This document shows, piece after piece, positions 1 to 62,472 of a DNA stretch of 62,472 nucleotides (position 1 is its first letter; each line of letters starts with the position of its first letter). The translations under genes were made by a program, and so were the position numbers. The stretch is from Bryobacteraceae bacterium (lineage in GTDB: Bacteria; Acidobacteriota; Terriglobia; Bryobacterales; Bryobacteraceae), in assembly GCA_028275505.1 (NCBI GenBank), contig JAPWUP010000003.1, positions 1 to 62,472 on the forward strand, read 5' to 3'. Under the pieces are notes generated by a model. It saw only the letters and a list, made by a program, of their open reading frames with translations, did not search any database and was not told where the DNA came from.

Positions 1-1368
1 ACCGGCCTCAGCGCACGCGTGGGGACGGGGTTACCTCCGGTTCAGACGCCGATTTTCAAGGTGCCCCGCACCTTCGCAGATAATTACGCTGAAAATACCC
101 AGAGCGCCTTCGGCATGCCCGATCCCAACCTGCGCACCCCTTATGTGCAACAGTGGAATTTCGGCATCCAGCAGGAAATCAAAGGCGCCGTCGTCGAGGT
201 GCGCTACGTGGGCAATCACGCCACTAAGGCCTTCCGGGCCTTCGATTACAACCAGGTCGTGATCCGCGAGAACAGTTTCTTGGACGACTTTATCCGCGCC
301 CGCAACAATGGCTTTCTGGCGCTGGCCAGACGAGGCGCTTTCGATCCTCGCTACGACCCCAACATACCGGGCAGCCAGCCCCTGACCGTATTTCCGCTCC
401 TTGCCAGCGGCGGTTTGCTGACCAACGCCACGATCCAGACTTACATCCGGCAAGGGGCGGCCGGCGAGCTGGCCAATATCTACCAGATCAACCGGCTGAA
501 CGGCCAGATCAACTTCTACCGCAACCCAGTGGCGCTCGGTTGCAACATGTTGACCAACTACAGCAACTCCACTTACAACGCCCTGCAACTGGATATCCGC
601 CGGCGCGTTTCCCGCGGCCTGTTCATGCAATTCAACTACGGCTTCTCCAAGGTGCTCAGCGACGCGGCCGGCGACGGTCAAACCCGCTTCGAGGCCTTTC
701 TGGACATCAACAATCCCAAGCTGGAACGGGCCCGCGCACCCTACGATCTGACGCACCAGATCAAGGCCAACTGGGTCTACGACCTGCCCTTCGGCGAAGG
801 TTACCGGCTCAATCCGCGCCGCCTCAGTCGTCTGGTGAGCGGCTGGAGCATCTCGGGCTTTCTCACCTCGCAATCGGGCACGCCGTTCTCCATCCTCTCC
901 GAACGCGGCACGCTCAACCGCGCGGCGCGCTCCACAGGAACCAACACCGCGGTGGCGCTGGCGACCAAATCTGAGCTGGACAAACTGTTGACGCTGCGCA
1001 TGACGGGCATCGGCCCCTACTTCGTGGCTGCCTCCGCCATCGGCCCGGACGGTCGCGCCGTAGCGCCCGACGGCAGCGCCCCCTTCCAGGGGCAGGTGTT
1101 CTTCCACCCCGGCCCGGGCACCGTGGGAACCTTGCAGCGCCGCATGTTCAGCGGGCCTTGGGCTTCGAATCTGGATTTCGGCATCCAGAAGCGCACCCGA
1201 ATCACGGAGACCCAGTCCATCGAAATTCGCATGGAATCCACCAACATCTTCAACCATCCCACGTGGTTCGTGGGGGATCAGAACATTGACTCGACGACGT
1301 TCGGCCGCATTACGAGCACTTTCTTCGGTCGCCGCCTGATCCAGTTCGGCGCCTACTACCGCTTCTGA
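1..1368 (+). CDS. TonB-dependent receptor, C-terminal part (5' end outside window)
   Basis: The frame is open from base 1, so this is the last 455 residues of a larger outer-membrane protein. It reads like the end of Oar-type receptors (carboxypeptidase-regulatory domain, plug and 22-strand barrel). Visible signs are the 'PYVQQWNFGIQQEI' strand, 'YNALQLDIRRRVSRGL' followed by 'QFNYGFSKVLSDA', a late 'GWSISGFLTSQSGTPFSI' strand, 'ESTNIFNHPTWF', and a C-terminal aromatic 'GAYYRF' for BAM recognition. The family takes up large substrates across the outer membrane using TonB energy; the substrate here is unknown. The next gene begins 3 bases after its stop, so the two receptors are probably cotranscribed. 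Confidence 0.85.
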   Translation, partial: TGLSARVGTGLPPVQTPIFKVPRTFADNYAENTQSAFGMPDPNLRTPYVQQWNFGIQQEIKGAVVEVRYVGNHATKAFRAFDYNQVVIRENSFLDDFIRARNNGFLALARRGAFDPRYDPNIPGSQPLTVFPLLASGGLLTNATIQTYIRQGAAGELANIYQINRLNGQINFYRNPVALGCNMLTNYSNSTYNALQLDIRRRVSRGLFMQFNYGFSKVLSDAAGDGQTRFEAFLDINNPKLERARAPYDLTHQIKANWVYDLPFGEGYRLNPRRLSRLVSGWSISGFLTSQSGTPFSILSERGTLNRAARSTGTNTAVALATKSELDKLLTLRMTGIGPYFVAASAIGPDGRAVAPDGSAPFQGQVFFHPGPGTVGTLQRRMFSGPWASNLDFGIQKRTRITETQSIEIRMESTNIFNHPTWFVGDQNIDSTTFGRITSTFFGRRLIQFGAYYRF

Positions 1369-1371
1369 GCG

Positions 1372-3174
1372 GTGCGCGCAGAAGTGAGCGGGGCAGCCGC
1401 GTGGCCGCCGGCGCTGTGGCTGGCGATTCTGCCCGCAGCCTGTCTGGCCCAGGGTCCGCCGCTGCGCCACGAAATTCTTGTGACGGGCGCCTGGGAGCCC
1501 ATCCCATTGGAAGAAGCCGATCGCGCCGTTCGGTCACTCCCCGTCCGCTCCCAACTGCTCACGCACAGCGTCTGGACCGACTTCCTGGCCTACGATCCGT
1601 CACTGGACTTGCGGTCGCGCGCCCCCTTCGGCGTTCAGGCCGATCTCTCGATCCGCGGCGCCACGTTCGGCCAGACGCTGGTGCTGCTGGATGGCATGCG
1701 CCTGAACGATCCGCAAACCGGACACCATAACCTCGACGTTCCTCTCCCGCTCGAGACGGTCTCGCGCATCGAGGTCTTGCACGGCGCCGGTTCCACGCTT
1801 TACGGTGCGGACGCGGTGGGTGGCGCTGTGCATCTCGTCACCCATATTCCCGAACGTCATGAGCTACGCCTGCGTGGCGCCGCCGGAAATCACGGCTTGC
1901 AGGACCAGCGCATTTACCTGGCGGGAGTGCGGGGCATCTGGAGCCAGCAACTGGCCGCCTCCCGCCAATTCTCCAGCGGCTTCATGCCCAATCGCGATTT
2001 CCGCAATCTCTCACTGGCCTCCATCACCCGGCGCGAACACCCGCGCGCCGGCACTGCCGTTACTCTGGCTCATAACGATCGGCCTTTCGGCGCCGAACGC
2101 TTCTATGGCCCCTTCCCCTCGTGGGAGCGGACGCGGACCTGGTACGGCGCCATCCACCAGCGGCTGCCGAATACTAACCTGGCCGTAGCCTGGCGTCGTC
2201 ACACCGATTTGTTCGTACTCTATCGCGAACGCCCCGAAATTTATACGAACCGGCATCGCTCCGAGACGTGGCAGGCTTCGCTGCGCCGCCGCCACTCGCT
2301 GGTCGCTTCGAGCACCCTTCACTACGGCGTCGAGTATCTTCGCGACGGCATTCGCAGCACGAATCTCGGACTGCACTCGCGAACCCGCGGTGCTGCGTAC
2401 GCAGCCTGGGACGCCCGCGCGCTGCGGCGCTTTTCGTTCACTGCGGGAGCCCGGCAGGAGACCTACCGTGCCGGCGCCTCGCCCTTCGCTCCCACTCTCA
2501 GCGGCGGCGTGTGGATCCACCGGCAGCTCAAACTGCGGGGCGCTGCTGCACGGGCTTTTCGTTTGCCCACCTTTACGGACTTGTATTACCGGGACCCAGC
2601 AACGCGCGGCTCTCCCGACCTCCGCCCCGAATCGGCGCGGAGCTTCGAATCCGGGCTAGACGTATACGCTGAGCGCGTTCAGCTCGGGCTTACCGCTTTC
2701 GAGCGTCGCGAACGCGACGGAATTGACTATGTGCGTCGCCCAGGCGAAAGCTTCTGGCAGGCAGCGAACCTGCATCGCCTGCGCATGTGGGGATTGGAGC
2801 TGGATTTGCGTGCCGATCTGGGGCGCGGGCACCAGCTCGCACTGGCGTGGACCGCCCTGTCGGGCTGGCGGAAGGCGCTCGGCAACTTGGAGTCACGCTA
2901 TGTTTTCAATTACCCGTCTCAGGCCGCGGTAGCGAGCTGGCACGCAGTGATCGGCCAAGGACTGGCTGCGCGTTTGCGATTGGGCAGCTACAAGCGGACG
3001 GGGCGCAACATTTACTTTGTCGCAGACGGCGCGCTGGCGTGGGAGCGGGGATGGCTGCGTCCCTTTGTGGGGCTTCAAAACATGACCAATACCCGTTACG
3101 AGGAAATCGCGGGTGTGCCGATGCCCGGGCGCAGCGTACTGGCTGGCGTGGAAATCCTGCTCGGCAAGCCCTAG
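1372..3174 (+). CDS. TonB-dependent receptor, BtuB/siderophore type
   Basis: A 600-residue outer-membrane receptor starting with GTG 3 bases after the preceding receptor. It has an N-terminal signal peptide ending near 'LAQ', a TonB-box-like 'EILVTG' at about residues 34-39, a plug domain at about 45-150 ('DLRSRAPFGVQADLSIRG', 'VLLDGMRLNDPQTG', 'IEVLHGAGSTLYGADAVGG') and a barrel to the end. The closing region 'FVGLQNMTNTRYEEIAGVPMPGRS' is typical of vitamin B12, siderophore or other small-ligand receptors. It lacks the carboxypeptidase-regulatory domain of Oar-like proteins. Ligand specificity cannot be read from the sequence. It is about the usual size for BtuB-like receptors and appears intact. 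Confidence 0.88.
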   Translation: MRAEVSGAAAWPPALWLAILPAACLAQGPPLRHEILVTGAWEPIPLEEADRAVRSLPVRSQLLTHSVWTDFLAYDPSLDLRSRAPFGVQADLSIRGATFGQTLVLLDGMRLNDPQTGHHNLDVPLPLETVSRIEVLHGAGSTLYGADAVGGAVHLVTHIPERHELRLRGAAGNHGLQDQRIYLAGVRGIWSQQLAASRQFSSGFMPNRDFRNLSLASITRREHPRAGTAVTLAHNDRPFGAERFYGPFPSWERTRTWYGAIHQRLPNTNLAVAWRRHTDLFVLYRERPEIYTNRHRSETWQASLRRRHSLVASSTLHYGVEYLRDGIRSTNLGLHSRTRGAAYAAWDARALRRFSFTAGARQETYRAGASPFAPTLSGGVWIHRQLKLRGAAARAFRLPTFTDLYYRDPATRGSPDLRPESARSFESGLDVYAERVQLGLTAFERRERDGIDYVRRPGESFWQAANLHRLRMWGLELDLRADLGRGHQLALAWTALSGWRKALGNLESRYVFNYPSQAAVASWHAVIGQGLAARLRLGSYKRTGRNIYFVADGALAWERGWLRPFVGLQNMTNTRYEEIAGVPMPGRSVLAGVEILLGKP

Positions 3175-3239
3175 GCAGGGCCTTCGCAGCGTTGTCGTCG
3201 GAGGTGACGCCGTGGCCCTGGCGCGCCGGTCGGGTGCGG

Positions 3240-3269
3240 TTGACAACCGCCTGCCGATCGGCCTAAGAT
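3240..3269 (+). promoter_or_regulatory. sigma-70-type promoter for rpsA
   Basis: A perfect TTGACA at 3240-3245 is followed by an 18-base spacer and TAAGAT at 3264-3269. It sits in the 268-base gap after the receptor and would give an rpsA leader of roughly 165 nt. The leader contains a stem at 3379-3395 (CTGCCG paired with CGGCAG, 5-base loop). S1 genes are often autoregulated through leader structure; that role here is inference. Confidence 0.6.
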
Positions 3270-3442
3270 TTGGGAAGTATTGTTCCATCAAGGGCTTGTC
3301 TGTCAGGGCTACGATTGGCCAGGCGGTTCGGCTTCCCCAAAACGCGCTCATCCCCGTGTTAAGCTGAATTGGCGAGGACTGCCGACGCCCGGCAGCGCCA
3401 GTCCAGACAGGCAAGTCCAAGGCTTCCGGCGGAGTGATGGCG

Positions 3443-5170
3443 ATGGCCCGCGAGCAGGATGACGTACGTCCCCAGGCGCAGACTCCTCCTGGCGCCGAGG
3501 AGGACTATGAAGAGCTGCTGGAGGACTACAGTCATTTCGCCCCGCCGGCCCAGGGCGAGATCTACGAAGGGCGCGTCCTGAAGGTCACCGACAAGGAAGT
3601 CATCGTAGACTTCGGCTACAAGACCGAAGGCCTCGTGCCGATCGAGCAGTTCGTCCTGCCCGATGGCCGCGTCACCGTGCAGCCCGGGGACGTGGTGGAC
3701 GTGATGGTGGATCGCGGCATCGAGGTGGACGGCTATATCCTGCTGTCCCACGAAAAGGCGGTCCGCGTCCGCGCCTGGGAAAACCTGGAAAAGGCTTATC
3801 GCGAGCGCCTGTTGGTCTCCGCGCTGGTCCTGGGTCGCACCAAGGGCGGCCTCACGGTGGACGTGGGCGTCAAGGCCTTCATGCCCGCCTCCCAGATTGA
3901 TGTGCGCCCGGTGCCCAACCCCGAGTCTCTCATCGGCCAGTATGTCCCGGTGCGCATCCTGAAGCTGAATCGCCGGCGCGGTAACGTGGTCGTCTCGCGC
4001 AAGCTGGCCATCGAGGAAGAAATCAACGCACGCAAGGCGGCGATTCTGGAAGCCCTGGAAGAAGGCGCGGTGGTCACCGGGGTGGTCAAGAGCCTGACCG
4101 ATTATGGCGCCTTCATAGACCTGGGCGGCCTGGACGGGCTGCTGCACGTCAGCGACATGTCCTACGGCCGCGTCAATCATCCCTCCGAATTGCTCAACGT
4201 GGGCGACGAAATCACGGTCAAGGTCCTCAAGGTGGACCGTGAGAAGGAGCGCGTTTCGCTCGGTTTGAAACAGCTCCTTCCCGACCCTTGGGAGACCGCC
4301 GCCGAGCGCTATCCCGTCGGCTCGCGCGTCGTGGGCCGCGTGATGAGCATCACCGACTACGGCGCTTTCGTCGAGCTGGAGCCGGGCATCGAAGGACTCA
4401 TCCACATCACGGAGATGACGTGGTCGCGCCGGCTCAAGCACCCCTCCAAGGTCGTGAAGGTGGGCGACCAGGTACAGGCAGTGGTTCTCTCCGTGCAGCC
4501 TGCGGAGCGACGCATCTCCCTCGGCATCAAGCAGCTCGAGCCGGATCCCTGGACCACGGTCGAACAGCGCTACAGCGTCGGTTCCATCGTAGAGGGGCGG
4601 GTCCGCAAGCTCACCGACTTCGGCGCTTTCGTAGAGATCGAGGAGGGTATTGACGGGCTGGTTCACATCTCCGATCTCTCTTGGAGCAAGCGCGTCAAGC
4701 ACCCCTCCGAAGTCCTCAAGAAAGGACAGGTGGTGCAGGCCGTGGTGCTTCACATTGACGGCGCCAATCGCCGCCTTTCGCTCGGCATCAAGCAATTGCA
4801 GCCCGATGCCTGGGAGACTTTCTTCCGTTCCCATCAGGTGGGCGACGTCGTGCGCGGACGCGTCACCCGAGCCGCTACTTTCGGCGTCTTCGTGGAATTG
4901 GCGGAAGGCGTCGAAGGGTTGTGCCACAACTCGGAAATTCCGGGGGCCGCCGAGCGACCCAAGGGCGAGCCGCCGCTGGAGATCGGCAAGGAGTACGACT
5001 TCAAGATTATCCGGCTCAGCGAAGCTGAAAAGCGCATCGGCCTGAGCATCCGCGCGCTGACCGCGGACGAGGAACGCAGCCGCCTGATCGAATACCAGCG
5101 ACAGGCGACCAGCGCCACCATGACCATCGAGGAGGTCATGAACCTGAAGAGCCAGGGCGAGGCGCACTGA
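3443..5170 (+). CDS. rpsA: 30S ribosomal protein S1
   Basis: This 575-residue protein binds mRNA on the 30S subunit and helps initiation. Six S1 (OB-fold) repeats are visible. The first two are divergent: 'GEIYEGRVLKVTDKEVIVDFG' without the final residues, and a following repeat around 'GGLTVDVGVKAFMP'. Repeats 3-6 are canonical, with 'DYGAFIDLGG', 'DYGAFVELEPG', 'DFGAFVEIEEG' and 'TFGVFVELAEG', each followed by 'LHVSDM', 'IHITEM' or 'VHISDL'. Three starts lie in frame (GTG 3434, ATG 3437, ATG 3443). ATG 3443 is preferred because GGAG at 3431-3434 is 8 bases upstream of it. The HU/IHF-type gene follows 62 bases downstream, an order also seen in proteobacteria (rpsA-ihfB). Confidence 0.96.
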   Translation: MAREQDDVRPQAQTPPGAEEDYEELLEDYSHFAPPAQGEIYEGRVLKVTDKEVIVDFGYKTEGLVPIEQFVLPDGRVTVQPGDVVDVMVDRGIEVDGYILLSHEKAVRVRAWENLEKAYRERLLVSALVLGRTKGGLTVDVGVKAFMPASQIDVRPVPNPESLIGQYVPVRILKLNRRRGNVVVSRKLAIEEEINARKAAILEALEEGAVVTGVVKSLTDYGAFIDLGGLDGLLHVSDMSYGRVNHPSELLNVGDEITVKVLKVDREKERVSLGLKQLLPDPWETAAERYPVGSRVVGRVMSITDYGAFVELEPGIEGLIHITEMTWSRRLKHPSKVVKVGDQVQAVVLSVQPAERRISLGIKQLEPDPWTTVEQRYSVGSIVEGRVRKLTDFGAFVEIEEGIDGLVHISDLSWSKRVKHPSEVLKKGQVVQAVVLHIDGANRRLSLGIKQLQPDAWETFFRSHQVGDVVRGRVTRAATFGVFVELAEGVEGLCHNSEIPGAAERPKGEPPLEIGKEYDFKIIRLSEAEKRIGLSIRALTADEERSRLIEYQRQATSATMTIEEVMNLKSQGEAH

Positions 5171-5232
5171 GCAGGCGCCTGGCCCGTGGATCGCGGAAGC
5201 AGACACTGAGCAGGAGAAAGGACCGGGAGCAT

Positions 5233-5565
5233 ATGACCAAGGCGGAACTGATCGAAGAGGTCTCGCGGGTCGTGGAAATGAGTCGCAAGGACTCGGAAGT
5301 GATCGTCGAAACGATCTTCGACAGCATCGTGCGCGCTCTGCGGGCAGGCGACAAGGTCGAAATCCGGGGTTTCGGCAGCTTCCGCACTCGCCAGCGCAAG
5401 GCGCGCATCGGTCGCAACCCCAAGACCGGCGAGCGCGTGGACGTGCCCGCCAAGCGCATCCCCTTCTTCAAGCCCAGCAAGGAGCTCAAGGATCTGGTGA
5501 ACGGCGCGGGCCGGCCTGCCGAATCCACACTGCCCGCAGAGGACCAGGCCGCTCCCGGATCCTGA
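5233..5565 (+). CDS. HU/IHF-family DNA-binding protein
   Basis: A 110-residue histone-like protein that bends DNA as a dimer. It starts 'MTKAELIEEVSRVVEMS' (helix-turn-helix dimer core). It carries the family signature around residues 47-68, with 'GFGSFRTRQRKARIGRNPKTG', including the intercalating proline at the tip of the beta arm, and ends in the amphipathic 'PFFKPSKELKDLVN' helix. A short, alanine- and proline-rich tail follows the usual 94-100 residue core. Its position right after rpsA and the 'RNPKTGERVDVPAK' form resemble IHF-alpha/beta more than classical HU, but the subtype is not certain. GGGAG lies just ahead of the ATG. Confidence 0.95.
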   Translation: MTKAELIEEVSRVVEMSRKDSEVIVETIFDSIVRALRAGDKVEIRGFGSFRTRQRKARIGRNPKTGERVDVPAKRIPFFKPSKELKDLVNGAGRPAESTLPAEDQAAPGS

Positions 5566-5614
5566 GGGCTGTGGCGCTCCTTCGGTCAGCACGCCAATCC
5601 TGACAGGACAGACC

Positions 5615-6145
5615 ATGGACCGTCTCTGGAGTCCCTGGCGCTATCAATATGTCAGCCGGGAAGCACCCAAAGAGTGCATCTTCTGCGTCAAGGCCGCGGA
5701 GCAGCGCGACCCCGAGAACTTCATCCTCGCCCGCGCCCGGCTCAACTACATCCTGCTCAATCTCTACCCCTACACTACAGGCCACCTGATGATCGCCCCC
5801 TATCGCCACGTGGCCACGCTGTCGGAGGCCGACCCGGAAACTCTCGAAGAGATGATCCGGCTCACGCGTCTGTCCGAGGCCGCGCTCCAGACGGTCTACC
5901 GCCCCAAGGGATTCAATATCGGCATGAACATCGGGGAATGCGCCGGCGCCGGCGTGGCCGGGCACATTCACATGCACGTGCTGCCGCGCTGGCCCGCCGA
6001 TTCGAATTTCCTCACCACCATTGGCGAAACCCGCGTGCTTCCGGAAGATCTGCCCACCACGTACCGGAGGCTCCTGGAGGCGTTCCGGGAGCACGCAGAG
6101 AAGGCAAGCGATCCGCTTCGCTTCCCGCCGTTGGACGTGCGCTAG
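5615..6145 (+). CDS. HIT-family nucleotide hydrolase/transferase (Ap4A phosphorylase-like)
   Basis: A 176-residue histidine-triad protein. The N-terminus 'MDRLWSPWRYQYV' and the 'CIFC' pair (Cys21, Cys24) match the Ap4A phosphorylase-like HIT group. The triad itself is His117-x-His119-x-His121 in 'GHIHMHVLPRW', where the middle or last His is the nucleophile that attacks the nucleotide alpha-phosphate. The two cysteines probably help hold zinc together with histidines. AGGACAG lies 5 bases upstream of the ATG. The exact substrate (Ap4A, AMP-amides or other) cannot be decided from sequence. Confidence 0.92.
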   Translation: MDRLWSPWRYQYVSREAPKECIFCVKAAEQRDPENFILARARLNYILLNLYPYTTGHLMIAPYRHVATLSEADPETLEEMIRLTRLSEAALQTVYRPKGFNIGMNIGECAGAGVAGHIHMHVLPRWPADSNFLTTIGETRVLPEDLPTTYRRLLEAFREHAEKASDPLRFPPLDVR

Positions 6146-6209
6146 CGCACCGCTGGCGCCCGCAATTCCCTGCAAGGGGACAGGCGGCCTTGCTTCCCCG
6201 CGAAGCGCG

Positions 6210-7229
6210 CTAGCAAGCAGCGGCGCCCCGCCGGGCCACCGCCCCCTCGATCTCTTCGATCAGCAGACGCAACGAGGGGTATTGGAACACGGGGATCACC
6301 GCGCAACGGCCCGTAACCGGCAGCAAGGCCGTCCGCGTGCCGATCTGAATCGTCTTTTCCAGACGCACGGATGCGACGCGTTGCGCTTCCTCGCGTACTT
6401 CTTCGAGCGAGCCGCGACGCTCCATCAAAACCAGCAGGCTGGCGGGACCCCAGCGGAACACCTGATCGGACGAAAGCAGGCCCTGCGCCAGATGGTGCTG
6501 GAAGAACTGGACCAGTTGCTCGCCGGCATTAGCGCCAAAGCGACCGCTGACCAGCTCCACCCGGTCCACCACGAAGACCGCGGCGTAAGCGTGAGCGCGT
6601 TCCTCCAACGCTCGGGCTAAAGCCTGCTCCGCCTCCGCCCTTCCCATCCGCTCGGGCGGCGCCGCCGTGGGTTTGGCCAGGGAGATAGGCGCCTGCCGTT
6701 GCTGGGCGCGCTGGATCTCGCTGCGCAATTCGGCGATCGTCCTGGCCGTTTCCTCCCGCTGTCGCCGGGCCTCGTCGCGAACCATCAGCAGGCATTCGGA
6801 AAGCTTGGCCTTCAAACCGCGGATATCCTCCAGCATCGAGGCCCGTTCCAGCTGTTTCTCGATGTTCTGGAGCCGCGTTACCGTCCGATCGGAAGCCGCA
6901 GAGATGGCGGCCACGGTCTCGGTCAACATGGCCAGCATGGCTTGCAGCTCGGCGTTCTGCGTGCGGACGTAACGCGAGGTACGCTGGTTGTAGTCCTCCA
7001 AGGTCTTGGCCACCGCGCCCGCCACTACCAGTATCTGCGAGGCCGAAAAATCCTTCTCCAGGTCGGCTTCCAGGCGGGCAATGTCCTTCTGGAATTTTTC
7101 GTAATCCGAGGGATCACCCACCACCGCGTGCAGGCGCACGGTCTCCAGCAACAATCCCGCCATGCGGCGCAGGGATTCGGCCAGCTCGTAATCGCCGCCG
7201 GCAAGGTATCGCTTCAGGCTGATGAACAT
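6210..7229 (-). CDS. coiled-coil protein with degenerate GGDEF domain
   Basis: This 339-residue protein has no membrane segment. Residues about 60-205 are helical with heptad-like 'TVTRLQNIEKQLERASML' and 'RTIAELRSEIQRAQQRQ' stretches, suggesting dimerisation. The last about 130 residues resemble a diguanylate cyclase fold ('VFVVDRVELVSGRFGANAGEQLVQFFQHHL', given in part: 'VFVVDRVELV' then 'GANAGEQLVQFF'). The active-site position reads 'RWGPASLLVL' instead of RWGGDEF, so catalysis is very unlikely; a GTP- or c-di-GMP-sensing role is possible. It lies downstream of a histidine kinase and response regulator on the same strand. Start ATG 7229 is chosen over GTG 7274 because the upstream residues look non-coding; neither has a clear Shine-Dalgarno sequence. 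Confidence 0.7.
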   Translation of the reverse strand: MFISLKRYLAGGDYELAESLRRMAGLLLETVRLHAVVGDPSDYEKFQKDIARLEADLEKDFSASQILVVAGAVAKTLEDYNQRTSRYVRTQNAELQAMLAMLTETVAAISAASDRTVTRLQNIEKQLERASMLEDIRGLKAKLSECLLMVRDEARRQREETARTIAELRSEIQRAQQRQAPISLAKPTAAPPERMGRAEAEQALARALEERAHAYAAVFVVDRVELVSGRFGANAGEQLVQFFQHHLAQGLLSSDQVFRWGPASLLVLMERRGSLEEVREEAQRVASVRLEKTIQIGTRTALLPVTGRCAVIPVFQYPSLRLLIEEIEGAVARRGAAAC

Positions 7230-7276
7230 GGCTTCACGGGCATGGGCTGGCAGCCGTGCTGGCCCTCTATACACAT

Positions 7277-7312
7277 CGGCTGCAGCATCCCGTGACTATA
7301 ACGGCTGCAGCA
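7277..7312. repeat. 11-bp direct repeats flanking a -10 box (operator candidate)
   Basis: CGGCTGCAGCA occurs at 7277-7287 and again at 7302-7312, exactly 25 bases apart. Each copy contains the palindrome GCTGCAGC. Between them, on the minus strand, lies TATAGT (7295-7300), a plausible -10 box for the degenerate-GGDEF gene. The second copy lies 4 bases from the end of the response-regulator gene. The arrangement suggests a regulator-binding site, perhaps for the adjacent response regulator; that link is inference. Confidence 0.45.
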
Positions 7313-7315
7313 GGC

Positions 7316-7957
7316 TCAGTTCACCAGCCCGGCTCGCACCGCGAAGCGCACCAGTTCGCTGACGCTGTGGACGTTCAGCTTCTCCATGATCCGCCCGCGG
7401 TGGGCGTCCACGGTGTAAACGCTCAAATTGAGGGCAGCGGCGATCTCCTTGTTGGTCTTGCCCTCAGCGATGAGTTGCAGAACTTCCCGTTCGCGCGGGG
7501 TGAGCAGATCCAGGGGATCGCTGACGTGCCTCCGATAATCGCTGAGTACCGCTTCCGACACGGCAGGGCTCAAATAGCCCTCCCCTGCCGCCACGGCGCG
7601 CACCGCGGCTACCAGGTCCCGGTCAATGGCGTCCTTGAGCAGATATCCCCGCGCCCCGGCACGCAGAATCTCGCGCACGTAGACCGAATCCTTGTACATG
7701 CTCAGCGCCAGCACACGGGTGCGTGGCGCCAGCTCCGCCAGACGGCGCGTCGCTTCGATCCCGTTCATCTCGGGCATCGCCACATCCATGACCACCACGT
7801 CGGGACGCAGCTTCTCGGCCAGTTCCACGGTCTCGCGCCCGTTGCCGGCCTCGCCCACAATCTCGATGTCGGGCTGCGAAGACAGAATCAATCGGAAGCC
7901 CTGCCGCACCAGAGCGTGATCATCGGCGAGCAAGACCCGGATCTTTTTCTTCGTCAT
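7316..7957 (-). CDS. NarL/FixJ-family response regulator
   Basis: A 213-residue two-component regulator. The receiver domain (about 6-122) has the acidic pair 'ADDH', the phospho-acceptor Asp58 in 'VVVMDVAMPEMNG', and the conserved lysine in 'GYLLKDA'. The LuxR-type helix-turn-helix (about 145-205) carries 'LTPREREVLQLIAEGKTNKEIA' in two parts: 'LTPREREVLQLIAEG' and 'TNKEIAAALNLSVYTV'. Start ATG 7957 is supported by GAGGGG 7 bases upstream. Its first 38 bases overlap the end of the histidine kinase gene, so kinase and regulator are translated as a pair. Phosphorylation by that kinase should promote DNA binding. Confidence 0.93.
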   Translation of the reverse strand: MTKKKIRVLLADDHALVRQGFRLILSSQPDIEIVGEAGNGRETVELAEKLRPDVVVMDVAMPEMNGIEATRRLAELAPRTRVLALSMYKDSVYVREILRAGARGYLLKDAIDRDLVAAVRAVAAGEGYLSPAVSEAVLSDYRRHVSDPLDLLTPREREVLQLIAEGKTNKEIAAALNLSVYTVDAHRGRIMEKLNVHSVSELVRFAVRAGLVN

Positions 7958-9353
7958 GGCGTACCCCTCGCGCCGGGACGCGAACCTCAATGCACAGGCC
8001 GCCTCCCGGTTGATTGGAGAAGCGCACTTCGCCGCCGGCGCTGCGTGCCCGCGCCCGCATTCCGATCAGGCCGAGACCCTGGCGCAGGACGGAGTCGTCC
8101 GCGGGAAGGCCGCGGCCGTTGTCGGCGATCACGACCCGTACCTCGTCCCCCGCTTGCCGCAGTTGGATCCTGACCCGGTTGGCGCCCGAATGACGCGCAA
8201 CGTTGGTCAAAGCTTCCTGGCAGATGCGAAACAGGTGAGTCTCCACCTCCTCGGGCAGGCGCCCTTTGAAATTCGACTCGTACTCCACTTCGATGCCGGT
8301 GCGCTGCATGAAGCCTTCCGCCAGCCAGCGAAGGCCGGCGTCCAGACCGAAATCATCCAGGATGGTGGGGTGCAAGAGCTGGGAGAGTTCGCGCACGTTC
8401 TGGATGGCCCGGTCCACCGCCGCCACGCAGTCCTCCACCCGCCCGTTGGCGCCGGGCTGGGTGCGCAGGGCCAGCAGGTTCGCTTTCACCGCCGTCAGGG
8501 ACTGGCCCAGCTCGTCGTGGAGTTCGTGCGAGAAACGGCGCGCCACGGTTTCCTGGTTCTCCAGCAGGTGCCATGAAACGCGGCTCAGCTCGCTAGCCTG
8601 GGCCTCGAGTTTCTGCAACATGCTCGCGGCCAGCCGTACCGTCAGCCCTGCACAGACCAGGGCCAGCAACAACGAACTGCCGAGCAGCGCGATGGAGTTC
8701 CGCAGAAGCTCGCGGGAACGTTCCTGGATCTGCTGCTTGGCGCTGGCAGCCTTGGCATAGCTGGCGGCAGCCAGCCGGGCCACCAGGGCCAGGGCCTCCT
8801 CGTGCCGCCGGAACAAGTCGCGCGACAGCAGCGTGGAAGGATTTTCCTGCGCCAGCAGCCGCCGGGCCTCGGCCGAAAAGGCATTGGAGGCCCGCTTGAG
8901 CTCGTTCCAAAGCGGTTCCTCAGGCGTCCCGGCTACCGAAGCGCTGATCTCCTCCAGCCGGTCGTCCGCCTCGTCCAGCTCGCTCAGGATCTTCTCCTTG
9001 TCCTCCAGCTCGGGCCCGCGCGAGAGCTTCCGGAACACCGCGCTCAGGGCCGCCTGCTCGCGTTGGACGTCTTCGAGCAACCGGGTCGCCACCAGCTCCT
9101 GGCTCGCCAGCCGGTCCGCACTGTCCCGAATCGAGCGGATGTTTTCCACAGCGACGAAGCCGGCGGCCACCAAGAGGGCGATGACGAGCAAAAAACCGGC
9201 CAGCAGGACGCGGAAGATGGTCCTCGGCGTGACTTCGCCGCTGGTGAACAACACTACTCCCCTTATCATTTTGGCCCGACTCAGCGCGGCAAGCCATCGC
9301 CCCGGCAGGCTATCCCGCCATCCCTCGGTCCGGGGTGTCAGCGCGCCACTCAT
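7920..9353 (-). CDS. sensor histidine kinase, NarX/DegS type (HisKA_3)
   Basis: A 477-residue membrane kinase. Transmembrane helices are at about 46-69 ('LLAGFLLVIALLVAAGFVAV') and 220-242. They enclose an extracytoplasmic, mostly helical sensor region of about 150 residues resembling a four-helix-bundle (CHASE3-like) input. The HisKA_3 box 'FSHELHDELGQSLTAVKANL' places the phosphorylated histidine at about His279. The ATPase domain shows the N box 'ALTNVARHSGANRV', the G1 box 'VIADNGRGLP' and the G2 box 'GLGLIGMRARARSAGG'. Start at ATG 9353 is the longest; ATG 9269 is an alternative giving 449 residues. The ligand is unknown. It partners with the overlapping response regulator gene. Confidence 0.92.
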   Translation of the reverse strand: MSGALTPRTEGWRDSLPGRWLAALSRAKMIRGVVLFTSGEVTPRTIFRVLLAGFLLVIALLVAAGFVAVENIRSIRDSADRLASQELVATRLLEDVQREQAALSAVFRKLSRGPELEDKEKILSELDEADDRLEEISASVAGTPEEPLWNELKRASNAFSAEARRLLAQENPSTLLSRDLFRRHEEALALVARLAAASYAKAASAKQQIQERSRELLRNSIALLGSSLLLALVCAGLTVRLAASMLQKLEAQASELSRVSWHLLENQETVARRFSHELHDELGQSLTAVKANLLALRTQPGANGRVEDCVAAVDRAIQNVRELSQLLHPTILDDFGLDAGLRWLAEGFMQRTGIEVEYESNFKGRLPEEVETHLFRICQEALTNVARHSGANRVRIQLRQAGDEVRVVIADNGRGLPADDSVLRQGLGLIGMRARARSAGGEVRFSNQPGGGLCIEVRVPARGVRHDEEKDPGLARR

Positions 9354-9425
9354 CCCTTAACAAGGGTACCCCCATTAGCCTCCCGAGGCGATAGGCCCCC
9401 GGAGGCCTGCTGCGCCATCATGAAA

Positions 9426-9451
9426 GTGTCGTAGGTGAAACCCTTCGACAC
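9426..9451 (+). promoter_or_regulatory. leader hairpin abutting the ribosome binding site
   Basis: GTGTCG (9426-9431) pairs with CGACAC (9446-9451). Inside, after a single T-T mismatch, AGG pairs with CCT around a 6-base loop. The stem ends directly against the strong Shine-Dalgarno AGGAGG at 9452-9457 of the small lysine-rich gene. Such placement could tune or sense conditions at translation initiation. No promoter was convincingly identified upstream. Confidence 0.5.
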
Positions 9452-9464
9452 AGGAGGTTAACTT

Positions 9465-9635
9465 ATGAAGAAGCTGATCGTTGCGTTGGTTGCGGGCGCC
9501 CTGAGCCTGCCGGTGTTTGCTCAGCAGGCGACTGGCCAGTCCACGCAAGAGCAGACCAAGCAGCAAACCAAGAAGAGGTCTTCGAAGAAGAGCAAGGCCG
9601 AAGAGCAAAAGAAGGAAGAGAAGAAGACCCCGTAA
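9465..9635 (+). CDS. small exported lysine/glutamine-rich protein, 56 aa
   Basis: A short gene with a textbook ribosome binding site: AGGAGG at 9452-9457, 7 bases before the ATG. Residues 1-19 form a signal peptide ('MKKLIVALVAGALSLPVFA', predicted cleavage before QQ). The mature part is about 37 residues, rich in Lys, Glu, Gln, Ser and Thr, with no Cys or aromatic residue. It includes 'KKRSSKKSKAEEQKKEEKK', so it is probably disordered and charged. It stops with TAA and is followed 30 bases later by a strong terminator, so it is a self-contained transcription unit. Function is unknown; similar short, highly charged exported peptides are common in this group of bacteria but poorly studied. 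Confidence 0.75.
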   Translation: MKKLIVALVAGALSLPVFAQQATGQSTQEQTKQQTKKRSSKKSKAEEQKKEEKKTP

Positions 9636-9665
9636 TCTCTCGTCCCCTTCCCTCCGCAATCCCGC

Positions 9666-9706
9666 GCGCCCCTGCCTTCCCCCAAAGGCAGGGGCGCTTT
9701 GCTTTT
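9666..9706 (+). terminator. rho-independent terminator after the small exported-protein gene
   Basis: A perfect 13-bp inverted repeat (9666-9678 with 9685-9697) surrounds a 6-base loop and is followed by TTTGCTTTT. It also lies just past the stop of the convergent aldo/keto reductase gene. Confidence 0.88.
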
Positions 9707-9714
9707 AGTGTCTT

Positions 9715-10659
9715 TTAGTCAGTAGGGCCGCGTAACGCTCCCCAGTCGGCAGCTTTCGCCTTGCCCCGGGCCATGATCCGCGCCATTTCCTCCGCGTCGA
9801 GGGGTCGAAACTCACGCGCGGCAGCCAGGGCCTGCCGCAGCTCCTGGTTGTTGCGCATCCCGATCACCGCCACCGCGACCTGCGGAACGCTCCAGACGTA
9901 GCGCAGCGTGTCGCGGTAGTCCTCCGGGGAAGCCAAACGCGGTTCGGAGCCGCGTTGCGGGTCTCCCAACACCTTCATTGCCGCCACTCCGATTCCCCTT
10001 TTGGCCGCCTCCGGCAACACCCGTTCCTCGAAGTTATAAATGTGCCGCTCCACGAAATTGATCGTGCACATGAACAGTTCGATTGCGCCCGTGGCGAAAA
10101 CCGGCAGTACGCGACCAGGCCGCAGGTGAGCCGTGCAGCCGACGTGTCGCGTCATCCCCTTTCTCTTGGCTTCAAGCAATCCGCCCAGCACGCCATCTTC
10201 GGAAAGCGCCGCCTGCAAGTCAGGGAAGCGATCGTCCCGGGCGATGTTGTGAATGTGGACGCAATCTACGTAGTCCGTGCGCAGGCGTCGCAGGCTCTCT
10301 TCCAGATCGCGCAAAGCGCCCTCACGCGTGGCGGAGCGGGTCTTGGTGACGAGAAAGACCTTGTGCCGCTTGCCCGCCAAGGCGCGGCCCAGCTTGTCCT
10401 CGGAGTCGCCGTAGCCGCGGGCCGTGTCTATGTAGTTCAGCCCGTTGTCCAGCGCTTCCCCGATCAGGCGGTCCACCGCCGATTGTTCCATCGGCTGGTC
10501 GGCGATGCGCTGCGCTCCCAGGCCGAGGATGGATACCTGAAAGCCGATCTTGCCCAGCGGACGCGTCGGCAAGCCGCTGCTCGCCGAGCCGGACCCGGCG
10601 GTCAAAACGCCCGCGGTCACCAGATGTGAAAACTCACGACGCGTGTATTGGTGGTGCAT
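9715..10659 (-). CDS. aldo/keto reductase
   Basis: A 314-residue NAD(P)H-dependent oxidoreductase of the AKR barrel family. The N-terminus 'TRREFSHLVTAG' looks like a Tat or lipoprotein-less export signal, but this is weak. Catalytic tetrad positions are visible: Asp and Tyr in 'YIDTARGYGDSE', Lys in 'VFLVTKT', and His in 'CVHIHNI'. The C-terminal region 'VAVIGMRNNQELRQAL' belongs to the cofactor-binding end. The protein ends near residue 314 and lacks the C-terminal 4Fe-4S ferredoxin extension found in some related AKRs. GGAGGG lies upstream of the ATG. The substrate is unknown. Confidence 0.88.
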   Translation of the reverse strand: MHHQYTRREFSHLVTAGVLTAGSGSASSGLPTRPLGKIGFQVSILGLGAQRIADQPMEQSAVDRLIGEALDNGLNYIDTARGYGDSEDKLGRALAGKRHKVFLVTKTRSATREGALRDLEESLRRLRTDYVDCVHIHNIARDDRFPDLQAALSEDGVLGGLLEAKRKGMTRHVGCTAHLRPGRVLPVFATGAIELFMCTINFVERHIYNFEERVLPEAAKRGIGVAAMKVLGDPQRGSEPRLASPEDYRDTLRYVWSVPQVAVAVIGMRNNQELRQALAAAREFRPLDAEEMARIMARGKAKAADWGALRGPTD

Positions 10660-10685
10660 GTACGCGCCCTCCGAGAATTGCCGCC

Positions 10686-10691
10686 ATTATA
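10686..10691 (-). promoter_or_regulatory. -10 box for the aldo/keto reductase gene
   Basis: A perfect TATAAT on the minus strand lies 26 bases upstream of the ATG, in the gap after the YbjN gene. The -35 region is weak. The predicted leader of about 20 nt contains GGAGGG. Confidence 0.5.
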
Positions 10692-10718
10692 CTGGGTGGC
10701 GAAGGGGCGCCGCTTCCC

Positions 10719-11144
10719 TCAATCGGCCAGGAAACGTACGCAAGCCAGAAAAGCCGCCCGCCACGTGCGCAGACGTTCGGCCAGGTAGGCGCGAGTGACG
10801 CCGCCTTCCAGGTCCACGTCCATGTCCATGTTCACGTCGCCGTCCTCATCGAGGTACACCTTCAGGAAGCGCTTCCGGCGGTTCCACTCATTGACTTTTT
10901 CCATCGGCACCTGCTCGCGAAAGGCGGCCCGAAATTGCAGGCTCATGGCGCGGCCGTCCTCGACGCCGTAGAAGAAGAGAAGGCAGTTGTAACCCTCCAC
11001 GCGGAAGCGGATCATGGGATCGCCGTGCGAATCCTCATCCAGTTCCGGCGCGTAACCCTCTTCGCGCACGATCTCGGCCATTTCCTCTCCGCTGATGGTG
11101 GTGTAGACGGTGGCCGGCGATTGCTTGGGTCCGAACAGTCCCAT
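10719..11144 (-). CDS. YbjN domain-containing protein
   Basis: A 141-residue protein with the YbjN fold (a small alpha/beta domain related to type III secretion chaperones). Residues show 'TTISGEEMAEIVREEGY', then alternating strands 'PMIRFRVEGYNCLLFFYGV' and 'KVYLDEDGDVNMDMDVDL', then two helices 'AYLAERLRTWRAAFLACV'. E. coli YbjN is linked to motility and stress regulation, but the molecular role of the family is not settled. The gene has its own upstream region and a possible TACAAT -10 box at 11242-11247 on the minus strand. Confidence 0.85.
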   Translation of the reverse strand: MGLFGPKQSPATVYTTISGEEMAEIVREEGYAPELDEDSHGDPMIRFRVEGYNCLLFFYGVEDGRAMSLQFRAAFREQVPMEKVNEWNRRKRFLKVYLDEDGDVNMDMDVDLEGGVTRAYLAERLRTWRAAFLACVRFLAD

Positions 11145-11454
11145 GGCGCCCTCCTTCTCGACTGGGCTGAGTTTCGTCTCGCCGGCGCGTGGCGGGCTGC
11201 GGGCTCGTCAGCAGCGCCGGGACGGGAACGGAAACGGCCATATTGTAGCGCAAAGCCGGACCCTGGGGTCCGCAGTTGCCCGCCGTGTCCAAAGATTCTC
11301 GGCCTCGTCGCAGGCAGCGGTTCAACTTGACATGGGATTTTTGCAGGTCTAGCATAAATTCAGATCTGGACGACCGTTGCTCAGGCGTTCTCGAGCGGCG
11401 GTTCGGCCGGATCCACGGGGGTTGGCCCCGGAACCAAATCAGGGGATCGAAACC
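11145..11454. other. divergent intergenic region, 310 bp
   Basis: This gap between the divergently transcribed YbjN and Oar-like receptor genes holds a minus-strand TACAAT (11242-11247), a good plus-strand promoter at 11327-11355 and a leader of about 95 nt before the receptor. No small gene or RNA structure was recognised. Confidence 0.7.
11327..11355 (+). promoter_or_regulatory. promoter for the Oar-like receptor gene
   Basis: A perfect TTGACA (11327-11332) is followed by a 17-base spacer and TAGCAT (11350-11355). The resulting leader is about 95 nt. Confidence 0.6.
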
Positions 11455-14400
11455 ATGTCAGACCGCTATGTCCGCTTGATTTTGGTCGTGCTTATCGCCA
11501 CTGTGGCGGCCCTGGCGCAGGACCCGCGCGGCACCATTGCCGGGCGCGTCTTGGATCCTCAAGGCGCCGTGATTCCGAACGCCACAGTCATCGTCACCAA
11601 CACCGAGACCAACGTTTCCAGCCGCACGGTAACCAATGAGACGGGGTACTTCGAAATCAGCCTGTTGAACCCGGGCAACTATTCGGTCGCGGCCGAGGCG
11701 CCGGGTTTCAAGCGCACCGTGCAGACCGGCCTGGTTCTGCAAGTCGCCGGGCGGCTGAATCTGACTTTGCAGTTGCAGGTCGGTCAGATCGCCGAAACCG
11801 TAGAGGTTGTGGCGCAGGCGCCGCTGCTCGACACCACGACGGCGTCCGGCGGGCGCGTCATTGACACGCGCCAGATCCAGGATTTGCCCTTCTCGGACAT
11901 GAACCCGTTCGCCATGGCCACCCTGGCGCCTGGCATGCACTGGACCGGCCAGCCCGAGTATCGTCGCCCGTTCGACAACGCCGGCACTTCTTCGTTCAAC
12001 ACGGCGGGCGGCGTGGGGTCGAACGAGTACAGCATTGACGGTATGCCGGTCACCGGCACCGGCCGCCGCGTGGGTTTCGTGCCCTCCTCGGAGGCGGTGG
12101 AAGAGTTCAAGCTGGAGACGCTGCCTATTGACGCCTCCTACGGGTACACCTCCGGCGCCGTGGTGAACGTTTCCACCAAATCCGGCACCAACACCTACCA
12201 CGGCTCGCTGTTCGATCAGCACTGGCAGCAGCGTTGGAACGCCACGCCGCACTTCACTCGCCTGCTCTGGGAACGTGATGTGGCTGCGGGCAAGAAAAAG
12301 CCGAGCGATCCCAAACAGGCGCCCGGTCGCTCTAACGATTTCGGCTTTGATCTGGGCGGCCCCTTCCGCATCCCCAAGGTCTACAACGGGCGCGACAAGT
12401 TCTTCTTCTATTTCCAGTACAACGGTATCTACCAGAAGAAGGCTGAGACCACAGGTTCGATCAACCGTACTGTGCCCAAGATGGCCTGGCGGCAGGGCGA
12501 TTTTTCCGACCTGCTGGCCATTGACGCCGTCAAGTACACGGTCTATGATCCCCGGTCGGCCCGCGAGGTGGACGGGCGCGTCGTGCGTACTCCCTTCCCG
12601 GGCAACAAGGGCGTACCCATCCTGAACCCGGTTTACAAATTCTACGAGCCGCTCTATCCCAAGCCCAACGACGTGCCGGGCCTGGTCTCGCCGGAGGGCA
12701 TCAACAACTACTACGCCGCCAACATGCCCAAGGACGAGCGCTTCAACTCGATCGTCAACCGCTGGGACTACAACATTAGCGAGCGGCAGCGCCTGTTCGC
12801 CCGCTGGTATTGGAATCACCGGCTGGCTGACGAATACGATTGGACGTACGAAACCAAGCGCGGCCTGCACACCAACGGCTTGGTGCGAATCAACAAGGGC
12901 GGCGGCGGAAGCTACATCTGGACGCTGTCCAATACCACGGTCCTGGACCTGGGCGTGAGCTGGACGCGCTTCAATGAGGGCGCGGAGCGGCCCATCCAGA
13001 CCCAGTACAAGCCGAGCGATGTTGGGTTGCCCGCCTACCTGGACGCCAAGGCCGACAAATGGCATACCCTGCCGCGAATGTCCATCTCCGGGGTAGAGTC
13101 GGTGGGCGACTCTTATCCCGCCATTGGCATTCGGGGTACTACGGGTGAGGCGCGCGTGCAGCTCACCACGGTCAAAGGTTCCCACTCGTTCCGCTACGGC
13201 TGGCAGGAACGGCGCTATTGGACCACCACGGCCGGCCCGGGTTACTCGTCCGGCGCCTTCAGCTTCAACCAGTACTATGTCCGGCAGGCCGACAATACCA
13301 CCACCGCCTCCGATCTCGGCCTCAGTTGGGCGGCTTTCATGATGGGGCTTCCCTCCGGCATCTCGATTGACACCAACGACACCGCGATCTGGACCACGCC
13401 CTACCGCGGCATCTTTTTCCAAGATGACTGGCGCGTGACGCGCAAGCTCCAACTCCAGCTCGGCCTGCGCTACGAGTGGCAGGGCGGCATTACCGAGCGC
13501 TTCAACCGCGGCATCGCCGGCGGCTTTGACTTTGATTACAAGCCGCCCTTTGCCGACCTGGTCGAGGCCGCCTATGCCAAGAGCCCGCTGCCTGAGCTGC
13601 CTGCTTCCCAATTCAAGGTACGCGGCGGCACGTACTATCTCGGCCAGAAGTACAAGAGCTTCACCGACGGCAATCACCTGTTTATGCCGCGCATCGGAGT
13701 GGTTTACCAGATCACGCCCAAGCTGGTGATGCGCTTCGGCTACGGCTGGTACTACGACACGTTCAACTCAAACAATGACCGGCCCAGCCAGGACGGCTAC
13801 AGCCAGCCGACCTCGACCATCATCAGCACGGACCGCGGGTTGACGATCTGCTGCGGCGTGGGGCCGGTGGCCAACCTCTCGGCCACTCGCAACCCCATGG
13901 TGGACCCCTTCCCTGTCCGCGCCGACGGCACTCGCTTTGACGTGCCGTACGGGAACTCGCTCGGCCCCATCATCCGGCAAGGACGCGGCTGGAGCTTCAT
14001 ACCGCGGAATTACCGGCCGGCCTGGCAGCAGCGCGGCCGCTTCGGCTTCCAGCGCGAAATCAGCACCGACATGGTGTTCGAAGCGGCCTATAGCGGCGCT
14101 TACTCCCGCATCCCGGTCTCGCAGACCATCAGTTACCTGCCTGCGCAGTACTGGGCCTATGGGCTGACCCGGAATCAGGCCATTGACGACGACCTGAACC
14201 GCAGTCTGCCCAATCCGTTCAACATCAACAACCTGGCTGCGCTGCAAGCTACGGATCCGAAGGTCTACAACTACCTGCGGACCCTCGGTTTCTTCACCAG
14301 CACCACCATCCGCAAGCACCAGTTGTTGCGGGCCTTCCCCAACATGAACGGGCTGAGCGGGCTGCGCCCGGGCGTCGATTTCGGCGACTCGCGCGGCATC

Positions 14401-15138
14401 AACATCTACCACGACATCCAGCTCCGCTTGGAGCGGCGCTTCTCCAAGGGCTTCCAGACGGCCGTGATGTACACCTGGTCCAAGGGCAGCGAGTCGGACT
14501 TCTACGCCAACGAGTTCGACTCCAAACCTTCCTTCCGGCCCCAGGATGCGATCCGGCCGCATCGCACGGTCTGGAGCGCGATCTGGGAGTTGCCCTTTGG
14601 CAAGGGCCGCAAGTGGGTGACCCAGCACCCCATCCAGCACATCATCGGCGGCTGGCAGCTTAGCTGGGTCTACCAATTCCAGCAAGGGCCGCCCACGAGC
14701 TGGGGCAACCGCTTCTTCTACGGCGATATCTCGAAGATCGGCGACCTCCTCAAGCACGACGAGGTCCACAAGAACGACATCCACCGCTGGTTCGATGGCT
14801 CGATCCGGTACACCGGCGCCGGTCCCGTCCCGCAGGGCTTCGTGGGCTTCGAGGGCCGCACAGCCATGCAGCCCGGATCCTTCCACGTCCGGGTCTTCCC
14901 GACCCGACTGGATGTACTGCGTGAGGACGGCATCCGGAACTGGGACGTCAAGATCAAGCGCGTCTTCCGGATTACCGAGCAGTTGCGGACCAGCTTCGAC
15001 GTGGACCTGCTCAACGCGACCAACCATACCAACTTCGCCGGGCCGGTGACCGATCCGACCCGAGCCGACTTCGGTATGGTGAACACGCAGCGCGGACTGA
15101 GCCGTGTCATCCAGTTCAACCTGCGCATAGACTTCTGA
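11455..15138 (+). CDS. Oar-like TonB-dependent receptor with carboxypeptidase-regulatory domain
   Basis: A 1227-residue outer-membrane protein. It has a signal peptide ending near 'AALAQ' and a carboxypeptidase-regulatory Ig-like domain at about 23-105 ('GTIAGRVLDPQGAVIPNATV', 'NETGYFEISLLNPGNYSV'). A plug follows at about 110-240, with a TonB-box-like 'ETVEVVAQ', 'NEYSIDGMPVTG' and 'INASYGYTSGAVVNVSTKSG' (the last read here as 'IDASYGYTSGAVVNV'). The rest is a large barrel. The end 'NHTNFAGPVTDPTRADFG' and 'IQFNLRIDF' is typical of this acidobacterial family. The true start is ATG 11455, with AGGGGA upstream; the frame is open further up but lacks a signal. Substrate is unknown; such receptors occur in dozens per Solibacter-type genome. 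Confidence 0.93.
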   Translation: MSDRYVRLILVVLIATVAALAQDPRGTIAGRVLDPQGAVIPNATVIVTNTETNVSSRTVTNETGYFEISLLNPGNYSVAAEAPGFKRTVQTGLVLQVAGRLNLTLQLQVGQIAETVEVVAQAPLLDTTTASGGRVIDTRQIQDLPFSDMNPFAMATLAPGMHWTGQPEYRRPFDNAGTSSFNTAGGVGSNEYSIDGMPVTGTGRRVGFVPSSEAVEEFKLETLPIDASYGYTSGAVVNVSTKSGTNTYHGSLFDQHWQQRWNATPHFTRLLWERDVAAGKKKPSDPKQAPGRSNDFGFDLGGPFRIPKVYNGRDKFFFYFQYNGIYQKKAETTGSINRTVPKMAWRQGDFSDLLAIDAVKYTVYDPRSAREVDGRVVRTPFPGNKGVPILNPVYKFYEPLYPKPNDVPGLVSPEGINNYYAANMPKDERFNSIVNRWDYNISERQRLFARWYWNHRLADEYDWTYETKRGLHTNGLVRINKGGGGSYIWTLSNTTVLDLGVSWTRFNEGAERPIQTQYKPSDVGLPAYLDAKADKWHTLPRMSISGVESVGDSYPAIGIRGTTGEARVQLTTVKGSHSFRYGWQERRYWTTTAGPGYSSGAFSFNQYYVRQADNTTTASDLGLSWAAFMMGLPSGISIDTNDTAIWTTPYRGIFFQDDWRVTRKLQLQLGLRYEWQGGITERFNRGIAGGFDFDYKPPFADLVEAAYAKSPLPELPASQFKVRGGTYYLGQKYKSFTDGNHLFMPRIGVVYQITPKLVMRFGYGWYYDTFNSNNDRPSQDGYSQPTSTIISTDRGLTICCGVGPVANLSATRNPMVDPFPVRADGTRFDVPYGNSLGPIIRQGRGWSFIPRNYRPAWQQRGRFGFQREISTDMVFEAAYSGAYSRIPVSQTISYLPAQYWAYGLTRNQAIDDDLNRSLPNPFNINNLAALQATDPKVYNYLRTLGFFTSTTIRKHQLLRAFPNMNGLSGLRPGVDFGDSRGINIYHDIQLRLERRFSKGFQTAVMYTWSKGSESDFYANEFDSKPSFRPQDAIRPHRTVWSAIWELPFGKGRKWVTQHPIQHIIGGWQLSWVYQFQQGPPTSWGNRFFYGDISKIGDLLKHDEVHKNDIHRWFDGSIRYTGAGPVPQGFVGFEGRTAMQPGSFHVRVFPTRLDVLREDGIRNWDVKIKRVFRITEQLRTSFDVDLLNATNHTNFAGPVTDPTRADFGMVNTQRGLSRVIQFNLRIDF

Positions 15139-15160
15139 CGCGCATCCGGTAGCAGGGCGG

Positions 15161-15197
15161 GGGCGGAGCGCAACGCGCGCTCCGCCCTTTTCGTTTC
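15161..15197 (+). terminator. rho-independent terminator after the Oar-like receptor gene
   Basis: An 11-bp perfect stem (15161-15171 with 15177-15187), a 5-base loop, then TTTTCGTTTC. Confidence 0.85.
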
Positions 15198-15209
15198 ATC
15201 GCCGCATCC

Positions 15210-15215
15210 TATACT
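15210..15215 (+). promoter_or_regulatory. -10 box close to the dnaE start
   Basis: TATACT lies only 10 bases before the dnaE ATG, so the leader would be about 4 nt or less and would lack a Shine-Dalgarno sequence. The -35 region is weak. Confidence 0.45.
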
Positions 15216-15225
15216 GAAAACGAGA

Positions 15226-18681
<3,456 letters not shown>

Positions 18682-18708
18682 AGATCCCGCATGAGCGAGG
18701 ATTCCCCC

Positions 18709-19554
18709 ATGAGTGACGCAGCAGCGCAAGCGCCGGGCGCCGGCGCTCCGGAAACCAACATCGCCTGGCAGCGCGTTCAACTGGCGCGTCATCCCAAGCG
18801 CCCGCATTCCCTCGATTACATCCAGCGCCTGTTTACGGATTTCCAGGAGATTCATGGCGACCGGCGCTTTGGCGACGATCCCGCGATCGTCTGCGGCATG
18901 GGCTTCTTCGAGGGCCGCCCCATCATGATCACGGCCCAGCAAAAGGGACGTGACACCAAACAAAAGCTCTACCGCAATTTCGGCATGCCCAAGCCCGAAG
19001 GCTACCGCAAGGCCCTGCGCGTCATGCAGCTCGCGGCCAAGTTCGGGCGGCCCATCCTGACCCTGCTCGACACCCCGGGCGCTTATCCGGGCATTGACGC
19101 CGAGGAACGCGGCCAGGCCGAGGCGATCGCCACGAACCTGCGCGAGATGGCCCGCCTGCGTTCTCCCATCGTCACCATCTGCATCGGCGAGGGCGGCAGC
19201 GGCGGCGCTCTTGCTCTGGGCGTGGGCAACCGTGTCTACATGATGGAGAACGCCATTTACAGCGTCATTTCGCCGGAAAGTTGCGCGGCCATCATCTATC
19301 GGGACGCCAAACTGGCCGAGCGCGCCGCGGCCGCCCTCAAGCTGACTGCGCAGGACCTGCTCCGTCTGGGACTCATTGACGGCATCATTCCCGAGCCCGG
19401 CGAGGGCGCCCACACCGACTGGGATGCAGCCGCCGCCCTGCTGCGCGAGACCCTGCGCCGGGCGCTCGACGAGCTGGCGCCGCTGAGCCCGGAAGAGCTC
19501 GTTCAGCAGCGCTTCGAAAAGTTCCGGCGAATGGGCAATTTCTTCACGGAATGA
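18709..19554 (+). CDS. accA: acetyl-CoA carboxylase carboxyltransferase subunit alpha
   Basis: A 281-residue subunit that, with AccD, transfers CO2 from carboxybiotin to acetyl-CoA in the first step of fatty-acid synthesis. Conserved blocks are visible: 'VQLARHPKRPHSLDYI', 'DRRFGDDPAIVCG', 'GMPKPEGYRKALRVMQ', 'LLDTPGAYPGIDAEERGQ' and 'IGEGGSGGALALGVGN'. It lacks the N-terminal helical region of about 40 residues present in many AccA proteins. ATG 18709 is favoured by GAGGA 8-9 bases upstream; ATG 18691 is also in frame and possible. It lies 27 bases after dnaE; a dnaE-accA neighbourhood is also found in E. coli. Confidence 0.95.
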   Translation: MSDAAAQAPGAGAPETNIAWQRVQLARHPKRPHSLDYIQRLFTDFQEIHGDRRFGDDPAIVCGMGFFEGRPIMITAQQKGRDTKQKLYRNFGMPKPEGYRKALRVMQLAAKFGRPILTLLDTPGAYPGIDAEERGQAEAIATNLREMARLRSPIVTICIGEGGSGGALALGVGNRVYMMENAIYSVISPESCAAIIYRDAKLAERAAAALKLTAQDLLRLGLIDGIIPEPGEGAHTDWDAAAALLRETLRRALDELAPLSPEELVQQRFEKFRRMGNFFTE

Positions 19555-19576
19555 AGCCGCCGGCGACGCGCCATCC

Positions 19577-21079
19577 GTGAGCGAACCAGTCCGCATCCGG
19601 CTTCATCCCCTGGGCCGCGAACTCGCGCTCGAGCGCGGCGCCCTTCTCAAGGACACACTTTTCGCTTGGGGCGTCGAGTTTCCTTGCGGCGGTCGCGGCT
19701 TGTGCAAGCGTTGCCGTGTCCGCGTGCTCGAAGGTTCCCTTCCGGTCACGGAGGCCGACCGCCAGGCTTTCAGCGATTCCGAACTGGCGGCCGGCTGGCG
19801 CCTGGGTTGCCACGCGCGTGCCGAAGGCCCGCTCACGCTGGAGGTTGGCCAGTGGGAGACCGCGATCCTGGCCGACGACACGCCGTTCGAGTTCACACCG
19901 TCCGAGGGTTTAGGAATCGCCGTGGACGTGGGCACAACCACTCTGGTCGCGCAGCTCGTGGATCTGGCCAGCGGTCGCGTGCTGGGCGTGCGCACCGCCC
20001 TGAATCCTCAGGCCGCTTTCGGCGCCGATGTGATGAGCCGCATCGAGTATGCGCTCACGCCCGGGGGCCTCATCCGGTTGCGCGATGCGATCCGGAGTGA
20101 AGTGGGACGCATGGCCGAGGAGCTGGCGGCCGGTCGCGAGCTGCGCCGCGTAGTCCTGGTCGGCAACACGCCCATGCACCACCTGTTTGCCGGGCGAGAC
20201 GTAGAACCGCTCTCCCACGTGCCCTTCCAGCCGAAACACGATGGGCTTGAAATGTTCCAGTCGAACGAACTGGGCTGGGGGCTCGACGGCAATCCGCCCG
20301 TCTTCTTCCTGCCCTGCCTGGGCGGTTTCGTGGGCAGCGACGTGCTGGCCGGCCTGCTGGCTACGCGACTGCTGGAAAGCGACCGGCTCGTCGGCCTGAT
20401 GGACCTCGGCACCAACGGCGAAATCGTGTTCGGTTCCCGCGCCGGCGCGGTCTGCGCCTCGGCTGCGGCCGGTCCGGCGTTCGAAGGGGGACGCATCCGC
20501 TGGGGCATGCGGGCGGCCACGGGAGCCATCGCGGAAGTCCTGCTGCGCGACGGACGCATCGAGTGCCGCGTGCTGGGCAACACGGAGCCGCGTGGCATCT
20601 GTGGCAGCGGCCTGGTGGACGCAGCCGCGGTCGCGCTGGAGACGGGCCTGCTGGATGAACGGGGCCGCCTGCTGTGCAACGGTGAGGCCTGGCAGCTCTG
20701 CCCGCCCGTGGTTCTTACACAGAAAGACATTCGCGAGCTGCAACTCGCCAAAGCGGCGATCGCCGCAGGCGTGCGCATCGTGCTGCGCCGTCTCGGACGC
20801 AGACCCGAAGAGGTTTCGCGCCTCTATCTCGCCGGCGCTTTCGGCAACTACATCAACCGCACGAGCGCCCGCCGCATCGGGCTGCTGGAATTCCCCGAAG
20901 AGCGCATCGTGCCCGCAGGCAACACCGCCCTGCTCGGCGCCAAGATGGCGCTCTTCCTCATCGAGCAGGGTACGGACGTGTTCGAGCAGGTGCGCCGCCG
21001 TGTGGAGCACATCTCGCTGGCGGCGGATCCAGACTTCCAAGAAATCTTCGTCGAGCAGATGCTCTTCACGCCCGCGTGA
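19577..21079 (+). CDS. ASKHA/2Fe-2S protein of the corrinoid-activator (DUF4445) family
   Basis: A 500-residue protein starting with GTG. An N-terminal plant-type ferredoxin domain carries Cys37, Cys43, Cys46 and Cys78 ('FPCGGRGLCKRCRV', 'LGCHA'). It is followed by an ASKHA-fold ATPase: 'GIAVDVGTTTLVAQLVDL' for phosphate 1, 'VLVGNTPMHHLFAG', 'GLMDLGTNGEIVFG' and 'LTQKDIRELQLAKAAI'. Relatives such as RamA and the CoFeSP activator use ATP to reductively reactivate cob(II)alamin in corrinoid methyltransferases. No corrinoid protein or methyltransferase gene is visible nearby, so the partner is unknown. It is slightly shorter than many activators (about 600 residues). It follows accA by 22 bases. 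Confidence 0.85.
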   Translation: MSEPVRIRLHPLGRELALERGALLKDTLFAWGVEFPCGGRGLCKRCRVRVLEGSLPVTEADRQAFSDSELAAGWRLGCHARAEGPLTLEVGQWETAILADDTPFEFTPSEGLGIAVDVGTTTLVAQLVDLASGRVLGVRTALNPQAAFGADVMSRIEYALTPGGLIRLRDAIRSEVGRMAEELAAGRELRRVVLVGNTPMHHLFAGRDVEPLSHVPFQPKHDGLEMFQSNELGWGLDGNPPVFFLPCLGGFVGSDVLAGLLATRLLESDRLVGLMDLGTNGEIVFGSRAGAVCASAAAGPAFEGGRIRWGMRAATGAIAEVLLRDGRIECRVLGNTEPRGICGSGLVDAAAVALETGLLDERGRLLCNGEAWQLCPPVVLTQKDIRELQLAKAAIAAGVRIVLRRLGRRPEEVSRLYLAGAFGNYINRTSARRIGLLEFPEERIVPAGNTALLGAKMALFLIEQGTDVFEQVRRRVEHISLAADPDFQEIFVEQMLFTPA

Positions 21080-21080
21080 A

Positions 21081-22517
21081 CTAATTCGCTGCGGGGCGAG
21101 CTTCGGGATTGGGGGTGGGCAAAGGCGCCCCGACCTGCTTCCACCAGGCGTGCAGGCGTTCTCGCAATCGCCGGACGACGTCGGGGAACTGCTGCGCCAG
21201 GTCGCGCTGCTCGCCCGGATCGCCGGCCAGATCGTACAGCTCGACGCGCCCGCCCTCGAAGTATTCCAGCAGCTTCCACTGGCGACCGCCCTCGCGGCGC
21301 AGGATCGCGCTCACGGGTGTGGTGGTGGCGTAGTAGTGCGGGTAGTGGAAATACAGCTCGTCGCGCTCGAGCCGTTCCTCGGGCCGTCGCAACAGCTTCG
21401 CGAAACTAATGCCGTCCACGGTGGCGTTGTGTTTCGCGTCGCCCTTCAGCCCGGCCAGCTCGAGCATGGTCGGATAAAAGTCGGTGGAACAGACCGGCTC
21501 CTCGCAGGTGCGGCCCGCAGCGCAGCCGGGAGCGCGGACGATCAAAGGCACGCGGATGCCGCCCTCGTAAAGTGACCCCTTGCCCGAGCGCAGCGGGTAA
21601 TTGTCCGTGACCTGCTCGCCGCGCCAGACGTTGATGTAGCCGCCGTTGTCGGAGGTGAAAATGACTACCGTGTTGGCGGCGAGGCCGCGCTCATCCAGAT
21701 AGCGCAGCAGGCGACCCACGTTCTCGTCGAGGCATCGCACCATGGCGGCGTAGCCAGCGTTGCGGTGATGCAGCCCCGGCGCAATCCGGCGGCGGTAATG
21801 CTCCACCAGCTCCGGCTTGCCCTCAATGGGCGTGTGGACCGTGTGGTAGCAAAGATTCAGGAAGAAGGGACGTCCCGCGGCCGCGTCCATCATCTTCAGC
21901 GCTTCGTCAGTAAGTCGGTCGGTCAGGTATTCGCCAGACCGCCCCAGATGCAAGCCCGGCACGTAGCGATACTCCCCTGCCTGCCCGAAGGGCCCGCGGT
22001 AGGGCCAGAAATAAGTGGCCGGGGCGCCCCACACACTGCCGCCGATGTTGACGTCGTAGCCCTGCGTTTCCGGGTAATGCTCGGCGCCGCCCAGGTGCCA
22101 CTTGCCGATGTGGATCGTGAAGTAGCCGGCCTCGCGCAGCACTTCGGCGATCGTCACCTCTTCATGGGGCAGATCAGCGGCCACCGCCGGCGTAATTACC
22201 GCCCGCCGTTCCGGACCCCGCAACGCGGCCTCGCGCCAGATCGTGATGCGCAGCCGCGCGGGATACTTTCCCGTCTGGATCGAGCCGCGCGTGGGCGAGC
22301 AAACCGGCGAAGCTGCGTACGCGCGCGTGAAGCGCACTCCCTCCCGGGCCAGCCGTTCCAGATTGGGCGTCTCGTGCAGATCAGCGCCGTAAGGCGTGGT
22401 GTCCGCCCATCCCAGATCGTCAGCCAGAATGAACACGAAATTGGGACGCCCGCTGGCAGCGAATCCGCGCCAGGCGCCGCCGGCCAGACAACAGCCAAGG
22501 AAGCTCCGCCGCGTCAT
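21081..22517 (-). CDS. type I (formylglycine) sulfatase, exported
   Basis: A 478-residue sulfatase that hydrolyses sulfate esters, probably of polysaccharides or glycosides. 'RRSFLG' at residues 3-8 and the following hydrophobic stretch suggest Tat export. The metal site starts with '[15 protein letters not shown]'. Cys73 in '[14 protein letters not shown]' fits C-x-P-x-R, which is converted to formylglycine. Further sites are 'IGKWHLGG' and 'FTSDNGG'. Maturation needs a formylglycine-generating enzyme that is not in the window. It is convergent with the ASKHA gene (1 base apart). No Shine-Dalgarno sequence is visible; a -10 box lies 10 bases upstream of the ATG. Confidence 0.93.
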
Positions 22518-22527
22518 AACCCCGGAC

Positions 22528-22535
22528 AGTATACT
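22528..22535. promoter_or_regulatory. palindromic -10 element AGTATACT between sulfatase and carA
   Basis: AGTATACT reads as TATACT on both strands. On the minus strand it is 10 bases from the sulfatase ATG, giving a near-leaderless message. On the plus strand it could serve carA with a leader of about 65 nt. No good -35 was seen on either strand. Confidence 0.4.
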
Positions 22536-22608
22536 TCACGGGTTGAAGCGGGAGGTCACGGGATGGTTCAATGAAAGAAACAGCGCGTTCCGCGGGAGGA
22601 TTCCTCGA

Positions 22609-23754
22609 TTGAGCAAAGCGATCCTCGCCCTGGAAGACGGAACGGTCTTCGAGGGCGCGAGTCTTGGTGCGGCTGTGGAGCGATCCGGCGAGGTCGTTTT
22701 CAACACGGCCATCACCGGTTACCAGGAAATCTTTACCGATCCTTCCTACGCCGGCCAGATCGTCGTCCTCACTTACCCGCACATCGGCAACTACGGCGCC
22801 AACGCGGAGGACAATGAGGCTGCCCGCCCGTACATCGAGGGCCTGGTGGTGCGCGAGTTCTCTCCGGTGGCCAGCAACTGGCGAGCCGAGGAAGAAGCAC
22901 GGAGCTTTCTGTGCCGGCACGGCATCCCGGTGATCAGCGGCGTGGACACCAGAGCGCTGGTGCGACGTCTGCGAACGCGCGGCACGATGCGCGGGGTGCT
23001 CTCGGGCGTGCCCGCGGACCCGCAAGCCTTGGTGGAGAAGGCGCGCAGCATCCCGCCGATGGCCGGATTGGATCTGGCTACCGGAGTCTCCACCCCCACC
23101 ACGTATACGTGGGAGCGCGGCGTCGTCCCCTGTTCGCCCTCGGAGCGCGTGGGCCGTCCTGCGGAGCCGCGCTTTCATGTGGTGGCCTACGATTTCGGCA
23201 TCAAGCGCAACATCCTCCGCCGCCTGGTTCACGCCGGCTGTCGCGTCACCGTGGTGCCTTCGCTGACGCCGGCCGAAGACGTGCTCGCGCTGCGGCCGGA
23301 TGGCATCTTCCTCTCCAACGGCCCCGGCGATCCGGAACCGCTCCAGCGCCAGGTGGCCAACATTCGCCGGCTCATCGGGCGCAAACCTATCTTCGGGATC
23401 TGCCTGGGCCATCAGCTTCTGGGACTGGCCTTCGGGGGCAGAACGTATAAACTGAAATTCGGCCACCGCGGCGCCAATCATCCCGTGATCAACCGCCTCA
23501 CCAACCGCGTCGAGATCACTTCGCACAATCACGGCTTCGCTGTGGATCCGGATTCGCTGCCGGCGGCGGACATCGAACTGACCCACTTCAATCTCAACGA
23601 CGGCACCCTGGAAGGCTTCCGGCACCGCCGGGAACCCGTCTTCTGTGTGCAATATCACCCGGAGGCGGCCCCGGGGCCGCACGATTCGCTTTACCTGTTC
23701 GACGAGTTCGTGCGCCTGATGGAGGAATTCAGCGCGCGCCCGCGGGAGGTTTGA
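22609..23754 (+). CDS. carA: carbamoyl-phosphate synthase small subunit
   Basis: The 381-residue glutaminase subunit that delivers ammonia to CarB for arginine and pyrimidine synthesis. The N-terminal domain begins '[17 protein letters not shown]' and contains '[19 protein letters not shown]'. The class I amidotransferase domain has nucleophile Cys265 in '[10 protein letters not shown]' and the His350/Glu352 pair in 'YHPEAAPGP', at positions matching the E. coli enzyme. The frame is open far upstream, but the start is TTG 22609, because GGGAGGA (22594-22600) lies 8 bases ahead and the family N-terminus begins there. carB starts 7 bases after the stop. Confidence 0.95.
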
Positions 23755-23761
23755 CGAGCCG

Positions 23762-26992
<3,231 letters not shown>

Positions 26993-27027
26993 AGCGCTCG
27001 CTTCCCACGAAGCGGCCGGCGCTGCGG

Positions 27028-27033
27028 CACAAT
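27028..27033 (+). promoter_or_regulatory. -10 box 6 bases before the DUF1080 start
   Basis: CACAAT precedes the ATG by 6 bases and no Shine-Dalgarno sequence is present, which fits a leaderless message. The -35 region is weak. Confidence 0.35.
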
Positions 27034-27039
27034 ATCACC

Positions 27040-27840
27040 ATGCGAAAGCTATCGTGGATTCTCTGCCTGCCGGCGTTGATCGGCCTGGCGGCCCCGGCGC
27101 AGAAGCTCCCCGAACTCAACGATGGCGAGCCTCACGGGGACCCGCCCTTCCTGCTCGAGGACGGCTGGAGGCCCCTGTTCAACGGGCGGGATCTCTCGGG
27201 CTGGCATCCGCAGGACGCCAAAATTCCCAACGAGTGGATGACCACGCGCGGCGTGCGATGGGAACCGCTGCTGGCGCCCACGCGCTTGTTCGCCGTCCCC
27301 ATTCCGGGCGACCGCCTGATCAACGGACCCAACGGCCGCACCGTCAACCTGGTCACGGACGAAAAGTTCGGCGACGTCGAACTCTATCTGGAATTCATGC
27401 TGGCCAAAGGCTCCAACTCGGGCGTCTACCTGCACGGCCTTTATGAAGTACAGATCTTCGACAGTTGGGGCTCGCCTGAGCCCATGAGGACCTCCGATTG
27501 CGGCGCGATTTATCATCGCTGGATTGACGGCAAGGGGGTGGGCGGCTCCCCACCGTTGCGCAACGCCAGCCGGCGTCCGGGCGAATGGCAGTCGTTTCAA
27601 ATCTGGTTCCGCGCGCCGCGCTTCGATGCCTCGGGCCGCAAGATCGAGAACGCACGCTTCATCCGCGTGCTCCACAACGGTCTTCTGGTGCAGCAGGACG
27701 TGGAGGTAGACGGCCCGACGCGCGCTCACATGCCCATCCCCGAGGCGCCCACCAACCCGATCATGCTTCAGGGGGATCACGGGCCGGTCGCCTTCCGTTC
27801 CATTTACGTCAGGCCACTGCGTCCGATCGTCAAGCGCTGA
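27040..27840 (+). CDS. DUF1080 (3-keto-disaccharide hydrolase-like) exported protein
   Basis: A 266-residue protein with a signal peptide (to about 'APAQ' at residue 21) and one DUF1080 concanavalin-like beta-sandwich. Family hallmarks are 'PLFNGRDLSGWHPQD', 'KFGDVELYLEFMLAKGSNSG', 'VYLHGLYEVQIFDSWG' and 'CGAIYHRW'. Members have been assigned as 3-keto-glycoside or 3-keto-disaccharide hydrolases working with Gfo/Idh dehydrogenases. Two exported Gfo/Idh proteins are encoded at 45293-47860, so a shared periplasmic sugar route is possible but unproven. It lies 47 bases after carB. Confidence 0.88.
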   Translation: MRKLSWILCLPALIGLAAPAQKLPELNDGEPHGDPPFLLEDGWRPLFNGRDLSGWHPQDAKIPNEWMTTRGVRWEPLLAPTRLFAVPIPGDRLINGPNGRTVNLVTDEKFGDVELYLEFMLAKGSNSGVYLHGLYEVQIFDSWGSPEPMRTSDCGAIYHRWIDGKGVGGSPPLRNASRRPGEWQSFQIWFRAPRFDASGRKIENARFIRVLHNGLLVQQDVEVDGPTRAHMPIPEAPTNPIMLQGDHGPVAFRSIYVRPLRPIVKR

Positions 27841-27857
27841 GGCCCGACCCCGAGGCC

Positions 27858-27884
27858 GGCGAGAGGTCAACTCTGGCTCTCGCC
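27858..27884. terminator. stem between convergent DUF1080 and CpsD-like genes
   Basis: GGCGAGAG (27858-27865) pairs perfectly with CTCTCGCC (27877-27884) around an 11-base loop, at the junction of two convergent genes. There is no U tract on either side, so termination activity is uncertain. The stem overlaps the stop codon of the minus-strand gene. Confidence 0.35.
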
Positions 27885-28769
27885 CCCGGAATCCGCCGGC
27901 GTCTCGGCGTCCTCGGTCTCGGATTCGCGCTCGCGGTAACCGTAGCTCGAATAATAGTAGGTGTATTTGCTGTAAAGCTCGCCGGCGCGCGCGCCGTTGA
28001 CCACCACGCCGATCACGTTGTTTTCGCACAGTGATTGCATGGCGCGCGCCACCGTGTCAATCGTGGTTTGCCGGATCCGCACCACCAGCAGGCTGCCATC
28101 GGCGATCGTGCCCAGCAGATTCGCATCGGCGGAAAACAGCAGGGGCGGGCTGTCCAGAATCACCCAGTTGAACAGTTTGGGCAGCTCCCGGAAGAGCACC
28201 CGCACCTGGCGCAAATTCAGCAGTTCGAGAGGATTCTTGACCATGCTGCCCGCAGGCATCAGACACAGATTCATACCTGCCACGCGCTTGATGACTGCTT
28301 CCAGGGGTGCGTTGCCGAGCAGGAAGTCGGTGAACCCGGGACTGCGAGGGATCTGGAAGAGACTGTGGATCACGGGGCGCCGGAGGTCACAGTCCACCAG
28401 CAACGTATACTGGTCGCTCAACTGCGCCTGCGAGATGGCCAGATTGGCCGCCACGAAAGATTTGCCTTCGGCGGGGGAAGGACTGGTGATCACGATGGCG
28501 TGCAAGGGCTGGAGCTTTTGCAAGTGGTTCAGGCGGGTGCGCAAACTTCGGAACTCTTCGGCTGGCGGCGCGTGCGGTCGGGCCAAGTCAATCAGCAAAG
28601 CTTCCGGGGCGGGCCGGAAAGGAACCTCTTCGAGCAGTTCGAGAAATCCGGCTGCGGGAATGACTCCCGGAGCGCCTGCCAGCTCGGCCCCGGGGGCAGG
28701 CTGCACCGGCGGTCCGGTCTCGCCCGCCATCTGTTCAGCCTTTCGCAACGCATCGTGAACCCGGCTCAT
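27867..28769 (-). CDS. CpsD/CapB-family polysaccharide tyrosine kinase
   Basis: A 300-residue cytoplasmic BY-kinase. Walker A is 'SPSPAEGKS' (about 96-104), Walker A' is 'LLVDCDLRRP' (about 123-132), and Walker B is 'VILDSPPLL'. The C-terminus carries a cluster of autophosphorylated-type tyrosines, 'YSKYTYYYSSYGYRE', with eight tyrosines in fifteen residues. Phosphorylation cycles of this tail control polysaccharide polymerisation with the membrane adaptor. The adaptor is the GumC-like gene immediately upstream (26 bases), and the kinase and adaptor are separate here, as in firmicutes and many acidobacteria. Confidence 0.92.
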   Translation of the reverse strand: MSRVHDALRKAEQMAGETGPPVQPAPGAELAGAPGVIPAAGFLELLEEVPFRPAPEALLIDLARPHAPPAEEFRSLRTRLNHLQKLQPLHAIVITSPSPAEGKSFVAANLAISQAQLSDQYTLLVDCDLRRPVIHSLFQIPRSPGFTDFLLGNAPLEAVIKRVAGMNLCLMPAGSMVKNPLELLNLRQVRVLFRELPKLFNWVILDSPPLLFSADANLLGTIADGSLLVVRIRQTTIDTVARAMQSLCENNVIGVVVNGARAGELYSKYTYYYSSYGYRERESETEDAETPADSGGESQS

Positions 28770-28795
28770 TTACGCTGCCTTTCGCACATCCATTT

Positions 28796-30448
28796 TCAGG
28801 AACGATTCGAGTAATAATACAGCACCGAACCCGCCATGGCTGCCAGGCCCACCAAGGATGCCGCCGACCATGCGAGCCAGCGCAGCCTCCGCTTGCGTTG
28901 CAAAACCAGGTCGTTTTCCAGCAACGGGATCGTGGCCAGCACCGCCAGCTTGGTGTAGGCGCGCACGTCCTTGAGGGTTTTCAGCGACGTATCTTTCATC
29001 TCGCGCACGCCCACTGCGAAAACTCCCAGCATGAGGCCTATCCCGAGGCCCGCTCCGATAATGAGCAGACGATTCGGCTTGGCCGGGCGCTCGGGCAGGG
29101 ACGCAGGTTCGAGCAGCTCCAGCTTGTCCCCCTGGCCCCGGGCGACCAGGTCCGTCGCCATCTCCGAGGCCGCGGCGCGCTTGCTCAGATCTTCGTAGCG
29201 GGCGCGGGCCAGATCGCGGTTGCGCGTCAGCTCGGCGTAATCGCGCTCCACCAGAGGACTGCTCTCGATGTAACTCTGGTATTGCTTGATTAGCCGCTGG
29301 ATTTGCTGCTGTTCTTTGACCTTGGCTTCGATCTCCAGATTCTTGGCCTCGATCTGGCTCTGCAAACGGGCGATGTTGGCCTCGGCTTCCCTCAGTGCTT
29401 TGAGTTGTTCGGGGCGCAGGGCGCGGGTCCCCGGCTGTTCCGTCTTCGCCGGCGCCTCCTGAGCTAGCAAGGCCTGGCGGTTCTTGCGTAGCCCTTCCAG
29501 TTGGCGCTGCAACCGCTGCACGTCCGGGTGATCATCCCGATAGCGTTCCCGCATACCCACCAGGGCCGTCTCCAGCGCGACGATCTGGCGCTCGACTTCA
29601 GCCAGGCGCTCTCGACGCACGGGCGCTTCCGGCGCATCGGAGCTCGCAGAAAGCGACGCAATCTGATCCCGGGTGATGCGGATTTGCGACTCCAGCATCA
29701 GGCGCTCCTGCACCAGGCGATTGATGGCGTCATTGATGCCTGCCAGTTGCGTTTCGAACGCCCGGATGGCGTTGAGGTTGCGATCCAACTGGTCCGGCAA
29801 GCGCCCGCTGTTGCGCACGCGGAACTCGGCCAGCTTGTTTTCCCACTCGTCCAGCTCCTTCTTGGCCTGCTGGAGCTGGTCTTTGAGAAATTCCGTGGTC
29901 TGTACGGACTGGCTGGAGCGGGTGCGGATATTTTCTTCGATGAAGCGCCCGGCCAGATCGGCGGCCACCTTCTGGGCCAGGAAGCGATTGGGGTAGGCGA
30001 AAGAAATCCGGAACACTGAGGCCCGATCCCGGGCCGCCGTGGAAAGCCGCGTCACGGGGGAAATGCGAATGTCCCGGGTGCGCATCTGCTCGATGATGTC
30101 CTCCATCGGCAGACGCGCCCGCTCGCGCGGGTAAAGGTTATAAGTCTGGATGATGTTGATGAGGGTGGGCCGGCTGAGAATGTTCGAAGCCATGGCGCTG
30201 ATGCGCTGGGAAATTTCCATGCTCACGTTGGAGGGGACCAGTTGCTGCGGTACCTGCGGGGGAGTGACCTGGATCGTGGCCTCCGACACATAAGTATCCG
30301 GCCACAAGAAAGCGACGACTACCGCCACCACCAGGCCCGCGAAAGCCGGCCCTGCCAGCCACCCCTTGTTGCGGCGAACGATTTCCAGATAATCTTCCAG
30401 ATCCAGTGGCCTTCGTTCTACCGTGAGAGCTTCCCCGGGCGGCTGCAT
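28796..30448 (-). CDS. GumC/Wzz-family polysaccharide co-polymerase
   Basis: A 550-residue inner-membrane protein. It has a Wzz domain with a first transmembrane helix at about 32-50 ('AGPAFAGLVVAVVVAFLW'), then 'TYVSEATIQVTPP'. A long periplasmic coiled coil spans about 165-435 ('ARLQSQIEAKNLEIEAKVKE', 'QLQQAKKELDEWENKLAEF'). A GNVR motif-like region follows ('YEDLSKRAAASEMA'), then a helix at about 460-480, and a further hydrophobic C-terminal segment ('LAWSAASLVGLAAMAGSVLYY'). It links the CpsD-like kinase to the Wza-like outer-membrane pore. Confidence 0.92.
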   Translation of the reverse strand: MQPPGEALTVERRPLDLEDYLEIVRRNKGWLAGPAFAGLVVAVVVAFLWPDTYVSEATIQVTPPQVPQQLVPSNVSMEISQRISAMASNILSRPTLINIIQTYNLYPRERARLPMEDIIEQMRTRDIRISPVTRLSTAARDRASVFRISFAYPNRFLAQKVAADLAGRFIEENIRTRSSQSVQTTEFLKDQLQQAKKELDEWENKLAEFRVRNSGRLPDQLDRNLNAIRAFETQLAGINDAINRLVQERLMLESQIRITRDQIASLSASSDAPEAPVRRERLAEVERQIVALETALVGMRERYRDDHPDVQRLQRQLEGLRKNRQALLAQEAPAKTEQPGTRALRPEQLKALREAEANIARLQSQIEAKNLEIEAKVKEQQQIQRLIKQYQSYIESSPLVERDYAELTRNRDLARARYEDLSKRAAASEMATDLVARGQGDKLELLEPASLPERPAKPNRLLIIGAGLGIGLMLGVFAVGVREMKDTSLKTLKDVRAYTKLAVLATIPLLENDLVLQRKRRLRWLAWSAASLVGLAAMAGSVLYYYSNRS

Positions 30449-30495
30449 CCCTCAATCCTCTTATCGGTTATTCGCCTCGCCTGCTGAAGCTGCCT

Positions 30496-31131
30496 TCAGG
30501 GAACGATGATATAGTCCCCGTGCTGCAAAACAATGTTTTGGGAAAGATTCTTGCCCTTGATCACGTCGTTGTAATTGAACTTGATGCGCTGGTTGCCGCG
30601 CAGGATCGTGATGTTTTTCTTGTTAGCGAACTCGCGGAAGCCACCGGCGAGGGTAAGAGCCTCCAGCACGGTAACCGGCGTCACCAGCGGATAGGCTCCG
30701 GGACGATTGACCTCCCCCGTAACGTAGTAACGCTTGCTGCGAACTGCCTGTACCGAGACGATCACATCGGGGTTGTTGATGTATTTTGAGAACGCCGCGG
30801 TTACGGCGGCGTCGAGTTTGTCCGGCGTCAAGCCGGCGGCCTGGATGTCGCCGATCAAGGGCAAGGTGATCTTACCGTCGGGACGCACGGTCACCAGCCC
30901 TGAAAGTTCGGGCTCCCGCCAGACCCGGATGAGGAGAATGTCCTCGGGGCCGATGATGTAAGTCCGCGGGTCCACGGCCGCCGGCGGGGCCTCCGCCAGA
31001 GATTCGCGCGCGGCTTCGCCCGCCGGCTTGGCCGCCTCAGGCTCGCGCGGGGCGGGCTGTTGCTGCGCCTGCGCAGCCAGGGATCCGCAAAGAACCAGCG
31101 CCATGAACACGCCCGCTGCGGTGGCGTTCAT
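30496..31131 (-). CDS. Wza-like polysaccharide export lipoprotein/porin
   Basis: A 211-residue exported protein, 47 bases upstream of the GumC-like gene. The start ATG 31131 is fixed by AGGAGGAC 5 bases ahead; the longer frame to 31194 lacks this. The signal peptide ends near 'AAQAQ', with a Cys at 'VLCGS' that is inside the hydrophobic core rather than at an ideal lipobox. The Poly_export domain starts 'TYIIGPEDILLIRVWREPEL' and includes 'VRPDGKITLPLIGDIQAAG', with a SLBB domain 'YYVTGEVNRPGAYPLVTP'. It would form the outer-membrane exit for the exopolysaccharide. Confidence 0.9.
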   Translation of the reverse strand: MNATAAGVFMALVLCGSLAAQAQQQPAPREPEAAKPAGEAARESLAEAPPAAVDPRTYIIGPEDILLIRVWREPELSGLVTVRPDGKITLPLIGDIQAAGLTPDKLDAAVTAAFSKYINNPDVIVSVQAVRSKRYYVTGEVNRPGAYPLVTPVTVLEALTLAGGFREFANKKNITILRGNQRIKFNYNDVIKGKNLSQNIVLQHGDYIIVP

Positions 31132-31229
31132 CCCAGTCCTCCTGTGGCAATGCTGATGGATCGGCTTTTCGGGTCGTTGCAAGAAGGAATCCAAACCTGT
31201 CGTGCAGCTCGACGTGCGCCGCTTTGCCT

Positions 31230-31235
31230 ATTTTA
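31230..31235 (-). promoter_or_regulatory. -10 box candidate for the exopolysaccharide operon
   Basis: TAAAAT on the minus strand lies 98 bases before the Wza-like gene, in the 142-base gap after tig. The -35 region is not convincing. Confidence 0.35.
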
Positions 31236-31273
31236 CTGCAACGGGCAGGCGGACCATCCACACCGGGCGGCGT

Positions 31274-32533
31274 TCAATCGCCCGTGGTCTTGGTGGCGTG
31301 CTCGAACAGGAAAGCCAGTGTTTTCTCGGTACGGATGTGGTGGGCGATGCGGCGCAGCGCGTCCTGCTTTTCCAGCCGCATGCGCACGGCGGCAACCGGT
31401 TGGCGCTCCTGCCGGGCGATGCGCTGGACCTCGCGGTCCACCTCGTCTTGGGTGGCGTAAATGCCCTCGCGGTCCGCAATTTTCTCCAGGATCAACGAGG
31501 CCTTCACGTCGCGAATGGCGCGTTCGCGCCGTGCCGCCTTCCAGGCCTCCCAATCCACCTTGTCGGGATCCAGGCCCTGGGCCTCCAGCTGGTCCATGGC
31601 GCGCAAAACCTGCGACTCCAGATGACGCTCGACGTAGGCCTCGGGCACAGGGAAGTCGTGCATGTCCACCAGCTTTTCCACGAGCTTGTTCTGCGCCTCC
31701 TCGCGCGCCGCCGCCTGCCGTTCCATCAGCAAAGCTCGCCGGATGGCCTCGCGCAACTCCTCCAGGTTCAGATAATCGCCAACGTCCTGCGCGAACTCGT
31801 CGTTGAGCTCGGGCAGTTCCTTGCGCCGCACAGCCTTGAGGCGGGCGCGGAAGCGGACCGTCTTCCCGGCCAGCCGCGGCTGCCCGTAATCCTCCGGGTA
31901 GCGGACCTCGAATTCCTTCTCCTCGCCCGGCGACATCCCGCGCAGGTTATCCGAGAAGGCAGGCAAGGTGTCCTCGCCGCCGATTTCCAGCGTGAGTTCC
32001 TCCTGTTTGATGGGGGGATCCGCGCCGGCCAGGCTCTCGATGGCGAGAACGGCAAAGTCGCCGTCTTCGAGGGGCCGAGGCTCCACCGTCACCAGTTCAG
32101 CCTTCTGCTGCCGCAGCTCTTCCAGGCGCCGCGCCACATCCTCGTCGGTGACCTCCGGCTCCTGATAGGGAACGGCGATGCCCTTGTATTCGAGCAGCTC
32201 GAACTGCGGCTGCACCTCGAACTCGGCCGTGAAGCGCAGCGGGTCGCCGGGCGCGAAATGCACTTCGCGGATCTCGGGCGTCCCGACGATGACCAGACCC
32301 TCCTCCTCCGCGCGCCGGAACAGATACTTGGGAACCAGCTCGTTCAGGACCTCGCGGCGGATTTCCTCCGCATACAGACGCAGGATGAGGCTGGCGGGCG
32401 CCTTGCCCGGGCGAAAGCCACGCAGATGCACCTTCTGCTGGATCTTGGCCACCGCGCGGTCACTGGCCTCGGTGACTTCCGCCGCGGGAACCGTGATCTC
32501 CAGGGTCTTGCGAATCTGCGAAGGATCAGCCAA
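31274..32533 (-). CDS. tig: trigger factor
   Basis: A 419-residue ribosome-associated chaperone. The N-terminal ribosome-binding domain contains 'VHLRGFRPGKAPASL', matching the GFRxGKxP signature. The middle FKBP-like PPIase domain spans about 150-240 ('DGDFAVLAIESLAG', 'GEEKEFEVRYPEDYG'). The C-terminal helical arms follow. The start is TTG 32533, supported by GAGGTG 5 bases upstream. No clpP gene is in the window, unlike the common tig-clpP order. It is on the same strand as ahcY and metK, 25 bases after ahcY. Confidence 0.95.
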   Translation of the reverse strand: MADPSQIRKTLEITVPAAEVTEASDRAVAKIQQKVHLRGFRPGKAPASLILRLYAEEIRREVLNELVPKYLFRRAEEEGLVIVGTPEIREVHFAPGDPLRFTAEFEVQPQFELLEYKGIAVPYQEPEVTDEDVARRLEELRQQKAELVTVEPRPLEDGDFAVLAIESLAGADPPIKQEELTLEIGGEDTLPAFSDNLRGMSPGEEKEFEVRYPEDYGQPRLAGKTVRFRARLKAVRRKELPELNDEFAQDVGDYLNLEELREAIRRALLMERQAAAREEAQNKLVEKLVDMHDFPVPEAYVERHLESQVLRAMDQLEAQGLDPDKVDWEAWKAARRERAIRDVKASLILEKIADREGIYATQDEVDREVQRIARQERQPVAAVRMRLEKQDALRRIAHHIRTEKTLAFLFEHATKTTGD

Positions 32534-32557
32534 GCCTGCACCTCGCCGCCAGTGGTG

Positions 32558-33871
<1,314 letters not shown>

Positions 33872-35041
33872 CTAACCGACGCTGGCCGCGCGCAGGCCCG
33901 CCGCCTCGCGCAACGCCGCCGCCTTGTCGGTGGCTTCCCAGGTGAACGTATCTTCGGTACGGCCAAAGTGACCGAAGGCAGCCGTACGGCGGTAGACCGG
34001 ACGCCGCAGTTTCAGGTGCTCGATCATACCCCGTGGCGTCAGCGGGAACAACTCGCGGATCAGCCCGACGATCCGCTCGTCCGGGATTGCTCCCGTGCCG
34101 AACGTGTTGACGGAAACCGATACCGGCTCCGCTACACCGATGGCGTATGCGAGTTGGACCTCGCAGCGTCGCGCCAGGCCTGCCGCCACCAGGTTCTTGG
34201 CGATGTAGCGCGCCATGTAGCAAGCGGAACGGTCCACTTTGGTCGGGTCCTTCCCGGAGAAACAGCCGCCGCCATGGCGTCCCATGCCGCCGTACGTGTC
34301 CACGATGATCTTGCGTCCGGTGAGTCCGGTATCGCCATGAGGACCACCGATGACGAAGCGCCCGGTGGGGTTGATGTGGTACCTGGTCCGGCTGTCAACC
34401 ATCTCGGGCGGGATCACCGCGTCAATTACGTGACGCTTGACCTGCTCGCGAACCTCCTCGATGGGCACGCGGTCACTGTGCTGCGTGGAGACCACCACGG
34501 CAGTGACGCGCTTGGGTGCGCCGTCCACATACTCTACCGACACTTGGCTCTTGCCATCAGGGCGAAGGAAATCCAGGATACCCGCGCGCCGCACCTCACT
34601 CAGGCGGCGCACCAGCTTGTGCGCCAGCATGATGGGCAGTGGCATGAGCTCGGGCGTCTCGTCGCACGCGTACCCGAACATCAAACCCTGATCGCCCGCG
34701 CCGCCGGTGTCTACGCCCATGGCGATGTCGGGCGACTGCCGCTGCACCATGTTCAGGATGCCGCAGGTCTGCCAGTCGAAGCCGTAGGAGGGGTCCGTGT
34801 AGCCGATATCGCGAATCGTCTCACGAGCCACCTTGGGAATGTCCAGCGAGGCTGTAGTGGTAATCTCGCCTGCCACCACGCAGATCCCCGTGGTGACGAG
34901 CACCTCGCACGCCACTCGTCCGTTGGGATCCTGTTCCATCACCGCATCCAGGACGGCGTCCGAGATCTGATCCGCCATCTTGTCCGGGTGCCCTTCGGTC
35001 ACCGACTCTGACGTGAAAATAAAGCTACGCCCTTCTGACAC
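33872..35041 (-). CDS. metK: S-adenosylmethionine synthetase
   Basis: A 389-residue enzyme making SAM from methionine and ATP. It starts '[20 protein letters not shown]' and contains '[12 protein letters not shown]', '[17 protein letters not shown]' and the '[16 protein letters not shown]' loop. The start is GTG 35041; GGAGG lies 7 bases upstream. It leads a minus-strand unit metK-ahcY-tig and has a good promoter at 35127-35156 with a structured leader. Confidence 0.97.
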
Positions 35042-35126
35042 GCATGAACCTCCGTTACGGCTTCTCGCTCCGTCCGACCGCCTCGGGAGCGGCCGGCGTA
35101 TGAACCCTCATCGGGCAGCATTTCAA
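35042..35126 (-). promoter_or_regulatory. structured 5' leader of metK
   Basis: The predicted leader of about 80 nt contains an 8-bp stem (CCGGCCGC paired with GCGGTCGG, one G-U, 7-base loop) and a following small stem (ACGG with CCGT) that ends just before the GGAGG ribosome binding site. It does not match the SAM-I or SAH riboswitch consensus that I can recall. A regulatory role is inference from its position at the head of the methyl-cycle genes. Confidence 0.35.
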
Positions 35127-35156
35127 AGTGTATCGGAGCCGACCCCCTCGGGTCAA
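35127..35156 (-). promoter_or_regulatory. promoter for the metK-ahcY-tig unit
   Basis: On the minus strand TTGACC (35156-35151), an 18-base spacer and TACACT (35132-35127). Confidence 0.6.
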
Positions 35157-35201
35157 TTCCGTGCCTGGCGGCGAAACGCTGCACCCGCGCGCCGACCGTG
35201 C

Positions 35202-35207
35202 TATACT
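35202..35207 (+). promoter_or_regulatory. -10 box for the FKBP-type isomerase gene
   Basis: TATACT lies 51 bases before the ATG. A weak -35 only. Confidence 0.4.
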
Positions 35208-35258
35208 TCGAGAAGCCCCGCCTTGGATCCGACCTCCAATCCTGGGCATCAGACGAAC

Positions 35259-35702
35259 ATGGCTCAAGCAAAACTAGGCGACACTGTCAGAGTTAATTAC
35301 ACCGGGAGACTGGACGACGGCACGGTGTTCGATTCCTCGCTGCGCAGCGGGCCGCTGGAGTTCACCATCGGCGACGGCCAGCTCATTCCCGGCTTCGAAA
35401 ACGCTGTCATCGGCATGTCCCCCGGCGAGACCAAGACCCAGAGGGTGCCGGCGGAAGAGGCCTACGGACCGCACGCCGACTTCCTGGTCATTGAGGTGGA
35501 TCGCCGCCGCGTGCCTCCGGAGCTGGATCCCAAAGTGGGTGACCGGCTCCAGCTTCAGCACCCCGACGGACGCGTCACCCCCGTGCTGGTCACCGCAGTT
35601 ACCGAAACCACGATTACCCTCGACGCCAACCACCCCCTCGCAGGAAAGGATCTGACGTTCGACATCGAGTTGCTGGAGATCGTCGAAGAAGGCGAAGCCT
35701 GA
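35259..35702 (+). CDS. FKBP-type peptidyl-prolyl isomerase, SlyD/SlpA-like
   Basis: A 147-residue cytoplasmic isomerase. 'VRVNYTGRLDDGTVFDSS' opens the FKBP domain. 'LIPGFENAVIGMSPGE' contains the catalytic region, and an inserted IF (chaperone) domain spans about 70-125. It ends at 'LTFDIELLEIVEE' and lacks the His/Cys-rich metal tail of E. coli SlyD. ATG 35259 is the start; the frame is open upstream but that part overlaps the metK leader. It is divergent from metK. Confidence 0.93.
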   Translation: MAQAKLGDTVRVNYTGRLDDGTVFDSSLRSGPLEFTIGDGQLIPGFENAVIGMSPGETKTQRVPAEEAYGPHADFLVIEVDRRRVPPELDPKVGDRLQLQHPDGRVTPVLVTAVTETTITLDANHPLAGKDLTFDIELLEIVEEGEA

Positions 35703-35761
35703 TCAGCTCAGTATCTTCCGCGTGGACATAGCGGCCATTACGAGTGTGCCCGCGGGCGGAC

Positions 35762-37045
35762 TCACTTGCGCGGACGCGCACCGCTGCCGATCGTGCCATC
35801 CCAGCGCGGATCGGTTTGCGGCCCGTAGTCCCGCGGCAGGCGGTTCCAGTCCGTGCGCGTGATGCCGTTCAGATCCCAGACCACGCGCCCGTCGCGAATC
35901 GTCAGTTCGGCCTCCAGCTTCCGGTCGCCGCGCAGGCGCGCGCCATAGACATCCACGAAGCCGAAGCTGCCGTAGCGCAGGTTGAGGACCGTCACATCGG
36001 CCGGGGCGCCCGGCGTCAGGTGCCCCAGTTCTTCTCGGTGGATCACCTGCGCCGGTCGCCAGGTGGAGCGGAGGATCACCTCCTCCAGCTCCATCCCCAT
36101 GTTGAGCATTTTCGACATGACGTTGAGCATGTCCTTCATGCCGGCGTTCATGCTGCCCACGTGGAGGTCGGTCGAGATCGTGTCGGGGTGGAATCCTTGC
36201 CGCATGGCCGGGACCGCTTGCCGGAACACGAAGCTGCCGCCGCCGTGGCCCAGATCGAAGATGACGCCGCGTTTGCGCGCGGCAAACAGATAAGGCAGCA
36301 CCTGCCCCTCTTCATCGAGCATGGGCACAGCGGCAAGGTAAGTGTGCGTGTAAATATCGCCGGGACGCAGTTTCTCGAGCACAAGCTGCTGGAAAGGCCG
36401 CTCGGGCAAGAAGCTGCCGAAGTCCACCATCACGGGCAGACCAGCCAGCCGTCCGGCCTCGATCGCGCGATCCACCGCAGTCCAGTCCGGCGCGGCATAG
36501 TGTGCGGTCTTGATGCCGACGACGAGGTCTTTGTATCGCCGGGCGGTCTCTGCCGTAGCCTTGGGGTCCATATCCGAGGTATCCTGCTCGATCTTGCCGC
36601 CGCCCATGCCGCGTCCCACGATGTTGAGCATCGCGAGCACACGCGTGCGGGCCCGGTCAATCACGCGGTCCTTGAAATCGGGGAAGTTGCGCCAGCCTGA
36701 GCTGCCCGCATCCACCACCGTCGTGACGCCGCTGCGGAACGTGTGGCCGTCGGGGTAGACGCTCAGGTCGCCCGAATAGGCGTTGCGCATTCCGGTGCCG
36801 GCGTAAACGTGGACGTGGATGTCCACCAGGCCGGGCGTCACGTAGAAGCCGGTTACGTCCACCGTTTTCACCGCGCGAGTAGCCGGGATATCGCGTTCCA
36901 CGGCGGCGACGCGACCGTCCTTGATGGCCACGTCGCGCCGCTCGTTGATGCGGTTCTTCGGGTCAATGACGTGACCGCCTTTCAGCAACAGATCGAAGTC
37001 AGGCTGAGGGGCAGCCGCGAGGGCGAGCAAGGCAAAGAGCACCAT
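35762..37045 (-). CDS. exported amidohydrolase/deacetylase family metallohydrolase
   Basis: A 427-residue member of the amidohydrolase superfamily. It has a short signal peptide (to about 'LAAAPQ'), then 'LLLKGGHVIDPKN', the metal-binding 'VDIHVHVYAG' (HxH), 'VDAGSSGW', 'DLGHGGGSF' and a C-terminal 'GAPADVTVLNLRYG' beta sandwich. Relatives annotated as dihydroorotase-like or deacetylases act on N-acyl amino acids or related amides; the substrate here is unknown. Start ATG 37045 is preferred over TTG 37081, because a promoter (TTGGCA-17-TACAAT) sits 7 bases upstream and would make TTG 37081 untranscribed. It is divergent from the ThDP enzyme gene. Confidence 0.85.
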   Translation of the reverse strand: MVLFALLALAAAPQPDFDLLLKGGHVIDPKNRINERRDVAIKDGRVAAVERDIPATRAVKTVDVTGFYVTPGLVDIHVHVYAGTGMRNAYSGDLSVYPDGHTFRSGVTTVVDAGSSGWRNFPDFKDRVIDRARTRVLAMLNIVGRGMGGGKIEQDTSDMDPKATAETARRYKDLVVGIKTAHYAAPDWTAVDRAIEAGRLAGLPVMVDFGSFLPERPFQQLVLEKLRPGDIYTHTYLAAVPMLDEEGQVLPYLFAARKRGVIFDLGHGGGSFVFRQAVPAMRQGFHPDTISTDLHVGSMNAGMKDMLNVMSKMLNMGMELEEVILRSTWRPAQVIHREELGHLTPGAPADVTVLNLRYGSFGFVDVYGARLRGDRKLEAELTIRDGRVVWDLNGITRTDWNRLPRDYGPQTDPRWDGTIGSGARPRK

Positions 37046-37052
37046 AAACGCG

Positions 37053-37081
37053 ATTGTAGTAGGATGAGTGCGCCATGCCAA
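37053..37081 (-). promoter_or_regulatory. promoter giving a leaderless amidohydrolase mRNA
   Basis: On the minus strand TTGGCA (37081-37076), a 17-base spacer and TACAAT (37058-37053) end 7 bases before ATG 37045. Transcription would therefore begin at or next to the start codon. The -35 hexamer overlaps the start of the divergent ThDP gene. Confidence 0.65.
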
Positions 37082-38778
37082 GCGGCGCCGAAGTGTTCGT
37101 GCGGGCCATGCAGGAGCTCGGCCTGCGCGAAATCTTCACCCTGGTGGGAGATCACCTCAACGCGGTCCTGCTCGAGGCCGCGCGCTGTGGCATCCGCATC
37201 GTGGACATGCGGCACGAATCCGCCGTGATGCACGCGGCAGACGTGTGGGCCAGGATCCATCGCAAGCCGGCTCTGGGCATGGTGACGGGCGGTCCGGGAC
37301 ACACGAACGCCATCACCGGCATCGCGACGGCTTTCCAGGCGGCAAGCCCGCTTCTGGCTGTCAGCGGAGCGCGCGCGTGGCGCCTCGCCGACCGGCAGGC
37401 TTTCCAGGAACTGGACCAGCTCGGCCTCGTCCGGCCCATCGTGAAGTGGGCTGCACAGCCGCCGCGCGCCGCCGACCTCGGCTTTTACCTCGGACGCGCG
37501 TACGCGGAGGCGGTCGCGGGGCGCATGGGACCGGCGCATCTCACCATCCCGGTGGATTTGTTCGAAGCCCAGACGGACGAGTTCACGCCGACCCCTGCAG
37601 CGCTGGCGCCGCCGCGACCTGCTCCCTCCGGCGCGGACGTTGCGCGCGCCCTGTCCCTGCTCGAAAAAGCGGAACGGCCCGTGGTGATCGCGGGTAGCGG
37701 TGTTTGGTGGTCCCAGGCCGAAGATGAACTCGTCGAGTTCGTGGAAAAGACCCAGTTGCCCGTGTGGACGATCACGCTGGCGCGAGGTACCATCCCGGAC
37801 GACCACCCGCTGGCCATGGGCTATGCCGATCCCGCGCTGAACCGGGCGGCGCTGGCTGCCTTCCGCGAGGCCGACGTGGTCCTGGTGCTGGGCAAGCGGC
37901 TCGATTACCGCGTGGCGTTTGGCGGCCCGCGGCTGTTCGCGCCCTCGGCGCGATTCATCCAGGTGGACATCCACGCTCCCGAACTCGGCATGAATCGCCG
38001 CCTGGAAATCGGCCTGTGCGCGGACGTTCGCGCCACGCTGCGCGCTTTTCTGGATCATTTGGGTGCGAAGCGCTGGGCGGCGCGGCCCTGGCTTGAACGG
38101 GTGCGCCAGTTGCAGCGGCAATGGCGGCAGCACCTTCAGAATCTGGCCGCGCAGGACGAGCCGCCAATGCATCCGCTGGCGGTCTTCGCTGAGCTGGAGC
38201 GAACCTTGCCGCCCGAAACGCTTTACTCGTGGGACGGCGGAGACTTCTGTCACTGGGGTAGAGCGTATTTGCCGGCCCGCCGCCGCGGCGGATGGATCCG
38301 ACTGGGCCCCTTGGGGACCATCGGCGCCGCGTTGCCGAACGCCGTGGCGCTGAAGCTGGTGCATCCGGACGAGCCGGTCGTGTTGATCATCGGCGATGGC
38401 GCCTTGGGGTTCTATCTGGCGGAGCTGGATACGCTGGTGCGACACGAGCTGCCCGTCGTAATCATCGTGGGCAACGACGCGGGCTGGGGCATCGAGCGCG
38501 AGTTACAGCGCGCCGCCGGGGGCAGCGACCGCACTGTAGCCTGCGAGCTGCGCCCGACGCGCTACGATCTCGTGATGCAGGCCTGCGGCGGCGCGGGCGA
38601 GCACGTGGAGACGGTCGCGGAACTGCGCGCCGCCCTGCAACGGGCCCTGAAAGCTTCCGTCCCGTACCTGATTGACGTTCGCGTCCGCGGCGCCCGCTCG
38701 CCCTTCACGGAATGGCAGATCGCAGGCAAGACGGAGGCGCGAGGCGGAGCTGGGCCTGATCAAACGGAGGAGTTATGA
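37075..38778 (+). CDS. thiamine-diphosphate enzyme of the acetolactate synthase/2-hydroxyacyl-CoA lyase group
   Basis: A 567-residue protein with the three-domain ThDP decarboxylase architecture. The activating glutamate is in 'DMRHESAVMHAAD'. The N-terminal Pyr domain continues with 'GMVTGGPGHTNAITGIATAF'. The central domain carries 'VVIAGSGVWWSQAEDELVEF'. The PP domain has the cofactor motif 'IIGDGALGFYLAELDT' and 'IIVGNDAGWGIERE'. The 'GNDAGWG' form is seen in ILVBL/HACL2-like enzymes rather than classical IlvB. The next gene overlaps by 4 bases (ATGA), so both are translationally coupled. Reaction and substrate are unknown. An AGGATGAG sequence lies upstream of the ATG. Confidence 0.87.
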   Translation: MPSGAEVFVRAMQELGLREIFTLVGDHLNAVLLEAARCGIRIVDMRHESAVMHAADVWARIHRKPALGMVTGGPGHTNAITGIATAFQAASPLLAVSGARAWRLADRQAFQELDQLGLVRPIVKWAAQPPRAADLGFYLGRAYAEAVAGRMGPAHLTIPVDLFEAQTDEFTPTPAALAPPRPAPSGADVARALSLLEKAERPVVIAGSGVWWSQAEDELVEFVEKTQLPVWTITLARGTIPDDHPLAMGYADPALNRAALAAFREADVVLVLGKRLDYRVAFGGPRLFAPSARFIQVDIHAPELGMNRRLEIGLCADVRATLRAFLDHLGAKRWAARPWLERVRQLQRQWRQHLQNLAAQDEPPMHPLAVFAELERTLPPETLYSWDGGDFCHWGRAYLPARRRGGWIRLGPLGTIGAALPNAVALKLVHPDEPVVLIIGDGALGFYLAELDTLVRHELPVVIIVGNDAGWGIERELQRAAGGSDRTVACELRPTRYDLVMQACGGAGEHVETVAELRAALQRALKASVPYLIDVRVRGARSPFTEWQIAGKTEARGGAGPDQTEEL

Positions 38779-40808
38779 GGCTTTGCGGAATCCTGCTCTC
38801 GATCGCTTGCAACGCGGCCCTGGCGGTGGATTTGTTCCAGGACGATTTCCGTCGCCTGCCGCCGCGCGTGCTCTCGGAACCCATCAAGCAGTTGACCAAC
38901 GCCATCCAGGAATATCACTACCTGCCTCACCGCGGCGTCCCTCTGGATCCCTGGGAGAACGCCATCTGTCACACGGACTCCTGGGCGGGAGGCGATGAAG
39001 ACGGCAAGACTTATATCGAACAGCACGAGATCAACGCCTGGCGCCGCATCATGAATCCCACGCTGGTGACCGGGGATCCCGAGTGGTTCGATTACACGCT
39101 GGAAGTCAAGGTGCGCCCGCTGTCGCTGGCTGAGATGGCGGGGATCGTCTTCCGCTATCAGACCAACCGTCACTATTACCTTTTCGCGCTGACTGGAGGC
39201 GATCGCGCCATCCTGCGCGTGCGGCTCCCGCTGGAGCGAGAGTTCCGCGTGGCCGAGTGGCGCAACCTGGGCGAAGCGCCTTTCCGTTACGACACACTGC
39301 GCTATTACACGCTGAGGGTCGAGAATCAAGGCCCGGACATTCGCGCTTACATTGACGGGAAACTGGTCCTGGAAGCCCGCGACGCCGAGATCACCGCCGG
39401 GCGCATCGGCATCACGGCCAACATTCCGGCGCGCTTCACCGACGTCCGGGTGAGCGTTTCCGAGGCCACGGCGCGCGCCATCCGGGAACGCATCAACCGC
39501 CGGGAGGCGGAGCTGGCGCGGCTGCGCGCCGAGAATCCCCAGCCCAAGTTGTGGAAAAAGTTCGAGACGCCCGGCTTCGGCGCAGGCCGCAATGCGCGCT
39601 TTGGCGATCTGGACGGCGACGGGCGGTTGGACATGCTCATCGCCCAGAACATCCGCAAGGTGCAGGACAACTCTTTCGCCCACATCAGTTGCCTGACGGC
39701 CGTGAACCTGGACGGCAAAGTGCTATGGCAGATCGGGCGACCTGAACCTTACAACGACGTGCTCGCCCACGACAATCCCTTCCAGATCTACGACATTGAC
39801 GGCGATGGCCGGAACGAAGTCATCATGGTCAAGGACTTCAAAATCCAGATCCTGGAAGGCGCTACGGGCCGGCTGAAGAAATGGGCCTGGATGCCTGAAG
39901 CGCCCAAGGACAACAAGGTCCGGCCTTATGAGCTGGAGGTCGGCGATTCGATTTATTTTGCCGATTTCACGGGGCGGGGATCCCGGCGCGAAATACTCAT
40001 CAAGGATCGTTACCTCAATTTCTGGGTTTTCGACAATAACTTGAACTTACTCTGGCAGGGCCGGTCCAACATCGGACATTATCCGTACACTCTCGATGTA
40101 GACGGGGACGGGCGCGAGGAACTGTTCATCGGTTACGCGATGTACAGTCCGGACGGGCGGCTGCTGTGGAGCCACGACAAGCTGCGAGATCACGCCGACG
40201 GCGTCATTGCCGGTAACTTCAGTCCCGACCCGAAAGCTTCGCCGCGCCTCTACTGGTTTGCCAGCGACGAAGGTTTCCTCATGCTGGACCTCAAGGGGCA
40301 GATCCTGCGGCACATCCGCATCGGGCACGCACAGAGTCCCAGCATCGCCAAATACCGCGCCGACGTCCCCGGGCTGCAACTGATGACCATCAATTTCTGG
40401 CGCAATCCTGGAATCGTAACCCTGTTCGATCACGAGGGCAACATTCTGGCGCAGGGCGAGCCGATTCACACTGGCAGTCCCATTCTGCCCGTGAACTGGC
40501 GCGGGGACGGAGTGGAGTTCGCCATGCTCTCGGCCAATCCCAAAGAAGGCGGCATGATAGATGGCCATCTGCGCCGCGTGGTCATGTTCCCGGACGACGG
40601 CCACCCCGATCTGGCCTTCAACGTCCTGGATCTGACTGGTGACCCGCGCGATGAAATCGTGGTCTGGGACAGCCGCCGCGTATGGATCTACACGCAGGAT
40701 CGGCCCTTCTCCGGCAAGCGGATTTACGCGCCCATCCGAAATCCGCATTACAACGAATCCAATTACCGGGCCAATTACTCGCTGCCTGCATGGAAGGACC
40801 TTCCCTGA
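38775..40808 (+). CDS. secreted concanavalin-fold plus beta-propeller protein (PL11-like end)
   Basis: A 677-residue protein with a signal peptide cut near 'ALA'. Residues about 90-235 look like a concanavalin-type sandwich ('YTLEVKVRPLSLAEMAGIVF', 'IRAYIDGKLVLEARDA'). About 265-660 form a propeller with calcium-type loops: 'DLDGDGRLDM', 'DIDGDGRNEV', 'DVDGDGREEL' and 'DLTGDPRDEI'. The end 'NPHYNESNYRANYSLPAW' resembles rhamnogalacturonan lyases of family PL11, but catalytic residues cannot be confirmed. Its ATG overlaps the ThDP gene stop and has GGAGGAG just upstream. It may bind or cleave a plant or microbial polysaccharide. Confidence 0.75.
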   Translation: MRLCGILLSIACNAALAVDLFQDDFRRLPPRVLSEPIKQLTNAIQEYHYLPHRGVPLDPWENAICHTDSWAGGDEDGKTYIEQHEINAWRRIMNPTLVTGDPEWFDYTLEVKVRPLSLAEMAGIVFRYQTNRHYYLFALTGGDRAILRVRLPLEREFRVAEWRNLGEAPFRYDTLRYYTLRVENQGPDIRAYIDGKLVLEARDAEITAGRIGITANIPARFTDVRVSVSEATARAIRERINRREAELARLRAENPQPKLWKKFETPGFGAGRNARFGDLDGDGRLDMLIAQNIRKVQDNSFAHISCLTAVNLDGKVLWQIGRPEPYNDVLAHDNPFQIYDIDGDGRNEVIMVKDFKIQILEGATGRLKKWAWMPEAPKDNKVRPYELEVGDSIYFADFTGRGSRREILIKDRYLNFWVFDNNLNLLWQGRSNIGHYPYTLDVDGDGREELFIGYAMYSPDGRLLWSHDKLRDHADGVIAGNFSPDPKASPRLYWFASDEGFLMLDLKGQILRHIRIGHAQSPSIAKYRADVPGLQLMTINFWRNPGIVTLFDHEGNILAQGEPIHTGSPILPVNWRGDGVEFAMLSANPKEGGMIDGHLRRVVMFPDDGHPDLAFNVLDLTGDPRDEIVVWDSRRVWIYTQDRPFSGKRIYAPIRNPHYNESNYRANYSLPAWKDLP

Positions 40809-40818
40809 GCCGGCGAAC

Positions 40819-42291
40819 TTACAAGCCGAGCCAGGCAGCGACTTTCGGCCACTGTTGCCGGAAGGCGATGGCCGAAATCCCGAAGTAAAAAGCCGCGCAG
40901 GCTACCAGCCCAAAACGGAGCAACCATCCCGGGCGCAACGGAGGCGGCAGCAACCGCATGTCCACATAAAGGGTGTGCAAGGCCGAAAAAGCCAGGGCGA
41001 AGTTCATCATCACTCCGCTGGCCACCGCCAGCACCAGCGGATTCGGCGTCAGCCGCAGCGCCAGCATGCCCCAAAGCGCGTACAGCACGAGGATCGCGTA
41101 GTAGACGTACTTGGCCTGGTTGCCCGGCAGCTTGTGCAACCGCCGCACGCCCGTCCAAATGACGTCCGTCCAACGGCGGCACATGCCGTCAATCTGGCTG
41201 ACCTGCGTGGGCGCCATCACCAGGAAACCACAGAGCAAAGTGAGGTACCAGAACACGGGGCCGTGACGCGCAGCAATGGCCTGGGCCGTCATGGCCGCAG
41301 CAGCGTGCCCTTCCACCTGCGCGCCGCGGATGAACTCCAGCGAGAACAGCGCGGGCAAGGCCATGCCGGCGATGCAGCCCGGGACCCACAGGGCGAGCTG
41401 ATCGCGGCGGATATGACGCAGCCAGCCGCGCCAGCGCTCCAACGCAGGACCCTGGGGATCGAAAACCATGCCGGTGTGGGAAAGCTGGATGGAGCGACCC
41501 CCGATCGCGCTGGGAATGGCGCCCACCAGGGCGCCCATGCCCCAGCCCTTGTCGCGCGCGTAGTTGGAGAAGTAGCTGTTGGTCAGCCCGCCGGCGCCGG
41601 CCACGGCCGCAAAGGCCGCCAGCACAGCCCAGTCGAAGTGGCCTTCCGGCAGGGCGCCGAAACGGAACAGCCCCGAAATGATTTCCCACCAGGTTTGCCA
41701 GCTGACCAGTGCGACGGCCGTGAAACCGAGGTACGCCAGCACCAGCACCAGCTTCACGACCATGACTTTTTCCAGGGCGTTGTAAATCTTGCCCCCGAAG
41801 ATCAAAGGCACGAAGCAGGCCAGAAATATGGCATAGCTGAGGCCGCGGGTGAGGGCATCGTCGGCCGCGGTGGGCAGTCGGCCGAGCAGCACCGTGGCCA
41901 GCGGGACCGCGGCATTGGACGACAGATACGGCCACAGGCCGCCGAGGTCCGCCAGGAAGTAAAAAACCGTCCAGAACACAGGACCGGGCGCGGTGCGAAA
42001 GAATCCTACGAAGATCGGCTCGCCGCAGTACAGCGCATAGCGCATCACGGCAAGGTTGTAGAAAGCCTGTAGCGCGATGGAGAGCGTGGCCAGCCACATG
42101 ATGCGGCCGCCATATTGCGCGGTCACGACGGGACCGAAGAGCCACTCGCCGCCGCCGATGTTGGCGCCCGCCATCATCAGGCCCGGCCCGATCAGCATCG
42201 TCCATTGCCGCCAGCGGAAAAGCGGCGGCTCGGGCAGTTCGGCGCGGCGCCAGGGCGGAAAGTAGCGGGATGGCGCGACCTCCTCAGACAT
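40819..42291 (-). CDS. Nramp-like transporter without the DPGN metal motif
   Basis: A 490-residue inner-membrane protein with about 11 hydrophobic segments and an Nramp/LeuT-fold start. The first helix reads 'GPGLMMAGANIGGGEWLFGP', where canonical manganese or iron Nramp proteins have a DPGN motif. The sixth-helix region reads 'AGGLTNSYFSNY' instead of the M-P-H motif. Such Nramp-related proteins in planctomycetes and acidobacteria are often annotated as divalent metal transporters, but the substrate is doubtful. Upstream, an extended -10 (TGATAGCAT) is 8 bases from the ATG and there is no Shine-Dalgarno sequence. Confidence 0.8.
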   Translation of the reverse strand: MSEEVAPSRYFPPWRRAELPEPPLFRWRQWTMLIGPGLMMAGANIGGGEWLFGPVVTAQYGGRIMWLATLSIALQAFYNLAVMRYALYCGEPIFVGFFRTAPGPVFWTVFYFLADLGGLWPYLSSNAAVPLATVLLGRLPTAADDALTRGLSYAIFLACFVPLIFGGKIYNALEKVMVVKLVLVLAYLGFTAVALVSWQTWWEIISGLFRFGALPEGHFDWAVLAAFAAVAGAGGLTNSYFSNYARDKGWGMGALVGAIPSAIGGRSIQLSHTGMVFDPQGPALERWRGWLRHIRRDQLALWVPGCIAGMALPALFSLEFIRGAQVEGHAAAAMTAQAIAARHGPVFWYLTLLCGFLVMAPTQVSQIDGMCRRWTDVIWTGVRRLHKLPGNQAKYVYYAILVLYALWGMLALRLTPNPLVLAVASGVMMNFALAFSALHTLYVDMRLLPPPLRPGWLLRFGLVACAAFYFGISAIAFRQQWPKVAAWLGL

Positions 42292-42299
42292 GAGCGTTT

Positions 42300-42308
42300 A
42301 TGCTATCA
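42300..42308 (-). promoter_or_regulatory. extended -10 box of the Nramp-like gene
   Basis: TGATAGCAT on the minus strand (TG-n-TAGCAT) ends 8 bases before ATG 42291, which fits a leaderless or near-leaderless transcript. Confidence 0.45.
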
Positions 42309-42356
42309 CGCCGTCCGGCCTCGCTATCCTGTAGGCATCCGACAGAGGGAGACCAG

Positions 42357-43130
42357 ATGTTCAAGAATCTGCTTTACGAAACGCAGCCGCCCGCGGCTGT
42401 GTTGACGCTTAACCGCCCGGAGCGCCGCAACGCGCTTTCGCTGGAACTGATGGAAGAGCTGATGGAGGCCCTGGGACGGGCCGGCGCCGATCCTTCCGTG
42501 CGCGCCGTGATTCTGGCCGCCTCAGGCACGGTCTTCTGCTCCGGCCACGATTTGAACGAGCTCCGCGGACGTGGCTTGCACGAATACCGGCGCGTGTTCC
42601 AAACATGCACGCAACTCATGCAGACCCTGCGCAAGCTGCCGCAGCCGGTGATCGCCGAAGTGCAGGGAATCGCCACTGCGGCCGGTTGCCAGTTGGTGGC
42701 GGCGTGCGATCTGGCGGTGGCCTCCGAAGAGGCCAGCTTCGCTACGCCGGGCGTGCGCATCGGGCTGTTCTGCTCGACGCCCATGGTCCCGCTCGCCCGC
42801 GTCATCTCGCCCAAACGCGCCTTCGAGATGCTGGTCACAGGCGATCCGATTGACGCTCGCACGGCGCTGGCCTGGGGACTGGTGAATCGCGTCGTGCCCG
42901 CCTCGAAGCTGCGCGAAGAGACCCTGACATTGGCCGCCCGCATCGCAGACGCCAGCCCTATGGTGGTCGCACTGGGCAAACAGGCGTTCTACGCGCAGCT
43001 CCAAATGCCGGTAGATCAGGCTTACGCCTACGCCTCCGAGCTCATCACTCTCAACACGCTGACTGCTGACGCGCAGGAAGGCATCGCCGCGTTTCTGGAA
43101 AAGCGGCGGCCGCACTGGCGAGGGTGCTGA
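42357..43130 (+). CDS. enoyl-CoA hydratase/isomerase family protein
   Basis: A 257-residue crotonase-fold protein. 'VLTLNRPERRNALSLELM' opens the domain. The oxyanion-hole segments are 'FCSGHDLNELRG' and 'GIATAAGCQLVAACDLAVAS'. The usual catalytic Glu in the second segment is replaced by Ala/Ala-Gly (GIATAAGCQ), and 'TPGVRIGLFCSTPMVPL' is typical of ECHDC3-like members. It may therefore not be a standard beta-oxidation hydratase. The start ATG 42357 is chosen for GAGGGAGA just upstream. Confidence 0.88.
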   Translation: MFKNLLYETQPPAAVLTLNRPERRNALSLELMEELMEALGRAGADPSVRAVILAASGTVFCSGHDLNELRGRGLHEYRRVFQTCTQLMQTLRKLPQPVIAEVQGIATAAGCQLVAACDLAVASEEASFATPGVRIGLFCSTPMVPLARVISPKRAFEMLVTGDPIDARTALAWGLVNRVVPASKLREETLTLAARIADASPMVVALGKQAFYAQLQMPVDQAYAYASELITLNTLTADAQEGIAAFLEKRRPHWRGC

Positions 43131-43148
43131 AGTCGCAACTGCGCCCGC

Positions 43149-44081
43149 TCAGAACCGCTGCACGCGAATCGAACCGTTCGTGGTGGCGAGCCGGATCAAA
43201 GGTCCGCCGCCGCCGATCTCGCCCTCCAGATGATCCTTGCCCATGCTGCCCGCCAGAACCGGAAAGTCCGAATGGATGGCGCCGTTGGAGGTCGTGGCCC
43301 GCAAGCGTGCCTGAAGCGATGCCGGCAGGCGCACCGTCACCGAGCCGTTGCTGGTCTGCGCAACGATTTCGTTTTGCTGGAAGGCATCGAGGGCCAGTTC
43401 GATGCTGCCGTTCGATGTCACCAGGCGGATGACGCGCCCGACGCCCGGCTCCAGGATGCGAGCGGAAACGGAAGCGTTCGACGTGGTCGCTTCCAGCGCG
43501 CCTTTGAGTCGCTCCACGCTGATTCTGCCGTTGGAAGTGCGCAGGACGCAGTCGCCTCGTACTTCCGTCAGGCTGATGGAACCGTTGCTCGTACGTGCTT
43601 CGACACTGCCTTCCAGTTGCCGGAGAGTGATCGAGCCGTTCGAGGTTTCCAGGCGCGCAGACCCCTGGATGAACTCCGCCCGGATCGAGCCGTTGGAAGT
43701 TCGGATGCGGTCCAGTTCAACGCGATGCGGCGCCCGCAGCATGTAGCGCGCGCCGGCATGACTGCGACGCCCGGAGGGGGCTACGGTGCGGATGCGGGCC
43801 GTCTGCCCGTCGGACGTGACCTCGATTTTGAGTTCACGGAGATCCGCCTCGCTGCCTGCGAACTTCAGACCGCTGACTCGCACCTCATCCTTTTCCCAGC
43901 CCATGATCTCGACGGAACCGTTGAAGTTCTCCAAATCGAGTCTGCCGCCGGCGGGCAGCGCACAAGTGTAGGTAAACTCCTCCCGGAACCGTGCGGTTTC
44001 ACTGAGGACGCTGTCCAGGTCGCAGCCGGAGGTGAGAACCAGCGAAACGAGGAGGACCGGGAGCGGGCCGCGCAGACGCAT
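43149..44081 (-). CDS. DUF4097-type lipoprotein with TSNG repeats
   Basis: A 310-residue exported lipoprotein; the signal ends in the lipobox 'LTSGC' (Cys at about residue 20). After a strand-rich N-terminal part it contains nine near-regular repeats, at spacings of about 19-27 residues, of the form T-S/T-N-G/A-S/A-I/V: 'RTSNGSIRAEF', 'ETSNGSITLRQ', 'RTSNGSISLTE' and so on to 'ATTNGSIRVQRF', plus an earlier 'NFNGSVEI'. Such repeats predict a one-sided beta-helix or solenoid. ATG 44081 is preferred because GTG 44093 overlaps its GAGGTG ribosome binding site. Function is unknown. Confidence 0.85.
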   Translation of the reverse strand: MRLRGPLPVLLVSLVLTSGCDLDSVLSETARFREEFTYTCALPAGGRLDLENFNGSVEIMGWEKDEVRVSGLKFAGSEADLRELKIEVTSDGQTARIRTVAPSGRRSHAGARYMLRAPHRVELDRIRTSNGSIRAEFIQGSARLETSNGSITLRQLEGSVEARTSNGSISLTEVRGDCVLRTSNGRISVERLKGALEATTSNASVSARILEPGVGRVIRLVTSNGSIELALDAFQQNEIVAQTSNGSVTVRLPASLQARLRATTSNGAIHSDFPVLAGSMGKDHLEGEIGGGGPLIRLATTNGSIRVQRF

Positions 44082-44156
44082 AACACACCTCACGATGTGG
44101 TATACGGAACCGGCCCGCTTTTGTTCCCGGCAGGATCGCCCGCGTGGGGCGAGGAA

Positions 44157-44360
44157 TTACAAAACCCGGACGTCTTCGGCCTGAAGACCCTTGGGACCTT
44201 TGCGGACGGAGAACTCCACCCGCGCGCCTTCTTCCAGGCTCCGGTAGCCGCTCATCTGGATGGCCGAATAGTGTACGAACACGTCTTCGCCCGAATCCCG
44301 CTGGATGAAACCAAAGCCCTTGGAGGCGTTAAACCACTTCACAGTACCTTTTTCTTTCAT
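44157..44360 (-). CDS. cold-shock protein, CspA family
   Basis: A 67-residue single cold-shock domain. RNP1 is 'KGFGFIQ' and RNP2 is 'VFVHYSAI'. It begins '[19 protein letters not shown]'. The frame continues upstream to 44402, but Met at 44360 gives the family's usual length. It binds single-stranded RNA or DNA and acts as an RNA chaperone. The leader is long (about 110 nt) from an extended -10 at 44477-44485, as in temperature-controlled csp genes. Confidence 0.95.
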
Positions 44361-44476
44361 GGTGTTGCTGTTTTCCTTCGAATTGAACTTACCGAGGATC
44401 AAACGCTCCCCACGCGGCGGGTAAATCGGGAAGGGGATTCACTACGCCAGGCGGAAACGTTCAAAACTCTGCTACC

Positions 44477-44485
44477 AGCATAACA
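44477..44485 (-). promoter_or_regulatory. extended -10 box of the cold-shock gene
   Basis: TGTTATGCT on the minus strand (TG-n-TATGCT). A -35 at the usual distance was not found, as expected for an extended -10 promoter. Confidence 0.45.
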
Positions 44486-44586
44486 CAGATCGCGCCCTGC
44501 TGCGCAGTTTTTTCAACGCCGCCGCATCTGCTCTCGGACGCGCGCATCCGCGAGCGGCCCCCACGGGGCTATGCTGGATAGTGCCC

Positions 44587-45237
44587 ATGAGCGATTTCGC
44601 TGAATTGCGCCGCCGCATGGTCGAACGCCAGTTGCGAGCCCGCGGGATCCGTGACCCGCGCGTGCTGGCCGCGATGGCCGAAATCCCGCGGGAATTGTTC
44701 GTCCCTGAAGATCAACGCCACCGGGCCTACGACGACGAACCCGTACCGATCGGCTACGGCCAGACAATTTCCCAGCCCTACATGGTGGCCCTGATGACGC
44801 AGGCCCTGGAGCTGAAAGGCGACGAAAGGGTTCTGGAAGTGGGCGCGGGCTCCGGTTATCACGCCGCGGTCTTGGGCGCGCTGGCCCGCGAGGTCATCGC
44901 TGTGGAGCTGATTCCGGAGCTGGCCGCGCGGGCGCAGCAGAATCTGGAGGCGGCCGGGCGCGCTCACAACGTGCGGGTGATCTGCGCGGATGGGTCGCTG
45001 GGCTATCCGGAGCTGGCGCCCTACGACGCCATCTCGGTGGCTGCGGCGGCGCCCGAGATCCCGTGGCCATTGATCGAGCAACTGGCCGATCCCGGGCGCA
45101 TGGTGATCCCCGTCGGCAGCGGGTGGGATCAGGAACTGCGACTGATCTGGAAACGGGACGGGCGTCTCACGCAACGCATCGTCACCTTCTGCCGCTTCGT
45201 GCCCTTGCGTCAGGGCCAGGCCGCCAGCCGTCGCTGA
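44587..45237 (+). CDS. pcm: protein-L-isoaspartate O-methyltransferase
   Basis: A 216-residue SAM-dependent methyltransferase that starts repair of isoaspartyl residues in aged proteins. Motif I is 'VLEVGAGSGYHAAVL'. 'DEPVPIGYGQTISQPYMVA' and 'VICADGSLGYPELAPYDAI' are family hallmarks. It consumes SAM, whose synthesis and recycling genes lie at 32558-35041. ATG 44587 is the likely start; GTG 44581 is also in frame. No clear ribosome binding site is present, and TATGCT lies 11 bases upstream. Confidence 0.93.
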   Translation: MSDFAELRRRMVERQLRARGIRDPRVLAAMAEIPRELFVPEDQRHRAYDDEPVPIGYGQTISQPYMVALMTQALELKGDERVLEVGAGSGYHAAVLGALAREVIAVELIPELAARAQQNLEAAGRAHNVRVICADGSLGYPELAPYDAISVAAAAPEIPWPLIEQLADPGRMVIPVGSGWDQELRLIWKRDGRLTQRIVTFCRFVPLRQGQAASRR

Positions 45238-45259
45238 GGCAACGCAAGCGGAGTTGCCT
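45237..45259. terminator. weak stem after pcm
   Basis: AGGCAAC (45237-45243) pairs perfectly with GTTGCCT (45253-45259) around a 9-base loop, starting in the pcm stop codon. There is no U tract. Confidence 0.3.
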
Positions 45260-45264
45260 TGGGA

Positions 45265-45270
45265 TACAAT
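45265..45270 (+). promoter_or_regulatory. -10 box of the Gfo/Idh-GHMP kinase operon
   Basis: TACAAT lies 22 bases before the ATG, with GAGGT in between as ribosome binding site. Confidence 0.4.
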
Positions 45271-45292
45271 AGACGCCCGAGGTAAAGACGTC

Positions 45293-46597
45293 ATGAGCGC
45301 TGAATCGGTCTCGCGTAGATCTTTCCTGAAGTCTTCCGCCGGCAAGGCTGCGGCGGCTTCCAGTTTCTTGATCGTGAAACCCGAGCAGGTACGGGCAGTG
45401 GGGCCGGCTCGTTTGCGCGCCGGCCTCGTCGGCTGCGGCGGACGCGGAACCCAGGCGGTGGAGAATATCCTCAACGGCTGCCCGAATGTCGAGCTGGTCG
45501 CCATGTGCGATATCTTCGAAGACCGGCTCGAAAAGTCGTACCGGCAGCTCAAGGAGTCACCGCGCAATGCCAAGATCGCAGATCGCGTGAAGGTGGATCC
45601 CGAGCATCGCTTCATCGGGTTCGACGGCTACAAAAAAGTCCTGGCCTCCGACATTGACATCGTGATGCTTTGCACCCCGCCCGGTTACCGGCCGGAACAC
45701 TTCGAAGCCGCGGTCAACGCTCGCAAGCACGTCTTCGCGGAAAAGCCCTTCGCCACAGACCCCGTGGGTTGCCGGCGCTTCATGGCCGCGGCCAAGAAAT
45801 CCGAAGAACTGAAGTTGACGGTCAAGTCCGGCGCCCAGCGCCGTTCCCAGCGCGAATACGTGGAGACCTGGCAAAAAGTTCGCGACGGGGCGATCGGCGA
45901 AATCCTCGCCTGCTATGCTTACTGGATCGGCACTCCGGTGCTCCAGTTCCAGGGGCCGAACTGGCCTTACGAAAAGGGCAAGCGCAATCCCAAGTGGGGC
46001 GACATGGAATACCAGAACCGGAACTGGTATTCCTACGTCTGGCTGTGCGGCGATCAGATCGTCGAACAGCACATCCACAACATTGACGTCTGCAACTGGT
46101 TCATGGGCGCGCACCCCGTGCGCGCGGTAGGCTCCGGCGGCGCCGCCTGGCGACCGCGGGAAGAGGTTTACGGCAACATTTACGATCATTTCACCGTGGA
46201 CTTTGTTTACCCGAACGGCGTCCATATGTCGAGCCATTGCCGGCAGTATCCCAACCTCCCACACATTTATCGCAACGTAAGTGAATTGCTGGTAGGAACC
46301 AAGGGACGCACTAACTGCCGCGACATGGGAACCAAGGGAATTGATCCCTATGTCCAGGAGCACATAGATATGGTCAACAGCATCCTGGGCAACGGACCTT
46401 ACATCAACGAAGCCATGGCGGTGGCCGAAAGCACCATGACCTGCATCATGGGGCGCGAGGCGGCTTACTCCGGCCAGGAAATTACCTGGGATATGGTCAT
46501 GAACTCGCAACTGGACCTTTACCCGAAGGCGTTCAGTTACGACGCCAAGGTCGAGGTCCCGCCGCTGCCTATCCCCGGCCAGTACAAGTTCATCTGA
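45293..46597 (+). CDS. Gfo/Idh/MocA oxidoreductase, Tat-exported (copy 1)
   Basis: A 434-residue NAD(P)-dependent oxidoreductase with a Tat signal ('SRRSFLKSSAG') at the N-terminus. The Rossmann start is 'RAGLVGCGGRGTQAVENIL'. The 'HVFAEKPFATDP' motif supplies the conserved catalytic Lys of the EKP group. The C-terminal domain has 'GDQIVEQHIHNIDVCNW'. Such exported enzymes bind their nicotinamide cofactor tightly and oxidise or epimerise sugars. It is followed 12 bases later by a close paralogue (about 60 percent identical by eye), separated by a strong GGAGGAG ribosome binding site. Confidence 0.92.
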   Translation: MSAESVSRRSFLKSSAGKAAAASSFLIVKPEQVRAVGPARLRAGLVGCGGRGTQAVENILNGCPNVELVAMCDIFEDRLEKSYRQLKESPRNAKIADRVKVDPEHRFIGFDGYKKVLASDIDIVMLCTPPGYRPEHFEAAVNARKHVFAEKPFATDPVGCRRFMAAAKKSEELKLTVKSGAQRRSQREYVETWQKVRDGAIGEILACYAYWIGTPVLQFQGPNWPYEKGKRNPKWGDMEYQNRNWYSYVWLCGDQIVEQHIHNIDVCNWFMGAHPVRAVGSGGAAWRPREEVYGNIYDHFTVDFVYPNGVHMSSHCRQYPNLPHIYRNVSELLVGTKGRTNCRDMGTKGIDPYVQEHIDMVNSILGNGPYINEAMAVAESTMTCIMGREAAYSGQEITWDMVMNSQLDLYPKAFSYDAKVEVPPLPIPGQYKFI

Positions 46598-46609
46598 AGA
46601 GGAGGAGAA

Positions 46610-47860
46610 ATGTCCGAACCGGTCACGAGGAGGTCGTTTCTGGGCAAGTCGGCGGCGGGCGCCGCCACCTTCACCATCGTCCGGCCCGAGCTGGTGCGCG
46701 GCTGGGGACAGGCGAAACTGCGAGCGGGGCTGATCGGGGTGGGCGGCCGGGGCACCGGCGCGGTGCGCGATCTGCTCACCGGCAACCCTAACGTGGAAGT
46801 CGTGGCCATGGCCGACATCTTCGAGGATCACCTGGAGAAGAATCTGGCCCGGCTCAAGAACATGCCCGAGATCGCCGACCGCGTCAAGGTGGATCCCGAG
46901 CACCGTTTCATCGGATTCGACGCCTACAAGAAACTCATTGCTACCGACGTGGATATCGTCATGCTGTGCACGCCGCCCGGCTGGCGCCCCATTCACTTCG
47001 AGGCCGCCGTCGAAGCCGGCAAGCACGTGTTCACGGAAAAGCCCGTGGCCACGGATCCGGTGGGCTGCCGCCGCTTCATGGCCGCCGCCCGCAAGGCGGA
47101 GGAAAAGAAACTCACGGTGATGTCCGGCGCGCAGCGGCGGTCCACGCGCGAGTACATCGAAACCGTTCAGAAAATTCAGGACGGGGCCATCGGCGAAATT
47201 GTCGCCCTGTACTCGAACTATCTGAGCGGCCCGGTCATGCACGCCAAGGCGCGCGATCCCAAGTGGGGCGACATGGAATGGCAGCACCGCAACTGGTACT
47301 CGTTCCTCTGGCTGTGCGGCGACCAGATCGTCGAGCAGCACTTCCACAACATTGACTTCATCAACTGGGTCATGGGGACCCATCCGGTGCGTGTGGTGGC
47401 TTCCGGCGGCGCCGCCTGGCGCCCGCGCGAGGAACTCTACGGCAACATTTACGACCACATGTTCTCGGATTTCGTCTATCCCAACGGCGTGCATTACTCC
47501 AGCCACTGCCGGCAGTATCCGCAGGGATGCTACCGGATCGTCAACGACCTGATCGTGGGGACCAAGGGCCGCTCCACGGGCAACGACATGGGAACCAAAG
47601 GCATCAACGGCCAGGTCCAGGAGCACATTGACATGGTCAAGAGCATCCTGGGCGACGGCCCGTACATCAATCACGGCATGGCGGTGGCGGAAAGCACCAT
47701 GACCTGCATCATGGCCCGCGAGTCGGCCTACTCCGGGCAGGAAGTCACCTGGGAAATGATCATGAACTCCCAGCAGGACCTCATGCCCAAGGAGTTCGGC
47801 TACGACGTCAAGATCGAGGCGCCGCCGCTGCCCGTACCCGGCACCTACAAGTTCCGGTGA
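46610..47860 (+). CDS. Gfo/Idh/MocA oxidoreductase, Tat-exported (copy 2)
   Basis: A 416-residue paralogue of the preceding gene, sharing long identical blocks such as 'DRVKVDPEHRFIGFD', 'MLCTPPG', 'HNIDF', 'SGGAAWRPREE' and 'GNDMGTKGI'. The Tat signal is 'TRRSFLGKSAAG'. The catalytic motif is 'HVFTEKPVATDP'. It lacks about 18 residues of copy 1, including the stretch 'PVLQFQGPNWPYEKGKRN' (present in copy 1 near the active-site cleft) and changes its equivalent region to 'PVMHAKARDP'. This suggests a different substrate. The stop overlaps the start of the GHMP kinase gene (GTGA). Confidence 0.92.
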   Translation: MSEPVTRRSFLGKSAAGAATFTIVRPELVRGWGQAKLRAGLIGVGGRGTGAVRDLLTGNPNVEVVAMADIFEDHLEKNLARLKNMPEIADRVKVDPEHRFIGFDAYKKLIATDVDIVMLCTPPGWRPIHFEAAVEAGKHVFTEKPVATDPVGCRRFMAAARKAEEKKLTVMSGAQRRSTREYIETVQKIQDGAIGEIVALYSNYLSGPVMHAKARDPKWGDMEWQHRNWYSFLWLCGDQIVEQHFHNIDFINWVMGTHPVRVVASGGAAWRPREELYGNIYDHMFSDFVYPNGVHYSSHCRQYPQGCYRIVNDLIVGTKGRSTGNDMGTKGINGQVQEHIDMVKSILGDGPYINHGMAVAESTMTCIMARESAYSGQEVTWEMIMNSQQDLMPKEFGYDVKIEAPPLPVPGTYKFR

Positions 47861-48912
47861 GTTCCGAAGCCCGTCTGCTGCGCATCATCAACGCGGCCGC
47901 CCCCATCCGCATCTGCGATAACGGGGGCTGGACGGACACCTGGTTCGCCGGCTACGGCAAGGTGTTCAATATCGCCGTGTATCCGTACGCGGAGGTGCAA
48001 CTGCGCGTGCGCGAGCACCGAGGCGAAGCAGCGCGCATCACGATCCACGCCGAAAACTACGGCCAGCGTTACTCGATCGAGCCGCCCCGCGGCATCTACG
48101 ACAAGCATCCGCTGCTGGAGGCCGCCATCGAGTACATGGGCGTGCCCGACAATCTGGCCATCGAGGTTTCCATTTACAGCGAAGCGCCCGGCGGGGCTTC
48201 TACAGGCACTTCCGCCGCCGTGAGCGTGGCCCTGATCGGCGCCCTCGACCGGCTCACGCCCGGACGCCTCACCGCGCACGAAATCGCTTTGGCGGCGCAG
48301 AAAATCGAAACCGAACTGCTCCGCCAGCAGTGCGGCATCCAGGATCAGATTGCTTCCGCGTACGGCGGCATCAACTACATCGAAATGTTCCGCTACCCGC
48401 ACGCCGCCGTCAGCCCCATTCGCCTGCCCGACTCCATCTGGTGGGAACTGGAAGCCCGGCTGTCGCTGATTTATGTGGGCGAGGCGCACTCTTCCTCGGA
48501 AGTCCACCAGATGGTCATCCGCAACTTGGAAAATGCCGGGCCCGAAGCCCCGCAGTTGAAACCGCTCCGTCTCACTGCCGAGAAATCGCGCGACGCGCTC
48601 TACGCGGGCGATTTCGTCGCGTTGGGGCGGGCCATGATCGAGAACACCGAAGCGCAGGAAAACCTGCATCCGGCGCTGATCGGCCCGCACCACCGCCGCA
48701 TCATCGAGATCGCCCGCGCGCACGGCGCTCTGGGCTGGAAGGTGAACGGGGCCGGCGGGACGGGAGGCTCGGTGACCATTCTGTCCGGCCCGGATCGCTC
48801 CGCCAAGCGGGCCATGATTCGCGATATCGAGGCCGCCGATCCCCGCTACCGTCACATTCCCATCTTTCTGAGCCGGTTCGGCTTGCGGGTCTGGGAAACC
48901 GAACCGTGCTAA
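47857..48912 (+). CDS. GHMP-family sugar kinase
   Basis: A 351-residue cytoplasmic kinase, with GTG start overlapping the end of the preceding oxidoreductase gene. The N-terminus 'AAPIRICDNGGWTDTWFAG' and the phosphate loop 'EAPGGASTGTSAAVSVALI' are GHMP hallmarks. The C-terminal 'WKVNGAGGTGGSVTILSG' closes the ATP site. The closest named relatives by motif are heptose-7-phosphate and galactose-type kinases; the sugar is unknown. Since the two upstream enzymes are exported and this one is not, the operon may oxidise a sugar outside and phosphorylate a product inside. Confidence 0.88.
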   Translation: MSSEARLLRIINAAAPIRICDNGGWTDTWFAGYGKVFNIAVYPYAEVQLRVREHRGEAARITIHAENYGQRYSIEPPRGIYDKHPLLEAAIEYMGVPDNLAIEVSIYSEAPGGASTGTSAAVSVALIGALDRLTPGRLTAHEIALAAQKIETELLRQQCGIQDQIASAYGGINYIEMFRYPHAAVSPIRLPDSIWWELEARLSLIYVGEAHSSSEVHQMVIRNLENAGPEAPQLKPLRLTAEKSRDALYAGDFVALGRAMIENTEAQENLHPALIGPHHRRIIEIARAHGALGWKVNGAGGTGGSVTILSGPDRSAKRAMIRDIEAADPRYRHIPIFLSRFGLRVWETEPC

Positions 48913-48924
48913 CGGGCTCGCGGG

Positions 48925-49704
48925 CTACACGTAAATGAATCCCTCCAGGTACAGCACTGCCTGGCCGCGCAAGAGTACGCGATCGTCACGCAGCTCGCAA
49001 ACCAGTTCGCCGCCGCGCGGAGAAAGCTGGCGCGCATGTAACACTTCTTTGCCCAGCCGTCGGGCCCAATAGGGCGCCAGCGTGCAGTGGGCCGAGCCTG
49101 TTACCGGATCCTCCGGGACGCCGACCGCCGGGGCAAAGAAACGCGACACGAAATCCGCCTCGCGGCCTGGCGCCGTGACGATCACGGCGAACATCTCCAC
49201 CCGGCGCAGCGCGTCCATATCCGGGCGCAACTCGCGAATCTCGTCCTCGCTTTCGTAAACGGCCATGAAGTCACGGGACTTCCAAATCTCTACCGGCGCT
49301 CGCCCGAGAGCGGCAACGAGTCCGGCCGGCGGCTGAGCGGGCTCGGGCGGCCGCGCAGGAAAATCCATCTCGAGCCACTGACCCTGACGGCGAACCGTCA
49401 GCGGGCCGCTGCGTGTCGCGAAGCGGACTTGCTCGCCCGAGGGCTGCAAGAAATGGAACACCACGTAACCCGCCGCCAGCGTGGCGTGCCCGCATAAATC
49501 CACTTCGACGGCGGGCGTGAACCACCGCAGCTCGTAACCATCCCCGGTCGCCCGAAGAAAGGCCGTCTCCGAAAGGTTGTTCTCCGCCGCGATGGCGCGG
49601 AGCAACTCGTCCGGCGGCCAGCTTTCCAGCACGCACACTGCCGCTGGATTGCCCGCAAAAAGGCGGCTGGCGAAGGCATCCACCTGGTAGATCGGAATCC
49701 GCAT
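48925..49704 (-). CDS. PhzF-family isomerase
   Basis: A 259-residue protein with the double diaminopimelate-epimerase-like fold of PhzF. It starts 'YQVDAFASRLFAGNPAAVCV'. The catalytic Glu46 is in 'NNLSETAF'. 'VDLCGHATLAAGYV' and 'DPVTGSAHCTLAPYW' mark the two halves. PhzF itself isomerises a phenazine precursor, but most members are of unknown function, and no phenazine genes are near. ATG 49704 has no Shine-Dalgarno sequence and a -10 box 7 bases upstream. It is divergent from the histidine-rich exported protein. Confidence 0.9.
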   Translation of the reverse strand: MRIPIYQVDAFASRLFAGNPAAVCVLESWPPDELLRAIAAENNLSETAFLRATGDGYELRWFTPAVEVDLCGHATLAAGYVVFHFLQPSGEQVRFATRSGPLTVRRQGQWLEMDFPARPPEPAQPPAGLVAALGRAPVEIWKSRDFMAVYESEDEIRELRPDMDALRRVEMFAVIVTAPGREADFVSRFFAPAVGVPEDPVTGSAHCTLAPYWARRLGKEVLHARQLSPRGGELVCELRDDRVLLRGQAVLYLEGFIYV

Positions 49705-49706
49705 CT

Positions 49707-49721
49707 GGGTTAGAATAACCC
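49707..49721. promoter_or_regulatory. palindrome with overlapping divergent -10 boxes
   Basis: GGGTTA-GAA-TAACCC is a perfect 6-bp inverted repeat. On the minus strand it includes TATTCT (49717-49712), ending 7 bases before the PhzF ATG. On the plus strand it includes TAGAAT (49711-49716) for the histidine-rich protein. A protein binding here could switch both genes. Confidence 0.5.
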
Positions 49722-49786
49722 GGCGCGGGTCATCGGATGAATGAGCCCGCCACAGTTAACTTGCGACTGTCATCAGGAGGAAAGTC

Positions 49787-50395
49787 ATGCCCGCAGCATC
49801 CCGCTCCACGTTACTGCTGACCGCCTGGTTCGTATCCTCGGCTTTGTTGGCTGCCCCGCCGTCTCCACGATACCGCATGACGGGCAGGGTCTCCAATCTC
49901 GCGCCGGGGCATCACGCCACCATCCACGCCCACGGGCCGACGAACCGATCCGCCATGACGAGGCCGGACGGAACGTGGGAGATCACTAGCGTAGTGCCGG
50001 GCATTTACAGTGTCACGGTGACCCGCCAGGGCTACACGTTCACGCCGACGGATCGCACGGCCGACGTGCGCACTCGGGACGCACACGACTTGAACTTCAC
50101 GGCTCACCCCACCCAGCAGCCCCAGGCAGGCCAGGCAACCACCGAACGCCGCACCATGAGCGGGCGGGTTTATGGGCTGCGCTCGGGACACCACGCCAGC
50201 GTCCATGTCCATGGCCCGGCGAATGGCACGGTTATTACGCGTTCCGACGGAACTTGGGAAATGAAGAATCTGCCGCCCGGAATCTACAGCGTGTCGGTAA
50301 CCCGCGCCGGTTACTCCTTCAGCCCGGTGGATCGGTCCATAGACTTGCGCAACCACGACGTACACAACGTGAACTTCAGCGGGCGCCTTCAGTAG
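49787..50395 (+). CDS. exported two-repeat histidine-rich protein (carboxypeptidase-regulatory-like)
   Basis: A 202-residue protein with a signal peptide (to about 'ALLAA'). It has two homologous repeats (about 31-107 and 121-202) resembling prealbumin/SdrD B-type Ig folds. Each starts with a His cluster, 'GHHATIHAHGP' or 'GHHASVHVHGP', then 'PDGTWEI' or 'SDGTWEM', 'PGIYSVTVTRQGY' or 'PGIYSVSVTRAGY' and a 'DVHNVNF' style end. The His clusters could bind metal, but no family of known function was recognised. AGGAGG lies 7 bases before the ATG. Confidence 0.8.
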   Translation: MPAASRSTLLLTAWFVSSALLAAPPSPRYRMTGRVSNLAPGHHATIHAHGPTNRSAMTRPDGTWEITSVVPGIYSVTVTRQGYTFTPTDRTADVRTRDAHDLNFTAHPTQQPQAGQATTERRTMSGRVYGLRSGHHASVHVHGPANGTVITRSDGTWEMKNLPPGIYSVSVTRAGYSFSPVDRSIDLRNHDVHNVNFSGRLQ

Positions 50396-50463
50396 CTTCG
50401 GGCGTCGTCGCCGCCCCTGGGGTGACTGAAGGCTACGGCCCGGCGAACCACAGGTCCCTAGGC

Positions 50464-50511
50464 GACCGCCCGCAAGCAGGGGGATAGACACGCCTTCCTG
50501 CGGGGCGGTAG
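50464..50511 (+). other. structured intergenic segment before the TIGR03437 gene
   Basis: In the 131-base gap, CCGCC (50466-50470) can pair with GGCGG (50504-50508) and GCAGG (50476-50480) with CCTGC (50497-50501). It is directly upstream of a TAGAAT (50509-50514) that is 12 bases before the GTG start. No known riboswitch was recognised; it may be the downstream end of the preceding transcript. Confidence 0.3.
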
Positions 50512-50526
50512 AATGAAGCTGGCTCC

Positions 50527-51366
50527 GTGCCAAGGCCGTGGTGGCTGCCGGCCTTGCTGGCCCTCGGGCCGGTTTTATGGGCCGGGGACGGCGAGAACCG
50601 AGGGGCGCTGTCCTACTCGGCAGCCGGCGTGGTCAACGCTGCGAGTAACGCACCCGGGCCGCTGGCGCCTTACGCGATCGCTTCCCTTTACGGCGCAGGT
50701 CTGGCTTACTCGAAGCGCGCCGTCACCGAGAAAGACATCCGCGGAAACCAGTTGCCCACGGAACTGGATGGAGTCCGGGTGCTGGTGGACGGGCTGGCAG
50801 CACCCCTTTACTACGTTTCTCCCGAACAAATTAACTTCCTTATCCCTTACGTGACGGGCGCCAGGTTTCCGACTCAGGTGAAGCTATGGGTCACCTTGGA
50901 CGGGCGCCGTGGACCCGAGATAGAACTGCCGCTGCATGAGACGGCGCCCGCCCTCTTCCAACTCGACGCCACAACGCCGATCGTCACGGCGGTGCGCAAA
51001 CCCGAGGGATCCGACGAGCAGAGAGTCGTCGTCATCAGCAAGGATGAACCCGCCCGACCCGGAGAGATCATCACCCTCTGGGCCACGGGTCTCGGCCGCA
51101 CTCAACCGCCCGTCGCCTGGCCGCAGCTTCCGCGGGAGCCGGCGCGTATCGCCAACTGGCAGCGTTTCCAGCTCCTGCTCGACGGCAATCCGGTCCCGGC
51201 CGCGAACATACTTTACGTCGGCGTAGCCCCAAATTTTGCGGGCCTCTATCAGATCAACGTGCGTTTGCCGGAAGACACTGGCAGGGATCCCGAAATCCGC
51301 ATTGCCATCGGCGACGCCGTGAGTCCCCAAGGCCTGCGTCTGCCTGTATCACCGAAAAAGGACTGA
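50527..51366 (+). CDS. exported protein with TIGR03437 (Solibacter C-terminal) domain
   Basis: A 279-residue protein starting with GTG after a weak upstream region. A signal peptide (to about 'LWAG') leads straight into the domain characteristic of Solibacter-group proteins, with 'YSAAGVVNAASNAPGPLAPY', 'AIASLYGAGLA', 'VLVDGLAAPLYYVSPEQINF', 'ITLWATGLGRT' and 'VAPNFAGLYQINVRLP'. In most proteins this Ig-like, repeat-ending domain is the C-terminal part of a larger exported protein; here it stands alone. It probably has an adhesive or surface-attachment role, but the function is unknown. Its presence is the best single clue to the organism group. Confidence 0.88.
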   Translation: MPRPWWLPALLALGPVLWAGDGENRGALSYSAAGVVNAASNAPGPLAPYAIASLYGAGLAYSKRAVTEKDIRGNQLPTELDGVRVLVDGLAAPLYYVSPEQINFLIPYVTGARFPTQVKLWVTLDGRRGPEIELPLHETAPALFQLDATTPIVTAVRKPEGSDEQRVVVISKDEPARPGEIITLWATGLGRTQPPVAWPQLPREPARIANWQRFQLLLDGNPVPAANILYVGVAPNFAGLYQINVRLPEDTGRDPEIRIAIGDAVSPQGLRLPVSPKKD

Positions 51367-51442
51367 CGCTGCGCGGCGCAACCCGTGGCCCGCCCGGCGC
51401 GTTTAACCAGACAGAAGGCTACAATCAGGTTAGGAGTTTTCC

Positions 51443-52273
51443 ATGGGGCTGAAAATTTGCGGCCTGCTGGCGGTGGCCTTGCTGCCTCTCGTGGGGCAGG
51501 ATCCCTCCCCGGAAAATACGCAGACGCCGCGATCCGGCTGGCGCAGTGTGGAAGATGAAACCCGAGGCAAGTACGTTGTCCAACCTGGCACGCGCATACC
51601 GCTGAGCCTGATCAACAGCGTAAGCACCAAGCATTCGGCCGAGGGCGACCGCGTTTATCTCGAGACCGTGTTCCCGATTCTCGTCAACGGACGCGTGGTG
51701 ATCCCACCCGGCAGCTACGTGGCTGGTACGATCACGCAAGTGAAGCGCCCGGGCCGGGTCAAGGGACGCGGCGAACTTTTTCTGCGCTTCGATTCGCTGA
51801 CCTTGCCCAACGGCGTCACGCGAGATTTCCGCGCGCGCATCGGAAGCCTCGACGGCCGGGGCAACGAGGAACTGGACCGCACGGAAGGCAAGGTCCTGAG
51901 CGAAAGCAACAAGGGTGGAGACGCGCGTACGGTGGGTGAGGCAGCCGCGGCCGGCGCCAGCGTGGGTGTCATCGCGGGACACGCCGCGGGCCGCACGGGC
52001 ATGGGCGCAGGAATCGGCGCAGCCGCGGGAGCAGCGGCCGGGGTGATGGGCGTGTTGCTCACGCGCGGACCTGACGCCGTGTTGGCCAAAGGCTCCACGA
52101 TCGAAATGGTGCTCGATCGTCCTCTCGTCTTCAGTGAGGAAGAGCTGGACTTCAGTCACGCTGCGTGGCGACCGTCGCGGGCCTCCTCCGGTGGCGGAGG
52201 CCCTGTGCGCAAAGAAGAGCGGCGTTCGATCCCCATACCGGGGCGCCGGTGGCCGCTGGGCCGGTTGCCCTGA
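51443..52273 (+). CDS. exported TrbI/VirB10-CTD-like protein with a glycine zipper
   Basis: A 276-residue protein with a signal peptide. Residues about 45-135 resemble the VirB10/TrbI C-terminal beta-barrel ('GTRIPLSLINSVSTKHSAEG', 'VYLETVFPILVNGRVVIPPG', 'SYVAGTITQV'), without other type IV secretion genes around. A glycine/alanine-rich zipper follows at about 170-210 ('GASVGVIAGHAAG', 'GMGAGIGAAAGAAAGVMG'), which can insert into membranes. The C-terminus is basic. The annotation is tentative. Start has AGGAG just upstream. Confidence 0.6.
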   Translation: MGLKICGLLAVALLPLVGQDPSPENTQTPRSGWRSVEDETRGKYVVQPGTRIPLSLINSVSTKHSAEGDRVYLETVFPILVNGRVVIPPGSYVAGTITQVKRPGRVKGRGELFLRFDSLTLPNGVTRDFRARIGSLDGRGNEELDRTEGKVLSESNKGGDARTVGEAAAAGASVGVIAGHAAGRTGMGAGIGAAAGAAAGVMGVLLTRGPDAVLAKGSTIEMVLDRPLVFSEEELDFSHAAWRPSRASSGGGGPVRKEERRSIPIPGRRWPLGRLP

Positions 52274-52282
52274 CGCTGAAGC

Positions 52283-54598
<2,316 letters not shown>

Positions 54599-54633
54599 GG
54601 CTATTCCCCGTTGAGTTGGATTCGCGTCAAGGG

Positions 54634-55041
54634 CTACGCGTCGCGGGAGTCTGCGGCCGGCTCGCCACTGAGCACCGAGCGAACCGTCCCGAGCACCGTC
54701 TCCATGCGCAAGGGCTTTTCCAAAGTCGCCTGAGCTCCCAGGAGCTTCGCCATGCGCAAGTAAAGTCCACCCGCCTGGCCGGATACGGCGATCAGCTTGA
54801 CGTCCGGGAATTCCCGGCGCATGACGCGGATGGTTTCCATGCCTTCCTGTTCAGGCATGAAAATGTCCGTGATCATCAGGGCAGGCGGATTCGTCCGGCA
54901 GAGGTTCATGGCCACGCGACCGTTGGGCGCATCGAGGACTTCGTAGCCGGCGCTTTCCAGCATGCGCCGCAAAGCCATCCGCACGGTCTCGTCGTCATCC
55001 ACCACGAGGATGCGAATCGCGGGGGAGCTGGAATCGGACAT
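54634..55041 (-). CDS. single-domain CheY-like response regulator
   Basis: A 135-residue receiver domain with no output domain. The acidic pocket is '[12 protein letters not shown]', the phospho-acceptor Asp is in '[17 protein letters not shown]', and Lys is in '[13 protein letters not shown]'. It probably works in a phosphorelay with a remote kinase. 'TACCAT' lies 8 bases upstream of its ATG without a Shine-Dalgarno sequence. It sits between dsbD and copA on the same strand. Confidence 0.92.
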
Positions 55042-55106
55042 GCACTTTTATGGTACTGCGAACCCGGCGTGCTGCGATCTCGGGTGAATCCCCGGGCCAG
55101 GCAGGA

Positions 55107-56990
55107 TCAACTCCCTGCGGATCGCAGAAACTTCAGGAACTGTTCCGGATCCCGCGTCAGGCCGGCAAAGGTCGCGATCACTTTTTCATCCGGCGAGACA
55201 ATCGCATAGTAGGGAATGGCGACGGTGTGAAAGCGGCTCTCCTGCAAACGCTGGTTCTGCTCGGACGCCGGGTCCGCGCCGTCGGTGTAAAGTTCCAGCA
55301 ACACGAACTTCTCCAGTTCGGAAGCGACCTCCGGCCGCGTGAACATATTGGCTTTCATCCACTGGCAGTTCGTGCAGGCGTAGCCGGTGAAGCTGATCAG
55401 CACCGGCTTGCCTTCCTGCCGCGCCACAGCCAGCGCTTCCTGATACTGGTTCTTCATCCATCGCAAGCCCCGGTTCGCAGAGACGCCGGGGAGGCTGCGG
55501 TCCGAAGGAGGCGGCACGAAAGCGTCCAGCTCGCCTAGCCGCCCGCCGAACATCCCAGGAATCAGACTTACGGCGAAGACCAGCAGGGCGGCACCCGTGA
55601 ACAGGCGCATCAGGCCGAGCGGCTCGTCCGGCTTCACTCCGGGCAGGCGCAACAGGCCGAGCAGGTACAGTCCCGCGAGGCCGAACAACACGATCCAGGC
55701 CGCCAGGAAGCGCTCGCGGGTCAAAACGTCCCAGCCGAGCACCTTGTCCACTGCGCTCAGATACTTGAGGGCGGCCGCGAGAATGATAAAGCCCAGCACG
55801 ATCTTGACGCGCTCCATCCAGCCGCCGCTGCGTGGCAGGCGCGCCAGATACGAGGGGAACAGCGCCAGGAAGAAAAACGGCGAGGCCAGTCCGACGGCGA
55901 AGCCGAGCATACCGAGCGCGGGTTTCCAGCCGCCCTCGGCCAGCGAGGCAGCCAGCAGCGTGCCCACGAAAGGTCCCACGCACGCGAAAGCGGTAAGCGA
56001 GAAGGTGAGGCCCATAAGCATAGTCCCCGCCAGACCGCCGCCGCGCGAGGCCTGATCCAGCCGCGTCAGCAACCCTGAGGGCAGCGACAGTTCGAAGGCG
56101 CCCAGCAAGCTCGCTGCGAAGACCACAAAGACCGCAGCGATGAAGCCGTTCACCCAGGGATTGGATCCGAGCTGAACCATCCCGAAGGGACCGAGCAAGG
56201 CGGTGACCAGCATGCCCAAGCCCGTGAACAAAACGATGATCCCGCCGGAGAAAACAGCAGCCTCCAATACAGCCCGCGCGCGGGTGGTCGCCGGCTTGTT
56301 CAGGAAGAACGAGACCGTGATCGGGATCATCGGAAACACGCAAGGCGTGAAGACGGCAGCCAGCCCGAAGCCGAACGCCACCAGGACGAAAAGCGGCAGG
56401 CCGGAGGGCGTGACAGCTTGCGTAGGCGAAGATGAGGGCGTGGCTGGCGCAGGCGCTTGCTTTGGCCCGGTGACCAGGCGGAAGTTCCCCGGGATCACGG
56501 GCGCGATCGCGGTGGCCGCAGGATCCACCGTGAATCGCGCGCTCACGCTGACGCGACGCGGCGGCAGGCACTGCCGGTCATCGCACATCTGGAAACGCGG
56601 CCGCGCCACCAGCTCGACTTCGCCCGGCGAGGCTTCGCGGGCCACGCGGATCGCGAGCAGGAAGGTGACCTCGCCGTCGTAGGTTTCCGTCTCCGTGCCG
56701 AAGTTGGGGTCGGGCTTGCGCACCGGCTCAGGCTGGTAGATGCGGACGCTCTCGATTGCCGGGTGCGGGGCGATCTCGATGGTCGTGGCGATGGGAGGCC
56801 GGGGCGTAGTCATCGAATAGAGGTGCCAGCCGGGATCCAGCCGTGCAGTCAGCCGCGCCAGCACCTCGCCGCCCGGGGGAACCTTGGCCGGCTCCACCGT
56901 GAGGGACCAGCGTACGGGATTGAGCGGCTGCCCGAAGAGCGCATGGACAGCTTGCAGCAAGAGGAATGCAAACAGGAAGGGGCGCCTCAC
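55107..56990 (-). CDS. dsbD: thiol:disulfide interchange protein DsbD
   Basis: A 627-residue inner-membrane protein that passes electrons from cytoplasmic thioredoxin to periplasmic partners, for example cytochrome c maturation. Signal peptide, then an N-terminal domain with Cys pair 'FQMCDDRQCLPP'. About eight transmembrane helices follow, with Cys in 'VFTPCVFPMIPITVSFF' and 'TAFACVGPFVGTLL'. The C-terminal thioredoxin-like domain has 'YACTNCQWMKANMF'. The start is GTG 56990, 16 bases after plsX on the same strand. Conserved cysteines are all present. Confidence 0.93.
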   Translation of the reverse strand: MRRPFLFAFLLLQAVHALFGQPLNPVRWSLTVEPAKVPPGGEVLARLTARLDPGWHLYSMTTPRPPIATTIEIAPHPAIESVRIYQPEPVRKPDPNFGTETETYDGEVTFLLAIRVAREASPGEVELVARPRFQMCDDRQCLPPRRVSVSARFTVDPAATAIAPVIPGNFRLVTGPKQAPAPATPSSSPTQAVTPSGLPLFVLVAFGFGLAAVFTPCVFPMIPITVSFFLNKPATTRARAVLEAAVFSGGIIVLFTGLGMLVTALLGPFGMVQLGSNPWVNGFIAAVFVVFAASLLGAFELSLPSGLLTRLDQASRGGGLAGTMLMGLTFSLTAFACVGPFVGTLLAASLAEGGWKPALGMLGFAVGLASPFFFLALFPSYLARLPRSGGWMERVKIVLGFIILAAALKYLSAVDKVLGWDVLTRERFLAAWIVLFGLAGLYLLGLLRLPGVKPDEPLGLMRLFTGAALLVFAVSLIPGMFGGRLGELDAFVPPPSDRSLPGVSANRGLRWMKNQYQEALAVARQEGKPVLISFTGYACTNCQWMKANMFTRPEVASELEKFVLLELYTDGADPASEQNQRLQESRFHTVAIPYYAIVSPDEKVIATFAGLTRDPEQFLKFLRSAGS

Positions 56991-57006
56991 TGCTTAGTGG
57001 ATGCTT

Positions 57007-58032
57007 CTACTTGCCCACCGGTAACAGCGTACTGGGCATGGCGCGCAATTCATTCTCGAGGCGGCGGTCAATGCCCGCCTGCGCCAGTTCCGCCGCCACG
57101 CGAATAGCGTTGTAGATGGCGTAACCGTTGGAGCGCCCGTGGCAAATGATCACGACGCCACGCACCCCCAGCAGCGGCGCGCCGCCGTACTCGGAGTAGT
57201 CCACGCGTTTGCGAAAATCCTTGTACGCGTTGCGGGAAAGGACGTAACCAACCTTCCGCTTCAGGGTGGCCTTGAGCGAAGCCTCCAGCAAGTGCATGAT
57301 CACGTCGGCCATGCCCTCGCTGACCTTCAAGGCCACGTTGCCGATGAAGCCGTCGCAGACCACCACGTCCGCCGCCCCGGTGTACAGATCACGACCCTCC
57401 ACGTTGCCGATGAAGTTCAACGGGAGGCTGCGCAGCAGGGGCGCCGCGTTGCGCGTCAGCTCGTTGCCCTTGTGCTCCTCTTCGCCGATGGAGAGCAGCC
57501 CCACGCGCGGGCGTTCGATGTGGAAGACCACGCGCGAGTAAATGTCGCCCATCAGGGCGAACTGCGCCAGCATGCGCGGGTTGCAATCCACGTTGGCGCC
57601 CACGTCAATCATGACGGCGGGCGTGCCCGTCAGCGTAGGGAATGCCGAAGCCAGAGCCGGACGGTCCACGCCGCGCACCACGCCCTGCACCATCTTCGCC
57701 GTGGCCATGACGGCGCCGGTGTTGCCGGCCGAAACCAGACCCTGCGCCTGGCCGTCGCGCACCAGCCGCGAGGCGACCCGGATCGAGCTGTCACGCTTGG
57801 TGCGAACCGCGCGCGCCACGCTGTCCTGCATGGTGACGCGTTCGCTGGCGTGCACGATACGGATGGGCAGGGACCGCGAGCGATCCTGAGCCGCCAGTTC
57901 GCGGGACAGCAGATCCTCGGGGCCGACGAGCAGAACCTCGATGCCCAGCGTCTTTGCCGCCCGGATGGCGCCTTCGACCTCCGGCTTGGGGGCGTGGTCG
58001 CCCCCCATCGCGTCCACCGCGATCCTGATCAT
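57007..58032 (-). CDS. plsX: phosphate acyltransferase PlsX
   Basis: A 341-residue enzyme making acyl phosphate from acyl-ACP for glycerolipid synthesis. It begins '[18 protein letters not shown]' and contains '[16 protein letters not shown]', '[19 protein letters not shown]' and '[16 protein letters not shown]'. Order yceD-rpmF-plsX is classical. It lies 13 bases after rpmF. Confidence 0.96.
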
Positions 58033-58045
58033 GGCCGGACAGAGA

Positions 58046-58228
58046 TCACTCCGATGTCACCTCGATGACTTCCCGACCCTTGTATTGACCGCAGTGCGGG
58101 CAGACCCGATGCGGCAACTTCGGCTCGTGACAGTTGGGACACTCCGCCAGGTTGGGCGGCCGCAAAGCGTCATGCGCGCGACGCTTTCCCGTCCGGGCCT
58201 GGGAATGTCTCCGTTTGGGGTTCGCCAT
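58046..58228 (-). CDS. rpmF: 50S ribosomal protein L32
   Basis: A 60-residue ribosomal protein: '[20 protein letters not shown]' then a zinc ribbon with 'CPNCHEP' and 'CPHCGQYKG'. It is the zinc-binding form. The gene is between yceD (53 bases) and plsX. Confidence 0.96.
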
Positions 58229-58281
58229 AGCTCAGAAATCCCTCGTTCCCAGAACAAAATTGGTTTGCTGCGCCAGTGCAG

Positions 58282-58800
58282 TCAGCGGACGAAGTTGCGC
58301 AACACGGCCCAGCGATCGTCTACCCATTGCGACTGGCACTGGCAATTCACCACATTGCGATTCTCCCCGCAGACCGGGCAAATGCCCCGGCACTCCGGGT
58401 GGCAGAGCCGCCGCATGGGCAGCGCCAGCAGGACCTGTTCGCGCACCACGTCCTCCAACTCGATACCCAGCCCGCGGTAAAAGGCGATCTCGGTCTCTTC
58501 GGGCGACAGGACCACTTCCTCGGGCATGGTATCCGGCAGGGGCCTGTAGATCAGGTCGAAGTCCAGCGAGATCGGGAACCGCGCTGCCTCCAGGCAGCGA
58601 TCGCAATCCGCCTCCATCAGGACTTCGAGGCGCCCCCGGACCACGATCTCCATCGTGGCCTGCCGCAGCTCGGCGATTCCTGTGACCACCAGATCGCTGA
58701 CCTGCCGCAGGTGGGCGTCGAAATAGTCTATCACGCCCGGGGCGTAAACCTCCGCAATCGGCAGGTTGCGGAGCAGCAGCTCTTGAACGTTGAGAAACAC
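58282..58800 (-). CDS. yceD: DUF177/YceD family protein
   Basis: A 172-residue protein, always found next to rpmF. E. coli YceD is linked to 23S rRNA accumulation and processing. Visible parts are 'VRGRLEVLMEADCDRCLE' and a Cys-rich end 'CHPECRGICPVCGENRNV', 'NCQCQ', probably a zinc site. The start is GTG 58800 with GGGGTGC upstream. A TATAAT at 58837-58842 probably drives the unit. Confidence 0.93.
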   Translation of the reverse strand: MFLNVQELLLRNLPIAEVYAPGVIDYFDAHLRQVSDLVVTGIAELRQATMEIVVRGRLEVLMEADCDRCLEAARFPISLDFDLIYRPLPDTMPEEVVLSPEETEIAFYRGLGIELEDVVREQVLLALPMRRLCHPECRGICPVCGENRNVVNCQCQSQWVDDRWAVLRNFVR

Positions 58801-58836
58801 GTTAGCACCCCGGCCGCGCTCGGAAACAGAAATTTC

Positions 58837-58842
58837 ATTATA
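58837..58842 (-). promoter_or_regulatory. -10 box for the yceD-rpmF-plsX unit
   Basis: A perfect TATAAT on the minus strand, 36 bases before the GTG start, in the 51-base gap after the aquaglyceroporin gene. The -35 is weak. Confidence 0.5.
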
Positions 58843-58851
58843 GCCGATCCC

Positions 58852-59646
58852 TTATGACCCCACGTCCGCCTCCCGACTCAGAGGCAGGTGACGCCGGATC
58901 GCCACCTCGTAGACCGCTGCGCCGACCAGCCCTCCCGCCAGCGGTCCCGCGATCGGGACCCACCACACCCCACTGCCATCGGTCAGGCCGTTGTTCCGGA
59001 ATCCCGCCAGCACCGTAAACAGCCTCGGGCCAAAGTCCCGGGCCGGGTTGATCGCGTAGCCGTGCAACGAGCCGAAGGAGCAGCCGATAGCCAATACGAT
59101 CAGCCCGATGATCACCGGCGTCAGGTTGGCCCCTGCCGGCTGGTTGCGCTCGTCGGTGACCGCAAACACCAGCAAGAGCAGCAAGGCGGTCCCCAGGATC
59201 TGGTCCACGAGGCCTGCGCTGGGCCAGGATGGGAAGGCCGGAAAGGTCGTGAAGATCCCGGCCGTTCGCTCCAGTAAGGGATCCGTCTTCGCGAACGCGG
59301 GCCGGTAGTTCAGGAAGACCAGGGCGGCGCCGGTGAAAGCGCCCGCAGTCTGGGCAAGGCTGTAAGGCAACACCTTCCGCCAGGAAAAACCGCGGAATAC
59401 CGCCAGCGCCAGCGTGACCGCCGGATTCAGATGAGCGCCGCTCGCCCGCCCGGCTAGCCAGACGCCGAAGGTAACGCCCAGCGCCCAGCCTATGGTGATG
59501 TTCGTCCAGCCTCCGTGCACGATTTCACCGGGCGCGCCCGTTCCGAACAGGACGACCATGGCGCACACGCCCGAGCCGAAAGCCAGCAGAATCAACGTAC
59601 CGAGGAACTCCGCCACCAGTTCACCCAACAGACCCGGGCGCTTCAC
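58852..59646 (-). CDS. glpF: aquaglyceroporin (glycerol facilitator family)
   Basis: A 264-residue channel with six transmembrane helices and two half-helices. NPA boxes are at about 74-76 ('GAHLNPAVTLAL') and 200-202 ('YAINPARDFGPRLF'). The Asp after the second box (about 204) marks glycerol-conducting members. The frame extends to 59850, but GTG 59646 is the likely start, because it overlaps the stop of the RraA-like gene as GTGA and the family N-terminus 'GELVAEFLGTLILLAFG' begins there. Confidence 0.92.
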   Translation of the reverse strand: MKRPGLLGELVAEFLGTLILLAFGSGVCAMVVLFGTGAPGEIVHGGWTNITIGWALGVTFGVWLAGRASGAHLNPAVTLALAVFRGFSWRKVLPYSLAQTAGAFTGAALVFLNYRPAFAKTDPLLERTAGIFTTFPAFPSWPSAGLVDQILGTALLLLLVFAVTDERNQPAGANLTPVIIGLIVLAIGCSFGSLHGYAINPARDFGPRLFTVLAGFRNNGLTDGSGVWWVPIAGPLAGGLVGAAVYEVAIRRHLPLSREADVGS

Positions 59647-60527
59647 GGTCTCCGCCGCCTCCTTTCCTCGAGGCGCTTCTTCAGGTACTCCTCGTACTCT
59701 TTCTTGAGCTCGGGATCCGTCGGGGTGGAGTAAATCTCGCTGGACTTGTACTTGCCGGTGCGCAGCTTTTGCTGGGTCCACTCGTCGTGGATCCGGCTCC
59801 GCTCGGCGTATTCGAGGACTTTCTCGACCAGGTGCGGCGGGATGAACCACACGCCCTCTCGGTCGGCGAACACCACGTCACCCGGCATCACCGTGGCCTT
59901 GCCGATGCGGATGGGAATGTTGTAGCCGGTGAGCATCACGTTGCGAATCGCGGTCGGGTGCGCTCCTCGGTAATAAACAGGCATGCCCAGCGGAAAGATC
60001 CCTTCCAGATCGCGGATGCCGCCGTCCACGACGATGCCGGTCCCGGTCACCGTCTGGATGTACGTGGCGAGATTGTCGCCCACGAAGGTGCCGTCCTCGA
60101 TCTTGCCGAACAGATCCACGACGATGACATCGCCGGCCTGAAGCTGGTCAATCACGCGCTGGTTGGGGCTGCGCCCGCCAAAGCGCGCCTTCCCTTCGGC
60201 TTCGGCCACCTGGGCCACGTCGGCGCGGTAGGGCATGAATTGGGCCGTGACCGCCCGGCCCACCAGTTTCTTGCCGGGATGCAGGATCTGCCAGCCGTCC
60301 TCGAACTGGTTGGCGTAATCGGGCTTGGGCAGCGCAGCCCACACTTCTTCCGAGGTCAGTTCCTTGAGACGCTCTAGTAACTCGTCGGGCACTTTCGGGC
60401 GCCCGTCCGGGAAGCGATCGTAAGGGTTCTTTTCCGTGTACTTGATCATCTGCTCGCGGCTGAAGGTGAAAATCTGGCTCCACGCCGCGGGCAGGAACAC
60501 ACAGAGGGCAAGAGCTGCGCACTTCAT
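59643..60527 (-). CDS. exported RraA/HMG-aldolase-like protein
   Basis: A 294-residue protein with a signal peptide ('ALALCVFLPAAWS'), followed by an RraA-fold domain ('RVIDQLQAGDVIVVDLFG', 'GTGIVVDGGIRDLEGI', 'MPGDVVFADREGVWFIPP'). The 'GGIRD' motif holds the catalytic Arg/Asp of the related 4-hydroxy-4-methyl-2-oxoglutarate aldolases. RraA-type proteins are normally cytoplasmic, so export is unusual. ATG 60527 is preferred over the upstream frame, because an extended -10 box ends 7 bases ahead of it. The C-terminus is a charged 'KKRLEERRRRRP' helix. Confidence 0.85.
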   Translation of the reverse strand: MKCAALALCVFLPAAWSQIFTFSREQMIKYTEKNPYDRFPDGRPKVPDELLERLKELTSEEVWAALPKPDYANQFEDGWQILHPGKKLVGRAVTAQFMPYRADVAQVAEAEGKARFGGRSPNQRVIDQLQAGDVIVVDLFGKIEDGTFVGDNLATYIQTVTGTGIVVDGGIRDLEGIFPLGMPVYYRGAHPTAIRNVMLTGYNIPIRIGKATVMPGDVVFADREGVWFIPPHLVEKVLEYAERSRIHDEWTQQKLRTGKYKSSEIYSTPTDPELKKEYEEYLKKRLEERRRRRP

Positions 60528-60534
60528 GCAGGAA

Positions 60535-60543
60535 AATGTATCA
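60535..60543 (-). promoter_or_regulatory. extended -10 box of the RraA-like gene
   Basis: TGATACATT on the minus strand; the TGA is also the stop codon of the preceding gene. It ends 7 bases before ATG 60527, and no Shine-Dalgarno sequence is present. Confidence 0.5.
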
Positions 60544-61116
60544 CAGCAACGGCGCGGGCGAGCCGCCACCCAGTTCCGTCTGCCAGCGGCGATACTGCTC
60601 CTGCCGCATGCGCTCCAGATCCTGCTTGACCAGGTTCAGGCCAAATACGCAGAGCTCGAAGCAATCCGAAAGGCGGCGAAACAAAGGTGCCTCATGCCGG
60701 TACTCGAACTGATCGAAGCAGGACACGATGTGGTAGGATTCCTTGCCCGCCTTGACGTAATCCACGAAGGCGTCCACGCGGCGGCGGCGCGGCAGCGAGG
60801 CCACGTACTCAGGGAACAGGCCGGTGAAAAACAGCGTGTAGTCGCCGATGTGCTTGCGCACTTCCCGCTCCCGGTCGAAGGACCGAGCCTCCAGCAAAGG
60901 ATTGGATTCGATCAGCATCAGGGCGACGTCTTCCACCGGCCGCCCGCGCGCGTCCCGGATCTTGTACAGGTTGCGCACGTGGGCGAACTCCACCAGCAGG
61001 TTGGAAACGTAGCGGGCTACGTCAGGATCGCGCACCTGCGCGTCGCCGTAAAAGCGGCGGACGACCAGTTCGCGGAACAACCGGCACAGAGGGTGGTCAG
61101 GCGGGATCTCCATCAT
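60541..61116 (-). CDS. conserved hypothetical protein, 191 aa
   Basis: A soluble, mostly helical protein without signal peptide or membrane segment. It starts 'MMEIPPDHPLCRLFRELVVR' and has 'VARYVSNLLVEFAHVRNLYK', 'LMLIESNPLLEARSFDRERE', 'HIGDYTLFFTGLFPEYVASL' and 'GKESYHIVSCFDQFEYRHE'. It was not recognised as any named family. ATG 61116 is preferred because GGGAGGG lies just upstream; the longer frame to 61197 lacks this. It is divergent from the S9 peptidase gene and has a possible -10 TAAAAT (61151-61146). Confidence 0.7.
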   Translation of the reverse strand: MMEIPPDHPLCRLFRELVVRRFYGDAQVRDPDVARYVSNLLVEFAHVRNLYKIRDARGRPVEDVALMLIESNPLLEARSFDREREVRKHIGDYTLFFTGLFPEYVASLPRRRRVDAFVDYVKAGKESYHIVSCFDQFEYRHEAPLFRRLSDCFELCVFGLNLVKQDLERMRQEQYRRWQTELGGGSPAPLL

Positions 61117-61179
61117 GACGCCCTCCCTGAGCAACCCTGATTTGTATTTTAGCCCGTTGCCGGGAGCGCGGCGCGCCTC

Positions 61180-61188
61180 TGCTATACT
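61180..61188 (+). promoter_or_regulatory. extended -10 box of the S9 peptidase gene
   Basis: TGCTATACT (TG-n-TATACT) ends 7 bases before ATG 61196, and no Shine-Dalgarno sequence is present, so a leaderless mRNA is likely. Confidence 0.6.
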
Positions 61189-61195
61189 CCCTGCC

Positions 61196-62472
61196 ATGAT
61201 GCGGAATCACCTCGCATGCCTGTTGTTGGCAAGCGCCCTGTGGGCGGGCAAAGCGCCCATCACGCACGAGGACGTCTGGTTGATGCCGCGCGTCGGCGCA
61301 CCCGCGGTCTCTCCGGACGGCAAGTGGGTCGTGGTCTCGGTCACCGAGCCTGCCTACGACGAAAGCAAGCAGGTCTCGGATCTGTGGATCGTGCCTGCCG
61401 ACGGCAGCGCGCCGCCGCGCCGGCTGACCTTCACCCGCGGATCGGAAAGCGACGTCGCCTGGTCGCCGGATTCGCGCCGAATCGCTTTCGTGGCGCAGCG
61501 GGAAGGAGATGAAGCGCCGCAGATCTACGTGATCTCGCTGGAGGGGGGTGAGGCGATCCGCGTGACCTCGCTTTCCACCGGGGCCTTCGCTCCCCGCTGG
61601 CGACCCGATGGCCAGGCCCTGCTCTTTCAAAGCAGCGTCTTCCCGGGCGCTGCCGATGACGAGGCCAACCGGAAGATCCTCGAAGAACGCAAGCAGCGCA
61701 AATACAACGTACGCGTTTACGAGAGCTTCCCCATCCGCCGCTGGGATCGCTGGCTGGACGACCGGCGGCCGCACATCTTTGTCCAGAGCTTGGAACCCGG
61801 TGCGAAAGCGCGCGACCTGCTGGCGGGAACCAAGCTGGCCGCCGAACCCGGCTTCGGTGGGAGCAGCGGCGGCCTGAGCGGCGACGAGAACTTGCAGGCC
61901 ATCTGGGCGCCGGACGGCCAGAGCATCGTCTTCGTGGCGACCCGCAATCGCAACGTCGAGGCCTACGACTTCTCGAGCCTCCACGTCTACCGGATTCCGG
62001 CCACCGGCGGCGAGCCCGAAGCGCTGACCTCCGGCCGCGACAGTTACTCGGAACCCGCGTTTTCACCCGACGGCCGCGCCCTCTACATGCTGCACACGCG
62101 ACGCGACCCCAAGCGTCTCTATAGCCTCCGTCGCCTGGCCGTGCTGCCCTGGCCCCCGCAAGGCCAGCCGCGCCTGCTCAGTCCGACTTTCGATCGCTCC
62201 GTGGACAGCTATGCCTTCACACCCGACAGCCGGACCATCTATCTCACCGCTGAGGACGCCGGCCACGACAAGATTTTCACGCTGCCGGCCCAAGGGGGCG
62301 AAACCAGGCTCGCGTTCGAAGTAACTTCCGGTTGTTACTCGAACCTCGTCATCCCGGAAAAAGCGGCCCAGCCCATTCTCATCGCCAATTTCACCAGCAT
62401 GATCCAGCCGCCGGAAGTGGTGCGCGTGGACCCCTCCGCGGGGACTCACCGCGCCTTGACTTCCTTCACCGC
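61196..62472 (+). CDS. S9 family peptidase, N-terminal part (3' end outside window)
   Basis: The frame is open from ATG 61196 (a second ATG follows at once) to the end of the window without a stop, giving at least 425 residues. It has a signal peptide (about 'MMRNHLACLLLASALWAG'). WD40/TolB-like propeller repeats follow: 'GAPAVSPDGKWVVVSV', 'DVAWSPDSRRIAFVA', 'APRWRPDGQALLFQSS', 'AIWAPDGQSIVFVAT' and 'EPAFSPDGRALYMLH'. This is the N-terminal propeller of prolyl-oligopeptidase/acylaminoacyl-peptidase-type serine peptidases; the catalytic alpha/beta hydrolase domain would lie beyond the window. Confidence 0.85.
   Translation, partial: MMRNHLACLLLASALWAGKAPITHEDVWLMPRVGAPAVSPDGKWVVVSVTEPAYDESKQVSDLWIVPADGSAPPRRLTFTRGSESDVAWSPDSRRIAFVAQREGDEAPQIYVISLEGGEAIRVTSLSTGAFAPRWRPDGQALLFQSSVFPGAADDEANRKILEERKQRKYNVRVYESFPIRRWDRWLDDRRPHIFVQSLEPGAKARDLLAGTKLAAEPGFGGSSGGLSGDENLQAIWAPDGQSIVFVATRNRNVEAYDFSSLHVYRIPATGGEPEALTSGRDSYSEPAFSPDGRALYMLHTRRDPKRLYSLRRLAVLPWPPQGQPRLLSPTFDRSVDSYAFTPDSRTIYLTAEDAGHDKIFTLPAQGGETRLAFEVTSGCYSNLVIPEKAAQPILIANFTSMIQPPEVVRVDPSAGTHRALTSFT

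Follow-up and report, generated by a model that had tools for sequence, protein, structure and literature searches.

Comparative evidence indicates that a 56-residue open reading frame (ORF) in a Bryobacteraceae genome is a real gene, and we found that it is probably the dedicated output of the two-component system encoded beside it, activated by the adjacent regulator and giving rise to an exported polycation of the cell envelope. The stretch of DNA analysed, 62,472 nucleotides in all, is referred to here as the window. Conserved coding, linkage to the kinase and regulator genes, a candidate operator, its spacing to a promoter element, and pairing in a leader hairpin are the parts of this proposal supported by comparison of related loci. 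As far as the operator tells, these genes appear to form a real, lineage-specific two-component module with a single dedicated output. A sequence-only reading had called the small gene self-contained. Biologically it is not, as it is part of a kinase-regulator module.

The small gene lies at 9465 to 9635 on the forward strand. Its translation consists of a signal peptide-like start (MKKLIVALVAGALSLPVFAQ, approximately residues 1 to 19) and a lysine-rich, low-complexity tail of K/E/Q-rich composition, with K, E, Q, T, and S as its residues. The charged frame with an exported-type start thus stands as the sequence-only reading had described it. No other ORF in the 62-kb window, on either strand, passed a filter for a signal peptide, a K-rich tail, and a Shine-Dalgarno (SD) sequence. 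The 3' neighbor of the small gene, in convergent orientation, encodes an aldo/keto reductase.

The small gene is divergent from a two-component system

In the window, the small gene is divergent from a kinase and regulator gene pair. The sensor histidine kinase (7920 to approximately 9254, reverse strand) carries 4HB_MCP_1 sensor, HisKA_3, and HATPase_c domains. The gene for the NarL/LuxR-type response regulator (7316 to 7990, reverse strand) overlaps the kinase gene, and its product carries Response_reg and GerE domains. With domain E-values of 6.9e-28 and 1.6e-23 for the regulator and 2.2e-08 and 1.4e-15 for the kinase, the pair has the composition of a NarL/FixJ-type system (Response_reg plus GerE; HisKA_3/HATPase_c). 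We propose that the kinase starts at the GTG at 9254 rather than at the mechanically called ATG at 9353, because the latter would place a second operator and its -10 element, described below, inside the kinase gene; conservation of the kinase N-terminus among orthologs was also used in this choice.

The linkage extends well beyond the window. We fetched 107 regions upstream of kinase orthologs, one per genome and most of them in a single family, and found a divergent mini-gene encoding a signal peptide and a lysine-rich tail in 62; the genomes are related, so this and the following counts are not independent. The gene was absent from the searched interval in the other 45 regions; a contig end truncates two of these (L061 and L163), and in a third, L057, such a gene lies farther out. 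Among kinase matches with E ≤ 1e-40, 53 of 66 had the divergent small gene, and the truncated L061 is one of the 13 without it. A uniform ORF filter, which also matches one locus lacking a K-rich tail of this kind (L131) and misses two (L070 and L170), found candidates on the divergent strand in 58 of the 107 regions and on the opposite strand in 2 of the 107.

Statistics were computed on 59 loci picked by hand for a divergent ORF with a signal peptide, K-richness, and an SD; the operator and hairpin were not used for picking. L078, L155, L157, L158, and L160 were left out as not K-rich, L070 was added by hand, the start of L072 was moved, and the atypical L170 was kept. Three loci recognised later (L148, L150, and L152) count among the 62 of 107 and stand outside the 59-locus statistics. 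Several of the null models are plain letter shuffles (operator scoring, second-site count, terminators, and mirror promoter), and dinucleotide shuffles were used for best-stem scores.

The kinase system looks mainly, not wholly, family-level. Its N-terminus was matched in 36 of 101 relatives (E ≤ 1e-8) and in 125 of 237 genomes of the family (E ≤ 1e-15). With a different ortholog as the query, 3 of 396 genomes in a phylum-wide sample matched (E ≤ 1e-20), including the window's own genome and another family member. Matches outside the family were found in G081, G068, and G461. On a tree of 46 of the 107 kinases, presence and absence of the small gene required 7 changes, compared with a mean of 11.6 after shuffling. 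Spread by plasmid was considered and rejected, as no match was found.

Several loci depart from the common arrangement. In four of seven regions from genus g47 (L155, L158, L160, and L078), the kinase faces an outer-membrane efflux-type ORF in place of the small gene; the one such ORF tested, from L155, matches PF02321 at 1.3e-14, and no facing efflux-type ORF was shown in L157, L159, or L162. In L063 and L064 the divergent protein is longer (107 to 108 amino acids) with an extra C-terminal part; the operator is kept in both, and the L064 protein matched no Pfam or NCBIfam model above cut-off. In G219 (L181 reverse strand, around position 409), a K-rich signal-peptide ORF lies 5' of the kinase in the same direction. 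The window's own genome also encodes a paralogous regulator (G000:C29:9033-9656, L200) that is 65% identical to the linked one; neither an exact operator nor a K-rich ORF was found in the 3160 bases examined there.

The product is a candidate envelope polycation

The mature parts of the 59 proteins contain 619 K and 29 R, and all 59 are net positive. On average, V, I, L, M, F, W, Y, and C together account for a fraction of 0.04 of these parts, and 48 of the 59 lack C, W, Y, and F; these figures rest on signal peptides and cleavage sites assigned by a simple rule, not a dedicated predictor, at loci that had been picked for K-richness. The tails range from K/E/Q to K/T/S/A types, which suggests that charge is kept while tail sequence drifts. 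The tail is so poorly conserved that homology outside the signal peptide is weak, and the likeness in composition may reflect convergence.

In kind, the closest known counterpart is Asr, although the cut-off of its model is not reached. Asr, an enterobacterial acid shock protein, is short and lysine-rich with a signal peptide, and the small protein resembles it in being short and lysine-rich with a signal peptide-like start. A signal peptide followed by a lysine-rich mature part of low hydrophobicity recurs across the 59 loci, which were selected for such features. Unlike Asr, however, the proteins here come from a different phylum and score far under the cut-off of the Asr model, NF033636: the best score was 14.6 bits (E 0.044; the other was 13.9) against a cut-off of 50, and the model was listed at E ≤ 1 for two of seven relatives scanned, for which it was the top-listed NCBIfam model. 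For the window protein, it was absent from the matches at E ≤ 0.1. We know of no Asr divergently encoded with a NarL-type system. Asr has been described as a periplasmic, intrinsically disordered chaperone that supports outer-membrane integrity and as strongly induced at pH 4.4 (PMC10746267). By analogy, our reasoned guess is that the product is an exported, disordered lysine-rich polycation that protects against acid or envelope stress.

Small exported proteins divergent from two-component systems offer a second comparison. Like CpxP with CpxRA, ZraP is a small exported protein divergent from, and controlled by, ZraSR, and the divergence that CpxP/CpxRA and ZraP/ZraSR exemplify was found here, for a small predicted-exported protein, in the window and in 62 of 107 kinase regions. 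However, both of those proteins fold into helical structures and bear LTxxQ motifs, whereas the tail here is low-complexity and Lys-rich, and their systems use OmpR- and NtrC-type regulators, whereas the regulator here is NarL-type. The CpxP/Spy/ZraP (LTxxQ) Pfam family was absent for the window protein and nine others at E ≤ 1. More generally, the window protein matched no Pfam or NCBIfam model at cut-off, and its scanned relatives never reached the cut-off of a model in either collection. We therefore rejected membership in Asr, CpxP-like, or any other scanned family, all models being below cut-off or unmatched. A literature search, which tests absence from print only weakly, found no paper on such a system.

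Feedback on the kinase is the main rival to an envelope-protectant function. The small protein might act mainly as a regulator of its own kinase, in the manner of CpxP/CpxA or MgrB/PhoQ: induced by the regulator and exported, it would bind the acidic sensor bundle and shut the kinase off. We give this reading a minority share of our confidence. A nearly single-locus operator and the divergent arrangement would suit it, and so would charge, as 10 of 11 kinase orthologs have a sensor segment of negative net charge (0 in the other one) and the small proteins are uniformly positive. Published precedent includes CpxP, an inhibitor of CpxA whose gene is divergent in V. cholerae (PMC6737893). MgrB is a 47-amino-acid membrane protein that is a product of the PhoQ system's own regulon and inhibits the kinase; unlike MgrB, the proteins here appear by a simple rule to have a cleavable signal peptide and a soluble tail. 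Against the feedback reading, the freely varying tail points to an effect of charge more than to specific recognition, the small gene is not adjacent to a kinase in G034, and no CpxP/Spy or MgrB model was among the listed matches. A more speculative version, which we hold to be unlikely but worth stating, is that the protein, as a nearly sequence-free lysine polycation, is a charge-coded signal. Through its acidic sensor bundle, the inducing kinase would sense electrostatically how much of the polycation is present in the periplasm, or its binding state there. If so, the cell would gauge the anionic charge or acidity of its envelope through a disposable reporter and not through a folded accessory protein.

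A conserved inverted repeat precedes the small gene

Outside the span that the sequence-only reading had covered, side-by-side comparison of leaders revealed an inverted repeat, TAGCC-TCCCGA-GGCGA (9376 to 9391, forward strand; consensus TAGCC-N6-GGC(T/G)A), which is a candidate site for the adjacent response regulator. The right arm is GGCTA in relatives and GGCGA in the window's genus. The repeat scored at least 10 of 13 in 51 of 59 loci, vs 0.35 of 59 expected from letter shuffles, and below 10 in the remaining 8; among loci fetched after the motif had been noticed, 31 of 38 scored at least 10. A -10-like element, CATCAT (9416 to 9421, forward strand), follows the operator by 24 nt. In 47 of the 51 loci, a (C/T)ANN(A/C)T box lies 23 nt (38 loci) or 24 nt (9 loci) after the operator (sd 0.39), a count made with no shuffle control, for which arithmetic predicts about 1 in 10 by chance over the six offsets scanned. 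The box had been widened from (C/T)ANNAT after the sequences were viewed; the narrow form occurs at 23 and 24 nt in 31 and 6 loci and at 28 nt in one. The distance from operator to ATG is variable (83 to 107 nt, sd 5.96).

The operator looks like a DNA site for a protein, because its arms change without compensation: of 255 cells, 0 were compensatory, 23 unpaired, and 5 G-U. For this reason, and because its distance to the -10-like box hardly varies, we rejected the idea that the inverted repeat acts as RNA. The observed geometry is a 16-bp inverted repeat followed at 23 to 24 nt by a -10-like box. If the spacer has its usual length of 17 nt, the operator would sit against the predicted -35 position, with its center at approximately -43.5 from the predicted start site. 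No conserved -35 box was found in the small-gene promoter among the relatives compared.

This geometry recalls that of a NarL-activated promoter. NarL half-sites have the consensus TACYYMT. Here, by contrast, the core is TAGCC-N6-GGCTA, and all 51 operators (frequency 1.0) have G as the third base of their left half, which departs from that consensus. E. coli NarL activates ogt from 7-2-7 sites (16 bp) centered at -44.5 and -77.5, one of which abuts the -35 (PMC7419079). Like ogt, the small gene would have a 16-bp inverted repeat at the -35 position, given the predicted start, plus a second upstream site: in the small-gene direction, a second site upstream of the first scored at least 8 of 10 in 26 of 59 loci, with 4.4% expected from shuffles.

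The exact 13-base pattern is rare. It occurred 27 times in 101 genomes, and a reversed control occurred 17 times (summed columns). Eleven of the 27 were upstream of the small gene, and the other 16 were elsewhere, approximately the number predicted by the control. A genome-wide, REP-like repeat was therefore rejected, since the excess over the control is approximately the number at the small gene. Ten of those 11 genomes have a kinase match; the exception is G050, where the small gene is at a contig end. At that locus (L092), which has the exact operator, the signal peptide and the K-rich tail are in different frames, owing to a frame shift or an assembly error. The GGCGATRG form of the window's genus had 8 matches in 3 genomes (control, 0), of which 4 were at the small-gene locus (all 3 genomes, twice in the window's) and 4 were inside long open frames. 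In G027, the small gene and its exact operator lie beyond the regulator gene and convergent with it. In G034, they lie approximately 147 kb from the stronger kinase match on the same contig, and a weaker kinase match with the nearest regulator is on another contig, so that more than one system is a candidate there. That the exact operator stays with the non-divergent small gene in both genomes argues that the operator serves the small gene.

The kinase gene may be under the same control. In the window, a second operator, TAGCC-TGCCGG-GGCGA (9297 to 9312, reverse strand), faces the kinase gene, and CAAAAT (9268 to 9273, reverse strand), the -10-like element of a putative kinase promoter, follows it by 23 nt. 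Such a mirror promoter, scoring at least 7 of 10 with a -10-like box at 22 to 25 nt, was found in 11 of 48 loci (1% of shuffles), and the spacing was 23 nt in 9 of the 11; the remaining loci of the 59 lacked any combination of an operator and a -10-like box. Because mirror operator and -10 copies exceed shuffles, autoregulation is likely in some lineages and weaker or absent in others.

Which regulator binds the operator? The adjacent one is the likely candidate. It is improbable, in our estimate, that the repeat is instead the site of a non-neighboring regulator and that the neighborhood reflects a shared stress regulon. The genomes do encode several paralogs of this regulator type (in G000, 5 were found at E ≤ 1e-30, including the linked one). 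However, few operator copies exist beyond the control level, which argues for a dedicated local regulator, and the kinase promoter itself carries the mirror copy in the window. The suggestion from the sequence-only reading that the small gene is conditionally expressed gains support from the operator-like repeat, its near-fixed spacing to the -10-like box, and the adjoining two-component system.

A leader stem is kept by position and pairing

The leader hairpin, GTGTCG-t-AGG-tgaaac-CCT-t-CGACAC (9426 to 9451, forward strand), probably begins at or within a few nucleotides of the mRNA 5' end. Its outer stem pairs 9426-9431 with 9446-9451, its inner stem pairs AGG at 9433-9435 with CCT at 9442-9444, and it abuts the SD, as the sequence-only reading had described. 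By itself, the window hairpin does not exceed chance: its stem score was reached by 8 of 100 dinucleotide shuffles, and folding z-scores were -1.75 for 53 nt and -0.56 for 77 nt.

Across loci the picture is stronger. The mean best-stem score of the 59 loci was 14.58, whereas dinucleotide shuffles gave 9.73 (sd of the mean 0.50); the per-locus p was ≤ 0.05 in 33 of 59 and not in the other 26. The stem sequences vary (GTGTCG/CGACAC, TGGATC/GATCCA, GGCGGC/GCCGCC, ACCGTGG/CCACGGT, GAGGGC/GCCCTC, GCGGGC/GCCCGC, and others). When partner strands were swapped between genera (one locus per genus, n = 29), own partners scored 14.93 vs 9.60 for swapped ones (sd 0.81), with 0 of 5000 swaps as high; when the GCGGG type was removed (n = 17), the scores were 12.79 vs 6.88 (sd 1.22), again with 0 of 5000. 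The swap test includes two zero scores, one of which is the window, whose stem lies approximately 6 nt earlier than usual and scored 0 in this fixed-position test. The leader stem thus appears to be kept by position and pairing, not by sequence, across genera, with the window's stem shifted and individually weak. Loss of the frame or the hairpin in close relatives would have refuted the sequence-only reading, and this was not observed: both same-genus genomes have a stem near the same place, but a different one (weak in L053, reached by 18 of 100 shuffles). Pairing is maintained across genera, but the particular hairpin sequence is not kept.

In most relatives, the stem leaves the SD open. The mean unpaired probability of the SD was 0.73, vs 0.64 with shuffled leaders, in the 53 of 59 loci with a recognised SD. 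Only 2 of the 53, the window among them, had a mean below 0.3, and a general SD-hiding switch was therefore rejected. Stems in 5' untranslated regions are known to stabilise mRNA, in one case under acidic and osmotic stress, and the same review notes that a stem placed too near the SD can make the mRNA less stable (PMC7509114). Because the 5' stem leaves the SD open, protection of the mRNA 5' end from decay is a fitting role, and by analogy probably the one it has.

We consider it very unlikely that the inverted repeat acts jointly with the hairpin as an RNA regulator (a riboswitch or thermosensor), in place of a DNA operator and a protective stem. The window leader (9426 to 9476) does have two equally stable folds (-13.6 kcal/mol each), and in one of them the SD and start codon are paired. 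A 117-nt segment extending over the operator region is also more stable than 200 of 200 shuffles (z -3.3). However, the operator arms do not covary, their spacing to the -10-like box is near-fixed over variable sequence, and the SD is mostly unpaired. Furthermore, Rfam gave 0 matches at the gathering score in the window, and at E ≤ 1 two weak matches in 9240 to 9720.

Two genomes from a different family within the class, at L014 (approximately 1341 to 1510) and L019 (reverse complement, approximately 1390 to 1530), encode different K-rich exported mini-proteins. They share the leader GGTCTCTCACGTGC and have ACGGAGGTTGCRACCAA just before the start, with a GGTTGCRACC palindrome overlapping the SD. 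Proteins of this kind may have this as a second type of leader.

Translation signals, coding conservation, and terminator

The SD, AGGAGG (9452 to 9457, forward strand), lies 7 nt before the ATG, and the positions of SD and start are conserved across many genera. An intrinsic terminator (9666 to 9697, forward strand) has a 13-bp stem and a T-rich tail (TTTGCTTTTA), with a folding energy of -30.2 kcal/mol, a stability equalled in 0 of 200 shuffles. The ribosome binding site and terminator of the sequence-only reading were therefore confirmed. Its remark that the ORF is too short for usual gene calling is doubtful: at 171 nt, it exceeds the 90 nt that common gene finders already accept. The reading had also made its case depend on conservation of the frame in close relatives, and both same-genus genomes carry the ORF, at 53 and 56% identity in the search alignment and 39 and 50% over the full length. 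In 17 of 17 ortholog pairs dN was below dS, showing that the ORF evolves as a protein, and 3' of the orthologs strong stems exceeded the 95th percentile of letter shuffles in 35 of 58 loci. A chance open frame between two genes, as might be suspected of a short, low-complexity ORF with no family model at cut-off, is contradicted by the dN/dS result, the conserved SD and start position, and the strong 3' stems, and we give it almost no credence.

A proposed module

We propose that the kinase senses an envelope signal through its periplasmic four-helix bundle and in response phosphorylates the NarL-type regulator. A regulator dimer would bind TAGCC-N6-GGC(T/G)A just upstream of the -35 (centered at approximately -43.5 if transcription starts 7 nt after the -10-like box) and activate a small-gene promoter that has no conserved -35 box, while in the window the mirror-image site with its 23-nt spacing would serve the kinase operon and provide autoregulation. 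The mRNA would carry a hairpin at or close to its start, which in most of the relatives examined does not occlude the SD and which would protect the 5' end from decay, and would end at its own terminator, which would make it monocistronic and suited to high output. Once exported, the product would function in the envelope as a lysine-rich, disordered polycation and might damp the kinase as well. In this scheme, binding of the operator by the regulator, the direction of control, the start site, mRNA protection, and the disorder and function of the protein are steps that we infer.

Significance

Acidobacteriota are abundant in soil, and we know of few regulatory circuits in this phylum. The module described here would be nearly complete and testable, with one gene as its output: a kinase, a regulator, an operator, a promoter geometry, a leader stem, and a protein conserved in charge more than in sequence. 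Because the scanned family models did not recognise these proteins, the operator and the gene neighborhood may serve as the way to find them.
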